Both the position numbers and the translations under genes were made by a program. This document shows positions 1 through 64,000 of a DNA stretch of 64,000 bases, one piece after another. Position 1 is the stretch's first letter, and each line of letters starts with the position of its first letter. This stretch comes from Streptacidiphilus rugosus AM-16 (GTDB lineage Bacteria; Actinomycetota; Actinomycetes; Streptomycetales; Streptomycetaceae). The stretch is from the NCBI RefSeq assembly GCF_000744655.1, contig NZ_JQMJ01000004.1, positions 6,448,001 to 6,512,000 of the forward strand, written 5' to 3'. The notes under the pieces were generated by a model, which had not been told where the DNA came from, did no database searches, and saw nothing but the letters and a program-made list of their open reading frames with translations.

Positions 1-200
1 ACGATGCGCCGGGCGATCTCGTCGCCGGAGGGTCCGGGGATGTCGCGGTCGAGCACGGCGATGTCGTACGCGTGGACGCTCAGCAGTTCCAGCGCGGTGT
101 CGCCGTCTCCGGCGACGTCGGCCGCGATCGCCTCCAGCCGCAGACCGTCGCGGACGGCTTCCGCCAGGTAGGGCTCGTCCTCGACGATCAGCACACGCAT
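1..200 (-). CDS. Response regulator, receiver domain (partial)
   Basis: Reading the minus strand from the ATG at 200 gives MRVLIVEDEPYLAEAVRDGL and onward, the start of a CheY-like receiver domain. The acidic pocket residues (EDE) follow the first strand, and the phospho-acceptor Asp lies in the stretch AVLDRDIPG. The gene runs off the left end after about 66 residues, so the output domain is not visible; the style resembles the OmpR/PhoB class. It is divergent from the VanJ-like membrane phosphatase gene, with under 100 bp between starts, so a two-component system may control that neighbour. Family call is firm; subfamily is inferred. Confidence 0.85.
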   Translation of the reverse strand, partial: MRVLIVEDEPYLAEAVRDGLRLEAIAADVAGDGDTALELLSVHAYDIAVLDRDIPGPSGDEIARRI

Positions 201-216
201 GCACTCGATGCTAGGA

Positions 217-240
217 GCCGACGCGTATCGTCGGCGTATC
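217..240. promoter_or_regulatory. Candidate response-regulator binding site
   Basis: Between the divergent response regulator and VanJ-like genes the heptamer GCGTATC occurs twice (223-229, 234-240) with an 11-bp period. The flanks form an inverted repeat GCCGACG-N5-CGTCGGC (217-235). OmpR-type regulators often bind direct repeats spaced by one helical turn, so this may be an autoregulatory site. Purely a pattern observation. Confidence 0.3.
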
Positions 241-288
241 CAAAAGGGCATACGCGCGCACAACACCCCGTCATTGTCGAATGTCCGC

Positions 289-1404
289 ATGACGCGAAAC
301 CCACCGCCAGGACCTGCAGCGAGCCGCGAGGCCTCCCCCGACGGTGCGCGCGCACGGACGACGGCGGAGCCGCGGCCCGACGGGGCCCGCCGGCGGCGCG
401 GGGGCGTGCGCCGGGGACTGCGTGCCCTGGCCGGGCCCGGCCCCTGGAGGCGCGGCCCGGTGCTCACGGCGGCGGCGCTGGTGCTCGGGCTGCTCCTGCT
501 GCTGCACGCGGAGATCCCGAACGGGTGGACAGGAAACCTCGGCAGCCTGGTGGAGACCTTCCTGCCCTGGTTCGGCGTCTTCGTCCCGGTCCTGCTGGCT
601 GGGGCGCTGTGGCGCCGCTCCGCCTCCGCGGTGGTCGCGCTGCTGCTGCCGGTCGTGGTCTGGTTGAACCTCTTCGGCGGGCTGCTCCTGGACAAGTCCC
701 GCCCCGCAGGCGACCTCACCGTGGCCGAACAGAACGTCGACGCCGGCAATCCGGACCCGGCCCGCACCGCACGGGATCTCGCCGCCTCAGGAGCCGACCT
801 GCTGGCCCTGGTCGAGCTGACCCCGCAGTCCACGGGCGCCTACGAGAAGGGACTGGCCGGGGCGTACCCGTACCGCGCGGTGCAGGGCACCGTCGGGCTC
901 TGGAGCAAGCTGCCGCTCTCGGACGCCGAGCAGCTCGACATCATGGACTTCGGGCCGCTGGCAGCCACGAAGCCGCTCGCCGAGAAGACGGCAGGGAACC
1001 GGGCGCTGCGCATCACGGTGACGACGCCCAGGGGTCCGCTGACGGTCTACGTGGCGCACCTGGGGTCCGTCCGGGTCAACCCCAGGGCCGGCTTCTGGAC
1101 GACCTCACGGGACATCGGCGCCCAGATCCTCGGCAAGGCCGTCGCCGCCGATCCGAGCCGGCGGGTGGTGCTGCTCGGCGACCTGAACGGCACCACGGAC
1201 GACCGCGCGTTCGCCCCCCTCACCTCACAGTTGCAATCGGCCCAGGACACGGCGGGCAACGGTTTCGGCTTCACCTGGCCGGCCGCGTTCCCCGTCGCGG
1301 GGATCGACCAGATCCTGGTCAGAGGCGTGCAGCCGGACAGCTCCCGGGTGCTGGGCGCCACCGGCAGCGACCATCTGCCCGTGGCGGCGGCCATCAGCTG
1401 GTAG
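289..1404 (+). CDS. VanJ-like membrane endonuclease/exonuclease/phosphatase
   Basis: 371 residues starting at ATG 289; a longer frame from 199 would overlap the divergent regulator start and reads as non-coding. A basic, disordered N-terminus is followed by three membrane segments (about 57-74, 90-108, 112-133), then an endonuclease/exonuclease/phosphatase fold from about 143. Active-site signatures visible are Glu176 in LALVELT, GDLNGT (the family GDxN motif) and the terminal SDHLPV. This architecture matches VanJ, the Streptomyces teicoplanin-resistance membrane protein with an extracytoplasmic phosphatase-fold domain. Similar paralogues occur in strains without glycopeptide resistance, so the substrate is unknown. 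The neighbouring response regulator may control it. Confidence 0.85.
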   Translation: MTRNPPPGPAASREASPDGARARTTAEPRPDGARRRRGGVRRGLRALAGPGPWRRGPVLTAAALVLGLLLLLHAEIPNGWTGNLGSLVETFLPWFGVFVPVLLAGALWRRSASAVVALLLPVVVWLNLFGGLLLDKSRPAGDLTVAEQNVDAGNPDPARTARDLAASGADLLALVELTPQSTGAYEKGLAGAYPYRAVQGTVGLWSKLPLSDAEQLDIMDFGPLAATKPLAEKTAGNRALRITVTTPRGPLTVYVAHLGSVRVNPRAGFWTTSRDIGAQILGKAVAADPSRRVVLLGDLNGTTDDRAFAPLTSQLQSAQDTAGNGFGFTWPAAFPVAGIDQILVRGVQPDSSRVLGATGSDHLPVAAAISW

Positions 1405-1830
1405 GACCCTCGCACCGACCGACGCCACGCGCGGATCGCCCCACGGACTCGCCGGGCGACGGGCCGCACGGAGCGGTGGGCATCGCCCGTCGACCGAGGG
1501 CGCAGGCGCATCACATCGCCACAGCCATGTGGGCCCTCGCGACTTCAGCCGGTAGGCACGCATGGCTGCGCCGACGCCGCGAGCACGGATCGGCGCGTCA
1601 CAGCCCTGCCGGCACGCGGCACCGGCCCGTGGTCAGGACATCGCTGCCGACGCCGCGCGCGAAGCAGCGCGTCAAAGCCCTGTCGGTGGGCGCATGTCCT
1701 GCGGCGGCCTCGCGGGCGCAGCCGCGCGATGGACGGTCACCCCCAGACCCCCAGGCCTCGGCCGCCGGATTCCGCGGTGTCGACCCGTCCGCAGGGGTCG
1801 CTCACGCGTGGGGCCCGGGTCGGCCGGGCC
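1405..1830. other. Intergenic region with imperfect direct repeat
   Basis: 426 bases between convergent genes. No reading frame has coding character and I see no clean terminator hairpin. A roughly 38-bp imperfect direct repeat is present (1571-1609 and 1647-1682), both copies containing CCGACGCCGCG and a later GCGCGTCA(C/A)AGCCCTG. Otherwise nothing recognisable. Confidence 0.4.
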
Positions 1831-3741
1831 TCAGGCGGAGAGTTCGGACCGCAGCGCTTCGAGGAGGCGTTCCGCGCGCTCGGTGACGGCCTCGGGCCCC
1901 AGCTCGGCCGCACGGACGCACCAGACCCGTGCCTCCAGCAGTTCGCCACGACGGGCGGCGATCAGCGCGAGCCGCAGCGCCGCACGGCCGTGGCCGGCCT
2001 CCGCCGCCGTCGCGTACCAGCGGATCGCCTCCGACTCACCGCCCTCGCGCGCCAGCAGCAGGCCGAGGTTGAACGCACCGCTGCGGCTGCCGCCCTCGGC
2101 GGCGCGCCGGTACCAGTGCTCGGCCTCCTCCGTCTCGCCGCGCTCCGCCGCCCGGACGCCGACACGGACCTGGGCGCGACCGTGTCCCGCCTCGGCGGCT
2201 CTGCGGTACCACCGCTCCGCGTCGTCGCCGCGGCGGCCCGACTCGTCCTCGCGGCGCTCCAGCAGCACGGCGAGCCGGAACGCGCCCTCCGCCGAGCCTC
2301 CGTCAGCAGCCTGCCGGTAGCGGGTGATCGCCGCGCCGAGGTCGCCGCGGCGCTCCTTGGCCACGCCCAACTGCAGCGCCGCGTCCGCGTGCCCCTCCGC
2401 CGCCGCCCGGGCGTACCACTCCTGAGAGGAGTGCAGCTCACCGCGGTCGGCGTGAAGGATGCCCAGGTTGTAGGCGGCGTCCACGGAACCCGCCTCGGCG
2501 GCCTTGCAGAACCACGGCTCGGCACCTGGGGTGTCACCACGCTGCAGCAGCATCACCGCCAGCGCGTTGCCCGCCTCCCGGTGTCCGGCATAGGCCGCGC
2601 GGCGGTACCACTGCTCGGCCATCGCGTCCTGGCCCTGCGCGGCCGCCATCAGGCCGAGGTTGAACGCCCCGTTGTGGTCGCCCGCCTCCAGCGCGGTGCG
2701 GTACCACTGCTGGGCCATCTCCGTCTCGCCCCACTCGTCGTGCAGCGCGCCGAGCGCGTTCGCCGCGTTGCCGTCGCCGGCCTCGGCCGCCTCCCGCCAC
2801 CAGTCGGCCGCGCCCACCGCGTCGCCGAGGTCGCGCAGCAGGAAGCCCATGGCGCAGGCCGCGCGCGACTCGCCCGCCTGCGCGGCCTGGCGGTACCAGT
2901 GGGAGGCGTCCTCGCGGTCCCCCCGCGCTTCGAGCAGGCTGCCGAGGCGCAGCGCCGCTGCGGCGTGGCTGCGCGCGGCCGCCTGGCGGTACCAGGGCTC
3001 GGCCCCCGCCGGGTCCTTCGCCGCCTCGCGCAGTCGGCCGAGCCGGTAGGCCGCCTCGCGGTGGCCGACCTCGGCCGCGGCACGGAACCACTTCTCCGCG
3101 CGGACGTCGCGTCGGTGCTCGAACAGGTCGGCGAGGGCGAAGGCGCCACCGGTGTGGCCCTGCTCGGCCGCCTGCAGGAGCCAGTACTCGGCGCCGGGCT
3201 CGTCACCGTGGTCGCGCAGGTGCAGCCCCAGGGCGTGCGCGGCCGGCGCGCTGCCCGCAACCGCGGCGGCACGCCACCAGTGGCCCGCCTCCTCGCGGTA
3301 GCCGCGCTGGTGCAGCAGGACGCCGAGGTTGTTCGCACCCGCGCGCAGGCCCGCGACGGCGGCGCGGCGCAGGTAGGGCTCGGCCGCGTCGAGATCACCG
3401 CGGCGGAGCAGCAGCGCGCCCAGCAGGCTGGCCGCGCCCGTGTCGCCGGCGTCCGCGGCGTCGCGGTAGCGCGCCTCCAGCGCGCCCTGTTCCCGGGCGG
3501 CGAGGACCGCCTCGAAGCTCTCGGCGCTGTGGACGCCGTCGGCTCTGTCGACGCCGTCGGGGCTCTCGTCGCCCTCCAGGGCGCGCTCGTCGGCGGCCGG
3601 ACCGTCGTCGACGCTGCCCGGGTGCTCGAAGGTGGGATCGGAATCGAGGGCCGCGTGGTCCAGCCGGACGTCCTGGGCGCGTTGCAGCGGCAGCCGCCCC
3701 GCCTGCTCGGCCCCTGCCGGGCCTCCAGCCTTTACCGACAT
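1831..3741 (-). CDS. Sel1/tetratricopeptide-repeat protein
   Basis: 636 residues from the ATG at 3741, chosen because GGGAG lies five bases upstream; an in-frame GTG at 3888 would add 49 residues containing CGWCDDELDWGDC but has no better ribosome site. After an acidic linker, the protein is about 15 consecutive 36-residue helical repeats of the form AExWYRRAAExGHxxAAxxLGxLLxxRG, the Sel1-like solenoid. Such proteins are scaffolds for protein-protein interaction; no catalytic motif is present. No signal peptide or membrane segment is visible, so it is probably cytoplasmic. The gene is convergent with the VanJ-like gene and stands alone. Partner unknown. Confidence 0.85.
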   Translation of the reverse strand: MSVKAGGPAGAEQAGRLPLQRAQDVRLDHAALDSDPTFEHPGSVDDGPAADERALEGDESPDGVDRADGVHSAESFEAVLAAREQGALEARYRDAADAGDTGAASLLGALLLRRGDLDAAEPYLRRAAVAGLRAGANNLGVLLHQRGYREEAGHWWRAAAVAGSAPAAHALGLHLRDHGDEPGAEYWLLQAAEQGHTGGAFALADLFEHRRDVRAEKWFRAAAEVGHREAAYRLGRLREAAKDPAGAEPWYRQAAARSHAAAALRLGSLLEARGDREDASHWYRQAAQAGESRAACAMGFLLRDLGDAVGAADWWREAAEAGDGNAANALGALHDEWGETEMAQQWYRTALEAGDHNGAFNLGLMAAAQGQDAMAEQWYRRAAYAGHREAGNALAVMLLQRGDTPGAEPWFCKAAEAGSVDAAYNLGILHADRGELHSSQEWYARAAAEGHADAALQLGVAKERRGDLGAAITRYRQAADGGSAEGAFRLAVLLERREDESGRRGDDAERWYRRAAEAGHGRAQVRVGVRAAERGETEEAEHWYRRAAEGGSRSGAFNLGLLLAREGGESEAIRWYATAAEAGHGRAALRLALIAARRGELLEARVWCVRAAELGPEAVTERAERLLEALRSELSA

Positions 3742-4051
3742 GTCGACTCCCGCGTCCGCCGGGGCTGCGGGCACCCCTGGTACGCAATCTCCCCAATCGA
3801 GCTCATCGTCGCACCATCCGCAACCCGCGTACACCTGGTATACCGCAGCTTGTGAGGCTACTTCAGCGCTTTGTCGATTTCGCGACACATCTACTGTGCA
3901 ACACGTGTGCGAGAGCTTGCCGCTGACGTCCCGTGACGCCTGGTGAGCCCCATCTTCCCCTCCGAGGGCGAAATAAGACTGGTCGTCAGATTCCTACCCG
4001 TTCGGACCATCGGACCACCGGCGCGGCGGCGGCACGAGGCCCGAACAGACA
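3742..4051. other. Intergenic region upstream of Sel1-repeat gene
   Basis: About 310 bases between the Sel1-repeat gene start and the terminator of the first tRNA. Around 3780-3990 it is less G/C-rich than its surroundings and must hold the Sel1 gene promoter on the minus strand, but I cannot pick a convincing -35/-10 pair. No RNA fold or gene recognised. Confidence 0.35.
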
Positions 4052-4081
4052 ACAGGCCCGGTGCCTAAGCACCGGGCCTGT
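4052..4081 (-). terminator. Terminator of tRNA-fMet copy 1
   Basis: Perfect 13-bp hairpin ACAGGCCCGGTGC / GCACCGGGCCTGT with a 4-base loop, directly downstream (minus strand) of the first tRNA. There is no U tract, as is common for Streptomyces terminators. Confidence 0.8.
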
Positions 4082-4090
4082 TGCCATCAG

Positions 4091-4164
4091 TAGCGGGGAC
4101 AGGATTTGAACCTGCGACCTCTGGGTTATGAGCCCAGCGAGCTACCGAGCTGCTCCACCCCGCG
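4091..4164 (-). tRNA. Initiator tRNA-fMet (CAU), copy 1
   Basis: A 74-base minus-strand cloverleaf with anticodon loop CTCATAA (anticodon CAU). Two marks identify the initiator rather than the elongator: the first base pair of the acceptor stem is mismatched (C1 opposite U72), and the anticodon stem carries three consecutive G:C pairs (GGG/CCC). The T loop TTCAAAT and D loop are canonical. A second copy lies at 4311-4384 with identical core sequence. No CCA is encoded. Confidence 0.95.
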
Positions 4165-4177
4165 TCGTTGTGTCTCA

Positions 4178-4207
4178 ACTGTACGACACGTTCGCTGATC
4201 AGAGCAA
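4178..4207 (-). promoter_or_regulatory. Promoter of tRNA-fMet copy 1
   Basis: On the minus strand TTGCTC (4202-4207) and TACAGT (4178-4183) are separated by 18 bp, a good vegetative-sigma promoter starting about 10 bases before the tRNA 5' end. The leader TTGAGACACAACGA is shared with copy 2, where the corresponding -10 is TATGGT. Confidence 0.6.
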
Positions 4208-4269
4208 ATCGATATAAGCGAAGGGAGCGCACCCGATCCGCACCGCACGCCCCGGCGAGGCCGGACATG

Positions 4270-4303
4270 ACGAAGGCCCGGTGCCTGAGCACCGGGCCTT
4301 CGT
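4270..4303 (-). terminator. Terminator of tRNA-fMet copy 2
   Basis: Perfect 15-bp stem ACGAAGGCCCGGTGC with a 4-base loop, immediately 3' (minus strand) of the second tRNA. It is nearly identical to the hairpin after copy 1, so the duplicated unit includes tRNA plus terminator. Confidence 0.8.
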
Positions 4304-4310
4304 TCTGGAG

Positions 4311-4384
4311 TAGCGGGGACAGGATTTGAACCTGCGACCTCTGGGTTATGAGCCCAGCGAGCTACCGAGCTGCTCCACCCCGCG
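4311..4384 (-). tRNA. Initiator tRNA-fMet (CAU), copy 2
   Basis: Same 74-base initiator tRNA as copy 1 with the same C1/U72 mismatch, GGG/CCC anticodon stem and CAU anticodon. It lies only 73 bp downstream of the stop codon of the truncated UPF0182 gene on the same strand. Its own leader has TATGGT as a likely -10; the -35 is unclear. Confidence 0.95.
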
Positions 4385-4457
4385 TCGTTGTGTCTCAACC
4401 ATAGCACGGGGGCCGGACGGCCCTCGACCGCCGGCCTCGGTGACGCGCGCCGCGGCC

Positions 4458-5324
4458 TCAGCCGAGCGCGCCGACCAGCAGCGGATAGACCCCGCCAGCC
4501 AGGAGCGAACTGAGCATCAGCAGGCCCAGGCCGGTGAAGGCCGGCAGCCACCGTCTGCGCAGCGGCACGAGGAGGAACAGCCCCGCACAGATCAGCGCCA
4601 CACAGCAGAGCAGCGTCTTCGCCTGGAGCCAGGCGTCGAACTCCCGTGGACCGAGCGCTACGGCGCGGCCGACGATGTCGTACCGGTCCAGCCAGTACGC
4701 GGCGGCCTTGAGCGCCAGCAGTACCGCGAAGAGCATGGAGAGCTGGGCGCGCGCCGCGGCGGTGCTCCGTCTTCGCCGGTCCTGCAGCTGGAGCCCGCCG
4801 TAGAGGTAGTGCACGGCGCCGGCCGCGGCGAGCGAGGCGAACATCGCGGCGAAGCCGAAGTCGACCAGGAACCGGTACCAGGGCACCGTGGTCAGGTAGA
4901 AGCTGGAATCCAGATGGAACTTCGGGTCCCTGGTACCCCAGGGCGCCTCGTGGACCGTGTCGCGCCAGAGCTCCGCGTGGGTCGCCGCGGCGGCCCCCGC
5001 CAGCACCCCGGGCAGTCCGGCCACCGCCGCCAGCAGCAGCGGCTTGCGGCCCGCGACCAGCTGACGGCACGGGTCGAGGCTCACCTGTTCGGGCGACATC
5101 ACACTCAAGGGCTGCCGCATCCGGTGGGCCAGCCAGCAGTTGCCGCCGACCATCAGGGCCATCACCGAGCCGAAGACCACGAAGAGGAAGAACTGCCCCC
5201 AGGTCGGCGCTGCCAGCACCACCAGGGCCGCCAGCATCACGCCCGCTGAGGTCGCCGAGGCCAGCGGCAGGACCCTGGGACGGCGGCGGGTCGTCGGGCC
5301 GGGCGTCGGCATCTGGAATACCAA
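4458..5324 (-). CDS. Truncated UPF0182-family membrane protein
   Basis: 288 residues starting MVFQMPTPG, which matches the usual N-terminus of actinobacterial UPF0182 (COG1615) proteins. It aligns by eye along the membrane half of that family: NCWLAHRMRQPLS, DPKFHLDSSFY, VPWYRFL, HYLYGGLQ, YWLDRYDIVG, AKTLL. Family members run to roughly 900-1000 residues with a large extracellular C-terminal domain. Here the frame stops right after GGVYPLLVGALG, where the family continues into that domain, and two tRNA genes follow at once. No remnant of the missing half is visible downstream. It is therefore either a stable truncated form or a decaying gene. Divergent from the PPA1309 gene, its usual neighbour as I know it. 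Confidence 0.75.
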   Translation of the reverse strand: MVFQMPTPGPTTRRRPRVLPLASATSAGVMLAALVVLAAPTWGQFFLFVVFGSVMALMVGGNCWLAHRMRQPLSVMSPEQVSLDPCRQLVAGRKPLLLAAVAGLPGVLAGAAAATHAELWRDTVHEAPWGTRDPKFHLDSSFYLTTVPWYRFLVDFGFAAMFASLAAAGAVHYLYGGLQLQDRRRRSTAAARAQLSMLFAVLLALKAAAYWLDRYDIVGRAVALGPREFDAWLQAKTLLCCVALICAGLFLLVPLRRRWLPAFTGLGLLMLSSLLAGGVYPLLVGALG

Positions 5325-5422
5325 GGCGGGTCCTCGGGCTCGTCGTGGTGGCGGTGGGGGTCGGATAGTCCAACTCCGACGACGATTATTTGAGTTCCCG
5401 ACGACATGTGAGGATAGGTTCC

Positions 5423-5962
5423 ATGTCCGACGCCACGCCCCCTGCCGCCCGCCCGCTCACCCGCGCCGCGCTCGAGATCGACGAGTACGCCGCAGGCCTC
5501 GGCTGGGACCAGCCCGCCCGCCTCTTCGCCCTCGTCGACACGAGCGAGCTGCTGGCCAACCAGCCCGCGCTGGCCCGCCAGCTCGGCCTGGAGCCCGGCG
5601 CCAAGGGCGAGCTGACCCCGATCGAGCAGGACGAGCTGCCCAAGGGCACGCAGCTGGACGACTTCCTCGGCACCATCGCCTGGCCCGAGGCCGTGGCCGG
5701 TTGCGCCCTGGTCGTCGAGCGGCTGATCCTCCCGCCCTCTGCGGAGTCGGCCATCCCCGGCGGCAAGAGCGAGCGCGAGCTCGCGGCCTTCGTGGCCAGG
5801 CATCCGGAGCGCCAGGAGGTCAGGATGACCGTCGCGGTCCTGCGCGACGGCACCCGTGAGACGGCCCTGCGGCTGCGCGAGAAGGACTCCCCGCGTGAGG
5901 TCCTCACCGGCCCGGACCTGGTCCCCGGTCTCGCGGACGCGCTGCTCACCACCTTCAGCTGA
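5423..5962 (+). CDS. PPA1309-family conserved protein
   Basis: 179 residues from ATG 5423, preceded by AGGATAGG; an in-frame ATG at 5390 lacks a ribosome site. The protein is soluble and acidic and matches the actinobacterial PPA1309 family: DEYAAGLGWDQPARLFALVDT near the N-terminus, a central IAWPEAVAGCALVVERLILP and a C-terminal GPDLVPGLADALLTTF. No catalytic motif is recognisable and the function is unknown. In other actinobacteria it sits between UPF0182 and PDZ/Lon-like genes, as here. It is convergent with the PDZ gene and shares the hairpin at 6010-6052. Confidence 0.85.
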   Translation: MSDATPPAARPLTRAALEIDEYAAGLGWDQPARLFALVDTSELLANQPALARQLGLEPGAKGELTPIEQDELPKGTQLDDFLGTIAWPEAVAGCALVVERLILPPSAESAIPGGKSERELAAFVARHPERQEVRMTVAVLRDGTRETALRLREKDSPREVLTGPDLVPGLADALLTTFS

Positions 5963-6009
5963 CCGCTTCCCCGCCGGCCGCGCCGACCCTTTCCGCGCCC
6001 CGGGACATG

Positions 6010-6052
6010 GCGGCGGTCACGTCCCGGGCCAGGCCCGGTGCGTGACCGCCGC
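6010..6052. terminator. Bidirectional terminator
   Basis: Outer 12-bp stem GCGGCGGTCACG / CGTGACCGCCGC enclosing an inner CCGGG/CCCGG stem, in the 107-bp gap between convergent PPA1309 and PDZ genes. It can serve both directions. Confidence 0.75.
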
Positions 6053-6069
6053 CGACGGCTCCCTGGCCG

Positions 6070-7158
6070 CTACTTCGAGCAGGACGGCAGCGCCGCGGTG
6101 TTGCCGGAGCGGATCTGGGCGAGGGCGTCCAGCGCGCCCTTGAGGCTGGTCTCCTTGATCAGGGTCAGCCCCTTCGGGGTTACCGCGGAGGCCTCGGCGC
6201 AGTTGTCGGCGGGGGTGAAGAAGTACTGGGCCCCTGCCGCACGCGCGGCGATCAGCTTCATCGAGATGCCGCCGATCGGCCCCACGCTGCCGTCCGCGTC
6301 GATCGTCCCGGTGCCGGCGATGAACCTGCCGCCGGTCAGGTTGGTGCCGCCGAGCTTGTCGACGATTCCGAGCGCGAACATCAGGCCGGCGCTCGGGCCG
6401 CCGACGTCGCCCAGGTTGATCTCCACGTCGAACGGGAAGGTGTGCTCCACGTCCGGCTGGATGCCCACCATCGCCTTCTGCGTGTCCGGGTTCTTCGCCG
6501 TCTTGATCACGACCTTCTGCTCGGTCGCGGCGCGCTGCGCGGAGGTCGGCGTGATCTCGGTGGTCTTCCCCTTCGGGATGACCGTGAAGACGACGTCCTC
6601 GCCCGGCTGGTGCTTGGTGACCAGGACCGAGACCTGCTTGGGGTCGGTGACCGGGGTGCCGTCGACGGCGACGATCACGTCGCCCGCGTGGAGCTTGCCG
6701 ACCGAGGGGCTGCCCTCGACGACCGCGGCGACCACGACCTCCGACGCGACGGGGAAGCCGAGCTGCGTCAGCGCCGCCGTCTTCGCGCTGTCCTGGGAGG
6801 CGGAGAACTCCTCGGCGTTCTGCTGCTGCGCCTGCTCGGCGGTCTGGTTGTCCGGGTAGAGGGTGCCGTGCGGGACGATCGCCATCTTGTCGTCGATCCA
6901 GCCCGCCAGCGCGGAGATCAGGTTCGGACGGTAGTCGGCGCTGCTCACCTCGACCGTGGTCATGTTGAGGTTGCCGGTCGTCGGAAAGGTCGGGTGACCG
7001 CTGATGACGATGACCGGCTTGCCGTTCTGGTCGCCGAGCGTGTTGTACGTCGGCCCGGGACTCATCTCGGCGTAGGGCGCCGGGACCAGAAGAGTGACGC
7101 AGAAGAGCGCTATCAGCAGCAGCGTGGAGGCGAGCATCGTCGCGGAGCGGCGTGGCAT
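6070..7158 (-). CDS. PDZ and Lon-like (S16) membrane-anchored protease, YlbL family
   Basis: 362 residues. An N-terminal signal anchor (about residues 8-28) is followed by a substrate-binding region, a PDZ domain (about 138-205, including GDVIVAVDGTPV) and a C-terminal Lon-type serine protease domain. The S16 Ser-Lys dyad is visible: Ser256 in GGPSAGLMFALG and Lys301 in GGISMKLIAAR. This is the YlbL/SdrC-type extracytoplasmic protease architecture. It probably processes membrane or secreted substrates. Next upstream gene on the strand is a 62-residue membrane protein. Confidence 0.93.
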   Translation of the reverse strand: MPRRSATMLASTLLLIALFCVTLLVPAPYAEMSPGPTYNTLGDQNGKPVIVISGHPTFPTTGNLNMTTVEVSSADYRPNLISALAGWIDDKMAIVPHGTLYPDNQTAEQAQQQNAEEFSASQDSAKTAALTQLGFPVASEVVVAAVVEGSPSVGKLHAGDVIVAVDGTPVTDPKQVSVLVTKHQPGEDVVFTVIPKGKTTEITPTSAQRAATEQKVVIKTAKNPDTQKAMVGIQPDVEHTFPFDVEINLGDVGGPSAGLMFALGIVDKLGGTNLTGGRFIAGTGTIDADGSVGPIGGISMKLIAARAAGAQYFFTPADNCAEASAVTPKGLTLIKETSLKGALDALAQIRSGNTAALPSCSK

Positions 7159-7200
7159 GGCACGACAGTACGGGACGCGATCGCCGACACGCCCGCCGGA

Positions 7201-7389
7201 CTACGCTTCGCCGGGCTCCGGGCGGCCCTCGGGCCGGTCGGGCTGCCGCTCCATGGCGGCACGGAAGCGCTCGTAGTCCTGGAGCGAGTCACGGTCCCCC
7301 GTGGCCCTCGTCCGGGAGGACCAGGTCACCCAGATCGCGGCCAACACGCCGCCCAGCAGCGGGATGATCCACCAGGCGAGCACACTCAT
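7201..7389 (-). CDS. Small membrane protein
   Basis: 62 residues from ATG 7389, preceded by GGGAG at good spacing; an ATG 18 bases upstream has none. One hydrophobic helix (LAWWIIPLLGGVLAAIWVTW) is followed by SRTRATGDRDSLQDYERFRAAME and an acidic, proline-containing tail. Conserved among streptomycetes as a small inner-membrane protein of unknown role. Lies 42 bp upstream of the PDZ protease gene on the same strand and may be co-transcribed. Confidence 0.75.
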   Translation of the reverse strand: MSVLAWWIIPLLGGVLAAIWVTWSSRTRATGDRDSLQDYERFRAAMERQPDRPEGRPEPGEA

Positions 7390-7507
7390 GTCGTTCTCCC
7401 AGCTCATCGTGGTATCAGCAGACTAGCCGTTGATACGCACAACGATCACAGGGGCCTGCCGGTCACGCATGCGATGCACCCCGATCCGGGTGCGTGCGCG
7501 CTCCCGG

Positions 7508-7942
7508 TCAGCAGGCGGCGACCCACTCGTCGGTGCCGTCCGCGAAACGCTGGTGCTTCCAGATCGGGACCTCGTGCTTGAGGGTGTCGATCAGACGCCG
7601 GCACGCCTCGAAGGACTCGCCCCGGTGGGCGGTGGAGACCGCCACGATGACGGCCACGTCGTTGATCGCCAGCAGTCCGACGCGGTGCACGGCCGCAAGG
7701 GCCAGCACCGGGAACTCCTTGCAGACCTCCTCCGCGACGCGTCGCAGCTCCGCCTCCGCGGTCGGGTGCGCGCTGTACTCCAGCGCGGTGACGCCCTTGC
7801 CCCCGTCGTGGTCCCTGACGGTGCCGACGAAGATGTCGGTCCCCCCGGCGGCGTCGTGCTCCACCGCCGCGTAGACCTCGTCGAGCGAGAGGGCGGTGTC
7901 GCACAGCGCGAGCAGGCGGATGGGGTCCTGGAGGGTGCTCAT
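7508..7942 (-). CDS. moaE: Molybdopterin synthase catalytic subunit
   Basis: 144 residues from ATG 7942; earlier in-frame ATGs at 7951 and 7954 are also possible. The protein is full-length MoaE: GGTDIFVGTVRDHD near residue 33, EYSAHPTAEAEL near 55, VHRVG near 85 and AHRGESFEACR near 105. The active-site lysines are Lys122 and Lys129 in LKHEVPIWKHQRF. MoaE transfers sulfur, delivered on the MoaD thiocarboxylate, to cyclic pyranopterin monophosphate to form molybdopterin. MoaD is not adjacent; the MoeZ homologue that charges MoaD-like proteins lies about 35 kb away at 42275-43453. Confidence 0.95.
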   Translation of the reverse strand: MSTLQDPIRLLALCDTALSLDEVYAAVEHDAAGGTDIFVGTVRDHDGGKGVTALEYSAHPTAEAELRRVAEEVCKEFPVLALAAVHRVGLLAINDVAVIVAVSTAHRGESFEACRRLIDTLKHEVPIWKHQRFADGTDEWVAAC

Positions 7943-8069
7943 GCCGTCCATCATGGCGGATCGGCCGCGCGGTTCAAGACCCCGATTCCGCATCGTGACA
8001 CTCGCCTTCCACTCGAAGGGGCAGCTCCCCTGGACTCGGCCCTACCTCTCCACAGGCCGCGGCCCTGCG

Positions 8070-9401
8070 TCAGACCCGGCGGCGCTTGCGGGCGCGGCGC
8101 ACCAGGGCGGCCGTGCCGACCAGGGCGACCGTCGCGCCGGCCGCGCCCAGGCTGGTCGCGGCGTCCTTGCCGCTCAGCCTGCGGCCCGCCACCGCGTGGT
8201 TCCCCGACACCTGGGCCAGCAGCTCGGCCAGGACCTCGTCGTTGTCGTAACGCGGCCTCCAGCCGGCCTCGTGCAGCCGACTGCCGGAGACCACCCACGG
8301 GTACATGGTGTAGGCCAGGTCACCGGCGGGCGCCGGCGTCAGGCCGAGCCGGTGCAGCCGGGCGGCCGTGCCCAGGGCGAGAGAGGCCGGCAGCTCCATC
8401 CGGCGGATGCCGGTGATCTGCTCGACCTCCTCCTGCTCCAGCCAGCCGTCGCAACCGACGGTCACCTCGCCCTCGACCAGTCCCAGCACCGCGTACTCGA
8501 GCGCCGTGGTCAGGTCGTCGACGTGGCAGAACTGCCAGCACGGCCGCGAGCCCGCGACCACCAGCAGCCGCGGCGCCTCGAAGTGCCGGGTCAGCACGGT
8601 GTCGACGCCGGGGCCGACCACGACGGCCGGACGGAGCACCGTGACCGAGAGCCCCGGGTGGACGTGCGGGGCCCTCCTGGCCAACCGCTCCATCTCCAGC
8701 AGGTCACCCACGAGGGTGGCCTCCTCGGTGGCGCGCAGCGTGGCGTCCTCCGCGAGAGGGACCTCGTTGTCGGCCAGCGCGCCGTAGACCATGGCCGAGG
8801 TGCACAGCACCACGCGATGGACGCCCGCCGCGGCGGCTGCGGTGATGACCGTCTGCGTCCCGCGCACGTTGTACGCCGAGCGGGCCTTCGGGTCGGACTC
8901 CATGCCCAGGTCGAGTGCGAGGTGGACCACCACGTCGACACCTGCCAGCCGTTCGGCGACGGCCGGGTCCCGCACGTCGAGCACCCGCCACTGGACGCCC
9001 TTGGTCTCCCCGCGGCGCTCGTCGATGGCCAGCACCCGGCGTACGCCCTTGGACTCCACCAGGCGACGGACCAGCCGCTCGCCCATCCCCGAGGCCGCGC
9101 CGGTGACCGCGACGACCAGAGGCGGCCCGTCGTAGGCGGGATGCTCCGGCTCGGCGTGCGGGCCCGACTCCGGCACGGCGAGGTCGTCGGACCCACTCGC
9201 GGCGTCGGATCCGGGCCCGTCCGCGGTCGGCCCCGGGGCCTCCTCCGACGCCGGGGACGGCCCCTGAGCTGGGATCTCGGCCGGTGGTTCGACGGGCCGC
9301 GCGGCGACGGTCCCGGCGGGGAGCCCGGCCGCGTCCGCACCGCTCGGACCGTTGCGGTCGCCGGTCAGCCCAGAGCGAACGTCCGAAGGTGGGGAACTCA
9401 C
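8070..9401 (-). CDS. NAD-dependent epimerase/dehydratase (extended SDR) with disordered N-terminus
   Basis: 443 residues from GTG 9401 with GGAGG seven bases upstream. The first 90 residues are Pro/Ala/Asp-rich and disordered. A Rossmann fold then begins with VTGAASGMGERL (Gly-rich loop 101-107), followed by LDVRD, HLALD, NVRGTQTV and the CTSAMVYG strand typical of extended SDR enzymes. A C-terminal cluster RRARKRRR may be a membrane- or nucleic-acid-contact tail. Substrate unknown. Divergent from the metalloprotease-like gene. Confidence 0.85.
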   Translation of the reverse strand: MSSPPSDVRSGLTGDRNGPSGADAAGLPAGTVAARPVEPPAEIPAQGPSPASEEAPGPTADGPGSDAASGSDDLAVPESGPHAEPEHPAYDGPPLVVAVTGAASGMGERLVRRLVESKGVRRVLAIDERRGETKGVQWRVLDVRDPAVAERLAGVDVVVHLALDLGMESDPKARSAYNVRGTQTVITAAAAAGVHRVVLCTSAMVYGALADNEVPLAEDATLRATEEATLVGDLLEMERLARRAPHVHPGLSVTVLRPAVVVGPGVDTVLTRHFEAPRLLVVAGSRPCWQFCHVDDLTTALEYAVLGLVEGEVTVGCDGWLEQEEVEQITGIRRMELPASLALGTAARLHRLGLTPAPAGDLAYTMYPWVVSGSRLHEAGWRPRYDNDEVLAELLAQVSGNHAVAGRRLSGKDAATSLGAAGATVALVGTAALVRRARKRRRV

Positions 9402-9430
9402 CGGCTATCCTCCGCGGTTAGTTTTGATGC

Positions 9431-9449
9431 GTACGTAAGTGTCACGTAC
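9431..9449. promoter_or_regulatory. Inverted repeat between divergent genes
   Basis: GTACGT-N7-ACGTAC, a perfect 6-bp inverted repeat with 7-bp spacer, lies in the 133-bp divergent promoter region of the SDR and metalloprotease-like genes. It could be an operator for a dimeric regulator. Confidence 0.3.
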
Positions 9450-9534
9450 CGGTCCATCCTGCCCGAGGCCAGGGCACCGCGGTGCACCCGGCACCAGCTG
9501 TGTTCCGGCGCGGCCTACCAGATCGAGGCGACTC

Positions 9535-11088
9535 GTGAGCAACAACCCCTTCGGCTTCGGCCTTCCCCCCGAGGAGCCCGAGGAGGGCGACGAGGGGAAG
9601 CAGGGCAGCTCCGGCGGCTCTGGCGACTCTGGAAACAAGGGCGGCAACCCCTTCGGTTTCGGTCTTCCCGGCTTCCCCGGCATGCCCGGCATCCCGGGTG
9701 CGGGCGGCCCCGGTGGAGACAATCCGCTCGCGGGCCTCTTCGGCGGGATGAACCCGAACGACATCGGCGCGGCTTTCCAGCAGCTCGGCCAGATGCTCTC
9801 CTTCGACGGCGGACCGGTCAACTGGGATCTCGCCAAGAACATCGCCCGCCAGGCCGTGGTGGCGGGCACCGGCGAGGACGCCTCCAAGGACCGCTCGGTG
9901 GGCGAGTCGGAGAAGTCCGCCGTCTCCGAGGCGATGCGGCTGGCCGAGCTCTGGCTCGACTCCGCGACGGCCCTTCCCACCGGCGCCGGCAACGCGGTGG
10001 CCTGGAGCCGCGCGGAGTGGATCGAGGCCACCCTCCCCGCCTGGCAGCAGCTGGTCGACCCGGTCGCCGAGCGCGTCGGCGCGGCGATGGGCGGCGTCGT
10101 GCCCGAGGAGATGCAGGCCATGGCCGGCCCGCTGCTCGGCGTGATGCGCAGCATGGGCGGCGCCATGTTCGGCACCCAGATCGGTCAGGCGCTGGGCGCG
10201 CTCGCGGCCGAGGTGCTGGGCTCCAGCGATGTCGGCCTTCCGCTCGGCCCGGCCGGGAAGGCGGCCCTGCTGCCGCAGAACATCGAGGTCTTCGGCGAGG
10301 GGCTCTCCGTGCCCGCCGACGAGGTCCGGCTCTACCTGGCCCTGCGCGAGGCGGCCCACCAGCGGCTCTTCGTCCACGTGCCGTGGCTGCGCCAGCACCT
10401 GTTCGGCACGGTGGAGGCGTACGCCCGCGGGATCAAGGTCGACACCTCCCGACTGGAGGATCTGGTCGGCCAGATCGACCCGATGAACCCCGAGTCGCTG
10501 CAGGACGCGATGAGCGGCGGTCTCTTCCAGCCCGAGGACACCCCCGAGCAGAAGGCCGCGCTGGCCCGTCTGGAGACGGCGCTGGCCCTCGTCGAGGGCT
10601 GGGTGGACGCGGTGGTCCACGCTGCCGCCGCGCCGCACCTGCCGCATGCCGCGGCGCTGCGCGAGACCCTGCGCCGCCGTCGGGCGAGCGGGGGACCGGC
10701 CGAGCAGACCTTCGCGACCCTGGTCGGTCTCGAACTGCGCCCCCGCAGGCTGCGCGACGCCTCACGGCTGTGGGCCTCGCTCGCGGACGCCCGGGGCACG
10801 GACGGCCGCGACGCGCTCTGGGCGCACCCGGACATGCTGCCCACGGCAGCGGACCTGGACGACCCGGACGGCTTCGTCCACGGGGCCGGCACGGAGGATC
10901 TCCCCGAGGGCGGCATCGACTTCACCAAGCTGGACGAGCTGCTCAACGAGGCCGCGGGGCGCGGCCCCGCGGGCAAGCCGGGTCCGGAGCAGCCCGCGCC
11001 TGACAAGCCCGAGGCCGGGACCGGCGACGCCGAGAAGCCCGGTGACTCCGACGGCGCCGGCGACGAGAAGTCGGACGGGGACAAGTGA
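9535..11088 (+). CDS. Zinc-dependent metalloprotease-like protein (DUF2342/Zincin_2)
   Basis: 517 residues from GTG 9535. The N-terminal 75 residues are Gly/Pro-rich and contain the octamer NPFGFGLP twice (4-11, 39-46). The remainder matches the actinobacterial Zincin_2 (DUF2342) family: AWSRAEWIEATLPAWQQLVDPVAERVG, GTQIGQALGALA and the block REAAHQRLFVHVPWLRQHL (271-289), which occupies the place of a metalloprotease active-site helix but lacks a textbook HExxH. Catalysis is therefore unproven. The C-terminus is a charged Pro/Glu/Asp tail. Its stop overlaps the GTG start of the next Nudix gene by four bases, indicating translational coupling. Confidence 0.85.
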   Translation: MSNNPFGFGLPPEEPEEGDEGKQGSSGGSGDSGNKGGNPFGFGLPGFPGMPGIPGAGGPGGDNPLAGLFGGMNPNDIGAAFQQLGQMLSFDGGPVNWDLAKNIARQAVVAGTGEDASKDRSVGESEKSAVSEAMRLAELWLDSATALPTGAGNAVAWSRAEWIEATLPAWQQLVDPVAERVGAAMGGVVPEEMQAMAGPLLGVMRSMGGAMFGTQIGQALGALAAEVLGSSDVGLPLGPAGKAALLPQNIEVFGEGLSVPADEVRLYLALREAAHQRLFVHVPWLRQHLFGTVEAYARGIKVDTSRLEDLVGQIDPMNPESLQDAMSGGLFQPEDTPEQKAALARLETALALVEGWVDAVVHAAAAPHLPHAAALRETLRRRRASGGPAEQTFATLVGLELRPRRLRDASRLWASLADARGTDGRDALWAHPDMLPTAADLDDPDGFVHGAGTEDLPEGGIDFTKLDELLNEAAGRGPAGKPGPEQPAPDKPEAGTGDAEKPGDSDGAGDEKSDGDK

Positions 11089-11654
11089 ACGACTCCCCGT
11101 CGACCCTGCACGCCGATGCCGTGCGCGTCCTGCGGGAGTGGGACGCGCCCGACGCCTCGCAGGACCTGCTGCGGCACGACTACCTCGACCACCTCGACGC
11201 CCGCGCCGACGGTGTCTGGCGCAGCTGCCGCCCGGCCCACATCACCGCGAGCGCGCTGGTGGTGGACGTCGAGCGCGGCCGTGTGCTGCTGACGCTCCAC
11301 CCCAAGGTCGGACGCTGGCTGCAGCTGGGCGGGCACTGCGAACCCGAGGACACGACGCTCGCCGAGGCCGCGTTGCGCGAGGCACGCGAGGAGTCGGGCA
11401 TCGTGGAGGGCCTGACACTGGTGGGCGAAGGGCCGGTGAAGCTCGACCGGCATGCCGTGCGCTGCGCCGGCCGGGACCAGCCGGAGAACACGCACCTGGA
11501 CGTCCAGTACGTGGTGACGGCTCCCACCGACGCGCTCGCCCGGATCAGCGAGGAGTCCCTCGACCTGCGCTGGTTCCCGTTCGAAGCGCTGCCGGAGCTG
11601 ACCGACGCCTCGGTCAGGGAGCTGGCCGCCCGCGCCCAGCACGCCCTGCACTGA
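11085..11654 (+). CDS. Nudix hydrolase
   Basis: 189 residues from GTG 11085, overlapping the upstream stop (GTGA). The Nudix signature lies at LQLGGHCEPEDTTLAEAALR followed by EAREESGI; the core REAREESG is intact, while the first half of the box is one residue off the strict consensus. The aromatic and charged context (SALVVDVERGRVLLTLHPKVGRW) supports a nucleoside-diphosphate-linked substrate, identity unknown. Likely housekeeping or sanitation function. Co-transcribed with the metalloprotease-like gene. Confidence 0.9.
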   Translation: MNDSPSTLHADAVRVLREWDAPDASQDLLRHDYLDHLDARADGVWRSCRPAHITASALVVDVERGRVLLTLHPKVGRWLQLGGHCEPEDTTLAEAALREAREESGIVEGLTLVGEGPVKLDRHAVRCAGRDQPENTHLDVQYVVTAPTDALARISEESLDLRWFPFEALPELTDASVRELAARAQHALH

Positions 11655-11660
11655 CGCTCG

Positions 11661-11691
11661 GTACTGACGTGCCGCGCCGGGGCGTCAGTAC
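11661..11691. terminator. Bidirectional terminator
   Basis: 9-bp stem GTACTGACG / CGTCAGTAC with a G/C-rich 13-base loop, seven bases after the Nudix stop codon and facing the convergent peptidase gene. Confidence 0.6.
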
Positions 11692-11763
11692 TGGCGCGTC
11701 GCAGCGACCCCTGGCCGGCCTGGGCCTCGACCGGCGCCGGGCCGGTCGGGGCCGACCGGACCC

Positions 11764-12348
11764 TCAGCCCTCGCGTTGCACCGGGATCCTGGCGGCGACG
11801 ACGCCCTCCAGATACCCACGTGCCCGCTCGGTGCGGGGGTAGGCGTCCAGCAGGGCCCAGAACCGGCGCCCGTGGTCCGGTTCGAGGAGGTGGGCGAGCT
11901 CGTGCAGCAGCACGTAGTCCACCACGTACTCCGGCATGCCCTGCAGGCGGTGGGAGAGACGGATCGTCCCCTCCGCGGGGGTGCAGGAGCCCCAGCGCGT
12001 GTTCTGGTTGGTGACCCAGCGGACGCTGCGTGGCCGGGCCCGGCCGTCGAGGTACTTCCGCGACAGCTCGCGGGCCCTTTCGGCCAGCTCGTCGTCCCCG
12101 GGGATCGCCCGGCTCTCCCTGGCGTCGAGCTTGTCGAGCATCTGCGCGACCCAGCGCTTCTCCTCGGCCGCCGACATGCGGGCCGGGATGAGGACGACGG
12201 TGCGTCCGCCCTCGCGGTAGGCGGAGACGGTACGGCTGCGCCGGGTGCTCCGGCGCACCTCGACGTCCTGCGCCGCGGACCCGCTCTGGGCTGCCGCCAG
12301 AACAGACCTGCGCGGCACAGCAGGTCGTTGTTCCGCTCCCGCAGCCAC
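11764..12348 (-). CDS. YgjP-like zinc metallopeptidase (DUF45/M48-like)
   Basis: About 194 residues from a GTG at 12348. The true start is uncertain: the frame is open to an ATG at 12465, a TTG at 12378 has GGGA nearby, and codon bias becomes coding only after about 12320. The core is typical of the family: VSAYREGGRTVVLIPARM, VRWVTNQNTRWGSCTPAEGTIRLS, then VVDYVLLHELAHLLEPDHGRRFW with zinc ligands His149, His153 and the following DHG histidine. YgjP-type proteins are predicted metallohydrolases of unknown substrate. Divergent from the ThiF-like gene, with a DnaA-box palindrome between them. Confidence 0.85.
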   Translation of the reverse strand: MAAGAEQRPAVPRRSVLAAAQSGSAAQDVEVRRSTRRSRTVSAYREGGRTVVLIPARMSAAEEKRWVAQMLDKLDARESRAIPGDDELAERARELSRKYLDGRARPRSVRWVTNQNTRWGSCTPAEGTIRLSHRLQGMPEYVVDYVLLHELAHLLEPDHGRRFWALLDAYPRTERARGYLEGVVAARIPVQREG

Positions 12349-12496
12349 GTCGGAGACGCTACCTGCCGGGGCTGACAAAAGTCCCGACCTGCTGGCCGAA
12401 AATCTCCCTTCGGGTGGTGATTCCCACAGCGGGAATACGGCCAACTCGCGGCAAAAGCGGACCAATAACCGACGATTTCAAGTGATCTTCAGACTG

Positions 12497-12516
12497 TATC
12501 CACAGCCCTGTGGATA
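12497..12516. promoter_or_regulatory. Palindromic pair of DnaA boxes
   Basis: TATCCACAG and CTGTGGATA face each other across two bases, making a perfect 20-bp palindrome. The right half reads TGTGGATAA, the complement of the canonical DnaA box TTATCCACA. It lies in the 251-bp divergent region between the peptidase and ThiF-like genes. No other boxes cluster here, so it is not an origin; a DnaA-titration or regulatory site is possible. Confidence 0.55.
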
Positions 12517-12599
12517 ACTTTCCGCACCTTTTCCCGATCCGGTGCATGCTGACGCCACAGTCCGTGCTCAGCGGCTCGTCCTCACGAACGGAGCGGATG

Positions 12600-13646
12600 A
12601 TGCGCCCCTGTCTGAAGCCTGCCCTTCGCCGTGCCTGGCGCGATCGGGAGACCCTCCAGTTCGGCGTCGGGCCGGGTCACGGTGGCCTGCTCACGGCCGC
12701 GCCGGCCGAGGCCGAGTTCCTCGACCTGCTCGACGGCTCGCGGGAGCTCGCCGAGCTCCCCGCCGAGGCGGCGCGTCTCGGTCTGCGCCCCGACCGGGTG
12801 CAGGAGCTGCTGCAGGGGCTGCAGGCCTGCGACGCCCTCGACGACAGCAACGCCCACCGCCCGCTGCTGGCCCTGCCGGCGGCCGAACGCGCCCGGCTGG
12901 CACCCGATCTGGCCGCGCTCTCGCTCGCCCGACCGGGCCCGGGGGCCGCTCCCGCCGCCCTGCTGGCCCGCAGAGGAGCCCGGGTGGAGGTGCGCGGCGC
13001 GGGCCGCGTGGGCGCCGCCGTGGCCGCCCTGCTCGCCTCCGCCGGGGTCGGCCGGGTCAGGGTCAGGGACGCGGGGCGGGTCCAGCCGGAGGACGCCTCC
13101 CCCGCCGGAGTCCGGCCCGACGACGCGGGGCGGCTGCGCACCGACGCGGCCCGGGCGGCCGTCCGCAGGGCGGCCCCGGGGCTCCCGGACGACACGGCCG
13201 GCGCACAGCGTGCCCCCGATCTGGTCGTGGTGGCCCCACGGGGTCTGCCCGATCCCGAGCTCGGCCTCGCCCTCCAGCAGGCGGCGCTCCCCCACCTGTA
13301 CGCGGGCGTGGTGGAGACCACGGGCTCGGTCGGCCCGCTGGTTCTGCCGGGTAGCAGCCCGTGCGGACGCTGCCTCTCCTGTCACCGGGCGGACGCCGAT
13401 CCGCGCTGGCCGCTGCTGCTGGCCCAGCACTGCAGCGGGCGGCCCGCCCCGGGCGCCTGCGACTCGACGCTCGCGGCCACGGTGGCGGCCACGGCCGCGC
13501 TGCACGCGCTGATCTTCCTGGACGGCGGAGCACCGCCTAGCCTTGGCGGGTGGGTCGACATCTCCATGGTCGACGGATCGATGCGTCGACGCCGCCTCGA
13601 TCCGCACCCCGACTGCGGCTGTTGCTGGCAGGCGGAGGCAGAATAG
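12600..13646 (+). CDS. ThiF/HesA-like adenylyltransferase-family protein
   Basis: 348 residues from the second of two adjacent ATGs (12600), which has GGAG six bases upstream. The N-terminal half is a helical domain (MRPCLKPALRRAWRDRETLQFG). A Rossmann-like region begins VEVRGAGRVGAAVAALLASAGVGRVRVRD, the ThiF/E1 nucleotide fold. A CGRCLSCHR pair and C-terminal CGCC supply likely zinc ligands. Classical E1 catalytic residues (Arg finger and catalytic Cys) are not obvious, so it may be a degenerate partner or binding protein. Streptomycetes carry close homologues of unknown function. Followed 48 bp later by the ABC1 kinase gene, same strand. Confidence 0.8.
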   Translation: MRPCLKPALRRAWRDRETLQFGVGPGHGGLLTAAPAEAEFLDLLDGSRELAELPAEAARLGLRPDRVQELLQGLQACDALDDSNAHRPLLALPAAERARLAPDLAALSLARPGPGAAPAALLARRGARVEVRGAGRVGAAVAALLASAGVGRVRVRDAGRVQPEDASPAGVRPDDAGRLRTDAARAAVRRAAPGLPDDTAGAQRAPDLVVVAPRGLPDPELGLALQQAALPHLYAGVVETTGSVGPLVLPGSSPCGRCLSCHRADADPRWPLLLAQHCSGRPAPGACDSTLAATVAATAALHALIFLDGGAPPSLGGWVDISMVDGSMRRRRLDPHPDCGCCWQAEAE

Positions 13647-13694
13647 GCCGACCGGCAGATGGACCAACCGCGCCAGACGAGCAGGGAGGCATCC

Positions 13695-15038
13695 GTGAGC
13701 GATCTTCCACGGAAGGCAGTGACCCGCACGGCCAAACTCGCTGCCCTCCCGCTGGGGATAGCCGGACGCGCCACCCTGGGCCTGGGCAAGCGGATCGGCG
13801 GTCGGCCCGCCGACGTCGTCGCCGCCGAGCTCCAGCAGCGGACCGCGGACCAGCTGTTCAAGGTGCTCGGTGAACTCAAGGGCGGGGCCATGAAGTTCGG
13901 CCAGGCGCTCTCGGTCTTCGAGGCCGCGCTGCCCGAGGAGGTGGCCGGCCCCTACCGAGCGGCGCTGACGAAGCTTCAGGAGGCCGCGCCGCCGATGCCG
14001 GCCGCCTCGGTCCACAGCGTGCTGACCGAACGGCTCGGCCCCGACTGGCGCGGGCTGTTCACCACCTTCGAGGACAAGCCGGCTGCCGCGGCGTCCATCG
14101 GTCAGGTGCACCGCGCCGTCTGGCACGACGGCCGGGAGGTCGCCGTCAAGGTGCAGTACCCGGGCGCGGGTGACGCTCTGCTCTCGGACCTGAACCAGCT
14201 CGGCCGGGTCGCCCGGCTGATCGGTCCGCTGATTCCCGGCCTGGACGTCAAGCCGCTCATCGCCGAGCTGCGGAACCGGGTCACCGAGGAGTTGGACTAC
14301 GCGCTGGAGGCCCAGTCCCAGACGGTCCACGCCGCGGAGTTCGCCGAGGACCCGGAGATCCGCGTCCCGGCCGTGGTCCACCAGGCCGAGCAGGTGCTGG
14401 TGACCGAGTGGATGGACGGCATCCCGCTCTCCGAGGTGATCGCCTCGGGCAGCACCGAGCAGCGGGACCGCGCCGGTCAGCTGCTGGCCCGGTTCCTTTT
14501 CGCCGCTCCCGCCCGCACCGGCCTGCTCCACGCCGACCCGCACCCGGGCAACTTCCGGCTGCTGGTGGACGAGGGCCCCGCGGAGGGCTGGCAGCTGGGC
14601 GTGCTCGACTTCGGCACGGTGGACCGCCTGCCCGAGGGCCTGCCCACGCCGATCGGCAACGCCCTGCGCATGGCGTTGGCCGGGGACGCGGCCGGGGTGC
14701 TCGAAATGCTGCGGCAGGAGGGCTTCGTCAAGCCGAGCATCGATCTCGACCCCGACGCGGTGCTGGACTACGTGCTGCCGATCATCGAGCCCGCCGCGGT
14801 GCCGGAGTTCCGCTTCACCCGCGCCTGGATGCGGGCCCAGGCCGCCAGAGTGGGCGATCCGCGCTCGCCCGCCTACGCGCTGGGGCGCCAGCTCAACCTG
14901 CCGCCGTCGTACCTGCTGATCCACAGGGTCACCCTCAGCACCATCGGGGTGCTGTGCCAGCTCGACGCCACCGCCTCCTTCCGCGACGAGCTGCTCGCCT
15001 GGCTGCCCGGCTTCGCGGACGAGGAGGTCGTCGCGTAA
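13695..15038 (+). CDS. ABC1/AarF-family atypical kinase
   Basis: 447 residues from GTG 13695 with GGGAGG five to seven bases upstream. All UbiB/ABC1 signatures are present: KxGQ motif in GGAMKFGQALS, the alanine-rich loop AAAASIGQVHRA, catalytic Lys in VAVKVQYPG, ExD region TEELDYALEAQ, HADPHPGN and DFG in VLDFGTVDRLP. Family members act in quinone or lipid metabolism and have ATPase rather than protein kinase activity. No membrane segment is clear here. Co-directional with the ThiF-like gene and ended by the hairpin at 15067-15100. Confidence 0.93.
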   Translation: MSDLPRKAVTRTAKLAALPLGIAGRATLGLGKRIGGRPADVVAAELQQRTADQLFKVLGELKGGAMKFGQALSVFEAALPEEVAGPYRAALTKLQEAAPPMPAASVHSVLTERLGPDWRGLFTTFEDKPAAAASIGQVHRAVWHDGREVAVKVQYPGAGDALLSDLNQLGRVARLIGPLIPGLDVKPLIAELRNRVTEELDYALEAQSQTVHAAEFAEDPEIRVPAVVHQAEQVLVTEWMDGIPLSEVIASGSTEQRDRAGQLLARFLFAAPARTGLLHADPHPGNFRLLVDEGPAEGWQLGVLDFGTVDRLPEGLPTPIGNALRMALAGDAAGVLEMLRQEGFVKPSIDLDPDAVLDYVLPIIEPAAVPEFRFTRAWMRAQAARVGDPRSPAYALGRQLNLPPSYLLIHRVTLSTIGVLCQLDATASFRDELLAWLPGFADEEVVA

Positions 15039-15066
15039 CGCGCGACGAACGCGCAGCGAAAAGCCC

Positions 15067-15100
15067 TCGGGCCCGCCTCTTCGAGAAGAGACGGGCCCGA
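15067..15100. terminator. Strong bidirectional terminator
   Basis: TCGGGCCCG / CGGGCCCGA outer stem, a single mismatch, then a CTCTTC / GAAGAG inner stem with a 2-base loop. It lies between the convergent ABC1 kinase gene and the wblC-distal small gene. Confidence 0.85.
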
Positions 15101-15164
15101 TCGGTTTCTGATGGATTCAGCTGCTGTGGTTACTGCTGGTGCCGGTGCCGGCGGAGCGCGGTTC

Positions 15165-15494
15165 TCAGAGGACGACGCTGGCGAGGGCGCGCCGGGCGCG
15201 CAGCGAGGCGCGCTCGGCCCTGCGCCTCAACTGGACGGCGCGCACCAATCGTTCGCGCTCGGCCTCCTGCAAACGCTCTTGCATGTGGACACGGGCCAGG
15301 GCTTCGGGCATGAGTTGCATGGTGAGGGTCCTGTTCTGGGTGTTCTCGTGGCGGGGGGAGGTGCTGGGACGTGCCTCGGCGGGACGGTTCATCGAAGGGA
15401 CCTGCTTGTCGGTGGTCGGGGTGGGACGGATGCGTGTGATGGCGGGATCGGCGATCTCGCGGATGGAGCTGCGCAGTGCGCCTGCGGCGGTCAC
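15165..15494 (-). CDS. Small basic protein coupled to wblC
   Basis: 109 residues from GTG 15494, which overlaps the wblC stop by four bases and has GAGGT six bases upstream, arguing for translational coupling. An alternative start, ATG 15320 with AGGACC upstream, gives only the conserved 51-residue C-terminal part (MQLMPEALARVHMQERLQEA and onward). That part is an Arg/Glu-rich amphipathic helix, ALARVHMQERLQEAERERLV then RRRAERASLRARRALASVV. The upstream half is disordered. Comparable short proteins follow wblC in other streptomycetes to my knowledge. Function unknown; co-expression with WblC suggests a stress role. Confidence 0.65.
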   Translation of the reverse strand: MTAAGALRSSIREIADPAITRIRPTPTTDKQVPSMNRPAEARPSTSPRHENTQNRTLTMQLMPEALARVHMQERLQEAERERLVRAVQLRRRAERASLRARRALASVVL

Positions 15495-15766
15495 GCCATG
15501 ACCTCGGTCTTGCGCGGACGGCCACGGGGCCGCTTCCGGGCGACGACGACACCCTGGACGAAGAGCTCGCCACCCCAGACACCCCAGGGCTCGCGGCGCT
15601 CGAGGGCGCCGGTCAGGCAGGCGGCCTTCACCGGGCAGGTCCCGCAGAGGGACTTGGCGTACTCGACGTCGGCCGGGGTCTCGGCGAAGAAGACCTCGGG
15701 GTCGAGCGAACGGCAGGGGATCGGGGCGCCGAGAGTCTCGGCCTCCTCGAACGCGGTGAGCTGCAT
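15491..15766 (-). CDS. wblC: WhiB7-type transcriptional regulator WblC
   Basis: 91 residues from ATG 15766 with a perfect GGAGG eight bases upstream; the frame is open to 15928 but that extension is leader. The four [4Fe-4S] cysteines are Cys18, Cys41, Cys44 and Cys50 (CRS, CGTCPVKAAC). The WhiB turn reads EPWGVWGGE (59-67), and the WhiB7-specific AT-hook RPRGRPRK closes the protein (79-86). WhiB7/WblC binds the housekeeping sigma factor and activates intrinsic resistance to ribosome-targeting antibiotics. The gene is preceded by a long leader with an upstream ORF and terminator, and precedes a coupled small gene. Identification is very secure. Confidence 0.96.
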   Translation of the reverse strand: MQLTAFEEAETLGAPIPCRSLDPEVFFAETPADVEYAKSLCGTCPVKAACLTGALERREPWGVWGGELFVQGVVVARKRPRGRPRKTEVMA

Positions 15767-15999
15767 CAGGGATACCTCCGGGGGGTGGGAGTCGTCGAAG
15801 TGGTCGGCGTTGGGTGCGGACGGGGCGTGTGGGCTGGTCACCGGTGACACGTTCGCGTCGTCTTCCTGTTTGAGTGGATGTTCTCTGTCTGACTGTCTGT
15901 TCTGCCTGCGGCTGTTCTGCCTGGGCAAACAGAAGGGCCGCGGATCCCGATTCGGGAATCCGCGGCCCTGGAAGCGCCGACCTGATGCAGGCTCAGGTT
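15767..15999 (-). promoter_or_regulatory. wblC transcription-attenuator leader
   Basis: Minus-strand order after the upstream ORF: hairpin ACCTGA-N7-TCAGGT (15981-15999), whose stem contains the upstream ORF stop codon TGA; then a large terminator hairpin (15935-15970); then about 165 bases of leader before wblC, including the palindrome GTCACCGGTGAC (15837-15848). WhiB7/WblC genes are known to be attenuated: translation of an upstream ORF permits the terminator, and ribosome stalling by antibiotics favours an alternative fold. The layout here fits that model exactly; the alternative pairing has not been computed. Confidence 0.8.
15935..15970 (-). terminator. Attenuator terminator of wblC leader
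   Basis: On the minus strand AGGGCCGCGGAT / ATCCGCGGCCCT forms an almost perfect stem closing over CCCGA/TCGGG, followed by TTCTGTTTG. It lies between the upstream ORF and wblC, so it must be bypassed for wblC transcription. Confidence 0.85.
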
Positions 16000-16370
16000 C
16001 GCTCTATCCATGGGTGTGGGCCGCGGAAGGCCCTCATCGTGATCGCCGTTTCGGCGACCTTCTGCTGCGACTGGTGCTGGAGGGACGCGTGGTGTCCCGT
16101 GGAGCCGGCTCCGGCACCCGCCGCGTCGCCATAACCGCCCGCAGGGGCGGCGATGGGCGCTACGGATGCCGACAGCGGTCGCTCAATGCGACGTGCATCC
16201 CACGCGCCGAGGCCATTGCTGGCAACGACGGAGGCGACGCGCACCAGAGCGGTGTCGACACCGGCACCGGCAAAGGACAGACCACGGGCGTCGAAGGTCT
16301 CGACACACGGCATGCCGAAGTCGGCGGCGGTCAGCGTCCGGCCAGTCAGTTTGGTGATCATGGTCTTCAC
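15993..16370 (-). CDS. wblC leader upstream ORF
   Basis: 125 codons from GTG 16370 with GGGAGG eight bases upstream, one of the best ribosome sites in the window, ending in PHPWIERT* inside the antiterminator hairpin. The peptide (MKTMITKLTGRTLTAADFGM at its start) has no recognised domain and becomes Ala/Gly-rich in the middle. Codon bias is weaker than in neighbouring genes. Its position directly before the terminator of the WblC leader indicates a regulatory upstream ORF whose translation senses ribosome inhibition, not an enzyme. A shorter initiation at internal ATGs (16361, 16028) is possible. Confidence 0.7.
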   Translation of the reverse strand: MKTMITKLTGRTLTAADFGMPCVETFDARGLSFAGAGVDTALVRVASVVASNGLGAWDARRIERPLSASVAPIAAPAGGYGDAAGAGAGSTGHHASLQHQSQQKVAETAITMRAFRGPHPWIERT

Positions 16371-16574
16371 AATGTCCGCCTCCCTTCGGCGTGCTCGGGG
16401 TCCGCTTGTTCAGCGGGCCCGCTGGTGGTCACTAGGTCAGTCAATCTTGGCAGTACAACCCGGGGGCTGTACAGGTGCAGCAGTGACGCCCGCTACAGGT
16501 GGGACCTGAGTGGGCTCGATCTCGTTTCCTCGACCGTGCTCGCACGCTAGTAGGGTCCGCACTGCGGGCGCAAA

Positions 16575-18878
16575 CTATTTTTCCGGCGAGTCTTCGGACG
16601 AGTTCACGAAGGCGCCGTTCTCGTCCGACAGGTCCGAGATGTCCCCCTGCCCGAGCTGCGCGGACGACCCGAACGACTCGAGCGATCCGGACGGCGAATC
16701 GACTCCCCCGCACAACGACAGCACGGTCTCGCCGTACTTGTCCAGCTTCGCGCGACCCACTCCGGAGATCTGGCCGAGTTCCGCCAGCGAGCCGGGAAGC
16801 TGTTCCGCGATGGCGAGCAACGTGGCGTCGGTGAAGACGCAGTAGCCCGGCAGGCCCTGCTCCTTCGCCATCCGGCCGCGCCAGTCGCGCAGCCGCTCGA
16901 ACAGCGCCTCGTCGAGGTTGGACGGGCAGTCGTCGCAGCGGCGGAGCTTGCGCTCGACCGCCTCGGTGAGCACGCGCCCGCAGACCCGGCACTTCAGCGG
17001 CGCCTTCGAGCGCGCGGCACGGCCCTCGCGCCCGGCTGCACCCGCGGCGCCCGCGGCGCGTCCGGCGCCCCGGCCGCCGCGGGCGGCCGAGCCCGGACGC
17101 AGCCCGTCCAGGAAGCGGGAGGGGTTCCGGGAGGCGCGGCCACCGGGCGATCGGGCCAGCGCCCAGGACAGGCCGAGGTGCTCCCGCGCCCGGGTCACCC
17201 CGACGTAGAGCAGCCGGCGCTCCTCCTCCACCTGTTCGTCGGTCTTGGCGTAGGTGATCGGCATCATGCCCTCGGTCAGGCCGACCAGGAACACGGCGTC
17301 CCACTCCAGGCCCTTGGCCGAGTGGAGGGAGGCGAGGGTCACGCCCTCGACCGCAGGGGCGTGCTGAGCCGCCGCGCGGGCGTCGAGCTCGGCGACGTAG
17401 GCCGCCAGGCCGGCCGGCTGCCCCGCCGCCTGCTGGGCGGACTCGAAGTCCTCGGCGAGGCGGACCAACGCGGCCAGCGACTCCCAGCGCTCGCGCACCG
17501 CGCCCGAGCCGGCCGGGGGCTGTGGAGAGAAGCCGCGCGTGGAGAGCACGGCGCGGACCTGCTCGGCCAGGCGTTCCGGGGCGTCCTCCAGCAGCGGGTC
17601 GACCGGGCCGCCGCCCGCCCTGGCCGCACCGCGGAGCAGCATGCCGGCCTCGCGGACCTCTGGGCGCTCGAAGAAGCGCTCGGCGCCGCGCAGCTGGTAG
17701 GCGATGCCCTGGTCGGCCAGGGCCTGCTCGTAGACCTCGGACTGCGCGTTGACCCGGAACAGCACGGCGATCTCGCTGGCCCGCACGCCCGCGTCGAGCA
17801 GCGCGCGGATCCGCTTGGCCGTGCCCTCCGCCTCGGCCGGCTCGTCCGGGTACTCCGTGTACACCGGCTCGGGGCCCGGCTCGCGCTGCGAGACGAGCTC
17901 CAGGCGGTGCTGGGCGGCCTGGCCGCGCGCCTGCGCGAGCAGGCCGTTGGCCAGGTGGACGACCTGCGGCGTGGACCGGTAGTCGCGGACCAGCTTCACC
18001 ACCGTGGCGTCCGGGTGCTTGGCACGGAAGCCGAGCAGGTACTCCGGCGTGGCGCCGGTGAAGGAGTAGATCGTCTGGCTGGCGTCGCCGACCACGCAGA
18101 GGCTGGAGCGCGGGCCGAGCCAGAGGTCGAGCAGGCGTTGCTGGAGCGGGGAGACGTCCTGGTACTCGTCGACGACGAAGTGCTGGTACTGGGCCCTGAC
18201 CTGTTCGGCGACCTCGGGCCGCTCGTCCAGCACACCGACGGCGAGCAGCAGCACGTCCTCGAAGTCGATGACCCCGCGGTCGCGCTTGAGCTCCTCGTAG
18301 ACCTTGTAGACCTGCCGGATCTCGGCCGGGTCGCGCGGCGTCTCGCGCCCGGCCTTGATCGCGGCGGCCGGGTAGTCCTCGGGCACGGTCTGGGTGACCT
18401 TGGCCCACTCGATCTCGCCGGTCAGGTCGCGCAGCTCGGTGCGCTCGAGCCGGAGCCTGCAGCGGCCGGCCGCCTCGGCGACCAACTGCACCTTGCGCTC
18501 CAGCAGGCGGGGCAGCTCACCGCCGACCACCCGCGGCCAGAAGAACTGGAGCTGGCGCAGCGCGGCGGCGTGGAACGTGCGCGCCTGCACCCCCTCGACG
18601 CCCAGCCCCCGCAGCCGGCCGCGCATCTCTCCCGCGGCTCGTGCGGTGAAGGTCACGGCGAGCACCCGCTGCGGCTGCATCACGCCGCTGCGGACGCCGT
18701 AGGCGATCCTGTGCGTGATCGCCCGGGTCTTGCCCGTGCCGGCGCCCGCGAGGACGCAGACAGGGCCCTGCAGCGCCGTGGCGACGGCCCGTTGCTCAGG
18801 GTCGAGCCCGGCGAGCACGGCTTCGGCGTCACGAGGTGCGGTCGTGAAGGGCACTGCGCCCGGAAGCTCTACCTGCAT
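16575..18878 (-). CDS. uvrD2: ATP-dependent DNA helicase UvrD2
   Basis: 767 residues from ATG 18878 (AGAGG nine bases upstream); the longer frame to 19028 reads through the mycoredoxin promoter and is rejected. Superfamily-1A motifs are complete: Walker A AGAGTGKT (43-50), VDEYQDVSPLQ, VVGDASQTIYSF and GLEWDAVFLVG. The C-terminal region carries a four-cysteine zinc module (CRVCG, CDDCP) and an HRDC domain (TDATLLAIAEQLPGSLAELG), the UvrD2 signature in actinobacteria. It is a 3'-to-5' helicase in DNA repair. Divergent from mrx1 and upstream of the WblC operon, separated from it by about 200 bp. Confidence 0.94.
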   Translation of the reverse strand: MQVELPGAVPFTTAPRDAEAVLAGLDPEQRAVATALQGPVCVLAGAGTGKTRAITHRIAYGVRSGVMQPQRVLAVTFTARAAGEMRGRLRGLGVEGVQARTFHAAALRQLQFFWPRVVGGELPRLLERKVQLVAEAAGRCRLRLERTELRDLTGEIEWAKVTQTVPEDYPAAAIKAGRETPRDPAEIRQVYKVYEELKRDRGVIDFEDVLLLAVGVLDERPEVAEQVRAQYQHFVVDEYQDVSPLQQRLLDLWLGPRSSLCVVGDASQTIYSFTGATPEYLLGFRAKHPDATVVKLVRDYRSTPQVVHLANGLLAQARGQAAQHRLELVSQREPGPEPVYTEYPDEPAEAEGTAKRIRALLDAGVRASEIAVLFRVNAQSEVYEQALADQGIAYQLRGAERFFERPEVREAGMLLRGAARAGGGPVDPLLEDAPERLAEQVRAVLSTRGFSPQPPAGSGAVRERWESLAALVRLAEDFESAQQAAGQPAGLAAYVAELDARAAAQHAPAVEGVTLASLHSAKGLEWDAVFLVGLTEGMMPITYAKTDEQVEEERRLLYVGVTRAREHLGLSWALARSPGGRASRNPSRFLDGLRPGSAARGGRGAGRAAGAAGAAGREGRAARSKAPLKCRVCGRVLTEAVERKLRRCDDCPSNLDEALFERLRDWRGRMAKEQGLPGYCVFTDATLLAIAEQLPGSLAELGQISGVGRAKLDKYGETVLSLCGGVDSPSGSLESFGSSAQLGQGDISDLSDENGAFVNSSEDSPEK

Positions 18879-18919
18879 GCCGTCCATCCTCTCAAGCCGC
18901 AGCGACAACCCGGGCCACG

Positions 18920-18928
18920 TTGTCCACA
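18920..18928 (+). promoter_or_regulatory. DnaA box upstream of mycoredoxin gene
   Basis: TTGTCCACA, the preferred Streptomyces DnaA box, in the divergent region between uvrD2 and mrx1, 24 bp upstream of the SigR -35. A single box may be coincidental. Confidence 0.35.
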
Positions 18929-18951
18929 GGGGCGGTGTGCTGATACGACCG

Positions 18952-18979
18952 GGGAATGCCGTCGCCCCGCCGCTACGTT
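18952..18979 (+). promoter_or_regulatory. SigR-type promoter of mrx1
   Basis: GGGAAT (18952-18957), 18-bp spacer, CGTT (18976-18979): an exact match to the SigR thiol-stress consensus. It lies 63 bp before the mycoredoxin start, a gene known to belong to the SigR regulon. Confidence 0.85.
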
Positions 18980-19042
18980 GGGCGTACTGGCAGCCAGACA
19001 CCGGGCACGGGACCACCGGGCACGACACGAGGAGCGATGCGG

Positions 19043-19294
19043 ATGTCCGCCACAGTCACGATGTACAGCACCACCTGGTGCGGTTACTGCCAGCGGCTGA
19101 AGTCCCAGCTGACCCGCGAGGGCATCGCGTACACCGAGATCAACATCGAGCAGGATCCGGACTCGGCCGCCTTCGTCGAGAAGGTCAACAACGGCAACCA
19201 GACCGTCCCGACAGTGCTGGCGATCTCCTCCACCGGCGCCGAGACGGTGATGACCAACCCGTCGCTCGCGCAGGTCAAGGCCGCCATCGCCTGA
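19043..19294 (+). CDS. mrx1: Mycoredoxin (glutaredoxin-like, mycothiol-dependent)
   Basis: 83 residues from ATG 19043, which has AGGAG nine bases upstream; the ATG six bases earlier is too close. The protein is a compact glutaredoxin fold with redox motif Cys13-Gly-Tyr-Cys16 (TTWCGYCQRLK), a TVPTV cis-proline loop and the C-terminal NPSLAQVKAAI helix. The WCGYC motif and small size are those of mycoredoxin-1, which reduces mycothiol mixed disulfides. A consensus SigR promoter lies upstream and a 17-bp hairpin terminator downstream. It is divergent from uvrD2. Confidence 0.93.
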   Translation: MSATVTMYSTTWCGYCQRLKSQLTREGIAYTEINIEQDPDSAAFVEKVNNGNQTVPTVLAISSTGAETVMTNPSLAQVKAAIA

Positions 19295-19313
19295 CGCTCG
19301 GACAGCTGGTTCC

Positions 19314-19351
19314 GTGACAGGCCCCGGGCTCGAAAGCCCGGGGCCTGTCAC
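19314..19351. terminator. Terminator of mrx1
   Basis: Perfect 17-bp stem GTGACAGGCCCCGGGCT with a CGAA loop, 20 bp after the mrx1 stop. Confidence 0.88.
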
Positions 19352-19914
19352 GTTCGCCGGGACCGGGACCCGGCGGACCTCCGGGGGATCGGACATCCGG
19401 GCGCAGAGTTCGTCCACGCATCGCGTCTTCCCGCACGCCTCGCCCCGGGCAGGCGCGATCTCCGTGACGCGGCGGCCGCCGCAGCACGACCGCCGCGCCG
19501 GGCGCGATGCGGAGCCGATCGGTGATGTCGGTGGCGGCCCGTACGATCAGCATTCGGAAGTCGGCGGTCAATTTCCGACCGGTCGCCCCCGCTTCCTCCG
19601 CACAGGAAGGGAACGCGGAGCGAAGGGGTTACGGCGGCGGGTCCCGTGGGTGCACGATAGGCGTGGTGATCGGGGGCCGCATGGCCCTCGGGACGGGTTC
19701 CCTTTCCCCGGCCCCGTACCAGCAGGCCTTCAGGTTCGAGATTATCAACAGCAAGTCGGACAGTATGACGAGCAATGCGGTATTGGTTCTCCAGATCGCC
19801 CTCGACCGGCAAGGGCACGCCCGTCCGCCACTCCCCGTCCATGATCCGCTGCCGTAGATCCGCGGCGATCCACCGACATTTCCGAGCCCGGCCCGGCACA
19901 CGGGAAATGTTCAC
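19352..19914 (-). pseudogene. Decayed GntR-family regulator
   Basis: The first 65 residues on the minus strand form a GntR winged helix: IAADLRQRIMDGEWRTGVPL, then LENQYRIARHTVRLAVDNL and LVRGRGKGTRP. After that the same frame becomes an Arg/Ala-rich shadow. A second frame nearby reads ADFRMLIVRAATDITDRLRI, resembling the start of a GntR effector domain. The gene is thus frameshifted and the effector domain eroded; coding bias is lost from about 19720 downward. Its 3' end abuts the mrx1 terminator. A short DNA-binding peptide could still be made, but I read it as a pseudogene. Confidence 0.6.
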
Positions 19915-20048
19915 CCCGAGAATGTAGTCATTCCACTTGCGCTGCCTCGGCGAAACGGTCCAACATCGGTCGGGGCTGGCTCAATCCGGATTATCCCAAC
20001 GCTCTGCGCAGTACGATGCGGCACGATTCTGCCTCGGAGGCACGCACA

Positions 20049-20510
20049 ATGAACGACCGGAGAGCCTGGGCGGCCATCGCCTCCTTCCCGCCCCATCCGC
20101 GGAATGTCCGCCACGCGCGCCGGATCACGCGCACAGCGCTCTCCGCCTGGGGCGTGTCCGAGCTCGTCGACAGCGCCGAGATGGTCGTCTCCGAGCTGGT
20201 GACGAACGCCCTTCGCTACGGCAGCGGCCCGGTCGACCTGACTCTCGCGCTGACCGAGACCGGCCTGCGCATCGCCGTCACCGACGAGGGCACCACGCTG
20301 CCGGCCGCCCGCGACGCGGGCCCCGACGCGCAGGGCGGACGCGGCCTGCAGATCGTGGAGCTGCTCGCCGAGAGCTGGGACGTGGTGGTCCGGCTCACCG
20401 GCAAGACGGTCACCTGCGTACTCCGGCTGGAGCCGGCCACGCCGGACCGCCTCCAGGGGGTCGGGGCGGTCGGCGGCCTCGTCCACCCTTCGGGTGATGT
20501 CGGCGCGTGA
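20049..20510 (+). CDS. RsbW-type ATP-binding protein (HATPase_c)
   Basis: 153 residues from ATG 20049 with GGAGG eight bases upstream. GHKL-fold signatures are present: N-box SELVTNALRYG, G1 VTDEG and G2 GGRGLQIVELLAE, in the short single-domain format of actinobacterial anti-sigma-like regulators. Such proteins bind anti-sigma antagonists or sigma factors; streptomycetes carry dozens. No partner gene is adjacent, and the SpoIIE-type phosphatase at 28499-29695 is a possible distant one. The stop codon lies in the stem of a terminator hairpin. Confidence 0.9.
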   Translation: MNDRRAWAAIASFPPHPRNVRHARRITRTALSAWGVSELVDSAEMVVSELVTNALRYGSGPVDLTLALTETGLRIAVTDEGTTLPAARDAGPDAQGGRGLQIVELLAESWDVVVRLTGKTVTCVLRLEPATPDRLQGVGAVGGLVHPSGDVGA

Positions 20511-20544
20511 AGCGCGCCGGGGGGCGCACCCCCAGGCGCTTCAC
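20507..20544. terminator. Bidirectional terminator
   Basis: Stem GTGAAGCGC / GCGCTTCAC with inner GGGGG/CCCCC pairing, starting at the stop codon of the ATP-binding protein gene and facing nudC. Confidence 0.75.
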
Positions 20545-20563
20545 GCCGACGGGATCGACCGGA

Positions 20564-21508
20564 TCACCAGCTGACCTCGGGCAGCGGTCCGCCGTACCAG
20601 AGTTCGACGAGTCGGCGGGCGATGGAGATGCCCGCCGGCGGCAGCGTCGTCCCGTTCTCCATGCCGGTACGGAGCTCCTCGCGGGTGAACCAGCGCGCCT
20701 CGTCGAGCTCCTCGCCGTCGACCTGGATCTCCGCACCGCCGTCGCGCATGTCCGCCCGAGCCGTGAAGCCGAGCATCAGGCTGGAGGGGAACGGCCAGGG
20801 CTGTGAGGCCACGTACTCGACCGAGTCGAGGTCCACCCTGACCCCGGCCTCCTCCGCGACCTCACGGGCGACCGCCTGCTCCAGCGACTCGCCGGGCTCG
20901 ACGAAGCCGGCCAGGGTGGAGTACCGCCCCTCCGGCCACAGCGCCTGACGGCCGAGCAGCGCCCGGTCCTGCTCGTCGGTGACGAGCATGATCACCGCGC
21001 CGTCGGTGCGCGGGTAGTGCTCCTGGGCGCAGGAGGTGCAGCGGCGCACGTGTCCGGCGGCGGCCACCACCGTGGCGTGCCCGCAGCGCGCGCAGAACCG
21101 GTGCGACTGGTGCCAGTTCTGCAGTGCCACGGAATGCACCAGCAGGCCGGCGTCACGGTCGCCCAGCAGACCGCCCACCTCGCGCAGGCCGGCCGGGCGC
21201 GCCGGTCCGTCCAGCCGCCCGGGCAGCTGGGCGCAGGAGACGGCGAAGTACGCCGTGCCCTCCTCGTCGCAGCCCAGGAAGTAGCGCTCGCCCTCGTCCG
21301 GCGCCTCGAACGTGGGCAGCAGCACCAGTTCGCTGCCGGTCTCCGTGTCCACCACGAAGGCCTTGCCCTCCGAGATCGCCAACACCTGCGTGCTGGGGTG
21401 GCTCCAGGCCGCGGCCAGCCACGGCTCGTCGAGCCGGTGCTCCGCGGCCCGGTCCACGCCCACGCGGGAAAGCGCGAGCGGGCGGTCGAAGTTCTGGTGA
21501 ACCGTCAC
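20564..21508 (-). CDS. nudC: NAD(+) diphosphatase NudC
   Basis: 314 residues from GTG 21508 with GGTAGG upstream; the frame stays open further but into the M20 peptidase gene. The layout is complete: an N-terminal domain, a zinc ribbon (FCARCGH and RRCTSCAQ), Nudix box GFVEPGESLEQAVAREVAEE, and the NudC-specific SQPWPFPSS motif after it. It hydrolyses NAD(H) and can remove NAD caps from RNA in other bacteria. Starts 18 bp after the dipeptidase stop on the same strand, so the two are probably one transcript. Confidence 0.94.
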   Translation of the reverse strand: MTVHQNFDRPLALSRVGVDRAAEHRLDEPWLAAAWSHPSTQVLAISEGKAFVVDTETGSELVLLPTFEAPDEGERYFLGCDEEGTAYFAVSCAQLPGRLDGPARPAGLREVGGLLGDRDAGLLVHSVALQNWHQSHRFCARCGHATVVAAAGHVRRCTSCAQEHYPRTDGAVIMLVTDEQDRALLGRQALWPEGRYSTLAGFVEPGESLEQAVAREVAEEAGVRVDLDSVEYVASQPWPFPSSLMLGFTARADMRDGGAEIQVDGEELDEARWFTREELRTGMENGTTLPPAGISIARRLVELWYGGPLPEVSW

Positions 21509-21525
21509 GGTTCCTACCCCCCTGA

Positions 21526-22974
21526 TCAGTTGGTGCCAGCCGACGCCTGCGCGTCGGTCGGCTGCCCGGCGGTCCAGTGCGCGGCGAGATCGGCCCACAG
21601 GTAGGCCGAGGTCTCCACGCCCTTCGCGAGCAGGTCGAGCTCCACCTTCTCGTTGATCGAGTGCCAGCCGTCCGAGGGCACGGAGATGCCGAGGAAGAGC
21701 ACCGGCGCACCGAGCACGTCCTGCAGATCGGCAGCCGGACCTGAACCTCCCTCGCGCGTGAAGAGGATCTTCTGCTCGAAGGCTCGCCCCATCGAGCGGA
21801 CCACCGACTGCAGCGCCGGGTGGTCCAGCGGCGTCAGGCAGGGCCGGGTCGCGCCCCGGAACTCGACCTCGGCCCGGATGCCCGGAGTGACCTGGGCGTT
21901 CACCCACTCCGATACGGTCGCCTGGAACTTGTCCACGTCCTGGCCCGCAACCAGCCGGAAGGAGAGCTTGACGTGGGCCTCGGCCGGAACGATCGTCTTG
22001 CCGCCGGGGCCGGTGTATCCGCCCCAGATCCCGTTGACCTCGGCGGTCGGGCGGGCCCAGATCCGCTCCAGCGTGCTGAAGCCCGCCTCGCCCTGGGTGG
22101 CCCGGGACTTCGCCACGCGCAGCCAGGCGTCCTCGTCGAAGGGCAGCTCGGCGAAGAGCGCACGCTCACGCTCCGTCAGCTCGACCACGCCGTCGTAGAA
22201 GCCGGGGATCGCGACCCTCCGGTCCGCGTCGTGCAGCGCGGCGACCAGGCGGGCGGCCTCGTCGGCCGGGTTGGGGACGGCGCCGCCGAAGGAGCCCGAG
22301 TGGATGTCGGTGGCGGGACCGTGGAGGCTGATCTCGCAGTCGGCCACGCCGCGCATCCCGGTGCAGACCGTGGGCGTGGTCTCCGCCCACATGCCGGTGT
22401 CGGAGATCATCACGACGTCGGCCGCGAGCCGGTCGGCGTGCCGACGGACCAGGGCGACGAAGTTCGCGGAGCCCGACTCCTCCTCGCCCTCGATCAGCAG
22501 CTTGAGGTTGACGGCGGGCGCGGTGCGCCCGGTCGCGGCCAGGTGGGCGCGCACCCCGAGGGTGTGGAAGAAGACCTGTCCCTTGTCGTCGGCCGCGCCA
22601 CGCGCGTACATCCGGCCGTCGACGACGGTGGGCTCGAACGGATCGGTGGCCCAGCCGTCCTCACGCGCGGCGGGCTGTACGTCGTGGTGGCCGTAGACGA
22701 GCACGGTCGGAGCGTTCGCATCACCCGAGGGCCACTCGGCGAAGACCGCAGGAAGGCCGCCGTTCTCCGTCTCCCAGACCTCCGCCACCGGGAACCCGGT
22801 CTCACCCAGCTTCGCGGCCAGCCACTCGGCGGAGCGGCGCACCTCGCCCACCCGGTTCGGATCGGCGGAGACGGAAGGGATGCGCAGCCACTCGGCGAGG
22901 TCGTCGAGGAAGGCGGCACGGTGCTGGTCGATGTATGCGCGGACGACGCTGTCCGGGGCTTCGGCAGGGCTCAT
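21526..22974 (-). CDS. M20-family metallodipeptidase
   Basis: 482 residues from ATG 22974; a frame to 23013 adds 13 residues without a ribosome site. M20 metal-site motifs are intact: YGHHDVQP, RGAADDKGQ, LLIEGEEESGS, ISDTGMW and the dimerisation-domain signature IHSGSFGGAVPNPA. The late GISVPSDGWHSINEKV supplies the last ligand. The family hydrolyses dipeptides with two zinc ions. No signal peptide, so cytoplasmic. Probably co-transcribed with nudC. Confidence 0.93.
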   Translation of the reverse strand: MSPAEAPDSVVRAYIDQHRAAFLDDLAEWLRIPSVSADPNRVGEVRRSAEWLAAKLGETGFPVAEVWETENGGLPAVFAEWPSGDANAPTVLVYGHHDVQPAAREDGWATDPFEPTVVDGRMYARGAADDKGQVFFHTLGVRAHLAATGRTAPAVNLKLLIEGEEESGSANFVALVRRHADRLAADVVMISDTGMWAETTPTVCTGMRGVADCEISLHGPATDIHSGSFGGAVPNPADEAARLVAALHDADRRVAIPGFYDGVVELTERERALFAELPFDEDAWLRVAKSRATQGEAGFSTLERIWARPTAEVNGIWGGYTGPGGKTIVPAEAHVKLSFRLVAGQDVDKFQATVSEWVNAQVTPGIRAEVEFRGATRPCLTPLDHPALQSVVRSMGRAFEQKILFTREGGSGPAADLQDVLGAPVLFLGISVPSDGWHSINEKVELDLLAKGVETSAYLWADLAAHWTAGQPTDAQASAGTN

Positions 22975-23028
22975 GGGCACGACTCTAGTTCGAACGGAGC
23001 CGGTCCCGGGCACCGCCCGCCCGGGGGT

Positions 23029-23058
23029 GGACCGCCCGCTCGGCTCCGCGGGCGGTCC
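23029..23058 (-). terminator. Terminator of PadR-ABC operon
   Basis: 11-bp stem GGACCGCCCGC / GCGGGCGGTCC with an 8-base loop, 22 bp downstream of the permease stop on the minus strand. Confidence 0.75.
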
Positions 23059-23079
23059 GGGTTCCGGGCGCGGACCGAC

Positions 23080-25920
23080 TCAGTCGGTGCGCCGGACCAG
23101 CACCGTCCGCGAGCGGGTGACCAGCGCGGCCGACACCCAGGCCAGCAACGGCAGCCCGATGACCAGCAGTGCGAGCGGCATCCAGGGGACGGCGAGCGGA
23201 CCGCTCGCGTCCGGCGGGACGGGCAGGCCTCCCGATCCCATCAGCACCCCGCCCTCGCTGCTCGTCACCGTGGCGCGGTTCTGCCAGACCGCGGCCGCGG
23301 GCACGATCCCGGTCAGGCCCAGCAGCGCCCCCATCGCGGCGATCACCGCGCACTGGAAGCCGGAGAGCCTGCGCCGCAGCGAGGGCGCGGCCCCGACGGC
23401 GGCGAGCGTCGCGAGATCACCTTGCGCGTCCGCCGCCGCCAGACCGGTGGCGATGCCGGCGGCCGCGACGGCGACCAGGGTGGCCGACCCGAGCAGGCCC
23501 AGCACCAGGGCCGAGTACTGGGGCTGGAAGCCCCGTTCCACGGTGAGGCTCGCAGACTGGGTGAAGTGCCCGACACCGGCCGCCGCCCGCTGCCGCTCCG
23601 CGGCGCTCGGCACGTGGTCGGGCAGCCACGCGAAGCCCAGCGGGTAGGCGGTCAGTCCGGCGGAGCGCACGGCGGCGTCCGGTACGACGGCCTGCACGCC
23701 GTCGACCGGGACCCGCACCGCGACACCGGGCAGCCGCACCTCCTTCGCGTCCGGCACCACGTCCTGCCCGGTCGCCCCGACCAGCGGCATGAGCGTGACG
23801 CTGAGCGTCACCTGCCCGTGGTCGAGGAGACGCGGGTCGGTGACGACGACCCGGCCCTCGGCCAGTGCCCTCACGGCCGCCGGATCGCGCGATCCGGTGA
23901 ACGCCCGCAGGGTCGCCGCGTCACCCTCGACCAGGGGCCGGCCGGCGCGTGACATGCGGACCGGTCGGCAGCGCGGGTCCGTGGCGGCAGCGCCGCCGGT
24001 CGGGCAGCGTTGGGCGGGAGGGACGGTGAGTTCGACGTTCCCGCACTGCTGGAGCCGAGCGGTCGCGCGCTGCCCGCAGTCCGCGCCGAAGCCGAGCCGC
24101 CGCTCCTGCGCACGGGTCCCCAGCCCCGGTATCGCCCCTTCCACGGCGGCCGCCTGCCGGGCGAGGGTGCCGAAATCCTGGGAATCGGGATCCAGCAGCT
24201 CCACACCGCCGCGCGGCATGGAGGGCGTGTAGTCGGACCGGGCCTGCGCGTCCAGGCTCGTGGCGTAGACGAGCATCGCGACCGCGCCGGCGACGGCGGC
24301 CATGACCGCGGAGACGGCAGGCGCCGTCCTGCCGCGGTGACGCGTCGCGTCGCGCAGTGCCAGCCGGGGCCCGGGCGGCAGCCATCGGCCGATGCGCCCG
24401 AACTGGCCCACCAGGAACGGGGTGCAGAGGACCAGGCCCAACTCGGCGACGACCGACCCGGCCGCGATGCCGTCGGAGGCGTCGAGCCGCGCGGAGCTCA
24501 GCAGCGCGAGGACGACTCCCCCGGTCGCGGCCAGCGCGCCCACCACAGTGATCCAGACGGCGGGCGGCCTGGTACCGGTCTGCCCGGTGAGCGCGGCCAC
24601 CACCGCCTGCCGTCCGGCCTGGATCGCCGGGGCCATGGCCGCCAACAGGCCGGTGGCCAACCCGATCAGCACGATGCCGGCCAGGTCCAGTGGACGGAGC
24701 ACGATGCCGACGAACCGCGCCCCGGTGTGCTCCTCGATCGGGCCTCTGGCCAGGGCCACCGCGACCGTCGCGACCAGCAGCCCGGTCACCGCCCCGACGG
24801 CGCCGAGCACCGCTCCGCCCGCCAGCACGACCCGGCGCACATGGGCCCGGCTGCCGCCTGCGGCCGCCAGCAACCCCAACTGCCGCCGCGAGCGACGCGC
24901 GCCGACCGCGAACGCGGGTCCGGCCAGCAGGACGATCTCCGCCAGGGCCATCGCCACCACGAGTTCCGCCGTCGTGGCGGCACCGCCCCCGGTCGTGACG
25001 AAGTCGCCGCGCGGGGTGGCCCGGTAGAACGGCACCTCGCTGTCCGGCGGTGGGGAGAGTTGCACCGCGCGCGAGTTCACCGTGAAGCCGGCCCGGTTGG
25101 CCCTCATCACCTCGGCCCAGGTGAACGGCGCTCCGCCCGGGAGCGTGACGAGGTACACCGTGTCCACGTCCGGCGCGCCCTCCGTCCCTGAGGCGACACT
25201 CAGCGCGGCGAACGCCGAGGGGCTCACCACCAGGGCGGAGCGCCTCAGGTCACCGGGGTACTCGACCTCGCCCACGATGCGCAGCGGCGTGCCGCCGCTG
25301 CCCCCCTGCGCTCCGGTGCCGCTCGCCCCGCCGGGGGCCAGGAGCCGCGTGACCGACCCGACGGACAGCCCCGAGTCGCGCAGGAACGCCGAGGTGGCCA
25401 CGGTCTCGTCGGCGGCCCCGGGCACCCGCCCCCGCACCAGGGTCGTGATGCCACGGGACACGGGATCGCCGAGGGGCAGGCCTTCGAGCGTGACGGTGTC
25501 CTGCCCCGAGGCCGTGGTCGCCTGACGGGCCGTGCTGTCGTGCGGGATAAGCCTGGCCCCGGCCGGCAGCACCGACCGCAGCAGGGCCACGGGGTCGGTC
25601 GGAACGGACGCCGGGCCGGCGGTCGGAGCGGGTGCGGGCGACGCCGCGCCGTCCGAGAGGTCCCCGCTGGTCGTGTCGTCCGGCGTCTGGGCCAGCGGCC
25701 GGCCAGGCGTCACCGGGGCGATGCTCGCCTGGGCCCCGCCGAGTGCCCGGTCCTCGCGCTGCGCCACGGTCGGCGCGCTGCTCCGGGCCACGATGTCGGC
25801 TGCCGATACCCCCGCGACCGGCAGTGCGACCATCGCGATCACCAACAGGCTGCGACCGCGGGCGCGGAGCGCGTCACGACGGGCGAGGCGCAGGGCCACC
25901 CGCCAGGAACCGAGGCTCAC
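23080..25920 (-). CDS. ABC exporter permease with two FtsX domains
   Basis: 946 residues whose ATG overlaps the ATPase stop by four bases. An N-terminal helix (LLVIAMVALPVAGVSAAD) is followed by a large extracytoplasmic segment to about 330, four membrane helices with the FtsX-type linker (AEIVLLAGPAFAVGARRSRRQ; LATGLLAAMAPAIQAGRQ), a second central helix pair, another extracytoplasmic region with four cysteines (about 610-660), and a final FtsX domain. This is the MacB/FtsX-like type VII ABC permease layout; one chain holds both FtsX halves. Such systems export lipids, antibiotics or peptides; substrate unknown. Third gene of the PadR operon. Confidence 0.9.
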   Translation of the reverse strand: MSLGSWRVALRLARRDALRARGRSLLVIAMVALPVAGVSAADIVARSSAPTVAQREDRALGGAQASIAPVTPGRPLAQTPDDTTSGDLSDGAASPAPAPTAGPASVPTDPVALLRSVLPAGARLIPHDSTARQATTASGQDTVTLEGLPLGDPVSRGITTLVRGRVPGAADETVATSAFLRDSGLSVGSVTRLLAPGGASGTGAQGGSGGTPLRIVGEVEYPGDLRRSALVVSPSAFAALSVASGTEGAPDVDTVYLVTLPGGAPFTWAEVMRANRAGFTVNSRAVQLSPPPDSEVPFYRATPRGDFVTTGGGAATTAELVVAMALAEIVLLAGPAFAVGARRSRRQLGLLAAAGGSRAHVRRVVLAGGAVLGAVGAVTGLLVATVAVALARGPIEEHTGARFVGIVLRPLDLAGIVLIGLATGLLAAMAPAIQAGRQAVVAALTGQTGTRPPAVWITVVGALAATGGVVLALLSSARLDASDGIAAGSVVAELGLVLCTPFLVGQFGRIGRWLPPGPRLALRDATRHRGRTAPAVSAVMAAVAGAVAMLVYATSLDAQARSDYTPSMPRGGVELLDPDSQDFGTLARQAAAVEGAIPGLGTRAQERRLGFGADCGQRATARLQQCGNVELTVPPAQRCPTGGAAATDPRCRPVRMSRAGRPLVEGDAATLRAFTGSRDPAAVRALAEGRVVVTDPRLLDHGQVTLSVTLMPLVGATGQDVVPDAKEVRLPGVAVRVPVDGVQAVVPDAAVRSAGLTAYPLGFAWLPDHVPSAAERQRAAAGVGHFTQSASLTVERGFQPQYSALVLGLLGSATLVAVAAAGIATGLAAADAQGDLATLAAVGAAPSLRRRLSGFQCAVIAAMGALLGLTGIVPAAAVWQNRATVTSSEGGVLMGSGGLPVPPDASGPLAVPWMPLALLVIGLPLLAWVSAALVTRSRTVLVRRTD

Positions 25921-26711
25921 CGTCCCTCACCCACGCCGGAGCCCGTATCGGAGCCCGCGCCGGAGCCCGTGCCGGTCGGGGCCGCGAGCAGCGACTCCGC
26001 CGAGGCGGCCACGGTCTGGTCCACGAGCCGTCCGTCCCGCAGGAAGGCCACGCGGTCCGCCCAGGCGGCGTGACGGGCTTCGTGGGTCACCATCACGACC
26101 GCCGCGCCCGCGTCACAGCGCGCTCGCAGGACGGCGAGGACCGCCTCGCCGGTGCCGGAGTCGAGCGCTCCGGTGGGCTCGTCGGCGAGCACCAGGCGGC
26201 GGTCGCCGATCAGTGCCCGGGCGATGGCCACCCGCTGCTGCTGGCCGCCCGACAACTCCTCGGGGAAGCGGTCCGCCAGCTCGGCCATGCCGATCTCGGC
26301 GAGCGCCGCATGCGCCTCGGCCCGGGCCCTGCGCATGGACAGTCCGTCCAGCTCCCGCGGCAGGGCGACGTTCTCGGCGGCGGTCAGCGCCGGTATCAGG
26401 TTGAAGTCCTGGAACACGTAGCCGATCGAGCGCCGCCGCACGGCGGCGAGGCGCTTGGGCGAGAGCGAGCGGAGCTCCTGCCCCTCGACCAGGACCTGGC
26501 CCGAGGTGACGGCGTCCAGCCCGCCGGCGAGTGTGAGCAGGGTGGACTTGCCGGAGCCGCTCGGTCCCATGACGGCGACGAACTCGCCGGCGCCGACGAC
26601 CAGGTCGACCTCGCGCAGGGCGTGGACCTCGGCGGCGCCCCGCCCGTGAACCCGGGAGACCGACCGCAGTCGCAGCACCTGCGTGTTCGCCGCCCCTCGC
26701 TGTGACGTCAC
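25917..26711 (-). CDS. ABC exporter ATP-binding protein
   Basis: 264 residues from GTG 26711, preceded by GGGGGAAGAA and overlapping the PadR stop by four bases. Walker A GPSGSGKST, Q-loop region VFQDFNLIPALTAAENVALP, ABC signature LSGGQQQRVAIARAL, Walker B LVLADEPTGALD and the H-loop VTHEARHAAWADRV are all intact, in the MacB/LolD pattern. The C-terminus has a Gly/Ser/Thr tail. It energises the permease encoded next, and its reading frames overlap on both sides, giving a tightly coupled three-gene operon. Confidence 0.95.
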   Translation of the reverse strand: MTSQRGAANTQVLRLRSVSRVHGRGAAEVHALREVDLVVGAGEFVAVMGPSGSGKSTLLTLAGGLDAVTSGQVLVEGQELRSLSPKRLAAVRRRSIGYVFQDFNLIPALTAAENVALPRELDGLSMRRARAEAHAALAEIGMAELADRFPEELSGGQQQRVAIARALIGDRRLVLADEPTGALDSGTGEAVLAVLRARCDAGAAVVMVTHEARHAAWADRVAFLRDGRLVDQTVAASAESLLAAPTGTGSGAGSDTGSGVGEGR

Positions 26712-27316
26712 TTCTTCCCCCTTTTCGCGACGGGTCGGTTCACGGCCTCCGCCGTCCGAGCCGCGGGTCGCTGGACCGCGGCACGGAGGAGGCGGGTCTC
26801 GCAGTGGTCCAGCCAGCGGAGCTCGGCCTCCGCCTGGAAGATCAGCTGGTCGAGCACCAGCAGCCAGGCCAGCTCCTTGCCCTGGGCCGGCTCGGGATCC
26901 CCCGCCGCGCCGAGCGCACCGGCCTTGAGGCGGGTGTAGTCCTGCAGCGCCCGCATGGTGTGGCTGCGCTGCGCCTGGACCACGGCGGCCACGTCCACGC
27001 CGGGCACGGTGACGGCCATGGCCAGCTTGATCGCCAGCTCGTCGCGCGGCGGGCTGTCCCGGCGCACCGGAGTCCCGAACCAGGAGCTCAGCTCCGCCCG
27101 TCCCGGCTCGGTGATGGCGTAGAAGACGTGTCCCTCGGCGTCCTCGCCGTCCGGCTCGATCAGGCCGTCGCGCTCCAGCCTGCCCAGGGTCGTGTAGACC
27201 TGACCGACGTTCAGCGGCCAGGTCGAACCTGTCCGCGATTCGAACTCCAAGCGGAGTTGGTACCCGTAGCGAGGTCCCTCGTCGAGGAGGGCGAGCAGTC
27301 CGTGACGGATCGACAT
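26708..27316 (-). CDS. PadR-family transcriptional regulator
   Basis: 202 residues starting MSIRHGLLALLDEGPRYGYQ. The PadR winged helix is complete: YGYQLRLEFE, NVGQVYTTLGRLERDGLIEP and the wing HVFYAITEPGRAEL. A C-terminal helical domain for dimerisation follows, ending in a basic KRGKK. PadR proteins repress adjacent exporter genes and release on ligand binding. The start codon lies inside a repeated palindromic operator and only eight bases from a good -10, so the transcript may be leaderless and autorepressed. Stop codon overlaps the ATPase GTG. Confidence 0.94.
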   Translation of the reverse strand: MSIRHGLLALLDEGPRYGYQLRLEFESRTGSTWPLNVGQVYTTLGRLERDGLIEPDGEDAEGHVFYAITEPGRAELSSWFGTPVRRDSPPRDELAIKLAMAVTVPGVDVAAVVQAQRSHTMRALQDYTRLKAGALGAAGDPEPAQGKELAWLLVLDQLIFQAEAELRWLDHCETRLLRAAVQRPAARTAEAVNRPVAKRGKK

Positions 27317-27353
27317 ACCGCGTATGTATACCGAGTATGCATCCCCGCGACAA
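27314..27353 (-). promoter_or_regulatory. PadR operon promoter with tandem operators
   Basis: Minus strand: TTGTCG (27348-27353), 17-bp spacer, TATACA (27325-27330), then eight bases to the PadR ATG, allowing leaderless initiation. Two 11-bp near-palindromes ATACCG(C/A)GTAT lie at 27315-27325 and 27328-27338 with 13-bp period, overlapping the start codon and the -10. This is the expected geometry for PadR self-repression. Confidence 0.7.
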
Positions 27354-27378
27354 GCCCCCTCTGGCGTAGGTTCGACCC

Positions 27379-28317
27379 GTGAGTCAGCTGCGGATCGCGA
27401 CGTTCAACCTCCTGCACGGCCAGCCGATGGACGCCCACGGGAGGCCGCTCCCCCTGCATGCGGAGGACCCCGCCGCGCCGCTGGCCGAGGCGATCGCCGC
27501 GCTGGACGCGGACGTGCTCGCACTGCAGGAGGTCGACCGCTTCCAGGAACGCTCCGGCCTCGTCGACCAGGCCGCCGTCGCCGCGAAGGCGCTCGGCGCG
27601 CGCGACCACCGCTTCGCCGCCGCGGTCGTCGGACGCCCCGCGCCCGTCGCCGGCTGGGTGCACGCGCCGGACGCGACCGCGCTTCGCGTCTACGGACCCG
27701 ACAGCTCCGAGCGGGACGTGGACCAGCCCGCCTACGGGACCGCCCTGGTCACCCGCCTCCCGGTGTTGCACTGGCGCGCCCGGCGCTTTCCCGCCGCGCC
27801 GTTCGGTCTGCCGCTGCGCGTCGCCGGGCGGCGCGGACTGACCCCCGTACCCGACGAGCCGCGTGCGGCACTGGCCGCGGTGCTGGAGGGTCCGGCCGGT
27901 CCGTTCACGGCCCTGGCGGCGCACCTTTCCTTCGTCCCGGGCTGGAACATGGGCCAGCTGGCCGGGATGCGGCGCTGGATCGCGGACCTGCCCGCGCCGT
28001 ATCTGCTGCTCGGCGATTTCAACCTGATCGGCCCGGTCCCCCGGACCGTCCTCGGCGGAGCCTCGGTCGTCGACGGCAGCCGGCTCCGGACCCGCCGCCC
28101 GCTGCGGGCGGCGTCACCGCGGGGTCGCCTCCAGGGCTGGCGCGACCTGGCCCGCACCCCCACCTACCCGGCCCACAAGCCCACCGTCCAGTTCGACCAC
28201 GTCCTCGCCGTGGGCGTGCCCCGCACCGCGGTCCAGCGCATCGAAACGCCGACGACGAGCGTCTCCGACCACCGCCCGCTCCTGGTCCAGCTCTCCCTCC
28301 CCGAAGCAAGCCGCTGA
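27379..28317 (+). CDS. Endonuclease/exonuclease/phosphatase-family protein
   Basis: 312 residues from GTG 27379, divergent from padR by 62 bp. EEP catalytic signatures are ordered: IATFNLLHG, LALQEVD, YGTALVTRL, AAHLSFVPG, LLGDFNLIG and SVSDHRPLLV. No signal peptide or membrane segment, unlike the VanJ-like protein at 289-1404. Substrate could be a phosphodiester or sugar phosphate; unknown. It shares the promoter region with the PadR operon and could be co-regulated. Confidence 0.88.
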   Translation: MSQLRIATFNLLHGQPMDAHGRPLPLHAEDPAAPLAEAIAALDADVLALQEVDRFQERSGLVDQAAVAAKALGARDHRFAAAVVGRPAPVAGWVHAPDATALRVYGPDSSERDVDQPAYGTALVTRLPVLHWRARRFPAAPFGLPLRVAGRRGLTPVPDEPRAALAAVLEGPAGPFTALAAHLSFVPGWNMGQLAGMRRWIADLPAPYLLLGDFNLIGPVPRTVLGGASVVDGSRLRTRRPLRAASPRGRLQGWRDLARTPTYPAHKPTVQFDHVLAVGVPRTAVQRIETPTTSVSDHRPLLVQLSLPEASR

Positions 28318-28337
28318 CCCTCGGGGCGCGAGCCGTG

Positions 28338-28452
28338 CTTGATCAACTGCCCGCGCGACAAGCCACCGAGGTGGTGGGTCGCCGAACGCGCATGCGCAGG
28401 GTCGTCCATCGCGGGTGGTTCTCGCGCTCGCAGTTGATCAAGGAGAGCCCCG
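28338..28452. repeat. Widely spaced perfect inverted repeat
   Basis: CTTGATCAACTGC (28338-28350) and GCAGTTGATCAAG (28440-28452) form a perfect 13-bp inverted repeat 89 bp apart, in the gap between convergent genes; GCGCATGCGC lies between. It may be the end pair of a small non-autonomous element or a long-range hairpin. Confidence 0.5.
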
Positions 28453-28498
28453 CGTCCCCAGGGCAGCGCACCCGGCCCTCTCGCGAAGGCTGCGCCCC

Positions 28499-29695
28499 TC
28501 AGTCCGTGCGGCCCTGGGGCGTGCTGCGGTCGTGGACCGCGCGGGGGTGGACGACGGAGCGGACCGCGAGGGCGGTCCCCGGGGTGGGGACGGGCGCGTA
28601 CTGGAGCAGGAGCATCGCGGCGTCGTCACCGAGCTGGTGACCGACGTGCCGACGCACGTCCTCGTGCAGGCGGTCCAGGACCACCGCCGGTGCGTCCGCG
28701 CTCGCGCAGTCGGGGACCCGCTCCGCCAGCGGGTAGAAGACGCCCCAGCTGTTGCGCGCCTCGATCACGCCGTCGGTGTACAGCAGCAGCCGGTCCTCCT
28801 CCTGCAGCGGCAAGCGCAGGATCGGCGCCACGACGTCCTCCGGCTCCAGGACGCCGAGCGGCGGGACGTTCGCCGGCGGGTCGAGGAAGCGCACCGGAGT
28901 GCCCCTGCGCAGCAGCAGCGGGGCGGGATGGCCGCAGTTGACGATCTCGACCACCGCGTCCGGGCGGACGCCGACCAGGACCAGGGTCACGAACTCCTCG
29001 TCGCTGCCCTCGTGCTCGCCGCCGTTCTCGTGCAGGGCGCGACCGAGGCTGTCGGCCAGCCAGGCGGCCACCTTGTCCAGGGCAGGCTCCTGGTGCGCGG
29101 CCTCACGGAAGGCGCCGAGGATCGCGGCCGCCGTCTCCACCGCCGCCAGGCCCTTGCCCCGGACGTCGCCGATCACCGCCCGGACGCCGTAGCGGGTCTG
29201 CACGACCTCGTACAGGTCACCGCCGATGCGGGCGTGCGCCGCGGCGGCCGCGTAGTGCACGGCGGCGCGGACCGGGCCGATCCGCTCCGGGATCGAGCGC
29301 AACAGGATGCGCTGGGCCACCTCGGAGACCAGCCTGGCGTCGGCCAGCGCCCGCTCCTGCCGGTTCCGCAGCATCACGCTCGCCGCGCCGATCGCGCTGA
29401 TCAGGACGATGGCCAGGACGCTGGCCGTGTGCACGGAGGCCGACATGGTGCGGTCCTCCGCCGCGATGCCGAAGGCCTCCCCGATGGTCACCCCGCCCAC
29501 CAGCAGCGGGAACCAGAGACTGTTGCTCACCACGGCCGCCAGCGCGGGGCCCGCGGTCAGCGCGGGCTCGAAGGTCACGTTCGGGTTGTTGCTGGTCCGG
29601 TCGAGTATGAAGACCACCACCACGCCGAGAAAGGGCAGCAGCAGTACCCACCGGCCCCAACGGCTGAGGTGGCGGAACCTTCCGGCGGCAGTCAA
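28499..29695 (-). CDS. SpoIIE-type PP2C phosphatase, membrane-bound
   Basis: 398 residues from TTG 29695, chosen because AGGAGAG lies six bases upstream; the frame is open to an ATG at 29848 but that part is A/T-richer leader. Three N-terminal membrane helices (WVLLLPFLGVVVVFIL; LAAVVSNSLWFPLLVGGV; VLAIVLISAIGAASVML) precede a cytoplasmic linker and a PP2C-SpoIIE domain. Metal-site motifs are IGGDLYEVV, VIGDVRGKGLAAV, CGHPAPLLL and LLLYTDGVIEARN. Such phosphatases dephosphorylate anti-sigma-factor antagonists. No STAS or kinase gene is adjacent. Confidence 0.9.
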   Translation of the reverse strand: MTAAGRFRHLSRWGRWVLLLPFLGVVVVFILDRTSNNPNVTFEPALTAGPALAAVVSNSLWFPLLVGGVTIGEAFGIAAEDRTMSASVHTASVLAIVLISAIGAASVMLRNRQERALADARLVSEVAQRILLRSIPERIGPVRAAVHYAAAAAHARIGGDLYEVVQTRYGVRAVIGDVRGKGLAAVETAAAILGAFREAAHQEPALDKVAAWLADSLGRALHENGGEHEGSDEEFVTLVLVGVRPDAVVEIVNCGHPAPLLLRRGTPVRFLDPPANVPPLGVLEPEDVVAPILRLPLQEEDRLLLYTDGVIEARNSWGVFYPLAERVPDCASADAPAVVLDRLHEDVRRHVGHQLGDDAAMLLLQYAPVPTPGTALAVRSVVHPRAVHDRSTPQGRTD

Positions 29696-29855
29696 CGTCG
29701 TCTCTCCTGCGGGCGCTGTGCAATGAGGCTGGGTGTCGAGTCGGGGCGGCCCGACGGGACGCCCTACCGCGGCCAGAATTAGTTCAAAATTGGATCGAAG
29801 TTGACTGGTTAACGACCCCACATTAGGCGCGAAATGGACAGGCTGCACAGTCCTT

Positions 29856-32800
29856 TCACAAAGCCTCCGTGGCTACTCCACCTATCTGCTCCCCATTCGG
29901 AGTAATGGTGTCGAGCAGCTCCTCCAGGGCCTCACGTCCCGGCAACGCCCCGGGCCGCACCACCGTTCCACTGCGAACATACAGAAACGCGGCGGAGACC
30001 CGATCGAGCGGAAGACCCTCCCGCTCGGCCCAGGCCAACCGGTAGACGGCCAGCTGCAGCGGGTCGGCCGTCTCGCGCTGGTTGGTCTTCCAGTCGACCA
30101 CCTCGAAGCCGTCCTTCGTGCGGTAGACCGCGTCGATCCGGCCACGCACCACCCGGCCGCCGAGCAGCAGCTGGAACGGCTCCTCGACCCGATGCGGGGT
30201 GCGCGCGGCGTACTCGCTGCGCAGGAACGCCTCCTTGAGCCGCTCAAGCTCACGCTCGTCCTCGATGCCGGAGTCGTCCAGGCCCGGCAGCGCGTCCTCG
30301 CCGAGCAGCAGCAGCGGCTCCACCGCCAGGCGCGACTCCACCCAGGCGTGGAAGCGGGTGCCGCGCCGCGCTGCGGGCTGCGGCGGACGCGGCATCGGCC
30401 GGGCCAGTTCGCGGGCGAAGCCCTCCGGATCGGACGCGACGCGCAGCAGCTGGGACGCCGACAGCGAGCGCGGCAGCGGCACCTCCCGTGTCCGGCTGCG
30501 GGCCCGCCGCAGTTCGGCGGAGAGCAGTTCGAGATCGCGGTCCCAGGAGGCGACCGTGCGCCGCTCCTCGGGCGTCTCCACGGAAGGGGACTCCTCGCCG
30601 CGCGGACCGGCCAGCACCCGCGCACCGGCGCTCCGGCGCGCCGCCTGGGCGGCCGCGTCGAGCGGCAGGGGCCAGGCGTGCTCGACGCCGGTGTCCAGCG
30701 CCGGGTTGGCCGCGCCCTCGGCCGGCTGCTCGGCCCATGCCTCGATCTCCGCGCCGCTCTGCGGCCGCTCCTCCGCGAACTCACGCAGCGCGGTCAGGAA
30801 CTCCGACGGCCCGCGCGGGCGCTTCTGCGTCGGCCCCCACCAGTGGCCCGACGCGTACAACCGGGCGCGCGGGCGGGTGAAGGCGACGTAGCCCAGGCGC
30901 AGTTCCTCCGTGGCCGCATGCCGCTTCATCTCCGCCTCGAACGCCTTCAGCCCCGCCGCCGTCCACGCCGGATCGGCGGCCAGCGAGTCGGCGTCGCCAC
31001 GCAGGGCGTGCGGCAGCACTTCCGCGCGGGCGGTCCACCTCTCGCGCCCGGTGCCGCTCGGGAACGCGCCCTTGACCAGGCCGGGAACGAAGACGACGTC
31101 CCATTCCAGGCCCTTGGACTTGTGGGCCGTGAGCACCTTCACGGTGTCCTCCCCGCCCGGCAGGTTGTTGTCCAGGCCGCGGTCGTACTCCTGTGCCGTG
31201 CGCAGGAAGCCGAGGAAGGCCCCGAGTGAAGGGTCTCCGTCGAGGTCGGCGAATCCGGCGGCGATGTCGAGGAACGCCGACAGAGTCTCGCGACGGCGGG
31301 CCGCGAGGGCGTGCGGCGAGGCGGAGAGCTCGACCTCCAGGCCGGTGACGGTGAGCACCCGGTGCAGCACGTCCATCAGCGGCTCGGCCAGCGCCCGGCG
31401 CAGTTCGCGGATCTCCGCGGCCAAGCGCTCGAAACGGACGGCCGCCTCGGCCGAGAAGGGCAGCTCGGGCTCGCCGGCCTGGCCGGGATAGAGGAAGGAC
31501 TCCAGCGCGTCCGCCAGCGAGACGATCTCGGTCGGATCGGCCTCCGCGACGGCCTCGGCCAGCTTGTCCGCCCCGCCGTCGGGCGCGGACGCCACCCTGA
31601 CCAGATCGCGGGCACGGCGCCCGAGCAGCGCGAGATCGCGCGGTCCGATCCGCCAGCGCGGTCCGACCAGCAGCCGCACCAGCGCCGCGTTGGCCGTCGG
31701 ATCCTGCAGCACCTCGCAGGTGGCGACCAGGTCGGCGACTTCGGGCAGGTGCAGCAGCCCGGACAGGCCGACGACCTCGACCGGCACGTCCCGCTCGACC
31801 AACGCGGCGTGCACGTCGGGGAAGAGCTCCCGCCCGCCGCGGCACAGGACCGCGATCCGGCCCGGCGCGGTGCCGGTGCGGACCAGGTGCGCGATGCTGT
31901 CGGCGAGCCAGGCGATCTCGCCCTCGTGCGTCTCCAGCAGGGCGCAGCGCATCCCGCCGGACAGCTCCTCCCCCGGCGCCGGGCGCAGGGCGGCGACGCC
32001 CTCGTGCATCGCGCGCAGCGGCGCGGCCAACTCGTTGGCGAAGGCGAGCAGCCGGCCGCCGGAACGGCGGTTCTCGCTGAGCGAGTAGCGCGCGGCGGCG
32101 GTGTCGTCCGCATGGCGGAAGTGGTGCGGGAACTCGTCCAGGTTGGCCACCGACGCCCCGCGCCAGCCGTAGATCGCCTGGCAGGGGTCGCCCACGGCGG
32201 TCACCGGGTGGCCGCTGCCGTCGCCGAAGAGCCCGGCGAGGAGCAGGCGCTGGGCCACGGAGGTGTCCTGGTACTCGTCCAGCAGCACGACGGCGTACTG
32301 CTCCCGCAGCAGCACACCGACCTCGGGTCTGGTCCGGGCCAGCTGTGCGCAGGCGGCGATCTGGTCGCCGAAGTCCATCAGCTGGGCGCCGCGCTTGCGC
32401 GCGCGGTAGCGGGTGACCAGCTCGGTCAGCTCGCGCCTGGCCTCGGCCGCGACGGGAACGGCGCGCAGCGCCTCGTTGCTGAGCTTCACCCCGTCCAGGC
32501 GGGCCAGCAGCGCGGTGTCGTAGGCGGCCAGCCGCTCCGGCTCCACGAGGTGCTCGGCGAGCTCGCCGTCGAGCTTCACCAGCTTGGCGATCAGCGAGGA
32601 GACGCCGTCCTTCAGCGCCGGGTACGGGCCGGGCGCCTGCCGCAGCACCCGCGCGGCGAGCTGGAACCTGGTCGCGTCGGCGAGCAGCCTGGCGTCGGGC
32701 TCCAGACCGATGCGCAGTCCGTGGTCCTGCAGCAGCCGGCCGGCGAAGGCGTGGTAGGTCGAGATCTCGGGCTCGCCGAGCTCGGCTCCGGCCTGCCCGC

Positions 32801-33098
32801 CGGGCTCCGGCTCGGGCTCGGCGACCCCGGCCTGGCGCAGCGCCTTCCGCACGCGCTCGGAGAGCTCGGCGGCGGCCTTGTTGGTGAAGGTCAGCCCGAG
32901 CACCTGCTCGGGCCGGACCTGCCCGGTGCCCACGAGCCACACCACGCGGGCGGCCATCACCGTGGTCTTGCCCGACCCCGCGCCCGCGACGATCACCGCG
33001 GGCGCGAGCGGCGCGGTGATCGCGCGCAGCTGCTCCGCGGTGAAAGGGATCCCGAGCAGCTCCTTGAGCTGCTCGGGACTGGTCAGGGGGCCGGGCAT
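29856..33098 (-). CDS. adnB: AdnB-like helicase-nuclease
   Basis: 1080 residues starting MPGPLTSPEQLKELLGIPFT. SF1 helicase motifs: Walker A AGAGSGKTT, LLDEYQDTSVAQ, AVGDPCQAIYGWRG and KGLEWDVVFVPG. The C-terminal third is a RecB-type PD-(D/E)XK nuclease: GTRFHAWVESRL, GRIDAVYRTKDGFEVVDWKTNQ and QLAVYRLAWAE. Together with AdnA it forms the actinobacterial heterodimer that resects double-strand breaks with ATP. Normally adnA and adnB are adjacent; here a lipoprotein gene intervenes. The start is 60 bp after the lipoprotein stop. Confidence 0.93.
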   Translation of the reverse strand: MPGPLTSPEQLKELLGIPFTAEQLRAITAPLAPAVIVAGAGSGKTTVMAARVVWLVGTGQVRPEQVLGLTFTNKAAAELSERVRKALRQAGVAEPEPEPGGQAGAELGEPEISTYHAFAGRLLQDHGLRIGLEPDARLLADATRFQLAARVLRQAPGPYPALKDGVSSLIAKLVKLDGELAEHLVEPERLAAYDTALLARLDGVKLSNEALRAVPVAAEARRELTELVTRYRARKRGAQLMDFGDQIAACAQLARTRPEVGVLLREQYAVVLLDEYQDTSVAQRLLLAGLFGDGSGHPVTAVGDPCQAIYGWRGASVANLDEFPHHFRHADDTAAARYSLSENRRSGGRLLAFANELAAPLRAMHEGVAALRPAPGEELSGGMRCALLETHEGEIAWLADSIAHLVRTGTAPGRIAVLCRGGRELFPDVHAALVERDVPVEVVGLSGLLHLPEVADLVATCEVLQDPTANAALVRLLVGPRWRIGPRDLALLGRRARDLVRVASAPDGGADKLAEAVAEADPTEIVSLADALESFLYPGQAGEPELPFSAEAAVRFERLAAEIRELRRALAEPLMDVLHRVLTVTGLEVELSASPHALAARRRETLSAFLDIAAGFADLDGDPSLGAFLGFLRTAQEYDRGLDNNLPGGEDTVKVLTAHKSKGLEWDVVFVPGLVKGAFPSGTGRERWTARAEVLPHALRGDADSLAADPAWTAAGLKAFEAEMKRHAATEELRLGYVAFTRPRARLYASGHWWGPTQKRPRGPSEFLTALREFAEERPQSGAEIEAWAEQPAEGAANPALDTGVEHAWPLPLDAAAQAARRSAGARVLAGPRGEESPSVETPEERRTVASWDRDLELLSAELRRARSRTREVPLPRSLSASQLLRVASDPEGFARELARPMPRPPQPAARRGTRFHAWVESRLAVEPLLLLGEDALPGLDDSGIEDERELERLKEAFLRSEYAARTPHRVEEPFQLLLGGRVVRGRIDAVYRTKDGFEVVDWKTNQRETADPLQLAVYRLAWAEREGLPLDRVSAAFLYVRSGTVVRPGALPGREALEELLDTITPNGEQIGGVATEAL

Positions 33099-33158
33099 GC
33101 CTCACACGCTAGCGCGGCCCGCCGACAGTCGACGCACGCGTGACGGCTCGGCGGCGGC

Positions 33159-33917
33159 TCACGCTCCGGGTGCCGTGACCACCGCCGCGGCGGGCGGCGG
33201 CGTCAGGTCGACCGGTTTGTCGAACTCGGAGAAGCTGACCGTGCCCCCGTCGGCGCCCGGCGAGGTCAAGGACAGCAGGTACGGCTTCGCCGAGTCGCTG
33301 ACCAGGACCGTGATGCCTCCGTCCCCCTTGAGCTGCAGTGCGGGAGTCCCGTCGACCGTGACGACCGCGCCGCGGGTCAGCCCCTGCGCGTCGTTCATCT
33401 GCGCGAACACACTCTTGCCCATGTCGCAGGCGGCGATCACCGAGGCGAACTTCCCCGACGTGGCGGAGGACACGGCCAGGTACTTGCCCCGTGCCCTTTC
33501 GGCGTTCGCGCCCAGCTCCTTCAACGCCTCGCCTTCGAGCTTGATCCACGCCTTGTTGCCGTCGACCACGAGGTCGACGGAGCCGTGACCGACGCCCGCC
33601 GTGAGCGTTCCCGCGCAGCCCCGGCCCGGGATCTCGTGGATGTCCCAGCTCGGCTGTGCCGGGTCGGTGAAGTGCGTGACGAAGTGCATGGACGTGAGGG
33701 CGAGCATGTTCGCCTTGGCCTTGGCCACGATCGCCGTCAGCGGCATCCCTGCCAGGGGGTCGGCGGAGCCCGCAGGCGCGGCGCTCGCGGTCTTCGCGTC
33801 GGCCCCGGCGACCTTCACGGGCGGGGTCGGGGCAGCGGCCGACGAGCAGGCCGTCGTTCCCAGGCCGAGCGCGAGGCAGGCGACAGCCGCGGCGGGTATG
33901 CGCTGGTACATCGTCAT
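33159..33917 (-). CDS. LppX/LprG-like lipoprotein
   Basis: 252 residues from ATG 33917 (AAGGA ten bases upstream; ATG 33911 is an alternative). A signal peptide (RIPAAAVACLALGLGTTACSS) ends at a lipoprotein cysteine with an imperfect lipobox, followed by an Ala/Thr/Pro linker. The mature domain resembles the LppX/LprG lipid-binding fold: SMHFVTHFT, GSVDLVVDGNKAWIKLEGEA, VVTVDGTPALQLKGDGG and LLSLTSPGADGGTVSFSEFD. Probable cell-surface lipoprotein, possibly lipid carrier. Oddly placed between adnA and adnB on the same strand, with 68 and 60 bp gaps, so it may share their transcript. Confidence 0.8.
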   Translation of the reverse strand: MTMYQRIPAAAVACLALGLGTTACSSAAAPTPPVKVAGADAKTASAAPAGSADPLAGMPLTAIVAKAKANMLALTSMHFVTHFTDPAQPSWDIHEIPGRGCAGTLTAGVGHGSVDLVVDGNKAWIKLEGEALKELGANAERARGKYLAVSSATSGKFASVIAACDMGKSVFAQMNDAQGLTRGAVVTVDGTPALQLKGDGGITVLVSDSAKPYLLSLTSPGADGGTVSFSEFDKPVDLTPPPAAAVVTAPGA

Positions 33918-33984
33918 CCGAACCGAATCCTTGGTGATCAGTCTGTGAGAGCGCACATGCTCGCACAGACCCCCTGTCCGGCCC

Positions 33985-36900
33985 TTACTCGACGACCTGG
34001 CGCCCCTCCGGCCGGGCGGAGCAGCTGCCGTGGAAGGAGCAGTGACCGCACTGGTCCCCCGTGGTCGGCACGAAGCGCTCGCGGACGATCCGGTCCGCCG
34101 CCTCGGCCAACAGGCCCTCGATCCACTCGCCGCCCTCCGACAGCGACGCCTGGCTCTGGACGCGCGGAGCGTCCGGCTCCGCCTTGGACGCGGGCTGGCG
34201 CAGCTGCACCAGCTCGGCGCCGCCCGGCTCGGGGTGCCCGCCTTCCGACGTCGCGAAGACCTCGTCCACCGCTCCCTCGCGCACGGCGAGCTGGTAGACC
34301 CCGAGCTGCGGATGGGCGAGGACCTGACTCTGCGTCGGCGTGCGGCGGCCGGTCTTGAAGTCGACGACGTAGGCCGCGCCCGTCGACTCCTCCCGCTCGA
34401 CGCGGTCCATCGTGCCCCGGATGCGGACCGCGTACGGGCCCGCCTTCAGCTCCACGTCGAAGGGCTGCTCGGTACCCACCGGCACCCGGCCGCGCTCGGC
34501 CGCGTGCCAGACCAGGAAGCGCTCCAGGGCGGCGCGGGCCTCCCCCTTCTCCTGCTCGGACTTCCACGGCGCGTCGAAGGCCAGCGCGTCCCAGACCCGG
34601 TCCAGGCGGGCCATCAGCACGTCCAGGTCCGCGGGCGTGCGGCCGGCGCCGACCTCCTCGGCGAGGACGTGCACCACGTTGCCGAAGCCCTGCGCACCGC
34701 TGGACGCCTCCTGCGCCCGCACCTCGCGGCCCAGGAACCACTGGAGCGCGCAGGCGTCGACGGACTCCAGCGCGCTGCCGGAGAGCTCCACCGGCTTGGC
34801 GGGATCGCGGACCGGCTCGGCGTTCTCGGTGACGTCGACCATCCCCCACCAGCGGTGCGGATCGGCCGCCGGGACGAGCGGCACGCCGTCCTCGTCGGTC
34901 AGCACGGCCAGCCTGGCCAGCCGCTCCGCCGCCGCCTCACGCAGGGCGGGCGAGGCCGTCACGTCGACGCTGGTGGCCCGCAGCTCCGCGACGAGCGCGG
35001 CGACGGAGAGCGCACGCCGCGGCCGGTGCGCGACGTCCTCCACCCTGACCTCCGGCACGCGGGTACCGTCCGGGCGCTCGCGGTACAGCTCGCGCAGGAA
35101 GCGCGAGGGCTCGTCGCCGTCCTCGGCGGCGGCCTGGACGGCGGTGACGACGAGCCGTTCCTTCGCGCGGGTGACGGCGACGTAGAAGAGGCGACGCTCC
35201 TCGGCGAGCAGCGCGCCCGACGGCATGGGTTCGGCCAGGCCGTCGACGCCGATCCGGTCCGCCTCCAGCAGCGAGCCGCGCCGGCGCAGATCGGGCCACA
35301 GGCCCTCCTGCACGCCGGCGACGACGACCAGGGGCCACTCCAGGCCCTTGGCGCGGTGAGCGGTCATCAGCCGGACCGCGTCGGCGCGGACGGCGCGACC
35401 GGAGAGCGTGTCGGCGGCGATGTCCTGCTGTTCCAGCTCGGCGAGGAAGTTCAACGCTCCACGGGGGCCGTGCGCGTGGGACTCGGCGCGGGCCGCGGTC
35501 TCGAACAGGGCGCAGAGCGCGTCGAGATCCCGGTCGGCGTTCCGCCCGGCCGCGCCGCCGCGGAGCGCGGCGCGCTCCAGCCGCTCACGCCAGGACGTGC
35601 TCGCCTCCCACAGCGCCCACAGCGCCTCCTCGGCGGTGGCGCCGCCGGCCAGCATCTCGCGGACCTTGCGCAGCAGCAGCCCGAGGTCCCTGGCCCGCCG
35701 GGCGGCGTGCCCGGGCAGCAGGGCCAACCGCTCGGGCTCCGCCAACGCCTCCCTGACCAGTGCCTCCGCCGATCTGACCGCGCGCTGCCGCTCCGCCGGC
35801 AGCCCCCGCAGCTCCGCCCGCTCCTCCTCCCGCAGCACACGCCCCAACCGCCGCAGATCCCCTCCGTCGAGCCCGGCCAACGGCCCGGTCAACAGCTGCT
35901 GCGCGAGCTCGGCGGTCAGCGGGTCGTCGGACTCCACCTCGGCGGGCGCCTCGGCCAGGGAGCCGAAGACACCCGGGTCGGCGGCGCCGGAGGAGGCGTC
36001 AGCCGCAAGGAATTCCGACTCGCCCGCTTCACCGCTCCCCGCGGCCTGCGGGTCCGCGGCCCCCGGGTCGAACCCGCCGTCCTGGCCGGCACCGCCGAGA
36101 ACGCCGTCGGCAGGAAGCTCCGCCACGGGCCCGGCGGTGCGCGAGCCGAAGGCACCCGCACCGGGCTCACCGACCTGACCCGCGCCCCCGAGGACGCCGT
36201 CGGCAGGAAGCTCCGCCCCGGCCCCGGTGGTCTGCGCGTCGGAGGCACCCTGGGCGAGCCGGCCGATCGGGGCGGAGGCGTCGGTGAGAGCCGTGGCCTC
36301 GGGATCGGGGAGTGTCGATCCGTCACGCGGGCCGGGGACGGTCGGTGACCCGTCGAGAGCTGCGGCACCGGTGGCGGGCGTCGGCGCGGACGGGGCGGGG
36401 GCGTCGGAGGGCGCTTGCGCGAACGGCGGTGCGTCGGGGTCCTGGCCGGCGGCGAGGCGGCGGGCGCGGGTGGCGGAGAGGGCGCAGACGTGGAGGGCGG
36501 TGAGAAGGGGGGCCACCGCGGGCTCGGCGTTGAGGGGGAGGTCGTCGCCGTCGATCTCCACGGGGACGCCCGCGGAGGTCAGTGCGCGGCGCAGCCCCGG
36601 CAGGGAGCGGGCGCCGGCGCGGACCAGGACCGCCATGTCGCCCCACGGCATCCCCTGCTCCAGGTGCGCGCGGCGGAGCAGGTCCGCGATGTTGTCGAGC
36701 TCGGCGCCGGGCGTGGGGAAGGTGAGGATCTCCACCGCGCCGCCCTCGCGCGCGGGGAGCAGTCGCCGGTGCGCCTCCAGCGCCGCCGCGGGCAGCCGCC
36801 CCGCGGGGAGGCGTTCGGCCAGCACCCGGCTGGAGGCCAGCAGTCGGGCGCCCGCCCGCCGCGAGACGCGCAGCACCCGGATCGGCGCGGGGGTGCCGTC

Positions 36901-37821
36901 CGCCTTCGGGAAGCGGTGCGGGAAGTCGAGGATGCCGTTGACGTCCGCGCCACGGAAGGCGTAGATCGACTGGTCGGGGTCGCCCACCGCGACCAGCTCC
37001 CGGCCGTCTCCGGCCAGCGCGCGCAGCAGCCGGACCTGGGACGGGTCGGTGTCCTGGTACTCGTCGACGAAGACCACCCGGAACGAGCGCCGCAGCTGCT
37101 CCGCCACCTCCGGGCGCTCGGCCAGCAGCACCGCGCGCTGCACCAGCTCCGCGTAGTCGAGCACGCCCTGCAGGTCCAGCACGTCCAGGTACTCCGCCAG
37201 GAAGCCCGCCGCCGCCTGCCAGTCGGGCCGGCCCACCCCTGCGGCGAAGCGGGCCAGCGCCTCGCCGCCCAGGCCGAGCTCGCGCGCGCGGGCCAGCACC
37301 GCACGGACCTCGTCCGCGAACCCGCGGGTGGTCAGGGCGGCACGCAGCTCGGTGGGCCAGTCGAGCCCCTGGCCGTGCCGGGCGTCCTCGGCACCACCGG
37401 CCAGCAGCTCACGGACCATCACGTCCTGCTCGGGACCGGAGAGCAGCCGCAGCGGCTCCGCGTAGAGGTCCGGCTCCTGGTGCGCGCGCAGCAGCGCGTA
37501 ACAGAAGGAGTGGAAGGTCGTCGCCTGCGGCACCGCGCCGCCGCCCACTCGGGCGGTGATCCGGTCGCGCAGCTCGACGGCGGCCTTCCTGCTGAAGGTG
37601 AGGACCAGGATCTCCTCGGCGGGGACCCCCTCCGCGATCCGCGCGGCGACCGCCTCCACCAGCGTGGTGGTCTTGCCCGTGCCAGGTCCGGCGAGGACCA
37701 GCAGCGGACCGCCGCGATGGTCCACGACCGCCTGCTGGTAGCCGTCCAGGGCAGGGACGGCCGCAGGCGTGACCGGCTCGCGCACGAGGCGGTACGCGCC
37801 GGCGGGAACGGAGCTGGTCAT
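33985..37821 (-). CDS. adnA: AdnA-like helicase-nuclease with Fe-S nuclease
   Basis: 1278 residues from ATG 37821 (a GTG at 37875 is also open). SF1 motifs: Walker A AGPGTGKTT, VFVDEYQDTDPSQ, AVGDPDQSIYAFRGAD and KGLEWPLVVVAG, so the motor looks intact. The C-terminal nuclease has IRGTMDRVE, AYVVDFKTGRRTP and QLGVYQLA, with an upstream Cys (DACALQWFL) plus CGHCSFHGSC, the pattern of an iron-sulfur-stabilised RecB-type nuclease. Partner of AdnB. Residues about 460-625 form a Pro/Ala/Gly/Asp linker containing a tandem 31-residue duplication (AELPADGVLGGAGQ twice), inserted in the helicase module. Downstream of the alkyltransferase-like gene. Confidence 0.93.
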   Translation of the reverse strand: MTSSVPAGAYRLVREPVTPAAVPALDGYQQAVVDHRGGPLLVLAGPGTGKTTTLVEAVAARIAEGVPAEEILVLTFSRKAAVELRDRITARVGGGAVPQATTFHSFCYALLRAHQEPDLYAEPLRLLSGPEQDVMVRELLAGGAEDARHGQGLDWPTELRAALTTRGFADEVRAVLARARELGLGGEALARFAAGVGRPDWQAAAGFLAEYLDVLDLQGVLDYAELVQRAVLLAERPEVAEQLRRSFRVVFVDEYQDTDPSQVRLLRALAGDGRELVAVGDPDQSIYAFRGADVNGILDFPHRFPKADGTPAPIRVLRVSRRAGARLLASSRVLAERLPAGRLPAAALEAHRRLLPAREGGAVEILTFPTPGAELDNIADLLRRAHLEQGMPWGDMAVLVRAGARSLPGLRRALTSAGVPVEIDGDDLPLNAEPAVAPLLTALHVCALSATRARRLAAGQDPDAPPFAQAPSDAPAPSAPTPATGAAALDGSPTVPGPRDGSTLPDPEATALTDASAPIGRLAQGASDAQTTGAGAELPADGVLGGAGQVGEPGAGAFGSRTAGPVAELPADGVLGGAGQDGGFDPGAADPQAAGSGEAGESEFLAADASSGAADPGVFGSLAEAPAEVESDDPLTAELAQQLLTGPLAGLDGGDLRRLGRVLREEERAELRGLPAERQRAVRSAEALVREALAEPERLALLPGHAARRARDLGLLLRKVREMLAGGATAEEALWALWEASTSWRERLERAALRGGAAGRNADRDLDALCALFETAARAESHAHGPRGALNFLAELEQQDIAADTLSGRAVRADAVRLMTAHRAKGLEWPLVVVAGVQEGLWPDLRRRGSLLEADRIGVDGLAEPMPSGALLAEERRLFYVAVTRAKERLVVTAVQAAAEDGDEPSRFLRELYRERPDGTRVPEVRVEDVAHRPRRALSVAALVAELRATSVDVTASPALREAAAERLARLAVLTDEDGVPLVPAADPHRWWGMVDVTENAEPVRDPAKPVELSGSALESVDACALQWFLGREVRAQEASSGAQGFGNVVHVLAEEVGAGRTPADLDVLMARLDRVWDALAFDAPWKSEQEKGEARAALERFLVWHAAERGRVPVGTEQPFDVELKAGPYAVRIRGTMDRVEREESTGAAYVVDFKTGRRTPTQSQVLAHPQLGVYQLAVREGAVDEVFATSEGGHPEPGGAELVQLRQPASKAEPDAPRVQSQASLSEGGEWIEGLLAEAADRIVRERFVPTTGDQCGHCSFHGSCSARPEGRQVVE

Positions 37822-38019
37822 GGCGTGGTCCAGGGGAAGAACTGCGGCTGCGCGGAGGGACGGGGTGCGCCTCACGCACTCCGTCCGGTAGCGAGCCTAC
37901 GATCCTGCCCCGACAACCCCTGCTCTGTCCCCCGCTTCGCGGGATTCGTCACGTTGCTCCGGCCGCAGCCGCCGCCCCCTGACCCGTACGTATCAAACGG
38001 CTCGGGGTGCGCTCGCACC

Positions 38020-38367
38020 TCACTCGGGGCGGCCGTCCCACCGGGCCCGGCGCAGGTCCACGCGCGGCATGTGCTGTCCGGCGACCTCACGCAGCGGCGT
38101 GCCCTCGACCCGGTACTGCTCCAGCGCACGCAGCTCGTGGCCCGGCAGCAGCCGGCCGTCCGCACGGATCACCCGCCACCACGGCACCGGCGCGCCGTAC
38201 AGCGCCATCACCCGTCCGACCTGCCGCGGACCGCCCTCGCCCAGGTACTCGGCGACGTCCCCGTAGGTCATCACTCGTCCGGCCGGAATGATCTCTGTTA
38301 CTTCCAGCACACGCTCCGCATACGGCGGAAGCTCCGTCCCGGGCGCCTCTTCGCTCACATCCAGCAT
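38020..38367 (-). CDS. Alkyltransferase-like (ATL) protein
   Basis: 115 residues from ATG 38367. The protein is the MGMT-type DNA-binding module: VTEIIPAGRVMTYGDVAEYLGEGGPRQVGRVMA, then VPWWRVIRADGRLLPGHELRA. The position of the alkyl-acceptor cysteine in the MGMT motif PCHRV is Trp here (PWWRV), so it cannot transfer alkyl groups. ATL proteins bind O6-alkylguanine lesions, flip the base and channel the damage to nucleotide excision repair. The gene is upstream of adnA on the same strand, in a repair-rich neighbourhood with uvrD2 20 kb away. Confidence 0.9.
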   Translation of the reverse strand: MLDVSEEAPGTELPPYAERVLEVTEIIPAGRVMTYGDVAEYLGEGGPRQVGRVMALYGAPVPWWRVIRADGRLLPGHELRALEQYRVEGTPLREVAGQHMPRVDLRRARWDGRPE

Positions 38368-38556
38368 TCTGGCGCACACCTCCGACAGCGTGTGCGGCAC
38401 CGCGACACCCACGGGGGAGACCGGTGCGGAACCTCCTCGCTCACCCGGCCGGGGGAATGTAGCATCCGCCGAGGGTCGGCTCGGGAAGGCCTCACCGCCA
38501 CGTGCTCGATCCGACCGTGCCACCCTTGAATGACCTGAGGGGACCCTGAGGGGACG

Positions 38557-41322
38557 ATGGCAGGCGGACGGACAGAAGGCATACAGGTACAGATGACCGG
38601 ATCGAGCGCGAGCGCGGATCAGTCCGCCGACGCGTCCCGAGGCATGCCCGAAACCGCGGCAGAGCCTCCGTCCGAGCCGGTCGTCGATCTGGTGAAGCGT
38701 TCCGCCTCCTCCCCTGGCCCGGTGAACTCCTCCCCGAAGCCGCCGGCCCGCCGGTCCGGCGCACCCGAGCTGCTGGTGTCCGAGCCGACCATGTCGGAGC
38801 GCTCCTCGTCCGAGCCTGCTCCGCCTCCCGCGAGGGTCACCCACCCCGACGAGTTCGACGGACAGGAGCAGGTCACCGTCGCGGTCAACGAGCCGCTGCT
38901 CGCCGCCCGCGCGCACCGCCCCTCCGACCTGCTGCGCTTCCTGCTCGGACTGCTCGGCATCGCCGGCGTGCTCGTGCTCGCCAGCATCGCCAAGTCGACC
39001 ACCACCGGGCTGACCACGGACATCACCTCGGGCGCGACCAGGCTCCCCGGCTTCCTGGTCACCATCACAAGCTTCTTCTCCACCGCGGCCGTGCTGATCG
39101 TCCCCGTGGCCTTCGCCGTCGAACGGCTGATCAAGCGGGACGGCCTCCGCGTCGCCGACGGCGTCCTCGCCGCGGTCCTCGCGCACGGCCTCTCGCTCGG
39201 CATCGACCTGTGGGTCGTACGCGCGGCGCCGGAGTCGATCAGGGCGGCCCTGGTCGTGAACAACTCCGACCCCGTCCACGGCTACCTGACGCCGGTCATC
39301 GCCTACATGACGGCCGTGGGCATGTCGAGCCGGCCACGCTGGCGAGTCGCGCTCTGGCTCGTGGTCCTGCTCGACAGCCTCTCAGAGCTGGTCAGCGGGA
39401 ACACCACGCCGCTGTCGATCGCCATCACCATCCTGCTCGGCCTGACCGTCGCCTACGGCACCCTCTACGCGGTCGGCAGTCCCAACGTCAGGCCGACCGG
39501 CGAGCACCTGCTGGCCGGTCTGCGCAAGGTCGGCTTCGACCCGATCACCGCGCACCGCTCCCCCGACGGCCCCGAGGGCACCCGCCGCTACCTCGTCGTC
39601 CAGCAGGTCGGCCCGCCGCTCGACGTCCACGTGATCGACAGGGAGCAGCAGGCCTCCGGCTTCTTCTACCGGTTCTGGCGACGGCTGCGGCTGCGCGCGG
39701 TGGCGACGCGCTCGAGTCCGCAGTCGCTGCGCCAGGCGCTGGAGCAGGAGGCGCTGATCGCCTACGCGGCCAACGCCGCCGGGGCGCACTCGCCGCACCT
39801 GATCGCCACGTCCGAGCTGGGCCCGGACGCGGTGATCCTCGTCTACGAGCGGATCGAGGGCCGGGCCTTCGCCGACATCCCCGACGAGGAGATCACCGAC
39901 AAGATCCTGGTCGACGCCTGGACCTCGGTCCGGACCCTGCACGACCGGCGGATCGCGCACCGCCAGCTGACCGGCAAAGCGCTGCTGGTCACCGAGGACG
40001 ACGGCACCTGCCTGGTCAACCTGGCCGGCGGCGACATCGCGGCCGGTGAGATGGCGCTGCGCATGGACGTGGCCCAGCTGCTCACCACCGTCGCGCTGCG
40101 GGTCGGCCCGGAGCGGGCGGTCACCTCGGCGACGGAGGTGCTCGGCACCAACCGGACCGCGGCGGCGCTGCCGATGCTCCAGCCGGTCGGACTGAGCCGG
40201 TCCACCCGTCAGGACCTGAAGCTCTATCAGCGGCATCGCAAGGCCGAGGTGCAGGCCGCCAGGGACGCGATGATCGCCACCGGGGTGAAGGTCGAGGAGG
40301 CCCTGGAGGCCAACCCGGACCCTGCCGATCTGCTGTCGCTGATCCGCGAGGAGATCCTGGAGCTGGTGCCGCAGGCCCCGGTCGAGCCCGCCAAGCTCGA
40401 AAGGCTCAGGCCGAAGACCCTGATCAGCCTGATCGCGGGCGCCTTCGCCGCGTACCTGCTGGTCGGCCAGCTGACCAACAACCCGCTGACCCATCTCGCG
40501 CACGCCCAGTGGGCCTGGATCGCGGTCGCGGCGGGCGCCTCCGCGCTGAGCTACGTCGGCGCGGCGATGAGCCTGGCCGGCTTCGTCCCCGAGCAGCTGC
40601 CCTTCTGGCGGACCATCGCCGCCCAGGTGGCGGGCTCCTTCGTGAAGCTCGTCGCCCCGGCCGCCGTCGGCGGCGTCGCCCTGAACGCCCGCTTCCTGCA
40701 GCGGGCCGGCGTCCGGCCCGGCCAGGCCGTGGCCAGCGTCGGCGCCTCGCAGCTGGTCGGCCTGGGCATGCACATCCTGCTGCTGCTGGGCTTCGGCTTC
40801 ATCGCCGGCACGGCCAGCAGCTCGGACGTGCCCTCGGCGCGGACCGTGATCACGGTCGTGCTGGTGGCTGCGGTGGTCGTCCTGATCATCGCGGCGATCC
40901 CGCCGCTGCGGCGCTGGCTCGTCCAACAGCTGCGGGCGCTGTTCGTCGGCGTGATCCCGCGCATGCTCGATCTGCTGCGCACGCCCTCGAAGCTGGCCAC
41001 CGGCTTCGGCGGCGTCATCCTGGTCTCGCTGGCCTTCATCGCCTGCCTCGACGCCTGCGTCCGCGCCTTCGGCGGCTCGGCCGGCTTCGCCGCGATCGCC
41101 GTCGTCTACCTCGCGGGCAACGCGGCGGGCTCGGCGGTGCCGGTCCCCGGCGGCATCGGCACGATCGACGCGGCGCTGATCCTGCTGCTCAGCTCCGCTG
41201 CGGGGGTCCCCGGATCGATCGCCGGTCCTGCGGTGCTGATGTTCCGCATCCTCACCTTCTGGTTCCCCGTCCTCCCCGGCTGGCTCTGCTTCGGCTACCT
41301 CCAGCGCAAGGGCGGTCTGTAG
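38557..41322 (+). CDS. LPG-synthase-TM/flippase-like protein with kinase-like middle
   Basis: 921 residues from ATG 38557 (GAGGGGA just upstream; ATG 38593 also possible). A disordered 120-residue N-terminus precedes six or so membrane helices (125-300), then a soluble central domain (about 330-560), then a C-terminal membrane domain of about eight helices resembling the MprF/AglD2 flippase domain (SFVKLVAPAAVGGVALNARF; AVPVPGGIGTIDAALILLL). The middle domain looks like a degenerate kinase: RRIAHRQLTGKALLV stands where HRD..N would be and LVNLAGGD where DFG would be. No LysPG-synthase catalytic domain is present. A lipid flippase role is inferred. Confidence 0.82.
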   Translation: MAGGRTEGIQVQMTGSSASADQSADASRGMPETAAEPPSEPVVDLVKRSASSPGPVNSSPKPPARRSGAPELLVSEPTMSERSSSEPAPPPARVTHPDEFDGQEQVTVAVNEPLLAARAHRPSDLLRFLLGLLGIAGVLVLASIAKSTTTGLTTDITSGATRLPGFLVTITSFFSTAAVLIVPVAFAVERLIKRDGLRVADGVLAAVLAHGLSLGIDLWVVRAAPESIRAALVVNNSDPVHGYLTPVIAYMTAVGMSSRPRWRVALWLVVLLDSLSELVSGNTTPLSIAITILLGLTVAYGTLYAVGSPNVRPTGEHLLAGLRKVGFDPITAHRSPDGPEGTRRYLVVQQVGPPLDVHVIDREQQASGFFYRFWRRLRLRAVATRSSPQSLRQALEQEALIAYAANAAGAHSPHLIATSELGPDAVILVYERIEGRAFADIPDEEITDKILVDAWTSVRTLHDRRIAHRQLTGKALLVTEDDGTCLVNLAGGDIAAGEMALRMDVAQLLTTVALRVGPERAVTSATEVLGTNRTAAALPMLQPVGLSRSTRQDLKLYQRHRKAEVQAARDAMIATGVKVEEALEANPDPADLLSLIREEILELVPQAPVEPAKLERLRPKTLISLIAGAFAAYLLVGQLTNNPLTHLAHAQWAWIAVAAGASALSYVGAAMSLAGFVPEQLPFWRTIAAQVAGSFVKLVAPAAVGGVALNARFLQRAGVRPGQAVASVGASQLVGLGMHILLLLGFGFIAGTASSSDVPSARTVITVVLVAAVVVLIIAAIPPLRRWLVQQLRALFVGVIPRMLDLLRTPSKLATGFGGVILVSLAFIACLDACVRAFGGSAGFAAIAVVYLAGNAAGSAVPVPGGIGTIDAALILLLSSAAGVPGSIAGPAVLMFRILTFWFPVLPGWLCFGYLQRKGGL

Positions 41323-41566
41323 GCCGCCGGAAGCCACCCGGTCTGCGATCCCGCGTTCACAACGGGCGCCGGCCTCGCCCGGCGCCGGGCCGAAGAGCCG
41401 CTGACGGGCCGTCTGCGGGTGGTCGCCCAGGCGCGCCGCGATGTCGGGCGCGCTCACGGCGGACGGGCGCCCACGCCCGGTGAAACCCGGGGAGCCTCGG
41501 GGCCGGGACCCGTGGCGCTCCAGGTAATCCGTTGCGGCGGAGGGGTGTCGGTGTTTCCATCCTCGG

Positions 41567-42205
41567 ATGGCTGAGATCAGGGAGCCCTGGGGGCTCAGTG
41601 TGCTGGGTGCCGGGCATGTGTCGGGTGAACCGAAGGTCGCCGAGGTGAAGCTCGCCGTCGACCTCGTGGCGGCAACGCCGAAGGAGGCCTTCGCCCAGGC
41701 CGGCGCCGCGGTCGCCCGGCTCCGCGCGGTGTTTCGGGAGCGCGGGATCGCGGAGGCGGATGTGTCGGGATCTCGTCTCGCGCTCCGTTCCAGTTTCAAG
41801 GGGTACGGCGCGGAACAGGTTTTCCTCGGCTACCGCTGCGAAGCGACCTACACCGTGCGGACCGAGGATCTCGACGGGCTCGAGCGCCTCATCGACGAGG
41901 GGGTGCAGGCCGGCGCGAACCGCGTGGACGACGTGCATTTCGACGTGCTGGACAAGCCCGCGCTCCGCGACGAGGCGCGGCGCAGGGCGGTCGCAGCAGC
42001 CAGGCGGAAGGCGGAGGTCTACGCCGAGGCGTGCGGCGTGCGGCTGGGCTCGGTGATCCACATTCAGGACGTGGACCCCGAGTCCATGGGGATCCGCAGC
42101 CACGGGAGCCGGATCGGCGGCGATCCGGAGAACGACGGCACGTTCACGCCCGGCGCGGTCCGCGTCGAGGCCGCGGTGCTGCTCGGCTTCGCCCTGCTTC
42201 CCTGA
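41567..42205 (+). CDS. SIMPL-domain protein (DUF541)
   Basis: 212 residues, no signal peptide. The SIMPL/DUF541 pattern is clear: WGLSVLGAGHVSGEPKVAEVKLAVDLV at the start, the helix AVARLRAVFRERGIAEADVSGSRLALR, YRCEATYTVRTEDLDGLERLIDEGVQAGANRVDDVHFDV, and DEARRRAVAAARRKAEVYAEACGVRLGSVIHI. The family forms oligomeric assemblies of uncertain role; many members are periplasmic, whereas this one appears cytoplasmic. Isolated gene ended by a 20-bp hairpin shared with moeZ. Confidence 0.9.
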   Translation: MAEIREPWGLSVLGAGHVSGEPKVAEVKLAVDLVAATPKEAFAQAGAAVARLRAVFRERGIAEADVSGSRLALRSSFKGYGAEQVFLGYRCEATYTVRTEDLDGLERLIDEGVQAGANRVDDVHFDVLDKPALRDEARRRAVAAARRKAEVYAEACGVRLGSVIHIQDVDPESMGIRSHGSRIGGDPENDGTFTPGAVRVEAAVLLGFALLP

Positions 42206-42209
42206 ACGG

Positions 42210-42255
42210 CGAACGCCGGCCGCTCCCCCGCAGGTGGGGGAGCGGCCGGCGTTCG
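42210..42255. terminator. Bidirectional terminator
   Basis: About 20-bp perfect stem CGAACGCCGGCCGCTCCCCC with a 6-base loop, between convergent SIMPL and moeZ genes. Confidence 0.9.
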
Positions 42256-42274
42256 TGGCGCGGACCGGGGCCGG

Positions 42275-43453
42275 TCAGTAGACCGGCTTGTGCGGCTCGA
42301 TCGTGTTGACCCAGCCGATGACGCCGCCGCCGACGTGGACCGCGTCCGAGAAGCCGGCGGAGTGGAGGACGGCCAGGACCTCGGCGGAGCGGACGCCCGT
42401 CTTGCAGTGCAGGACGATCTTCTTGTCCTGCGGCATCTTCTCCAGCGCGTTGCCGAGCAGGAACTCGTTCTTCGGGATCAGCGTCGCGCCCGGGATGCTG
42501 ACGATCTCGTACTCGCCCGGCTCGCGGACGTCGACGAGGAAGATCTCCTCCTCCTCGTCCTGCCACTGCTTGAGCTGCTTCGGCGTGATCGTGTTGCCGG
42601 CGGCGGCCGCCTGGGCCTCCTCCGACACGACGCCGCAGAAGGCCTCGTAGTCGATGAGGTCGGTGACCGTCGGGTTCTCGCCGCAGAGCGCGCAGTCGGG
42701 GTCCTTGCGGACCTTGACCTGGCGGTACTGCATCTCCAGCGCGTCGTAGATCATCAGGCGGCCGACCAGCGGCTCGCCCACCCCGGCGAGAAGCTTGATC
42801 GCCTCGGTGACCTGGATCGACCCGATGGATGCGCAGAGCACGCCCAGCACGCCGCCCTCGGCGCAGGAGGGGACCATGCCCGGCGGCGGGGCCTCCGGGT
42901 AGAGGCAGCGGTAGCAGGGGCCGTGCTCGGCCCAGAAGACCGAGGCCTGACCGTCGAAGCGGTAGATGGAGCCCCAGACGTAGGGCTTGCCGAGCAGCAC
43001 CGCCGCGTCGTTCACCAGGTACCGGGTCGCGAAGTTGTCCGTGCCGTCGACGATGAGGTCGTAGCCCGCGAAGATCTCCTTGACGTTGTCGACGTCGAGG
43101 CGCTCCTCGTGCAGGATGACGCTCACGTACGGGTTGATCTCCTTGACCGAGTCACGAGCGGACTCGGCCTTGGAACGGCCGATGTCGGACTGGCCGTGGA
43201 TGATCTGGCGCTGCAGGTTCGACTCGTCGACGGTGTCGAACTCGACGATGCCCAGCGTGCCGACACCGGCGGCGGCGAGGTACATCAGCGCGGGGGAACC
43301 CAGGCCGCCGGCGCCCACACAGAGCACCTTGGCGTTCTTCAACCGCTTCTGCCCGTCCATCCCGACGTCCGGGATGATCAGGTGGCGGGAGTACCTGCGA
43401 ACCTCGTCCACGGTGAGCTCGGCTGCGGGCTCGACCAGGGGTGGCAGCGACAC
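42275..43453 (-). CDS. moeZ: Adenylyltransferase/sulfurtransferase MoeZ
   Basis: 392 residues from GTG 43453 with GGAG upstream. The N-terminal ThiF/MoeB domain has VLCVGAGGLGSPALMYLAAAGVG (ATP loop), DESNLQRQIIHGQSDIGRSK, GTDNFATRYLVNDA, zinc-binding CYRCLYP and CALCGEN. The C-terminal rhodanese domain (from about 290) carries the active-site loop VLHCKTGVRSAEVL with the persulfide cysteine. MoeZ activates small sulfur-carrier proteins such as MoaD, ThiS and CysO by adenylation and sulfuration. A SigR promoter precedes it, in line with membership of the thiol-stress regulon. Confidence 0.96.
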   Translation of the reverse strand: MSLPPLVEPAAELTVDEVRRYSRHLIIPDVGMDGQKRLKNAKVLCVGAGGLGSPALMYLAAAGVGTLGIVEFDTVDESNLQRQIIHGQSDIGRSKAESARDSVKEINPYVSVILHEERLDVDNVKEIFAGYDLIVDGTDNFATRYLVNDAAVLLGKPYVWGSIYRFDGQASVFWAEHGPCYRCLYPEAPPPGMVPSCAEGGVLGVLCASIGSIQVTEAIKLLAGVGEPLVGRLMIYDALEMQYRQVKVRKDPDCALCGENPTVTDLIDYEAFCGVVSEEAQAAAAGNTITPKQLKQWQDEEEEIFLVDVREPGEYEIVSIPGATLIPKNEFLLGNALEKMPQDKKIVLHCKTGVRSAEVLAVLHSAGFSDAVHVGGGVIGWVNTIEPHKPVY

Positions 43454-43494
43454 GGGGGACTCCGGTGGTGGTCAGGCGATGTGTTCTCCTGGCC

Positions 43495-43520
43495 AACAGT
43501 GCCACGCGGCGACGTATTCC
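43495..43520 (-). promoter_or_regulatory. SigR-type promoter of moeZ
   Basis: Minus strand GGAAT (43516-43520), 18-bp spacer, GTT (43495-43497): the SigR consensus. It starts about 40 bases before the moeZ GTG. Confidence 0.75.
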
Positions 43521-43649
43521 AGAGCCCCCGTTCCAGTGTGCGAGACATATCGTGAGACGAATCACGCACCTCAGGCCACCACGCCGACCCGCAGGTCGAC
43601 CGGCTCGCCGCCGGACGCCCTCCCGCGCGCCCCGCGCCCGCCGGCCACC

Positions 43650-44561
43650 TCAGACCCGGCAGGCGGTCTCCATCCAGATGTCTGCCAGCGACTCCTCCAG
43701 CGGCACCCGCGGCCGCCAGCCGAGCCGTTCCCGCGCCGTGCGGATGTCGGCCTGGCGCCAGAGCACCTCCATCGGGCGGTCGGCGGCGTCGGCGCCCGAG
43801 ATCGGGCTCCGGCTCTCCTCCATCAGCCGTCCCTCGAAACCCGAGGCGCGTACGAGCAGCGCGGCCGCGTCGCGCATCCGGACACCCGAGCCGCCGCCGA
43901 TGTTGATCACGCCCGTGGCCGCGGAGACGGCGGCGGACTGGACGGCGCGGGCCACGTCCCTGACGTCCACGAAGTCTCGGAATGCGGACAGATCCGCGGT
44001 CCGCACATGCGGCTCGCCGCGTTCGAGCGCGCGGCGCAGGCCCTCGGAGAGCCGGCCGAAGAGCGAGCCAGCAGGGACGCCGGGACCGACGACGTCGAAG
44101 ATCCGCAGCACGACCGCGTCGAGCCCCGAGGCGAGCGCCAGCTCGGTCCCGGCCAGCTTGGTGACGCCGTAGGGCCCCAGCGGGCGTGGCTCGGCCGTCT
44201 CGGCCGTCGCGGTGCCGATCGGCACCGGGCCGTACTCGGCGGCGGAGCCGACGTGCACCAGCCGGGCCGGGTCGTGGCTGCGCCGGATCGCCTCGCAGAC
44301 CGTGGCGACGGCCTGGGTGTTGGCGCGGACGAGGTCGCGCGGACTCCCGTACGTCGCCCCCGCGCAGTTCACGACGACGCGGGGCATGACGGCGTCCAGG
44401 AACCTGGCCAGCGCGCCGGGACTCCCGGCGGCCAGGTCGAAGCGGATGTCGGCGGAGTCGCGTCGGCCGAGGACGGTGACCTGAAGCTCCGGGTCGGCGA
44501 AGAGTCGGTCGGCGACCCGACGGCCGATGAAGCCGTCGGCGCCCAGCAGCAGCACCCTCAT
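43650..44561 (-). CDS. NAD-dependent epimerase/dehydratase
   Basis: 303 residues starting MRVLLLGADGFIGRRVADRL, an extended-SDR Rossmann loop. The strand VHVGSAAEYG and YGVTK (catalytic Tyr-x-x-x-Lys) follow, then LRIFDVVGPGVP and INIGGGSGVRMRDAA, all typical of nucleotide-sugar epimerases or dehydratases. It is the last gene of a three-gene minus-strand operon with a DUF3492 glycosyltransferase and a membrane protein, so it probably supplies or modifies an activated sugar for a surface glycan. Confidence 0.9.
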   Translation of the reverse strand: MRVLLLGADGFIGRRVADRLFADPELQVTVLGRRDSADIRFDLAAGSPGALARFLDAVMPRVVVNCAGATYGSPRDLVRANTQAVATVCEAIRRSHDPARLVHVGSAAEYGPVPIGTATAETAEPRPLGPYGVTKLAGTELALASGLDAVVLRIFDVVGPGVPAGSLFGRLSEGLRRALERGEPHVRTADLSAFRDFVDVRDVARAVQSAAVSAATGVINIGGGSGVRMRDAAALLVRASGFEGRLMEESRSPISGADAADRPMEVLWRQADIRTARERLGWRPRVPLEESLADIWMETACRV

Positions 44562-44595
44562 GAGGTGGTCCTTCCGTTGTGCGGTTGATGCTCGG

Positions 44596-45770
44596 TCAGG
44601 AAAGTTCGGGGCCTGCCGCTTCGGCGGACGGACGGCACGGTGGCCTAGGCGCCCGGGGCGTGGGCTCGCCGGGCGCGCGGTGGGAGGTGGGGCTGAGCAG
44701 GACCGGCCAGGCGTGGAGGAGCAGCAGGGCTGCCGTCAGCGCGCAGGCCCAGCCGCGCACCTCCGTGTGCGCCGCCGTCACGTGGGCGGCCCCGGCGCAG
44801 AGACAGCACGCGGCGAGTGCCGTGAGCGCGGCGCGGGGCCGGCCGCAGTGCCACAGCAGCAGCGTCAGCAGCAGCCCGGAACCGGCGAGGCCCTGCGCCG
44901 CCCAGGCCCCGGGACCCCCGGCCCCGACCCGGCTCCGGCTCCGGTGGCGGCGCCGGCGGCGGCGCCGGCGGCGGCGCCGGCGGCGAGCGTGAGCAGGAGG
45001 AGCAGCACCAGGAAGAGCCCCGCCGTGGCCGGCAGCACGGGACGCATCCGCGAGCGGAACTCCTTCGACGACCGGGCCAGGGCATGCCGCCAACCGATGT
45101 GACGGAACCACCGGGCACACCAGTCGGCGACGCCGACCGCTGCCGCCAGCGCCGACTGCCGCGGCCCGAGGCCCGCGACGAGCGCCGGCAGCGCGCCGAG
45201 ACCGAGGGCGAGCAGGGCGCGCTGCCACAGCACCGGCCCACGGCAGAGCAGTGCCGTCGGCACCGCGGCGAGCGCGAGAACCGCGATCCGCGCGGCGAGC
45301 GGGATCGGTGCTCCCCACCCCGCCGAGAGACCCCACAGGGCCAGGGCGGCTGCCAGCGGCGGACCGCCGGCCAGCAGCGCCGGACGCGTCCGCCGCCGCC
45401 AGGGGCCCGCGCCTCGCTGAGGGGCGACGGCACGCCTCGGCACGCGCGCGTACATCTCCTCGGCCAGCGAGAAGACGTCGGCGTGCCGGTAGCGTCCGGC
45501 CGTGCGGGGGCCGATGCCCGACCGCTCCAGCACCTCGGCGACGTCGAGCGGGTCGACCGCGTCCGCGCAGAGCTCCTGATGACGCTCCATCAGGGCGTGC
45601 ACGGGATCCGCCCCCGACCGGGCCCGGGGCGGAGCCGACACGGGCCGGGCCGGACGGGCGGATGCACCGTGCCGACCGGGGCCGGAACGCGCCGCCGCGG
45701 CCTGACCGGCTCCACTCGCACCGCCGTGCCGGGGGGCGGAGCCGCCACGAGCGGCATGACGGGGCGTCAT
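44596..45770 (-). pseudogene. Multi-pass membrane protein, frameshifted
   Basis: Starts at ATG 45770, overlapping the glycosyltransferase stop (ATGA). The first frame gives a disordered Arg/Ala/Gly segment, DPVHALMERHQELCADAVDP, YRHADVFSLAEEMYARVPRR, then several membrane helices (LLAGGPPLAAALALWGLSAG; LFLVLLLLLTLAAG), but ends at 44865 in a Gly/Pro/Arg shadow. The next frame continues with plausible helices (GLAGSGLLLTLLLWHCG; ALTALAACCLCAGAAHVTAA; ALLLLHAWPVLL) to 44596. The two frames differ as by a one-base deletion in the G/C-rich run around 44890-44990 that includes 12-bp GGCGCCGGCGGC repeats. Either a sequencing indel or a genuine frameshift. Role: second component of the glycan operon, unknown. 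Confidence 0.65.
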
Positions 45771-47242
45771 CGGACGGGCACCCCCTTCGGGAACGCGCCG
45801 ACCCAGTACTCGGCCGGACGCGAGAACGGCTGCGAGTCCGGCTCGGGAGCGGGCGCGGGCAGCTCGGCCGCCAGCTCCAGGTAGAGGGCACGGAAGGCGT
45901 CGATCGCCGGCTCCACCGCGTACAGCTCCTGGGCCCGCAGCCGCCCGGCGTGCCCCAGCCGGGCGCGTCGCTCCTCGTCGGACAGCAGCGCGGTACAGGC
46001 GGCGGCCAGCGGCGCCGGCTCTCCGACGGGGACCAGCAGCCCCGTCGGACCGAGCACCTCGCGCGCGGCGCCGGCGTCGGTGGCCACGACCGGGCGTCCG
46101 CTGAGCTGCGAGGCCGCGAGCAGCTGGGGGCGGACCCCCTCGCTGCCGGAGAAGACGAGGACGGTCGCGTGTTCGTGGACCGAGCGGAGCCGCAACGGCG
46201 CGCCGTCGAAGGAGACGGCGTCCCGCTCCGCACCGAAGAGGCGCTTCGCCAAGGCCCGGCAGTGCGCCTCGTACCCGGACGCCCCCGCGGACGCCTCGCC
46301 GTGCACGCGCAGCACCGCGTCGGGCAGCTCCTCGCGGACCAGGGCGAAGGCGTGCAGCATGGGCTCCAGCCCACCGCCGGGCTCCATCGGTCCGAGCCAG
46401 GCCAGCGTCGGACGCTCCGGCTCGGTCCCGACCGGCGGCTCGTCGGCCAGCGGTGTGGCCTCGTAGACGACCCGGATCCGTTCGCGCTGCGCCCCGCAGT
46501 ACTCCTGCCAGCGCTGGTCGAAGGCGCTGCCCGGCGTGATCACGCCGGCCTGGGCGTAGGCCTCGCCGGCGAGCAGCCGGTGGAAGGCCAGCAGCAGCGC
46601 GCGCACCGGACGGCGGTATGGGGACTCCCGGTAACCCCGGTAGCGCTCGCGCAGATGCAGGCTGTGCTCGGTCAGCAGCATCGGCAGGCCGAGGAGGCGC
46701 TTCGCGGTCAGGGCGACGAGCACGCTGGGCGCGCCCCCGACGACATGGCAGACGTCGACCCCGGAGAGGGCCCCGCTCCTGGCGCCCTTCGCTCCCTTGG
46801 CCCCGTACAAGGGGAGGGAGAGCGGGCGCAGCACCTGCTCCAGTAAGTCGGCGGCGACCAGGACGTCCTGCACGAGCGGCACCCCCGCGTCCCCCGGCCC
46901 AGCGGCGATGGCGGAGGCGGAGCCCAGCCACACCTGTTCCAGGGTTCGCACGGCCGCGCCGGACCGCAGCAGCGCGGGGAGCCCGCCGGAGCGGCCCGCC
47001 TCCGCGAGGGCGTACAGCGCGGGCGCGAAGCCTGCGGCGGCGCGGGCGTCGACCAGCGCGCGGACCAGTTCTCCGTAGGCGGCGAGCGCGGTGCGTCGTC
47101 TGCGCCTCCCGAGGAGCGTTCCCGTCCTCCTGGGCTCGGCGGCGGGAGACAGTCGTACGAACTCGTGCTCCGCGAGGGAGGTGACGAGGCGGTCGCTCCA
47201 GGCGACGGAGGCGGCACTCTCGGTGACCAAGGCGATGCGCAT
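45767..47242 (-). CDS. DUF3492/GT4 family glycosyltransferase
   Basis: 491 residues from ATG 47242 with GGAGG four bases upstream. The N-terminal DUF3492 domain begins MRIALVTESAAS and includes VDVCHVVGGAPSVLVALTAKRLLG and LTEHSLHLRERYRGYRESPYRR; the C-terminal GT-B half has RIRVVYEATPL, PTLAWLGPMEPGGGLEPMLHAFAL, VLVFSGSEGVRPQLLAASQLSGRPVVATDAGAAREVL. This is the PelF-like type of nucleotide-sugar glycosyltransferase for exopolysaccharide. First gene of the operon; the following membrane protein overlaps by four bases. Confidence 0.9.
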   Translation of the reverse strand: MRIALVTESAASVAWSDRLVTSLAEHEFVRLSPAAEPRRTGTLLGRRRRRTALAAYGELVRALVDARAAAGFAPALYALAEAGRSGGLPALLRSGAAVRTLEQVWLGSASAIAAGPGDAGVPLVQDVLVAADLLEQVLRPLSLPLYGAKGAKGARSGALSGVDVCHVVGGAPSVLVALTAKRLLGLPMLLTEHSLHLRERYRGYRESPYRRPVRALLLAFHRLLAGEAYAQAGVITPGSAFDQRWQEYCGAQRERIRVVYEATPLADEPPVGTEPERPTLAWLGPMEPGGGLEPMLHAFALVREELPDAVLRVHGEASAGASGYEAHCRALAKRLFGAERDAVSFDGAPLRLRSVHEHATVLVFSGSEGVRPQLLAASQLSGRPVVATDAGAAREVLGPTGLLVPVGEPAPLAAACTALLSDEERRARLGHAGRLRAQELYAVEPAIDAFRALYLELAAELPAPAPEPDSQPFSRPAEYWVGAFPKGVPVR

Positions 47243-47879
47243 GGGACCTCCGGTCCGGAAGGGGACGACGTCAGCGGCAGGTTGAGCGCAACCGGAGAGG
47301 CCCTGCCCGGCCGCCGGACCTCGCCGGCACGACCGCAGACTCCCCACCACGCGTATACCGGCCGCTCGACCCCGATGCGGGGACGCGTGTTCGGCCGACG
47401 GCACGAAACTACGGCGCGGCGCTGACGCAGAGTCGGCCATCCAGCCCCCTACCACCCGAAGGAGTGAAGCCCACGCACCGCACCCACGATCCACCCACGC
47501 AGCACCCTGCAGCGCCCCAGGGGTGCGAGGCTCTGCCGGGCGCCTTCGGCGCGTCGGCGCGGGCAACCACCCCGGGGATGGCCCTGAGCACTCGGGAACA
47601 CTGCACCGCCCCCAGCGGGCGCGAGGAACTGCCCGGGACCCACCGGCCCGCCGATGGCCTGCAGGCTCCGGAACCCTGCGCCACCCCAGGGGCGCGAGGA
47701 ACCACCTGCCCGCCGATGGCCCTGCAGACTCGGGAACCCAGCACCACCCCACGGACGCGAGGAACTGCGCGGGGAACCACCTGCCCACGGATCGCCCTGC
47801 GCGTTCGGGGCCCCGCCCGCGTGGGCGGCTCGTCGCGCAGTCCCCGCGCCCCCTGGGGGCACTGCAACGGGACGCCGTG
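47243..47879. repeat. Intergenic repeat array
   Basis: 637 bases without a credible gene. From about 47511 four imperfect units follow each other, each with a core like CCACCCCAGGGGCGCGAGGAA and, in most, GCCGATGGCCCTGCAG...CGGGAAC; unit starts are near 47511, 47605, 47680 and 47741 (spacing 94, 75, 61). An oppositely oriented copy follows (47830-47856), so fold-back is possible. A related pair lies at 60658-60799. The translated minus-strand frame is the familiar artefact of this streptomycete repeat family. 47243-47500 shows nothing recognisable. Confidence 0.65.
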
Positions 47880-48833
47880 CTATTCGGCGGGCACCGAGTC
47901 CTTCACGCGGGGCGCGAGTTCCGCCAGGAGTTCCTCGAAGCGCGTGGCGACCAGTTCCGGGTACTCCATCATCGCCACGTGACCGGCCAGGGGAAGGACG
48001 AGGAGGCGGGAGTCGGGGAAGGCCAGGGACGCCCGGCGGGCCATGCGGTAGCCGACGAGCTTGTCCTTGAGGCCGTAGACCAGCAGGGTCGGGGCGGTCA
48101 CCCGGGCCGCCTGACGCCAGAGCGAGCGCTCGCCGCGCTCGGTGTAGGCGCGGACGATGCCGCGGGCGCTGCGGGAGAGGACGTCGAGGGCGTAGGGCAG
48201 CTCCGCTCGGCGGCGGTACTCCGCCGCCATCAGCGCCCGCCGCTCGGCGGGGATCCGGCCGGGGTCGCCGTAGCAGAGGTCGAGCAGCGCCTGCGTCTGC
48301 TGTTCCAGCGCCCGGCCGCGCGAGGCCCTGCGGATGACTCCGGCGGCGCCGGGCATGCCGAGCAGCGCCGTCGGCCAAGCCGTGGTCTGCGGCGGCAGCT
48401 CGGGCAGCGCCGGGGAGATGAGCGTGAGTGTGCGCACCAGGTCCGGCCGGAGCGCCGCCAGGCGGGTCGACACCGCGCCGCCGAGTGAGTTGCCGAAGAG
48501 GTGGACCGGGCCGCGTCCGCTCAGCTCGATGAAGTCGATCACCGCCCGCATGTGCGCGTCGAGGGAGAGGTCGGCGTCGTCCGGGGGCGGGGACTGGCCG
48601 AAGCCGGGCAGGTCGAGCGCGTGGCCGTCGACCGTGCCGGCCAGCTCCGCCATCAGCAGTTCCCAGTTGCGCGTGCATCCGCCGAGGCCGTGCACGAAGA
48701 GCGCCGGCGGCAGACCGGCGCGGTGCGGAGGCTGCGCCTCGGCGAAGAGCGGACTCCCCGGCATCCGCAGCTCGCGCAGGTGGTCACTTCCGGCGGCGGT
48801 CTCGGCCTCGAATGTCTCGCGCAGTCCACTCAT
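47880..48833 (-). CDS. Alpha/beta hydrolase
   Basis: 317 residues from ATG 48833; a frame to 49046 overlaps the small acidic gene and is rejected. The fold is plain: FVHGLGGCTRNWELLMAEL, DLPGFGQSPPP, nucleophile elbow VHLFGNSLGGAVS (Ser in GNSLGG), LLVYGLKDKLVG (Asp) and LAGHVAMME (His). Substrate unknown. No Shine-Dalgarno sequence is evident; TAGCAT lies seven bases before the ATG, so a leaderless transcript is likely. Divergent from the 66-residue acidic protein gene with only 61 bp between starts. Confidence 0.88.
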   Translation of the reverse strand: MSGLRETFEAETAAGSDHLRELRMPGSPLFAEAQPPHRAGLPPALFVHGLGGCTRNWELLMAELAGTVDGHALDLPGFGQSPPPDDADLSLDAHMRAVIDFIELSGRGPVHLFGNSLGGAVSTRLAALRPDLVRTLTLISPALPELPPQTTAWPTALLGMPGAAGVIRRASRGRALEQQTQALLDLCYGDPGRIPAERRALMAAEYRRRAELPYALDVLSRSARGIVRAYTERGERSLWRQAARVTAPTLLVYGLKDKLVGYRMARRASLAFPDSRLLVLPLAGHVAMMEYPELVATRFEELLAELAPRVKDSVPAE

Positions 48834-48894
48834 GAGGACGATGCTAAGAGTGCGGTGCCGCGAGGGCACCGGGATCCGGGCCAGGGAGGCAGCC

Positions 48895-49095
48895 ATGTCC
48901 GAGGTGAACGAGGCCGCGCTCGACTCCCTCGAGGTCGCCGAGGCGGACGAGCGGCCGGAGGTCGAGCCGGAGGACGAGGGGAACGTGGACCCCGTGCCGG
49001 AGCTCAACGAGGACGATCTCGCGCTGGAGTCACCCGAAGCGGACACCGTGCAGCAGAAGGTCGAGGTTCGAATCGACGAGGACGAGTACCGCTAG
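48895..49095 (+). CDS. Small acidic protein
   Basis: 66 residues from ATG 48895 with GGGAGG five bases upstream. The sequence is mostly Glu, Asp, Val and Pro (MSEVNEAALDSLEVAEADER at the start, KVEVRIDEDEYR at the end), isoelectric point clearly below 4, no hydrophobic core, so probably intrinsically disordered until bound. No family recognised. Good ribosome site and G/C third positions support it as a real gene despite its size. Followed by tetR 153 bp later. Confidence 0.7.
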   Translation: MSEVNEAALDSLEVAEADERPEVEPEDEGNVDPVPELNEDDLALESPEADTVQQKVEVRIDEDEYR

Positions 49096-49181
49096 CCAGG
49101 CCCCTTGTGGAATCCTCACAACCCATGGACCGTACTTTCTGGCCTCGACCTGCGGCGCTGGGGATTACCCACAAGTAGGAT

Positions 49182-49197
49182 GGCCGTGAGTACGGCC
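49182..49197. promoter_or_regulatory. Candidate TetR operator
   Basis: GGCCGT-GAGT-ACGGCC, a perfect 6-bp inverted repeat with a 4-bp spacer just after a likely -10 (TAGGAT, 49176-49181), about 50 bp upstream of the tetR start. TetR proteins often repress themselves through such sites. Confidence 0.35.
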
Positions 49198-49248
49198 CGA
49201 CCGGCCCCGGGGCTCCCGGTGCCGCCGAGATGTTGAGTGAGGAGCACC

Positions 49249-49890
49249 GTGACGGCGATCCAGGACACGGCCGAGCGCCCCCGCGGCACTCGCCTGCCGC
49301 GCAGTGCCCGACGCAACCAGCTGCTGGGCGCGGCTCAGGAGGTGTTCGTCGCCCAGGGCTACCACGCCGCGGCGATGGACGACATCGCCGAGCGCGCCGG
49401 CGTCAGCAAGCCGGTCCTCTACCAGCACTTCCCGGGGAAGCTGGAGCTCTACCTCGCGCTGCTGGACAAGCACTGCGAGGCGCTGGTCGAGTCGATCCGC
49501 ACCGCGCTCGAGGCCAACACCGACAACAAGCTGCGCGTCCTGGCCACCACCGAGGCGTACTTCGCCTACGTCGCCTCCGAGTCCGGCGCGTTCCGGCTGG
49601 TCTTCGAGTCCGACCTGACCAACGAGGACGCGGTCCGCGAGCGCGTGGAGCGGGTCACCAGGGACACGGCCACGCTGGTCAGCAAGGTCATCGCCGAGGA
49701 CACCGACCTCCCCGAGGAGGAGGCCATGCTGCTGGCCGTCGGCGTGTGCGGCCTGTGCCAGATCACGGCGCGCTTCTGGCTCGCCCAGGGCGGCAGCATT
49801 CCGCAGGACGAGGCGGTCCGCATGGTGTCCAGCCTGTCGTGGCGCGGCCTCAAGGGCTTCCCCATGCACGGCGGGGACGCCGCGCACTGA
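49249..49890 (+). CDS. TetR-family transcriptional regulator
   Basis: 213 residues from GTG 49249 with GAGGAG four bases upstream. The TetR helix-turn-helix is complete: RRNQLLGAAQEVFVAQGYHAAAMDDIAERAGVSKPVLYQHFPGKLELYLALLD. The ligand domain includes EAYFAYVASESGAFRLVFESDL, VSKVIAEDTDLPEEEAMLLA and a final GFPMHGGDAAH. In streptomycetes this TetR precedes DUF3107 as here, 96 bp apart. Target unknown; autoregulation likely. Confidence 0.93.
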   Translation: MTAIQDTAERPRGTRLPRSARRNQLLGAAQEVFVAQGYHAAAMDDIAERAGVSKPVLYQHFPGKLELYLALLDKHCEALVESIRTALEANTDNKLRVLATTEAYFAYVASESGAFRLVFESDLTNEDAVRERVERVTRDTATLVSKVIAEDTDLPEEEAMLLAVGVCGLCQITARFWLAQGGSIPQDEAVRMVSSLSWRGLKGFPMHGGDAAH

Positions 49891-49986
49891 TCCCCAGGCC
49901 GTATCGTGGGGCCGTACGGCGCGCGGCCGGTCCGGTCACGCGCGGAACGACGAACGCCTGTTTGATGGGGCCGGAGGGACGAAGCC

Positions 49987-50214
49987 GTGGAGGTCAAGAT
50001 CGGCGTGCAGAACGCGGCTCGGGAGATCGTTCTCGAGAGCGCGCAGTCTGCCGACGAGGTCGAGAGCGCGGTCGCGGCGGCGCTGGACGGCACTGCGAAG
50101 CTGCTGAAGCTGGCGGACGAGCACGGACGCAAGATCCTGGTCCCGGCCGAGCGCCTGGCCTACGTGGAGATCGGTGAGCAGGCGCCGCGCAAGGTCGGCT
50201 TCGGCACGCTCTGA
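49987..50214 (+). CDS. DUF3107 protein
   Basis: 75 residues from GTG 49987, GGAGGGAC upstream. MEVKIGVQNAAREIVLESAQ, DEVESAVAAALDGTAKLLKL, DEHGRKILVPAERLAYVEIGE fits the small actinobacterial DUF3107 family, a compact beta-rich protein with no known activity; to my knowledge it is a conserved neighbour of TetR. Followed by a strong hairpin terminator. Confidence 0.9.
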   Translation: MEVKIGVQNAAREIVLESAQSADEVESAVAAALDGTAKLLKLADEHGRKILVPAERLAYVEIGEQAPRKVGFGTL

Positions 50215-50253
50215 TCATCCTGAGCGACGATCGGAAGATCGCGCGAAGAAACC

Positions 50254-50299
50254 TGGAACGCCCCGATCTCCTCCTCAGGGAGGAAATCGGGGCGTTCCA
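50254..50299 (+). terminator. Terminator after DUF3107 gene
   Basis: Long stem TGGAACGCCCCGAT / ATCGGGGCGTTCCA with an inner TCCTCC/GGAGGA-like pairing, 40 bp after the stop. Confidence 0.85.
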
Positions 50300-50378
50300 C
50301 TTGTCCGGGTATTTCCTGGACACCTTCTGGGTAGGCATGTCCCGACCGCACTGACGCCGTCGGCAGGAGGCCGCGACC

Positions 50379-50654
50379 ATGACCGTCGAGCTGATCGCAT
50401 TCTCGATCGTCGGCCTGGCCATCGGGTTGGGCGCCGCCGTGCTGCTCTCCGACCTGTTTCCCGCGCCGCGCGTCGTCACCGCGCTGACCGGCCTCTGCTC
50501 GGCCCTGCTGCTCGGCGGGGTCGCCCACGCCGCTTTCGGCGACGGACACCCGGTCGAGGCGATCGTGTGCGCCGCGCTGGGATCCGCGGCGATGGTCTCG
50601 CTGCTGGCCCGCCCGGACCAGCGTTCAGCCCGTCACCGCCCCAAGCACGCCTGA
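50379..50654 (+). CDS. Small two/three-helix membrane protein
   Basis: 91 residues from ATG 50379 with AGGAGG eight bases upstream. Three hydrophobic stretches: ELIAFSIVGLAIGLGAAVLL, VVTALTGLCSALLLGGVAHA and EAIVCAALGSAAMVSLL, followed by a basic tail RPDQRSARHRPKHA facing the cytoplasm. No family recognised. Separated from the DUF3107 gene by a terminator, so independently expressed. Confidence 0.7.
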   Translation: MTVELIAFSIVGLAIGLGAAVLLSDLFPAPRVVTALTGLCSALLLGGVAHAAFGDGHPVEAIVCAALGSAAMVSLLARPDQRSARHRPKHA

Positions 50655-50922
50655 CGCACGCCGAGACCCGCCGCCCTGCGCGGTTCGGGGCAGATCGGGC
50701 GTCCCACCGGAACCCGACGGGCCTCGGCCGACCATGTCGGCCGGACCCGCGTCGCCTGCCGCCGCATCTCGCACGGGCTTCCTCCCGGCCGGAAGACCGG
50801 CGGACTGTCGGGCCCGGCCGAGTACGTCCCGTACGAGACCGACCCTCCGCCCTGCGACGCACGGCGCCGCCCGTCACTGACGGCGCCGCCGGCCGATCCC
50901 GCCGCGAACGGTCGGTCAGGGC

Positions 50923-51756
50923 CTAGGAGGCGAGACCCAGCGCCGCCATCCGCCGCGTGTGCGCCTCGGTGATCCGGTTGAACATCTTGCCGACCTCCAC
51001 CAGATCGAAGCCGCGCACCTCCACGCCGCCGATCAGCAGGTTCGACAGTGCGTCGCGCTCCGCGACGACCCGCTGGGCCTGGCTCAGGGCCTCGCCCATC
51101 AGCCGGCGGCCCCAGAGGGCCAGCCGGCCGCCGATCCGCGGGTCGGCGGCGATGGCCTCGTGGACCTTCTCCACCGCGAACTCGGCATGGCCCGTGTCCG
51201 CCATCACGCCCAGGACCAGCTCGCGCGTGTCGTCGTCGAGCCGGACCGCGACCTCGCGGTAGAAGTCGGCCGCGATCGAGTCGCCGACGTAGGCCTTGAC
51301 CAGGCTCTCCGGCCAGTCGGCCGGGGCGGTCATGCGGTGGAAGGAGTCGAGCGGCTCCGCGAAGGGCTGCATCGCCTCGGCCGGGACCACGCCGATCTCC
51401 GCCAGCCGGTCCCGCAGCTGCCGGTAGTGCCCGAACTCCGCCGCGGCCATGCCGGCGAGCGCGGCCTTGTCCTCCAGACTGGGCGCGAGCTTCGCGTCCT
51501 CCGCCAGGCGCTCGAAGGCGCTGAGCTCGCCGTAGGCGAGCGCGCCGAGCAGGTCCACGACCGCCGCGCGGTACTCGGGGTCCGCCGAGCAGCCGGCCCA
51601 GTCGCCGATCGACGGGTACACCACCGCGGCCTCGTCGCTCCCGCCGTTCGAGTCGTTGTCGGCGTTCACAGCGGTTTCGGACGTCTCCGCGTTCACAGCC
51701 TTCCCCCCGGCCCCGGACCCCACGGACTCGTCCTTGCTTGCTTCAGGCGTCTCCAT
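50923..51756 (-). CDS. Ferritin-like fold protein (MiaE_2-type)
   Basis: 277 residues from ATG 51756. After a disordered Ala/Asn/Ser-rich N-terminus (about 45 residues) comes a four-helix ferritin-like domain: LLGALAYGELSAFERLAEDAKLAP, ALAGMAAAEFGHYRQLRDRL, YVGDSIAADFYREVAVRLDDDT, and GVMADTGHAEFAVEKVHEAI. Glu/His residues at helix positions matching a di-iron site are visible (GELSAFE; EFGHY; DFYREV; HAEFAVE). MiaE-like members hydroxylate modified tRNA, but the actinobacterial group is unassigned. Divergent from the DEAD-box helicase gene across 450 bp. Confidence 0.85.
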   Translation of the reverse strand: METPEASKDESVGSGAGGKAVNAETSETAVNADNDSNGGSDEAAVVYPSIGDWAGCSADPEYRAAVVDLLGALAYGELSAFERLAEDAKLAPSLEDKAALAGMAAAEFGHYRQLRDRLAEIGVVPAEAMQPFAEPLDSFHRMTAPADWPESLVKAYVGDSIAADFYREVAVRLDDDTRELVLGVMADTGHAEFAVEKVHEAIAADPRIGGRLALWGRRLMGEALSQAQRVVAERDALSNLLIGGVEVRGFDLVEVGKMFNRITEAHTRRMAALGLAS

Positions 51757-52206
51757 ACGCGGCACCTTAGTGGCCCCAGGTGGCCGCAGATCGCACGAAA
51801 GCGGGCGCGAACATGCGTGATGTCGTCCGCGTCACATGTTCGATCTTCACCTTGCCGGTATGGTGGTAGTGAGGCCTGGCATGTTCCGCGATTCGGAAAG
51901 GTGCCGCGCCTCACGTACGCGGATGCCCGGTCGGTCGCACGATCGGCTCCGACCGACCCCGCAGTGGCCGAGCGAGGGCCGCCGCAGACCGCGCAGCCGC
52001 GGTCCCGCGCCGGGCCTCCGATCAATGCCTCTCACTGCGCTGCGTCGCGTCCGCTCCCCAGGGACGGGTCCATGGACGAATGGCCCCGCGACGCGCCGCC
52101 GCGTGAGCTGGCCGCGAGGAAACCGGTTGCGGTCTGCGCGCCCGTCTTGTGAGGGCGCCCGGCCCGCCCCGCGATCGGCCGCACCACTTCCGGAAGAGGC
52201 ACAGCC
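51757..52206. other. Long intergenic/leader region of helicase gene
   Basis: 450 bases between divergent genes. TATGGT at about 51859 on the plus strand is a possible -10 with a poor -35, which would give a leader of some 340 bases for the RNA helicase. Long leaders are common in cold-shock DEAD-box genes. I see no defined riboswitch fold or ORF with coding bias. Confidence 0.4.
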
Positions 52207-54492
52207 CTGACTACGTTCCGTGAACTCGGCATTCTTTCCGAGACCGCAGAGGCCCTCGAGGCCGTCGGCATCACTACTCCCTTCCCGATCCAGGAGATGA
52301 CCCTCCCGGTCGCCATGACCGGCCACGACGTCATCGGCCAGGCCAAGACCGGCACCGGCAAGACCCTGGGCTTCGGACTTCCCATCATCGACACCGTCCG
52401 CGTCGCCGCCGACGTGGACGCCGGCCGGATCACCGCCGCCGAGCTGCCGACCGCGCCCCAGGCGCTGGTCGTCGTGCCGACGCGTGAGCTCTGCACCCAG
52501 GTCACCAACGACCTGCTCGTCGCCGGCAAGGTGCGCAACGTGCGCGTCCTCTCCATCTACGGCGGGCGCGGCTACGAGACCCAGATCGAGGCGCTCGAGC
52601 GCGGCGTCGACGTCATCGTCGGCACGCCGGGCCGTCTGCTGGACCTCGCGCGCCAGCGCAAGCTGAACCTCTCGGCGGTCCGCGTCCTGGTGCTGGACGA
52701 GGCCGACGAGATGCTCGACCTGGGCTTCCTGCCCGACGTCGAGAAGATCATCGACATGCTGCCGGCGCAGCGCCAGACCATGCTGTTCTCGGCGACCATG
52801 CCGGGGGCGGTCATCAGCCTGGCCCGTCGGTACATGAGCCGCCCGACGCACATCCGCGCCACCGCGCCGGACGACGAGGGCGCGACGGTCGCGAACATCT
52901 CCCAGCACGTCTTCCGCGCACACTCGCTCGACAAGGTCGAGATGGTCTCGCGCATCCTGCAGTCCGAGGGCCGCAACCTGGCGATGATCTTCTGCCGGAC
53001 CAAGCGGACCGCGGCCGACGTCTCCGAGCAGCTGACCAAGCGCGGCTTCGCCGCGGGCGCGGTCCACGGCGACCTCGGCCAGGGCGCGCGCGAGCAGGCG
53101 CTGCGCGCGTTCCGCAACGGCAAGGTCGACGTGCTGGTCTGCACCGACGTCGCCGCCCGCGGGATCGACGTCGAGGGCGTCACGCACGTCATCAACTACC
53201 AGTGCCCCGAGGACGAGAAGACCTACCTGCACCGCATCGGCCGTACCGGCCGCGCGGGCGCGTCGGGCACCGCCGTCACGCTGGTGGACTGGGACGACAT
53301 CCCCCGCTGGCAGCTGATCAACAAGGCGCTGGACCTCAAGTTCAACGACCCGGAGGAGACGTACTCGTCCTCCCCGCACCTGTACGAGCAGCTGAACATC
53401 CCCGCCGGCACCAAGGGCATCCTGCCCCGCGCCGAGCGGACCAGGGCCGGTCTGGACGCCGAGGAGATCGAGGACCTCGGCGAGCCGGGCGGCGGTCGCC
53501 GTAAGCCCGCGCGCGACGCCGACCGCGAGCGTCCCGCGGGGCGCCGCGACCGCGACCGTCCCCGTCGCCGCACGCGCGGCGAGGCGAACGCCCAGGAGGA
53601 GCCCGCCACCGAGCGCGGCTCCGACAGCACGCTCGCCGGCACCGCCGGTGCGGACGCCCCGAAGCGCCGTCGTCGGCGTACCCGTGGCGGCGCGGACGGT
53701 CAGGTCGAGGCCGTGCAGGCCCTGGCTCCGTCCACCGCCGTGACGTCCGAGGCCGACACCGCGGTGGAGCAGGCTCCGGCCGAGCCGCGCCGCCGCCGCA
53801 GCCGCGGCGCGAAGGCGGCGCAGGCCGCCGAGGCCCCGACCACCGAGACCACGGAGGTCGCGCAGGTCACCGAGGCGTCGACGCAGCCCGCCGCGACCGC
53901 TGCCGCTCCCGAGGCCGCGGCCGAGGTGGTGGAGGCGGCTCCGACGCGTCGCCGCTCCCGTTCGGCGGCCGAGCCCGCCGCGACCGGGACCGCCGTCGGG
54001 ACGGCTCCCGCGACGACCGAGGCCGTGGAGCCCGTCGCCGAGGCGACCCGTGCTCCGCGTCGCCGCAGCCGGGCCGTCGCGCAGGCGGAGCCGGTGGCGG
54101 CCGAAGCCGCGGCTGTGGTGGTCGAGGAGGTCGCCGCTCCGGCTCCGCGCAAGCGGACCCGCGCGGCGAAGGCCACGGCGGAGACCGCTCCCGCGGAGAC
54201 CCCCGCCACGGCCCCCACCGCCGTCGAGGAGGCCCCGCGCCGCGGAAGCGCACCCGCGCCACCAAGGCCACCGCCCCGACCGCGGCAGAGCCCGTCACCG
54301 AGGCCCCCGAGGCCACCGCCGCCCCCGTGGCGGAGGAGACCCCGGCCCCCCGCAAGAGCACCCGCGCCACCAAGGCCACCACCGCGCCCGTCACCGAGGC
54401 CACGCTCGAGGCCGTCGCCCCGGCGACCAGGCCGATCGAGTCGGTCCAGGACGAGGTCACGGCCGCCCCGCGCCGCCGGACCCGCGCCGTGA
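52207..54492 (+). CDS. DEAD-box RNA helicase, CTG start, tail frameshifted
   Basis: No ATG/GTG/TTG lies in frame before 52297, which is inside the Q motif. CTG 52207 has AAGAGG seven bases upstream and gives the expected N-terminus TTFRELGILSETAEALEAVG with the Q motif GITTPFPIQ, so CTG initiation is inferred. Core motifs: AKTGTGKT (46-53), PTRELCTQV, GTPGRLLD, VLDEADEMLD, SATMP, RGIDVE and HRIGRTGRAG. After the helicase core comes a long basic, disordered tail with repeated PRKRTRA/RRRSR units. The frame ends at 54492 in a Pro/Arg-rich shadow because of a one-base deletion near 54233-54236; the proper tail continues in the next frame to 55223. Confidence 0.9.
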   Translation: MTTFRELGILSETAEALEAVGITTPFPIQEMTLPVAMTGHDVIGQAKTGTGKTLGFGLPIIDTVRVAADVDAGRITAAELPTAPQALVVVPTRELCTQVTNDLLVAGKVRNVRVLSIYGGRGYETQIEALERGVDVIVGTPGRLLDLARQRKLNLSAVRVLVLDEADEMLDLGFLPDVEKIIDMLPAQRQTMLFSATMPGAVISLARRYMSRPTHIRATAPDDEGATVANISQHVFRAHSLDKVEMVSRILQSEGRNLAMIFCRTKRTAADVSEQLTKRGFAAGAVHGDLGQGAREQALRAFRNGKVDVLVCTDVAARGIDVEGVTHVINYQCPEDEKTYLHRIGRTGRAGASGTAVTLVDWDDIPRWQLINKALDLKFNDPEETYSSSPHLYEQLNIPAGTKGILPRAERTRAGLDAEEIEDLGEPGGGRRKPARDADRERPAGRRDRDRPRRRTRGEANAQEEPATERGSDSTLAGTAGADAPKRRRRRTRGGADGQVEAVQALAPSTAVTSEADTAVEQAPAEPRRRRSRGAKAAQAAEAPTTETTEVAQVTEASTQPAATAAAPEAAAEVVEAAPTRRRSRSAAEPAATGTAVGTAPATTEAVEPVAEATRAPRRRSRAVAQAEPVAAEAAAVVVEEVAAPAPRKRTRAAKATAETAPAETPATAPTAVEEAPRRGSAPAPPRPPPRPRQSPSPRPPRPPPPPWRRRPRPPARAPAPPRPPPRPSPRPRSRPSPRRPGRSSRSRTRSRPPRAAGPAP

Positions 54493-54812
54493 AGGCGACG
54501 GACGAGGCTCCGGCCGCGGCTGTGGTGGTCGAGGAGGTCGCCGCTCCGGCTCCGCGCAAACGGACCCGCGCGGCGAAGGCCACGGCGGAGACCGCTCCCG
54601 CGGAGACCCCCGCCACGGCCCCCACCGCCGTCGAGGAGGCCCCCGCGCCGCGGAAGCGCACCCGCGCCACCAAGGCCACCGCCCCGACCGCGGCAGAGCC
54701 CGTCACCGAGGCCCCCGAGGCCACCGCCGCCCCCGTGGCGGAGGAGACCCCGGCCCCCCGCAAGCGCACCCGCGCCACCAAGGCCACCACCGCGCCCGTC
54801 ACCGAGGCCACG
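54107..54812 (+). repeat. Near-identical 300-bp direct repeat in helicase tail
   Basis: Copies at 54107-54404 and 54514-54812 differ by only a few substitutions (AAGCGG/AAACGG, AAGAGC/AAGCGC) and one indel: C4 at 54233-54236 in copy 1 against C5 at 54640-54644 in copy 2. Copy 1 is therefore one base short, which shifts the frame. About 110 bp of diverged coding sequence separates them. Confidence 0.9.
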
Positions 54813-55223
54813 CCCGTGGCGGTCGCCCCGGCGCAGCCGGTGGCGGCCGAGGTCCAGGCTGGTGCGGTCGCGCCGCGCAAGCGGCGGCGGGCCACGTCGG
54901 GGGTGACCGACCCTTCGGCGAAGCTCGCCAAGACCCCCGAGGCGCCCGCCGAGGCCGCTCCGGCTCCGGTCGAGGCCGCGCCCGTGCCCGCTCCGCGCAA
55001 GCGGCGCCGGGCCACGGCCGGGGTGACCGACACGACGGCCAAGGCCGCCGCCACGGCGACCGCCGTGGCGAAGGCCGAGAAGTCCGAGAAGGATGTTCCC
55101 GCCCAGCGTGCGGAGGCGCCGAGCGCCGAGGCCGAGGGGGAGCGTCCGAAGCGCAAGCGTCGCAGCGTGCGTCTGGCCGAGGCCGCGGCCAACAGCGCGG
55201 CCGCGGAGACGGCGCGGGCGTAA
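54237..55223 (+). pseudogene. Out-of-frame continuation of helicase tail
   Basis: In the +1-restored frame the tail continues as repeated acidic-hydrophobic spacers and basic modules PRKRTRATKAT, PRRRTRAVKAT, PRKRRRATSGVTD, RPKRKRRSVRLAE to a TAA at 55221-55223. Codon bias here is coding; the frame entered by the upstream gene is not. With one C restored at 54233-54236 the protein would be about 1005 residues. The block contains the second copy of a 300-bp duplication. It is listed separately only because of the frame break. Confidence 0.75.
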
Positions 55224-55244
55224 CGCCGGATCGTGCGCGACACA

Positions 55245-55292
55245 GGGCGCGGCGGGTTCACAGGGCTTCGGCCCGGTGAACCCGCCGCGCCC
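55245..55292 (+). terminator. Terminator after helicase gene
   Basis: Perfect 17-bp stem GGGCGCGGCGGGTTCAC / GTGAACCCGCCGCGCCC with a 14-base loop, 22 bp after the stop. Confidence 0.88.
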
Positions 55293-55387
55293 TTCGCCTT
55301 GTCCGCCACCTGCGCGTCATCTGCCCTGACTACGCTCACAGGCGCAGTCCCGCACCGCGCTTCGCCGCACGCCAGGAGGTTCCACCG

Positions 55388-56269
55388 ATGAGCACGCCGC
55401 CCTTTCTGACCCTGCCCGCGTGTGCGAGCAGCACGCGCCTGCGGACGGAGCGCGGTGAGTTCGCCGCCCTGCACGCGGTGCCGCGGACCGGGCCCGCCAA
55501 GGCGCTCGCGCTCCTGGTCCCCGGCTTCACCGGCAGCAAGGAGGACTTCATCGCGCTGCTGGAGCCGCTCGCCGAGGACGGCTACGAGGTCCTCGCGATC
55601 GACCAGCGGGGGCAGTACGAGACCGGCGGCCGCGACGAGGTCGCGGCCTACGCCCTGGAGCAGCTCGGTCTCGACCTGCTCGCCGTCACCGCCGAGCTGG
55701 GCGAGCGCGCCGCGGGACGGCCGCTGCATCTGGTCGCGCATTCCTTCGGCGGTTACGTCGCGCGGGAGGCGGCCCTGCGCGCGAGCGGCCCGGACCTGCC
55801 CTGGGCCTCGCTGACGCTGATGAGCACCGGCCCGGCCGCGCTGGAGGATTCGGAGACCGAGCGGGCGAAGCTGCTGCTGGCGGCCCTGCCGGTGATGACG
55901 CTGGAGGAGATCTGGCGCGCGATGCAGGAGATGGACCAGGGCAGCGGCGGTGCCGCGCAGCTCGCGCCCGAGATCGCCGACTTCCTGCACCGCCGCTGGC
56001 TGGCCAACGTGCCCGCCGCGCTGACCGCGATGGCGGAGCAGCTGATCTCGGAGCCGGACCGCGTCGACGAGCTGGCGGGCCGATCCTTGCCTAAACTCGT
56101 CGTGTCCGGCGAACGCGACTACGCATGGCCGGTGGAGCTGCAGGCCGAGATGGCCCTGCGGCTCTCTGCCGAGCACATCGTCATTCCCGGCGCGGGTCAC
56201 TCGCCCAACGCGGAGCGGCCCGGAAGCACCGCGCTGTCACTGTCCGCCTTCTGGTCCAGCGTCAACTGA
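55388..56269 (+). CDS. Alpha/beta hydrolase
   Basis: 293 residues from ATG 55388 with AGGAGG eight bases upstream. LVPGFTGSKEDFIALLEPLAEDGYEVLAIDQRGQYETGG marks the oxyanion-loop and second strand; the nucleophile elbow is LVAHSFGGYVAREA, followed by VVSGERDYAWPV (Asp) and PGAGHSPNAE (His). Cytoplasmic, substrate unknown. Distinct from the hydrolase at 47880-48833 in sequence. Preceded by the helicase terminator and followed by a tandem-repeat intergenic region. Confidence 0.9.
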   Translation: MSTPPFLTLPACASSTRLRTERGEFAALHAVPRTGPAKALALLVPGFTGSKEDFIALLEPLAEDGYEVLAIDQRGQYETGGRDEVAAYALEQLGLDLLAVTAELGERAAGRPLHLVAHSFGGYVAREAALRASGPDLPWASLTLMSTGPAALEDSETERAKLLLAALPVMTLEEIWRAMQEMDQGSGGAAQLAPEIADFLHRRWLANVPAALTAMAEQLISEPDRVDELAGRSLPKLVVSGERDYAWPVELQAEMALRLSAEHIVIPGAGHSPNAERPGSTALSLSAFWSSVN

Positions 56270-56349
56270 CCGCTCGTCAGTTTTCTTCTGTTTCATCCCG
56301 GAATACCGCCGGGCGGGTGAGTCGTTGGACCCTTCGAGGGACGTGACAG

Positions 56350-56421
56350 CAGTGCATGCAGTGCATGCAGTGCATGCAGTGAGTCCAGTGGGTCCAGTGC
56401 GTGCGGTGCGTGCAGTGACCG
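56350..56421. repeat. 9-bp tandem repeat (CAGTGCATG)
   Basis: Eight consecutive 9-mers: three exact CAGTGCATG followed by CAGTGAGTC, CAGTGGGTC, CAGTGCGTG, CGGTGCGTG and CAGTGACCG. It is G/C-poorer than flanking DNA, sits between two genes, and belongs to no gene on either strand. Confidence 0.85.
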
Positions 56422-56527
56422 GGACGAACGACTGCCGCGGACTTCGACACGAGCGCTCAACGGTTCGCTCATCGGCTCGAAACAGGCCTCGCGCAGTCTG
56501 GTGAGCACCAGGAGAAGGGAGAGGCCC

Positions 56528-56704
56528 ATGCCATTCGAGATCTTCCGCCTCGACGAGGCGGGCGGTACCGCCACGGATGCCCTGATCGCCGAGGCGGACG
56601 CCGTCCGCGACATCATCGACACGGCCGCCGCTGCAGGCGAACGGCTGTACATCCGACCGGTCTCGGCCACCGGCACGACCGCTGCGGGCGCCTCCGCCTT
56701 CTGA
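56528..56704 (+). CDS. Small conserved protein
   Basis: 58 residues from ATG 56528 with GGGAGAGG three bases upstream. MPFEIFRLDEAGGTATDALI followed by AEADAVRDIIDTAAAAGERLYIRPVSATG and an Ala/Ser tail. No membrane helix or catalytic motif; a helix-turn-strand mini-fold is likely. Streptomycete genomes carry similar short proteins of unknown role, as far as I know next to DUF6758 as here. Codon bias is good. Confidence 0.75.
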   Translation: MPFEIFRLDEAGGTATDALIAEADAVRDIIDTAAAAGERLYIRPVSATGTTAAGASAF

Positions 56705-56776
56705 CGTACCCGGCCGGTCCCCCGGCCGGGTGATCGTCCTTGACGGACCGGTTCCGACGGAGGACCGTGGTCGTCT

Positions 56777-57415
56777 ATGAGGGGCGAGCCCAGTTGCCCG
56801 AGGTGCGGGGGCCGAGTCCGCGCCCCGGGATTGTTCACCGACACCTGGCAGTGCGACGCGCACGGAACCGTCTACCCACTGCAACCGGTCGTCCCGCCGA
56901 GCGTCGAAGCACTGGGCGTCGCGGTGGCCCGCGCGGAGGTTCCCGTCTGGCTGCCCTGGCCCCTGCCCGTGGGCTGGCTCTTCACCGGAATCGCGCACGC
57001 CGGTGACGACGTCTCCGGAACCCGCGCGACCGCCGTCGCCTGCTCGGGGCCGGGCCCGCTCGGCGGTCCGGGCGAGCTGCTGCTGGTCGCCGAGGAGCTC
57101 GGCGTCGGCCTGGGCGCGCGCTACGCCGGACTACCCGGGCCCGATCCGGGGGACGCCATCGCGGTCCACCGGGCCCCGCACGCCAAGGTGCTGGCGGCCG
57201 GACGGCCGACCGCGCTATGGCACGTTCCCGACGCCCCGGACGACCGGGCGGTCTTCGTCGGCGAGGCGCGCGGGCTCTGGCTCTGGGCGGTGGTCTGGCC
57301 GGAGCGGTCCGGCCTGCTCATGTACGACGAGCTGGTGCTGACCGATCTGCGCGACGCGGGCGCGGAGCTCGAACTGCTGCCCTGCGGCGCGCTGTCGCCG
57401 CGCATCCTGCAGTAG
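56777..57415 (+). CDS. DUF6758 protein
   Basis: 212 residues from ATG 56777. A zinc ribbon opens the protein (SCPRCGGRVRAPG, then WQCDAHGTVYP with Cys/His). The rest is a soluble domain with VWLPWPLPVGWLFTGIAHAGDD, PGELLLVAEELGVGLGARYAGL, VHRAPHAKVLAAGRPTALW and LLMYDELVLTDLRDAGAELELLP. This fits the actinobacterial DUF6758 family, function unknown. The preceding small gene and the following PHP gene lie on the same strand. Confidence 0.85.
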   Translation: MRGEPSCPRCGGRVRAPGLFTDTWQCDAHGTVYPLQPVVPPSVEALGVAVARAEVPVWLPWPLPVGWLFTGIAHAGDDVSGTRATAVACSGPGPLGGPGELLLVAEELGVGLGARYAGLPGPDPGDAIAVHRAPHAKVLAAGRPTALWHVPDAPDDRAVFVGEARGLWLWAVVWPERSGLLMYDELVLTDLRDAGAELELLPCGALSPRILQ

Positions 57416-57510
57416 CCGCGCCACCACGCCTGGCGTCCCGGCCCGGTCCGCGCTGCCCGTAGGCTGGGGGCACCGGCCGCAGTCCCGCCTCGTCCCCAGG
57501 AGTCCCTCCG

Positions 57511-58359
57511 GTGCGCATCGACCTCCACGCACACAGCAACGCCTCGGACGGAACGGACTCCCCCGCCGAGCTCGTCAGGAACGCCGTCGCCGCCGGACTC
57601 GACGTCGTCGCGCTGACCGACCACGACACCACCGGCGGATACGCCGAGGCCGTCGACGCCGTGCGCGGGACCTCGCTCACGCTGGTGCCGGGCGCGGAGC
57701 TCTCCTGCCGGGTCGAGGGGATCTCCATGCACCTGCTCGCGTACCTCTTCGACCCCGAGGAGCCGGCGTTCGCACGGGAGCGCGAGCTGGTCAGGACCGA
57801 TCGGGTGCGGCGTGCGCAGGCCATCGTCGAGCGCTGCCGGGAGCTGGGCGCGCCGATCGACTGGGAGCAGGTCAGGCGGATCGCCGGCCGCGGCGCGGTC
57901 GGGCGTCCGCACATCGCCTCCGCACTGGTGGAGGCGGGGGTGGTGGCGAGCGTCGACGAGGCCTTCACACCCGAGTGGCTCGCCAACGGCGGGCGGGCGG
58001 ACGTGCCCAAGCGCGAGACCGACCCGGCGGAGGCGATCCGCCTGGTACGCGGCGCGGGCGGCGTCCCGGTCTTCGCGCACCCGGGTGCGTCCAAGCGCGG
58101 CCGGACCGTCTCGGACGCGGTGATCGCCGATCTCGCGGCGGCGGGGCTGGCGGCGCTGGAGGTCGACCACATCGACCACGACGAGCAGACGCGTGCCCGG
58201 CTGCGGCTGCTCGCGGGCGAGCTGGGCCTGCTGGTGACGGGCTCCTCCGACTACCACGGCAGCCGAAAGACCGTCAGGCTGGGCGCGAACACCACCGATC
58301 CTGCCGTCTACGAGGCCCTCGTCGAGCAGGCGACGGGCGCGAAGCCCGTGGTCGGCTGA
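57511..58359 (+). CDS. PHP-domain metal-dependent phosphoesterase
   Basis: 282 residues from GTG 57511 with GGAG eight bases upstream. PHP motifs in order: MRIDLHAHSNASDGT (His6, His8), VVALTDHDTTGGY, LVPGAELSCRVEG, HLLAYLFDPE, PHIASALVEAGVV, VPVFAHPGASKRG and SSDYHGSRKTV. The trinuclear-metal site residues are all present. Members hydrolyse phosphoesters such as 3',5'-nucleoside bisphosphates (RNase AM type). Same strand as DUF6758, 95 bp apart. Confidence 0.93.
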   Translation: MRIDLHAHSNASDGTDSPAELVRNAVAAGLDVVALTDHDTTGGYAEAVDAVRGTSLTLVPGAELSCRVEGISMHLLAYLFDPEEPAFARERELVRTDRVRRAQAIVERCRELGAPIDWEQVRRIAGRGAVGRPHIASALVEAGVVASVDEAFTPEWLANGGRADVPKRETDPAEAIRLVRGAGGVPVFAHPGASKRGRTVSDAVIADLAAAGLAALEVDHIDHDEQTRARLRLLAGELGLLVTGSSDYHGSRKTVRLGANTTDPAVYEALVEQATGAKPVVG

Positions 58360-58475
58360 GCCCTCCGCCGGGCGCCCGCACGCCCGGCGCACTGGCGTGC
58401 GGACACCTGCTAATCTCTGGCCTCTCTCGACGGGCGCCACGGACGTGCCCGCGTTCAGCAGGGGTGGGATATTTC

Positions 58476-58949
58476 ATGGCGATTCGCCGTGCCAAGCAGA
58501 AGCAGCAGGTCATCGAGAAGCTCAGCCAGGTCGCCCCGGCCGGCGAGACCTTCATCGCGTGCGTGCACGTGGAGACCGGTCCGAGCCCCTGGCTCAACGC
58601 CCTCTTCGACGAGGTCCCGGTGCTCGGCCTCGTCGTCGCGCTGACCCGCCGGTTCTACTTCCTGACGCTGACCAACACCTCGGTCGTCGTCAACAGCGCC
58701 AGCCGGTGGACCAACCGTCCCGGCGACGTGGTCATGGCCTTCCCGCGCGAGGCCTTCCCGGTCAGCCGCATCAAGCGGGCCTCGGTGTGGAGCTCGATGT
58801 ACGTCGAGCTGACCCCGGGCGCGAAGCCGACCCGCCTCAACATCCACCGCTACTGGCGGACCGAGATGGACCAGCTCCTCGGCGCGCTGCCGCAGGCGCA
58901 GATCCCCGCCCAGGGCGGCGCCGTGAAGACGGGCCAGCCGCAGTTCTGA
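58476..58949 (+). CDS. Hypothetical protein with membrane-associated segment
   Basis: 157 residues from ATG 58476 (AGGGG upstream). MAIRRAKQKQQVIEKLSQVA is a basic helix, then FIACVHVETGPSPWLNALFDEVPVLGLVVAL (a marginally hydrophobic stretch), RFYFLTLTNTSVVVNSASRW, and a beta-rich end VSRIKRASVWSSMYVELTPG. The alternating-strand pattern with a final helix suggests a PH-like domain, but this is a guess. No family assigned. Isolated between PHP and SUFU genes, the latter convergent. Confidence 0.7.
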   Translation: MAIRRAKQKQQVIEKLSQVAPAGETFIACVHVETGPSPWLNALFDEVPVLGLVVALTRRFYFLTLTNTSVVVNSASRWTNRPGDVVMAFPREAFPVSRIKRASVWSSMYVELTPGAKPTRLNIHRYWRTEMDQLLGALPQAQIPAQGGAVKTGQPQF

Positions 58950-58961
58950 TGCGGCACCGGA

Positions 58962-58986
58962 CTGTCGGGGCCTGAGGCCCCGTCAG
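58962..58986. terminator. Bidirectional terminator
   Basis: Stem CTG-t-CGGGGCC / GGCCCCG-t-CAG with a 3-base loop, 12 bp after the hypothetical gene and facing the SUFU-domain gene. Confidence 0.6.
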
Positions 58987-59011
58987 CCCCCGCCGGTCCG
59001 GGCGGTCCCGG

Positions 59012-59629
59012 TCAGTCACCGAGCGGGACGGACCTGCGCGTCTGGTCGCGCAGGTCCGTCCCGTGCCGGAGCCAGCGCTCCTGGAGGTCGGCGGCGCCGT
59101 GGACGCGCTTGTGGGCCGCCTCGTTCGGCGTCATCGGCAGCAGCGGCAGGAACCTGACCGCCTCGGCCGGCTCCGGAAGTTCGAGATCCTCGACCAGCCC
59201 ACCGGGCTCGGCGACGAGGAAGCCGGTGAACGGCGCGCCCGGCCAGAGCGGTCCGCCGAGGTCCAGCGAGGCCCCGGGCGCCACGATCAACCCCTCCACC
59301 TGCGGCGAGGCCGCGAGCGTGGCGAGCGGGCGGAGCAGTTCGTCGCGTCCGCCCCGCAGCGTGACCACCAGCTCGGCGCGAGGTCCCGCGACCGGGTCGG
59401 CGACGACGGCGGTCGGATCGGCCATGGGCGCCGCCGACATGCCGAGCGTCGCGTAGCGGAAGAGGCCGTCGGCCTGCGGGAAGCGCAGGACCTCGATCCG
59501 GTCCGTGCCCAGGAAGGTGACCGCGGCGCGTCCGTCCGGCTCACCGAAGGTGCTGATCAGACGGGCTTCGACGGCGACGAGGACGGCGTCGGGCGCGGAC
59601 GAGGCGGGCGAGGCGGCAGGGTGCGACAT
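59012..59629 (-). CDS. Suppressor-of-fused-domain protein
   Basis: 205 residues. The SUFU-like pattern is clear: VEARLISTFGEPDGRAAVTFLG, DRIEVLRFPQADGLFRYATLGMS, RAELVVTLRGG and a C-terminal FLPLLPMTPNEAAHKRVHGAADLQERW. Bacterial members of this family occur widely in actinobacteria, often in immunity/toxin contexts, but this one is in a core region. The gene starts 10 bp after the EamA transporter stop on the same strand, so they are probably co-transcribed. Confidence 0.9.
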   Translation of the reverse strand: MSHPAASPASSAPDAVLVAVEARLISTFGEPDGRAAVTFLGTDRIEVLRFPQADGLFRYATLGMSAAPMADPTAVVADPVAGPRAELVVTLRGGRDELLRPLATLAASPQVEGLIVAPGASLDLGGPLWPGAPFTGFLVAEPGGLVEDLELPEPAEAVRFLPLLPMTPNEAAHKRVHGAADLQERWLRHGTDLRDQTRRSVPLGD

Positions 59630-59639
59630 AGGCCAGAGC

Positions 59640-60581
59640 CTACGACTTCCGTCCGGCCCGGATGATCAGCAGCAGGCCGGACAGGATCATCGCCATCGCC
59701 GGATAGACCGCGACCGACGGCAGCTGACCCAGCCAGACCGCGGCGATGAGCGCCGCGCCCGGGGTCTCCAGCAGGATCGCCGTCGACACGAAGGACGGCC
59801 CGAGCGTGCGCACCACGCGATTGCTCAGCGAGTGTCCGAGGAACTGCGCGGAAGCGGTCAGCAGCAGGATCTGCCACCAGGCCGTGGCGCTGTAGCCGGA
59901 CAACGACTGGCCCGAGAACAGGCAGGCGACCAGCAGCAGCACCGCGGTGGTGGCGTAACAGACGAAGGTGTAGGCGGTCGTGCTGACGGTCCGTCGGACC
60001 TCGCTGCCGAGCAGGAAGTACCCGGACGCGGCCATGCCCGCGCCGAGCGCCAGCAGGTCGCCGAGGACGGCGCGGGAGGAGAGCGTCAGGTCGAACCCGG
60101 TGAGCAGCACGACACCGGCGAAGGCCAGCCCGATGCCGATCCAGACGGCGCGCGGCGGGCGCTGGCCGCGCAGCCGGAGGTAGAGCGTCGTCCAGAGCGG
60201 CGTGGCGGTGCAGAGCGCGGTGGAGGTCGCGACGGAGGTCAGCCGCAGGCTGGGCAGCCACATCGCGAAGTGCAGCGCGAGAAAGCCTCCGGCGGCGAGG
60301 GAGAGCAGGACGGTGCGGCGGCTCATGGCGCGCAGTTCGCCGCGGTGACGCAGCAGCGCGATCGGCGCGAGGACGCCGGTGGCGAGGCAGTTGCGCCAGA
60401 AGGCGATCGCGACGGCGGGCGCGGCGATGGCGCTGATCAGCGGAGCGGAGAGGGCGACACCGCCGACCGCGAGCGCGAGCAGCAGGAAGTCGACGCGCGG
60501 CACGGCGGCGAGGTCGGGGTGCGCGGCGGTGGCGACGGGTGCCGTCGCGGTGGGGGGCGCACTCTCGGCGGTGCTCGACAC
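59640..60581 (-). CDS. EamA/DMT-superfamily transporter
   Basis: 313 residues from GTG 60581 with GAGGAG six bases upstream; the frame stays open to 60722 through repeat DNA. Ten membrane helices in two EamA halves are visible: FLLLALAVGGVALSAPLISA, AFWRNCLATGVLAPIALL, TVLLSLAAGGFLALHFAMWL ... LLTASAQFLGHSLSNRVV, TAILLETPGAALIAAVWLGQ, AMAMILSGLLLIIRAG. Typical drug/metabolite exporter; substrate unknown. First gene of a two-gene unit with the SUFU protein. Confidence 0.9.
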   Translation of the reverse strand: MSSTAESAPPTATAPVATAAHPDLAAVPRVDFLLLALAVGGVALSAPLISAIAAPAVAIAFWRNCLATGVLAPIALLRHRGELRAMSRRTVLLSLAAGGFLALHFAMWLPSLRLTSVATSTALCTATPLWTTLYLRLRGQRPPRAVWIGIGLAFAGVVLLTGFDLTLSSRAVLGDLLALGAGMAASGYFLLGSEVRRTVSTTAYTFVCYATTAVLLLVACLFSGQSLSGYSATAWWQILLLTASAQFLGHSLSNRVVRTLGPSFVSTAILLETPGAALIAAVWLGQLPSVAVYPAMAMILSGLLLIIRAGRKS

Positions 60582-60650
60582 GGGCTGCTCCTCGGACGTG
60601 CCCAGTAAGGGGCGTTTCGATACTAGGGGAATGACAGCCCCCGCTTCCAC

Positions 60651-60810
60651 GCCCCCGCCACCCTGGGGGCGCGAGAAACCAATGGCGCGCGGATGGCCCT
60701 GCGCGCGGCACACCATCCGCATGCCGGACGGGGTACCTCCCGATCGAAGGCTGGGGAATTGTCGCGCAGCCCCGCCACCCCGGGGGTGCGAGGCTCTGAG
60801 GGCGGATCCT
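60651..60810. repeat. Two copies of the intergenic repeat family
   Basis: CCACCCTGGGGGCGCGAG (60658-60675) and CCACCCCGGGGGTGCGAGG (60776-60794) belong to the family seen at 47511-47760; the latter shares GGGGTGCGAGGCTCTG with the first unit there. They lie in the divergent gap between EamA and the conserved hypothetical gene. Confidence 0.6.
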
Positions 60811-60843
60811 CAACCGCACAGGAAACGCAATACGCTGTGCGGC

Positions 60844-61377
60844 ATGACTGCTGAGCCGAGTGCCGAGCTGCTGGACCGCGCCCTCGTGGAGGAGGCGGCC
60901 AAGAAGTCCGGACTGCTGTGGGTGCGCAGCGAAGGCGGGCGGGATCAGGCGCTGTGGCACGCGTGGGTCGAGGACGCCGTCGTGGTCGTCGGCGACGGCG
61001 GCGAGCAGCCGCTCGGCGGGCTGGCGGAGGGTGTGAACACCGTCGTCACCCTGCGGAGCAGGGACAAGTGGGGTCGGCTGATCGCCTTCCGCGCCACCGC
61101 GGAACTGTTGACCCCGTTCACGGCCCCCTGGAAGGCCGCCGTGGACGAGCTGAAGTCCAAGCGGCTGAACGCCCTCGACCACGAGGGCGTCACCGACCGC
61201 TGGGCCGCGGACAGCCGCGTGCTGCGGCTCGCGCCGCAGGGCCTCAGCGTGGAGAACCCGGACGCCATGCCCGACGCCGATCACGCCGCCGTCCCGGTCC
61301 CCACCGGTGCCACGACGCGCCGACCCGTGCCCGAGGCGCTCCCTCGGCTGCTGCTGCGCCGCAGGAAGAAGCGGTAG
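60844..61377 (+). CDS. Conserved hypothetical protein
   Basis: 177 residues from ATG 60844. MTAEPSAELLDRALVEEAAK, KSGLLWVRSEGGRDQALWHAW, AVVVVGDGGEQPLGGLAEGVNTVVTLRS, WGRLIAFRATAELLTPFTAPWKAAVDELKSKRLNALDHEGVTDRWAADSRVLRL, ending LLLRRRKKR. The strand pattern is reminiscent of FMN-binding split barrels, without a decisive motif. Homologues occur in streptomycetes beside the MgtE-like gene, as here. Function unknown. Confidence 0.8.
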   Translation: MTAEPSAELLDRALVEEAAKKSGLLWVRSEGGRDQALWHAWVEDAVVVVGDGGEQPLGGLAEGVNTVVTLRSRDKWGRLIAFRATAELLTPFTAPWKAAVDELKSKRLNALDHEGVTDRWAADSRVLRLAPQGLSVENPDAMPDADHAAVPVPTGATTRRPVPEALPRLLLRRRKKR

Positions 61378-61461
61378 CGGAGATTCCAGCCGACGCGCCC
61401 GGTCCAGGTAGCCTGAGCCTCAGGGAGCAGTTCGGTTCGGGGTGATTCGGGAGGTGAACGC

Positions 61462-62769
61462 GTGAGCGGTGGCGCCTCCCGGGTCTTCGTCTCGCATCTT
61501 TCCGGGGTGGCGGTCTTCGATCCCAACGGCGACCACGTCGGCCGGATCCGCGATCTCGTGGTCACCCTCCGTCTGGGTGGCCAGCCGCCCCGCGTGCTCG
61601 GCTTCGTGGTCGAGGTGGCCGGCAAACGCCGGGTGTTCCTGCCGATGAACCGGGTCACCAGCGTCGAGTCCGGCCAGGTGATCATGACCGGTGTCATCAA
61701 CATGCGTCGCTTCGAGCAGCGGTCCACCGAGACGCTCTGCCTGGCCGAGCTCCTCGACCGCCGGGTCGCCCTGCGCGAGACCGGGCCCTACGGCGAGGCC
61801 GGCGAGGAGGTCACGGTGCTCGACGTCGCCATGGTCCGTACCCGGACCCGCGACTGGGAGATCGACAAGGTCTTCGTCGAGAAGGGCAAGCCCGGCCGCC
61901 TCCGCCGCAAGGGCGAGACCCTGACCGTCGAGTGGTCCACCGTGACCGGCTTCGCGCTCAACGAGGCCGACCAGGGCGCGGCCAACCTGCTCGCCACCTT
62001 CGAGCAGCTGCGTCCCGCCGACCTCGCGAACGTGCTGCACCACCTCTCGCCCAAGCGCCGCGGCGAGGTCGCCGCCGCGCTGGACGACGAGCGGCTGGCC
62101 GACGTCATGGAGGAGCTGCCGGAGGACGACCAGGTCGCCATCCTGGCCACGCTGCACCAGGAGCGCGCCGCCGACGTGCTGGAGGCGATGGACCCGGACG
62201 ACGCCGCCGACCTGCTCTCCGAGCTGCCCGGCGACGAGGCCGAGCAGCTGCTCCAGCTGATGGAGCCGGACGAGGCCGCGCCGGTGCGCCGGCTGCTCAC
62301 CTACGAGGAGCACACCGCCGGCGGTCTCATGACAACCGAGCCGATCGTGCTGCCGCCCGACTCGACCGTCGCCGAGGCGCTGGCGAGGATCCGCAACGAG
62401 GACCTGAAGCCCGCGATGGCCTCCGTCGTCTACGTCTGCCGCCCGCCGCTGGAGACGCCGACCGGCAAGTACCTGGGCCTGGTCCATTTCCAGCGGCTGC
62501 TGCGCGAACCGCCGTACACCCTGCTCGGCGGGCTGGTCGACCGGGATCTCGACCCGCTCTCGCCGGCGACCGAACTGCCCCGGATCACCAGCTTCCTGGC
62601 CACCTACAACATGGTGGCCGCGCCGGTCGTCGACGAGGTGGGCAACCTGCTCGGCTCGGTGACCGTCGACGACGTGCTCGACCATCTGCTGCCCGAGGAC
62701 TGGCGCGAGGCCGTCCTGCAGGGCCACGACGACCAGGAGGAGGTGGCTGTCCATGGCCTCCACGGGTGA
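61462..62769 (+). CDS. Soluble MgtE_N/CBS magnesium-sensor-like protein
   Basis: 435 residues from GTG 61462 with GGGAGG seven bases upstream. A PRC-barrel-like region (RVFVSHLSGVAVFDPNGDHVGRIRDLVV, PMNRVTSVESGQV) is followed by an MgtE N-domain of helix-hairpin repeats (LATFEQLRPADLANVLHHLSPKRRGEVAAAL; ATLHQERAADVLEAMDPDDAADLLSELP) and two CBS domains (TEPIVLPPDSTVAEALARI; NMVAAPVVDEVGNLLGSVTVDDVLDHLL). The MgtE channel domain is absent, so it is cytoplasmic. The next gene overlaps by 17 bases and encodes a DUF1003 membrane protein, presumably its partner. Confidence 0.92.
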   Translation: MSGGASRVFVSHLSGVAVFDPNGDHVGRIRDLVVTLRLGGQPPRVLGFVVEVAGKRRVFLPMNRVTSVESGQVIMTGVINMRRFEQRSTETLCLAELLDRRVALRETGPYGEAGEEVTVLDVAMVRTRTRDWEIDKVFVEKGKPGRLRRKGETLTVEWSTVTGFALNEADQGAANLLATFEQLRPADLANVLHHLSPKRRGEVAAALDDERLADVMEELPEDDQVAILATLHQERAADVLEAMDPDDAADLLSELPGDEAEQLLQLMEPDEAAPVRRLLTYEEHTAGGLMTTEPIVLPPDSTVAEALARIRNEDLKPAMASVVYVCRPPLETPTGKYLGLVHFQRLLREPPYTLLGGLVDRDLDPLSPATELPRITSFLATYNMVAAPVVDEVGNLLGSVTVDDVLDHLLPEDWREAVLQGHDDQEEVAVHGLHG

Positions 62770-63271
62770 GAACAAGCGTCCCAGACTGGACCAGCCGCAG
62801 CGTCGCCGCGCCCTGCTGACGCTGCCCCAACCCGACCCGGACGCCTTCGGGCGCCTCTCGGAGCGCATCGCGCGCTTCATGGGGACCGGGCGGTTCCTGG
62901 TCTGGATGACCGTCCTGATCCTGCTCTGGGTCGGCTGGAACACCCTCGCGCCGACGGCCATCCGCTTCGACCAGTACCCGTTCATCTTCCTGACGCTGGT
63001 GCTCTCGCTCCAGGCCTCGTACGCGGCCCCGCTGATCCTGCTCGCGCAGAACAGGCAGGACGATAGAGACCGGGTCAACATGGAGCAGGACCGGGATCGG
63101 GCCAACCGGAACGTCGCCGACACCGAGTACCTCACCCGCGAGGTCGCCTCGCTGCGGCAGGGCCTCGGCGAGGTCGCCACCCGCGACTTCCTCCGCTCGG
63201 AGCTGCAGCAACTGCTCAAGGAGCTGGAGTCGCGCAACAGCGGCCCCGAGCGCGAGGACGAGCTGGTCTGA
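62753..63271 (+). CDS. DUF1003 membrane protein
   Basis: 172 residues; start codon overlaps the MgtE-like gene by 17 bases. LSERIARFMGTGRFLVWMTVLILLWVGWNTLAP, RFDQYPFIFLTLVLSLQASYAAPLILLAQNRQ gives two membrane helices and the DUF1003 signature; the remainder is a coiled-coil-like charged helix (EQDRDRANRNVADTEYLTREVASLR). The conserved pairing of these two genes in actinobacteria and their overlap suggest a membrane complex, perhaps for divalent-cation sensing. Confidence 0.9.
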   Translation: MASTGENKRPRLDQPQRRRALLTLPQPDPDAFGRLSERIARFMGTGRFLVWMTVLILLWVGWNTLAPTAIRFDQYPFIFLTLVLSLQASYAAPLILLAQNRQDDRDRVNMEQDRDRANRNVADTEYLTREVASLRQGLGEVATRDFLRSELQQLLKELESRNSGPEREDELV

Positions 63272-63360
63272 GGGCCGACCAGGACGCATCGTCGCCCGTG
63301 TGACCTGCTGCACGCTACTGACGGGTCAGCGGGCGCGCCGCGCGGCCGTACCATTCCGGT

Positions 63361-64000
63361 ATGGCTTCCGACACTCAGGCGACCCCCATCGAGGAGTCCG
63401 TGCGCGCCGCGCTGGCGACGGTGCAGGACCCGGAGATCAACCGGCCCATCACCGAGCTCGGGATGGTGAAATCCGTGGCGGTCGACGCCGCGGGCGCCGC
63501 GAAGGTCGCGGTCTACCTGACGGTGTCCGGCTGTCCGATGCGCGAGACGATCACCAACCGTGTCGTGGACGCGGTCTCCGCCGTCCCCGGCATCTCCTCC
63601 GTCGACGTCGAGCTCGACGTGATGAGCGCGGAGCAGCGGCAGGAGCTCGCGGCGCACCTGCGCGGCGGCCAGGCGGAGAAGGAGATCCCCTTCGCCAAGC
63701 CGGGCTCGCTGACCCGCGTCTACGCGGTGGCGTCCGGCAAGGGCGGCGTCGGCAAGTCCTCGGTGACGGTCAACCTCGCCGCGGCGCTGGCGGACCAGGG
63801 CCTGAAGGTCGCGATCGTCGACGCCGACATCTACGGCCACAGCGTGCCCCGCATGCTCGGCGCGGACGGCCGGCCGACCCAGGTCGAGAACATGATCATG
63901 CCGCCGTCGGCGAACGGCGTGAAGGTCATCTCGATCGGGATGTTCACCCCGGGGAACGCCCCGGTGGTGTGGCGCGGCCCGATGCTCCACCGCGCACTGC
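63361..64000 (+). CDS. Mrp/NBP35-type Fe-S carrier ATPase (partial)
   Basis: Starts at ATG 63361 and runs off the end after 213 residues. An N-terminal MIP18/DUF59 domain (VQDPEINRPITELGMVKSVAV; YLTVSGCPMRETITNRVVDAV) leads into the deviant-Walker P-loop VASGKGGVGKSSVTVNLAAAL and IVDADIYGHSVPRMLG, the ApbC/Mrp family signature. Members bind and transfer [4Fe-4S] clusters using ATP. The cluster-binding CxxC lies beyond the window. Identification is secure. Confidence 0.94.
   Translation, partial: MASDTQATPIEESVRAALATVQDPEINRPITELGMVKSVAVDAAGAAKVAVYLTVSGCPMRETITNRVVDAVSAVPGISSVDVELDVMSAEQRQELAAHLRGGQAEKEIPFAKPGSLTRVYAVASGKGGVGKSSVTVNLAAALADQGLKVAIVDADIYGHSVPRMLGADGRPTQVENMIMPPSANGVKVISIGMFTPGNAPVVWRGPMLHRAL

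Follow-up and report, generated by a model that had tools for sequence, protein, structure and literature searches.

The minus strand of the window, by which we mean the whole 64-kb stretch of DNA analysed here, carries from about 16583 to 15491 a promoter-like element, a leader, a 125-codon upstream open reading frame (uORF), a stop-codon hairpin, an intrinsic terminator and wblC, in this order. The wblC gene (15491–15766, minus strand), the whiB7 orthologue, starts with an ATG at 15766, one base off the boundary of 15767 given in an earlier note on this DNA, and is preceded by a GGAGG Shine–Dalgarno (SD) motif at 15779–15775. Its frame, taken from an upstream GTG, matched the Pfam family Whib with an E-value of 4e-16, and the encoded protein was 82–95% identical to that of same-genus loci, with Streptacidiphilus melanogenes as the best match among the named members of the collection (94%); wblC was also the top match in its own genome. 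An in-frame GTG lies 28 codons upstream of the ATG (15850–15767, minus strand), and similarity in the proteins of relatives reaches into this stretch. On the far side of the gene, a 109-codon ORF (15165–15494, minus strand) begins with a GTG that shares bases with the stop codon of wblC (GTGA); it is possibly translationally coupled and gave no NCBIfam match. Convergent with wblC lies an ABC1/UbiB-like kinase gene (13659–15038, plus strand) with a possible macrolide link, scoring 469 bits against the NCBIfam macrolide-binding ATPase MABP-1, under the cut-off of 800. Upstream of the leader, the ORF list and domain search placed a uvrD-like helicase gene with an HRDC domain (16575–19028, minus strand); mycobacterial whiB7 has a uvrD neighbour as well. 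Since wblC sits directly after the leader, and based on the Pfam match, the identity and the uvrD-like neighbour, we assign it as the orthologue expected after a uORF attenuator of the whiB7/wblC type. In actinobacteria, WblC/WhiB7 is the driver of intrinsic resistance to drugs that target the ribosome. Rfam yielded no family at gathering score within the leader and, over the whole window, two tRNA matches only, namely two genes 146 bases apart (4091–4164 and 4311–4384, minus strand) of equal Rfam score and with identical sequence in the alignments shown, including the anticodon loop CUCAUAA.

The probable wblC promoter (16544–16583, minus strand) overlaps the uvrD-like gene at its stop codon and consists of GAAAAATAG followed by TTTGCG and of a TANNNT-type element (TAGCGT), the putative −35 and −10 regions. 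WblC-activated promoters carry GAAAWY 3 nt upstream of the −35 element, as given in the excerpts of PMC7157823; the window's promoter-like motif GAAAAATAGTTTGCG resembles this sequence, and the strict GAAAWY was unmatched in the window. The leader begins where the uvrD-like gene ends, and the start site of wblC is a predicted one, consistent with a scenario in which the terminator serves the uvrD-like gene and wblC is transcribed from a separate promoter after the terminator. We regard this scenario as scarcely credible, as 106 of the 107 leaders contain the motif A[AT]A[GT]TTTGC in the interval that separates the uvrD-like gene from the uORF, 130–260 nt ahead of the uORF start (the remaining one, L096, bearing a one-base variant), and as the antiterminator pairing described below is conserved. 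Also in line with this assessment, a simple sigma-70 scan of 15700–16700 returned zero sites, although the same scan missed the conserved promoter-like motif too.

The uORF (15993–16370, minus strand) comprises 125 codons from a GTG start at 16370 to a TGA stop at 15993. Its SD site, AAGGGAGG at 16379–16386 (minus strand), contains GGGAGG at 16384–16379, 8 nt ahead of the GTG, confirming the strong ribosome site that had been proposed, and translation yielded the proposed peptide end PHPWIERT. For comparison we used WblC matches obtained by tblastn in 124 of 132 loci, of which 107, including the window itself (L009), were kept after dropping matches below 120 bits and duplicates; they represent the best-scoring relatives, not a random sample. 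Split by locus number, the set comprises the window's genus group (14 loci, L009–L022), a Kitasatospora group (21 loci within L034–L060, some bearing the name Streptomyces) and a Streptomyces group (72 loci, L061–L132, with two Streptantibioticus and one Actinacidiphila). All 107 leaders of these Streptacidiphilus, Kitasatospora and Streptomyces groups showed an SD-led uORF ending in TGA 24–30 nt before a GGGCCGCGGA...TCCGCGGCCC terminator, whose arm pattern was free of mismatches in 99 leaders and had a single one in eight. The SD match of five bases, present in all 107 leaders, was itself a search criterion, and in 100 of them it extended to six or seven bases. Further loci exhibited the same layout (32/32), three of them repeating known uORFs and thus leaving 29 new hold-out uORFs. 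Among the 17 best-scoring loci of other families, obtained from a search of 148 genomes of the class, 16 had an SD-led uORF of 59–134 codons before a GGCCGCGG terminator, with lengths counted from the top-ranked start, an uncertain choice at some of these loci; for L161 the scanner found no such uORF–terminator leader. The attenuation leader with a 125-codon uORF that had been predicted upstream of wblC is thus real, its layout being present throughout and its frame kept. The uORF had also been called unusually long, which does not hold, as the 107 leaders span 88–163 codons with a median of 110. The 124-codon frame remains open in 236 of 2000 dinucleotide shuffles. Length by itself therefore proves little, and the reality of the uORF rests on the conserved layout and frame.

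We analyzed the selection acting on the uORF by indels and substitutions. Pairwise indels within the uORF were multiples of three in 615 of 679 cases for the window's genus and in 1080 of 1306 for the Kitasatospora group, and in the spacer before wblC in 90 of 244 and 308 of 875, respectively; the test covers two of the three groups and its pairs are not independent. The overall dN/dS of the uORF was 0.88, 0.83 and 0.84 for the window's genus, the Kitasatospora group and the Streptomyces group (the latter value from 400 random pairs). In the same order of groups, the amino-terminal part exhibited values of 0.81, 0.80 and 1.00, the segment from ERP to GAG 0.76, 0.71 and 0.66, and the linker 2.11, 1.60 and 2.66, where synonymous change is low. 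Since indels keep the frame while dN/dS stays near neutral, the data indicate that the uORF is translated and that most of its peptide hardly matters. The conserved frame together with the strong SD site across the 107 leaders would also be expected of a functional small protein encoded before wblC by coincidence. Such a protein is extremely unlikely in view of the near-neutral amino-acid change, compared with a dN/dS of 0.14, 0.11 and 0.09 for WblC in the same three groups, of the wide range of uORF lengths, and of the peptide matching no Pfam or NCBIfam family at E-values up to 0.001. Selection rather seems to keep an open, translated frame and, as outlined below, RNA pairing more than a peptide, which argues for a general sensor of ribosome failure.

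The end of the uORF is embedded in RNA structure. The stop-codon hairpin (15980–15998, minus strand), formed by ACCTGA at 15998–15993 with TCAGGT at 15985–15980, encloses the uORF stop codon at 15995–15993, in agreement with its earlier placement within a hairpin; it is located at the tip of the antiterminator, with a mean pair probability of 0.71–0.76 (106 leaders). The intrinsic terminator (15924–15969, minus strand) consists of a stem-loop with a 15-pair stem at 15969–15934 and the tail TCTGTTTGCC, and lies 167 nt before wblC, matching the near-perfect terminator more than 160 bases away that had been described. It is the sole terminator-like site on the minus strand of 15700–16700, which has one weaker site on the plus strand, and a search of its own genome by the exact arm pattern revealed no second copy. 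The fold of 16060–15900 had a z-score of −5.89 against 200 shuffles. Folding had been put forward as a check for mutually exclusive hairpins, and it identified as the competing structure an antiterminator that the earlier note had not named. Based on folding of the growing chain and conserved pairing, the 5′ arm of the terminator doubles as the 3′ arm of this predicted antiterminator, whose 5′ arm lies within the uORF: the upper helix TCCGCGGCCC (16018–16027, minus strand), encoding F-R-G-P, pairs with 15968–15959, and the lower helix TGGA (16007–16010, minus strand) pairs with TCCA at 15972–15969. In most relatives the lower arm reads CCCTGGAG, the Pro-Trp codons. For RNA ends from 15962 to 15940 the lowest-energy fold has the uORF arm paired with the terminator 5′ arm, and from the RNA end 15936 on it is the terminator.

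Pairing of at least eight of the ten terminator-arm bases with the uORF was predicted for 105 of 107 leaders at a context of 60 nt and for 92 at 90 nt, as well as for 24 of the 29 hold-out leaders, the other five showing fewer than eight. For the complete leader without a ribosome, the terminator was favoured in 101 of 107 cases; in a shorter context, the lowest-energy fold lacked the terminator helix in five of the 107 leaders and three of the 29 hold-out leaders. Because the free full-length leader prefers the terminator, read-through must be kinetic, that is, decided during transcription. Individual pairs of the antiterminator are kept in 97–106 (upper helix) and 96–106 (lower helix) of 106 leaders (L096 omitted), through invariance or G–U exchange, and no double changes occurred among these leaders. 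The predicted antiterminator is thus backed by conservation and folding, not by covariation. A control with synonymously shuffled uORF ends did not discriminate, as on average 84 of 100 shuffled ends still paired with the terminator arm; the real energy was no better than that of the shuffles (median z of 0.04), and at only five of 107 loci did five or fewer of 100 shuffles reach it. We therefore dropped synonymous-codon shuffling as a proof of RNA-level selection on the antiterminator, its mutual exclusivity with the terminator being predicted by the folding itself.

Placing a modelled ribosome on codon −4 or −10, counted from the stop, lowered the number of leaders still pairing from 92 to 21 or 35 of 107, respectively, and at codon −20 the pairing persisted in 88 of 107. 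A ribosome on the stop codon itself blocks the antiterminator partly, with 60 of 107 leaders still pairing and the window keeping all ten bases. Taken together, the leader is very probably a ribosome-sensing transcription attenuator of wblC, whereby its parts, the exclusive predicted folds, the kept frame and the near-neutral peptide come from sequence and comparison, and the drug response as well as the WblC feedback would follow by analogy to published orthologues. A working ribosome would trail RNA polymerase through the uORF and cover roughly the final ten codons while the first arm of the terminator emerges, thereby barring the antiterminator, so that the terminator would fold and transcription would end before wblC. 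Antibiotics or starvation would hold ribosomes further upstream or off the uORF, leaving the F-R-G-P and P-W codons free to pair with the first arm of the terminator, upon which the polymerase would continue and WblC would be made and activate its own promoter. The leader would thereby represent the trigger of the WblC/WhiB7 resistance response. The earlier proposal that uncoupled leader translation releases wblC fits this anatomy as well as the whiB7/wblC mechanism in the published excerpts cited below; its second element, a pause of translation at the Pro-Trp step, found no support.

This pause bears on a further interpretation, in which the uORF encodes an arrest peptide with a Pro-Trp end stalling the ribosome in a drug-dependent manner, as the peptide end of ErmL-type leaders does. 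Pro-Trp does occur in 103 of 107 leaders, and in two groups constraint on the protein peaks over the last 14 codon columns, with a dN/dS of 0.59 (Kitasatospora) and 0.32 (Streptomyces), next to 0.79 in the window's genus. However, these columns hold the antiterminator, so that RNA pairing offers an alternative cause of the low dN/dS at the constrained end as aligned, and the Pro-Trp codons constitute one antiterminator arm, which is enough to explain their conservation; the peptide itself may also play a part at this end. In the four leaders with Pro-Gly instead, all from Streptacidiphilus relatives, the RNA CCCTGG is retained one base out of register, and five of the 29 hold-out uORFs, from two genera, have Ser-Trp. 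Both variants disfavour pausing as the cause of conservation. Considering also the overall dN/dS and the widely varying uORF C-termini of other families, we judge an arrest peptide very unlikely compared with the ribosome-sensing attenuator.

Besides its terminal part, the uORF contains an in-frame helix, termed H2, supported by covariation and pair probability (mean of 0.74). Its 5′ arm TCGGCATCCGT (16162–16172, minus strand) is located around the codon GCA 68 and its 3′ arm GCGGGTGCCGG (16111–16121, minus strand) around GGT 85. Each of the eight core pairs is kept in 96–107 of the 107 leaders, and three of them change on both sides: from G–C in 84 leaders to C–G in 12, from G–C in 74 to A–U in 20, and, at two synonymous positions, from A–U in 97 to G–C in six (Fisher p = 4e-7, relatedness ignored), where the six G–C loci may, judging by their names, be as few as three lineages. 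The mean run of H2 amounted to 8.15 pairs, whereas 316 random column pairs averaged 2.34 and reached 5.87 at most; at two of the 107 loci the helix has two to three pairs only. Swapped arms reached the cognate energy in none of 300 cases overall and none of 300 within the Streptomyces group, and in 56 and 37 of 300 in the two smaller groups. In the hold-out set, six to eight of the eight pairs were present in all 21 testable uORFs; the other eight of the 29 were outside the test, six having no ERPxxA and two no GAG-like partner, and two of these eight (L175 and L181) contain GACCGATGCC and GGCATCGGTC, which make up another helix with comparable spacing. A candidate helix H0 would connect codons 17–19 with the stretch ahead of the SD site, pairing GCCGAAG (16384–16390, minus strand), which overlaps the start of the SD site, with CTTCGGC (16314–16320, minus strand). 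It appears weaker than H2, with a mean pair probability of 0.51 over 106 leaders and 0.05 in the Kitasatospora group, and swapped arms reaching the cognate energy in none of 300 cases overall and in 29, 94 and 31 of 300 within groups. H1 (GGT 30 with GAG-CGA-CCG 63–65), for which the respective numbers were none of 300 overall and 1, 38 and 41 within the three groups, is a weak candidate.

Rare codons, defined as those with less than 10% usage among their synonyms in 25 long ORFs of the window, account on average for 21.8% of the 107 uORFs compared with 5.6% of wblC (107 loci), the values for the uvrD-like gene (102 loci) and the 25 reference ORFs being 10% and 6.7%, respectively. Of the rare codons, GCA 68 is part of H2, and codon 124 belongs to the stop hairpin in its extended form. 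AAA 7 (near 16352) and TAT 80 (near 16133) are conserved in 100 and 94 of 107 leaders, respectively, where no RNA helix accounting for them was found. It may be, with the balance about even, that the uORF is a dual-purpose RNA combining a near-free peptide with the covarying H2, perhaps H1 and H0, and a load of rare codons, in which case the leader would act as a timed sensor with several stages rather than as a plain two-state switch. Formation of the helices would be limited to RNA from which the ribosome is absent or on which it lags behind; there they might hold up RNA polymerase and let the ribosome catch up, protect the untranslated leader against Rho, or delay the ribosome and thus set the drug threshold. 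H2 provides a concrete element for study by synonymous changes.

Comparison with known systems places the leader among the uORF-dependent attenuators. In the excerpts of PMC11550727, PMC9618640 and PMC13393426, complete translation of the whiB7/wblC uORF favours the terminator and stalled translation the antiterminator, a mechanism also consistent with those of PMC7157823, PMC12421871, PMC13236596 and PMC4128351. The wblC attenuator of S. coelicolor (Lee, Lee and Roe 2022, Mol Microbiol 117:179), as described by citing papers, likewise has a uORF, a Rho-independent terminator, an antiterminator forming upon failed uORF translation and the wblC orthologue; it belongs to a different genus, and H2 and a near-neutral peptide are absent from these descriptions. 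More generally, the excerpted literature on whiB7/wblC leaders, within a scope of citing papers and not the primary description, did not refer to any helix within the uORF of wblC. The mycobacterial whiB7 leader (Dinan 2014, PMC4128351, in excerpt) has its uORF about 10 nt after an SD motif and then a terminator, with a start site about 350 nt before whiB7; the window's leader, likened to it by description and not by sequence, is longer at about 770 nt from the predicted start site. The are5sc and tiaA leaders of S. coelicolor share the antibiotic-sensing uORF, the terminator and the antiterminator, but in the excerpts of PMC12421871 their uORFs are very short (MLV and MRS, MVGDDDISG) and ribosomes stall on the start codon, whereas the window's leader could sense failure anywhere along most of its 125 codons. 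The ilvB1 amino-acid attenuator of M. tuberculosis (PMC13236596, in excerpt) resembles it in coupling terminator/antiterminator logic to a leader ORF; as far as inspection of the group consensus by eye goes, the window-type uORFs have no run of one regulatory codon in common between the groups. The leader is thus already explained in kind as an orthologue of the wblC attenuator, and what makes it of interest is the largely neutral peptide together with the in-frame helix that covaries.
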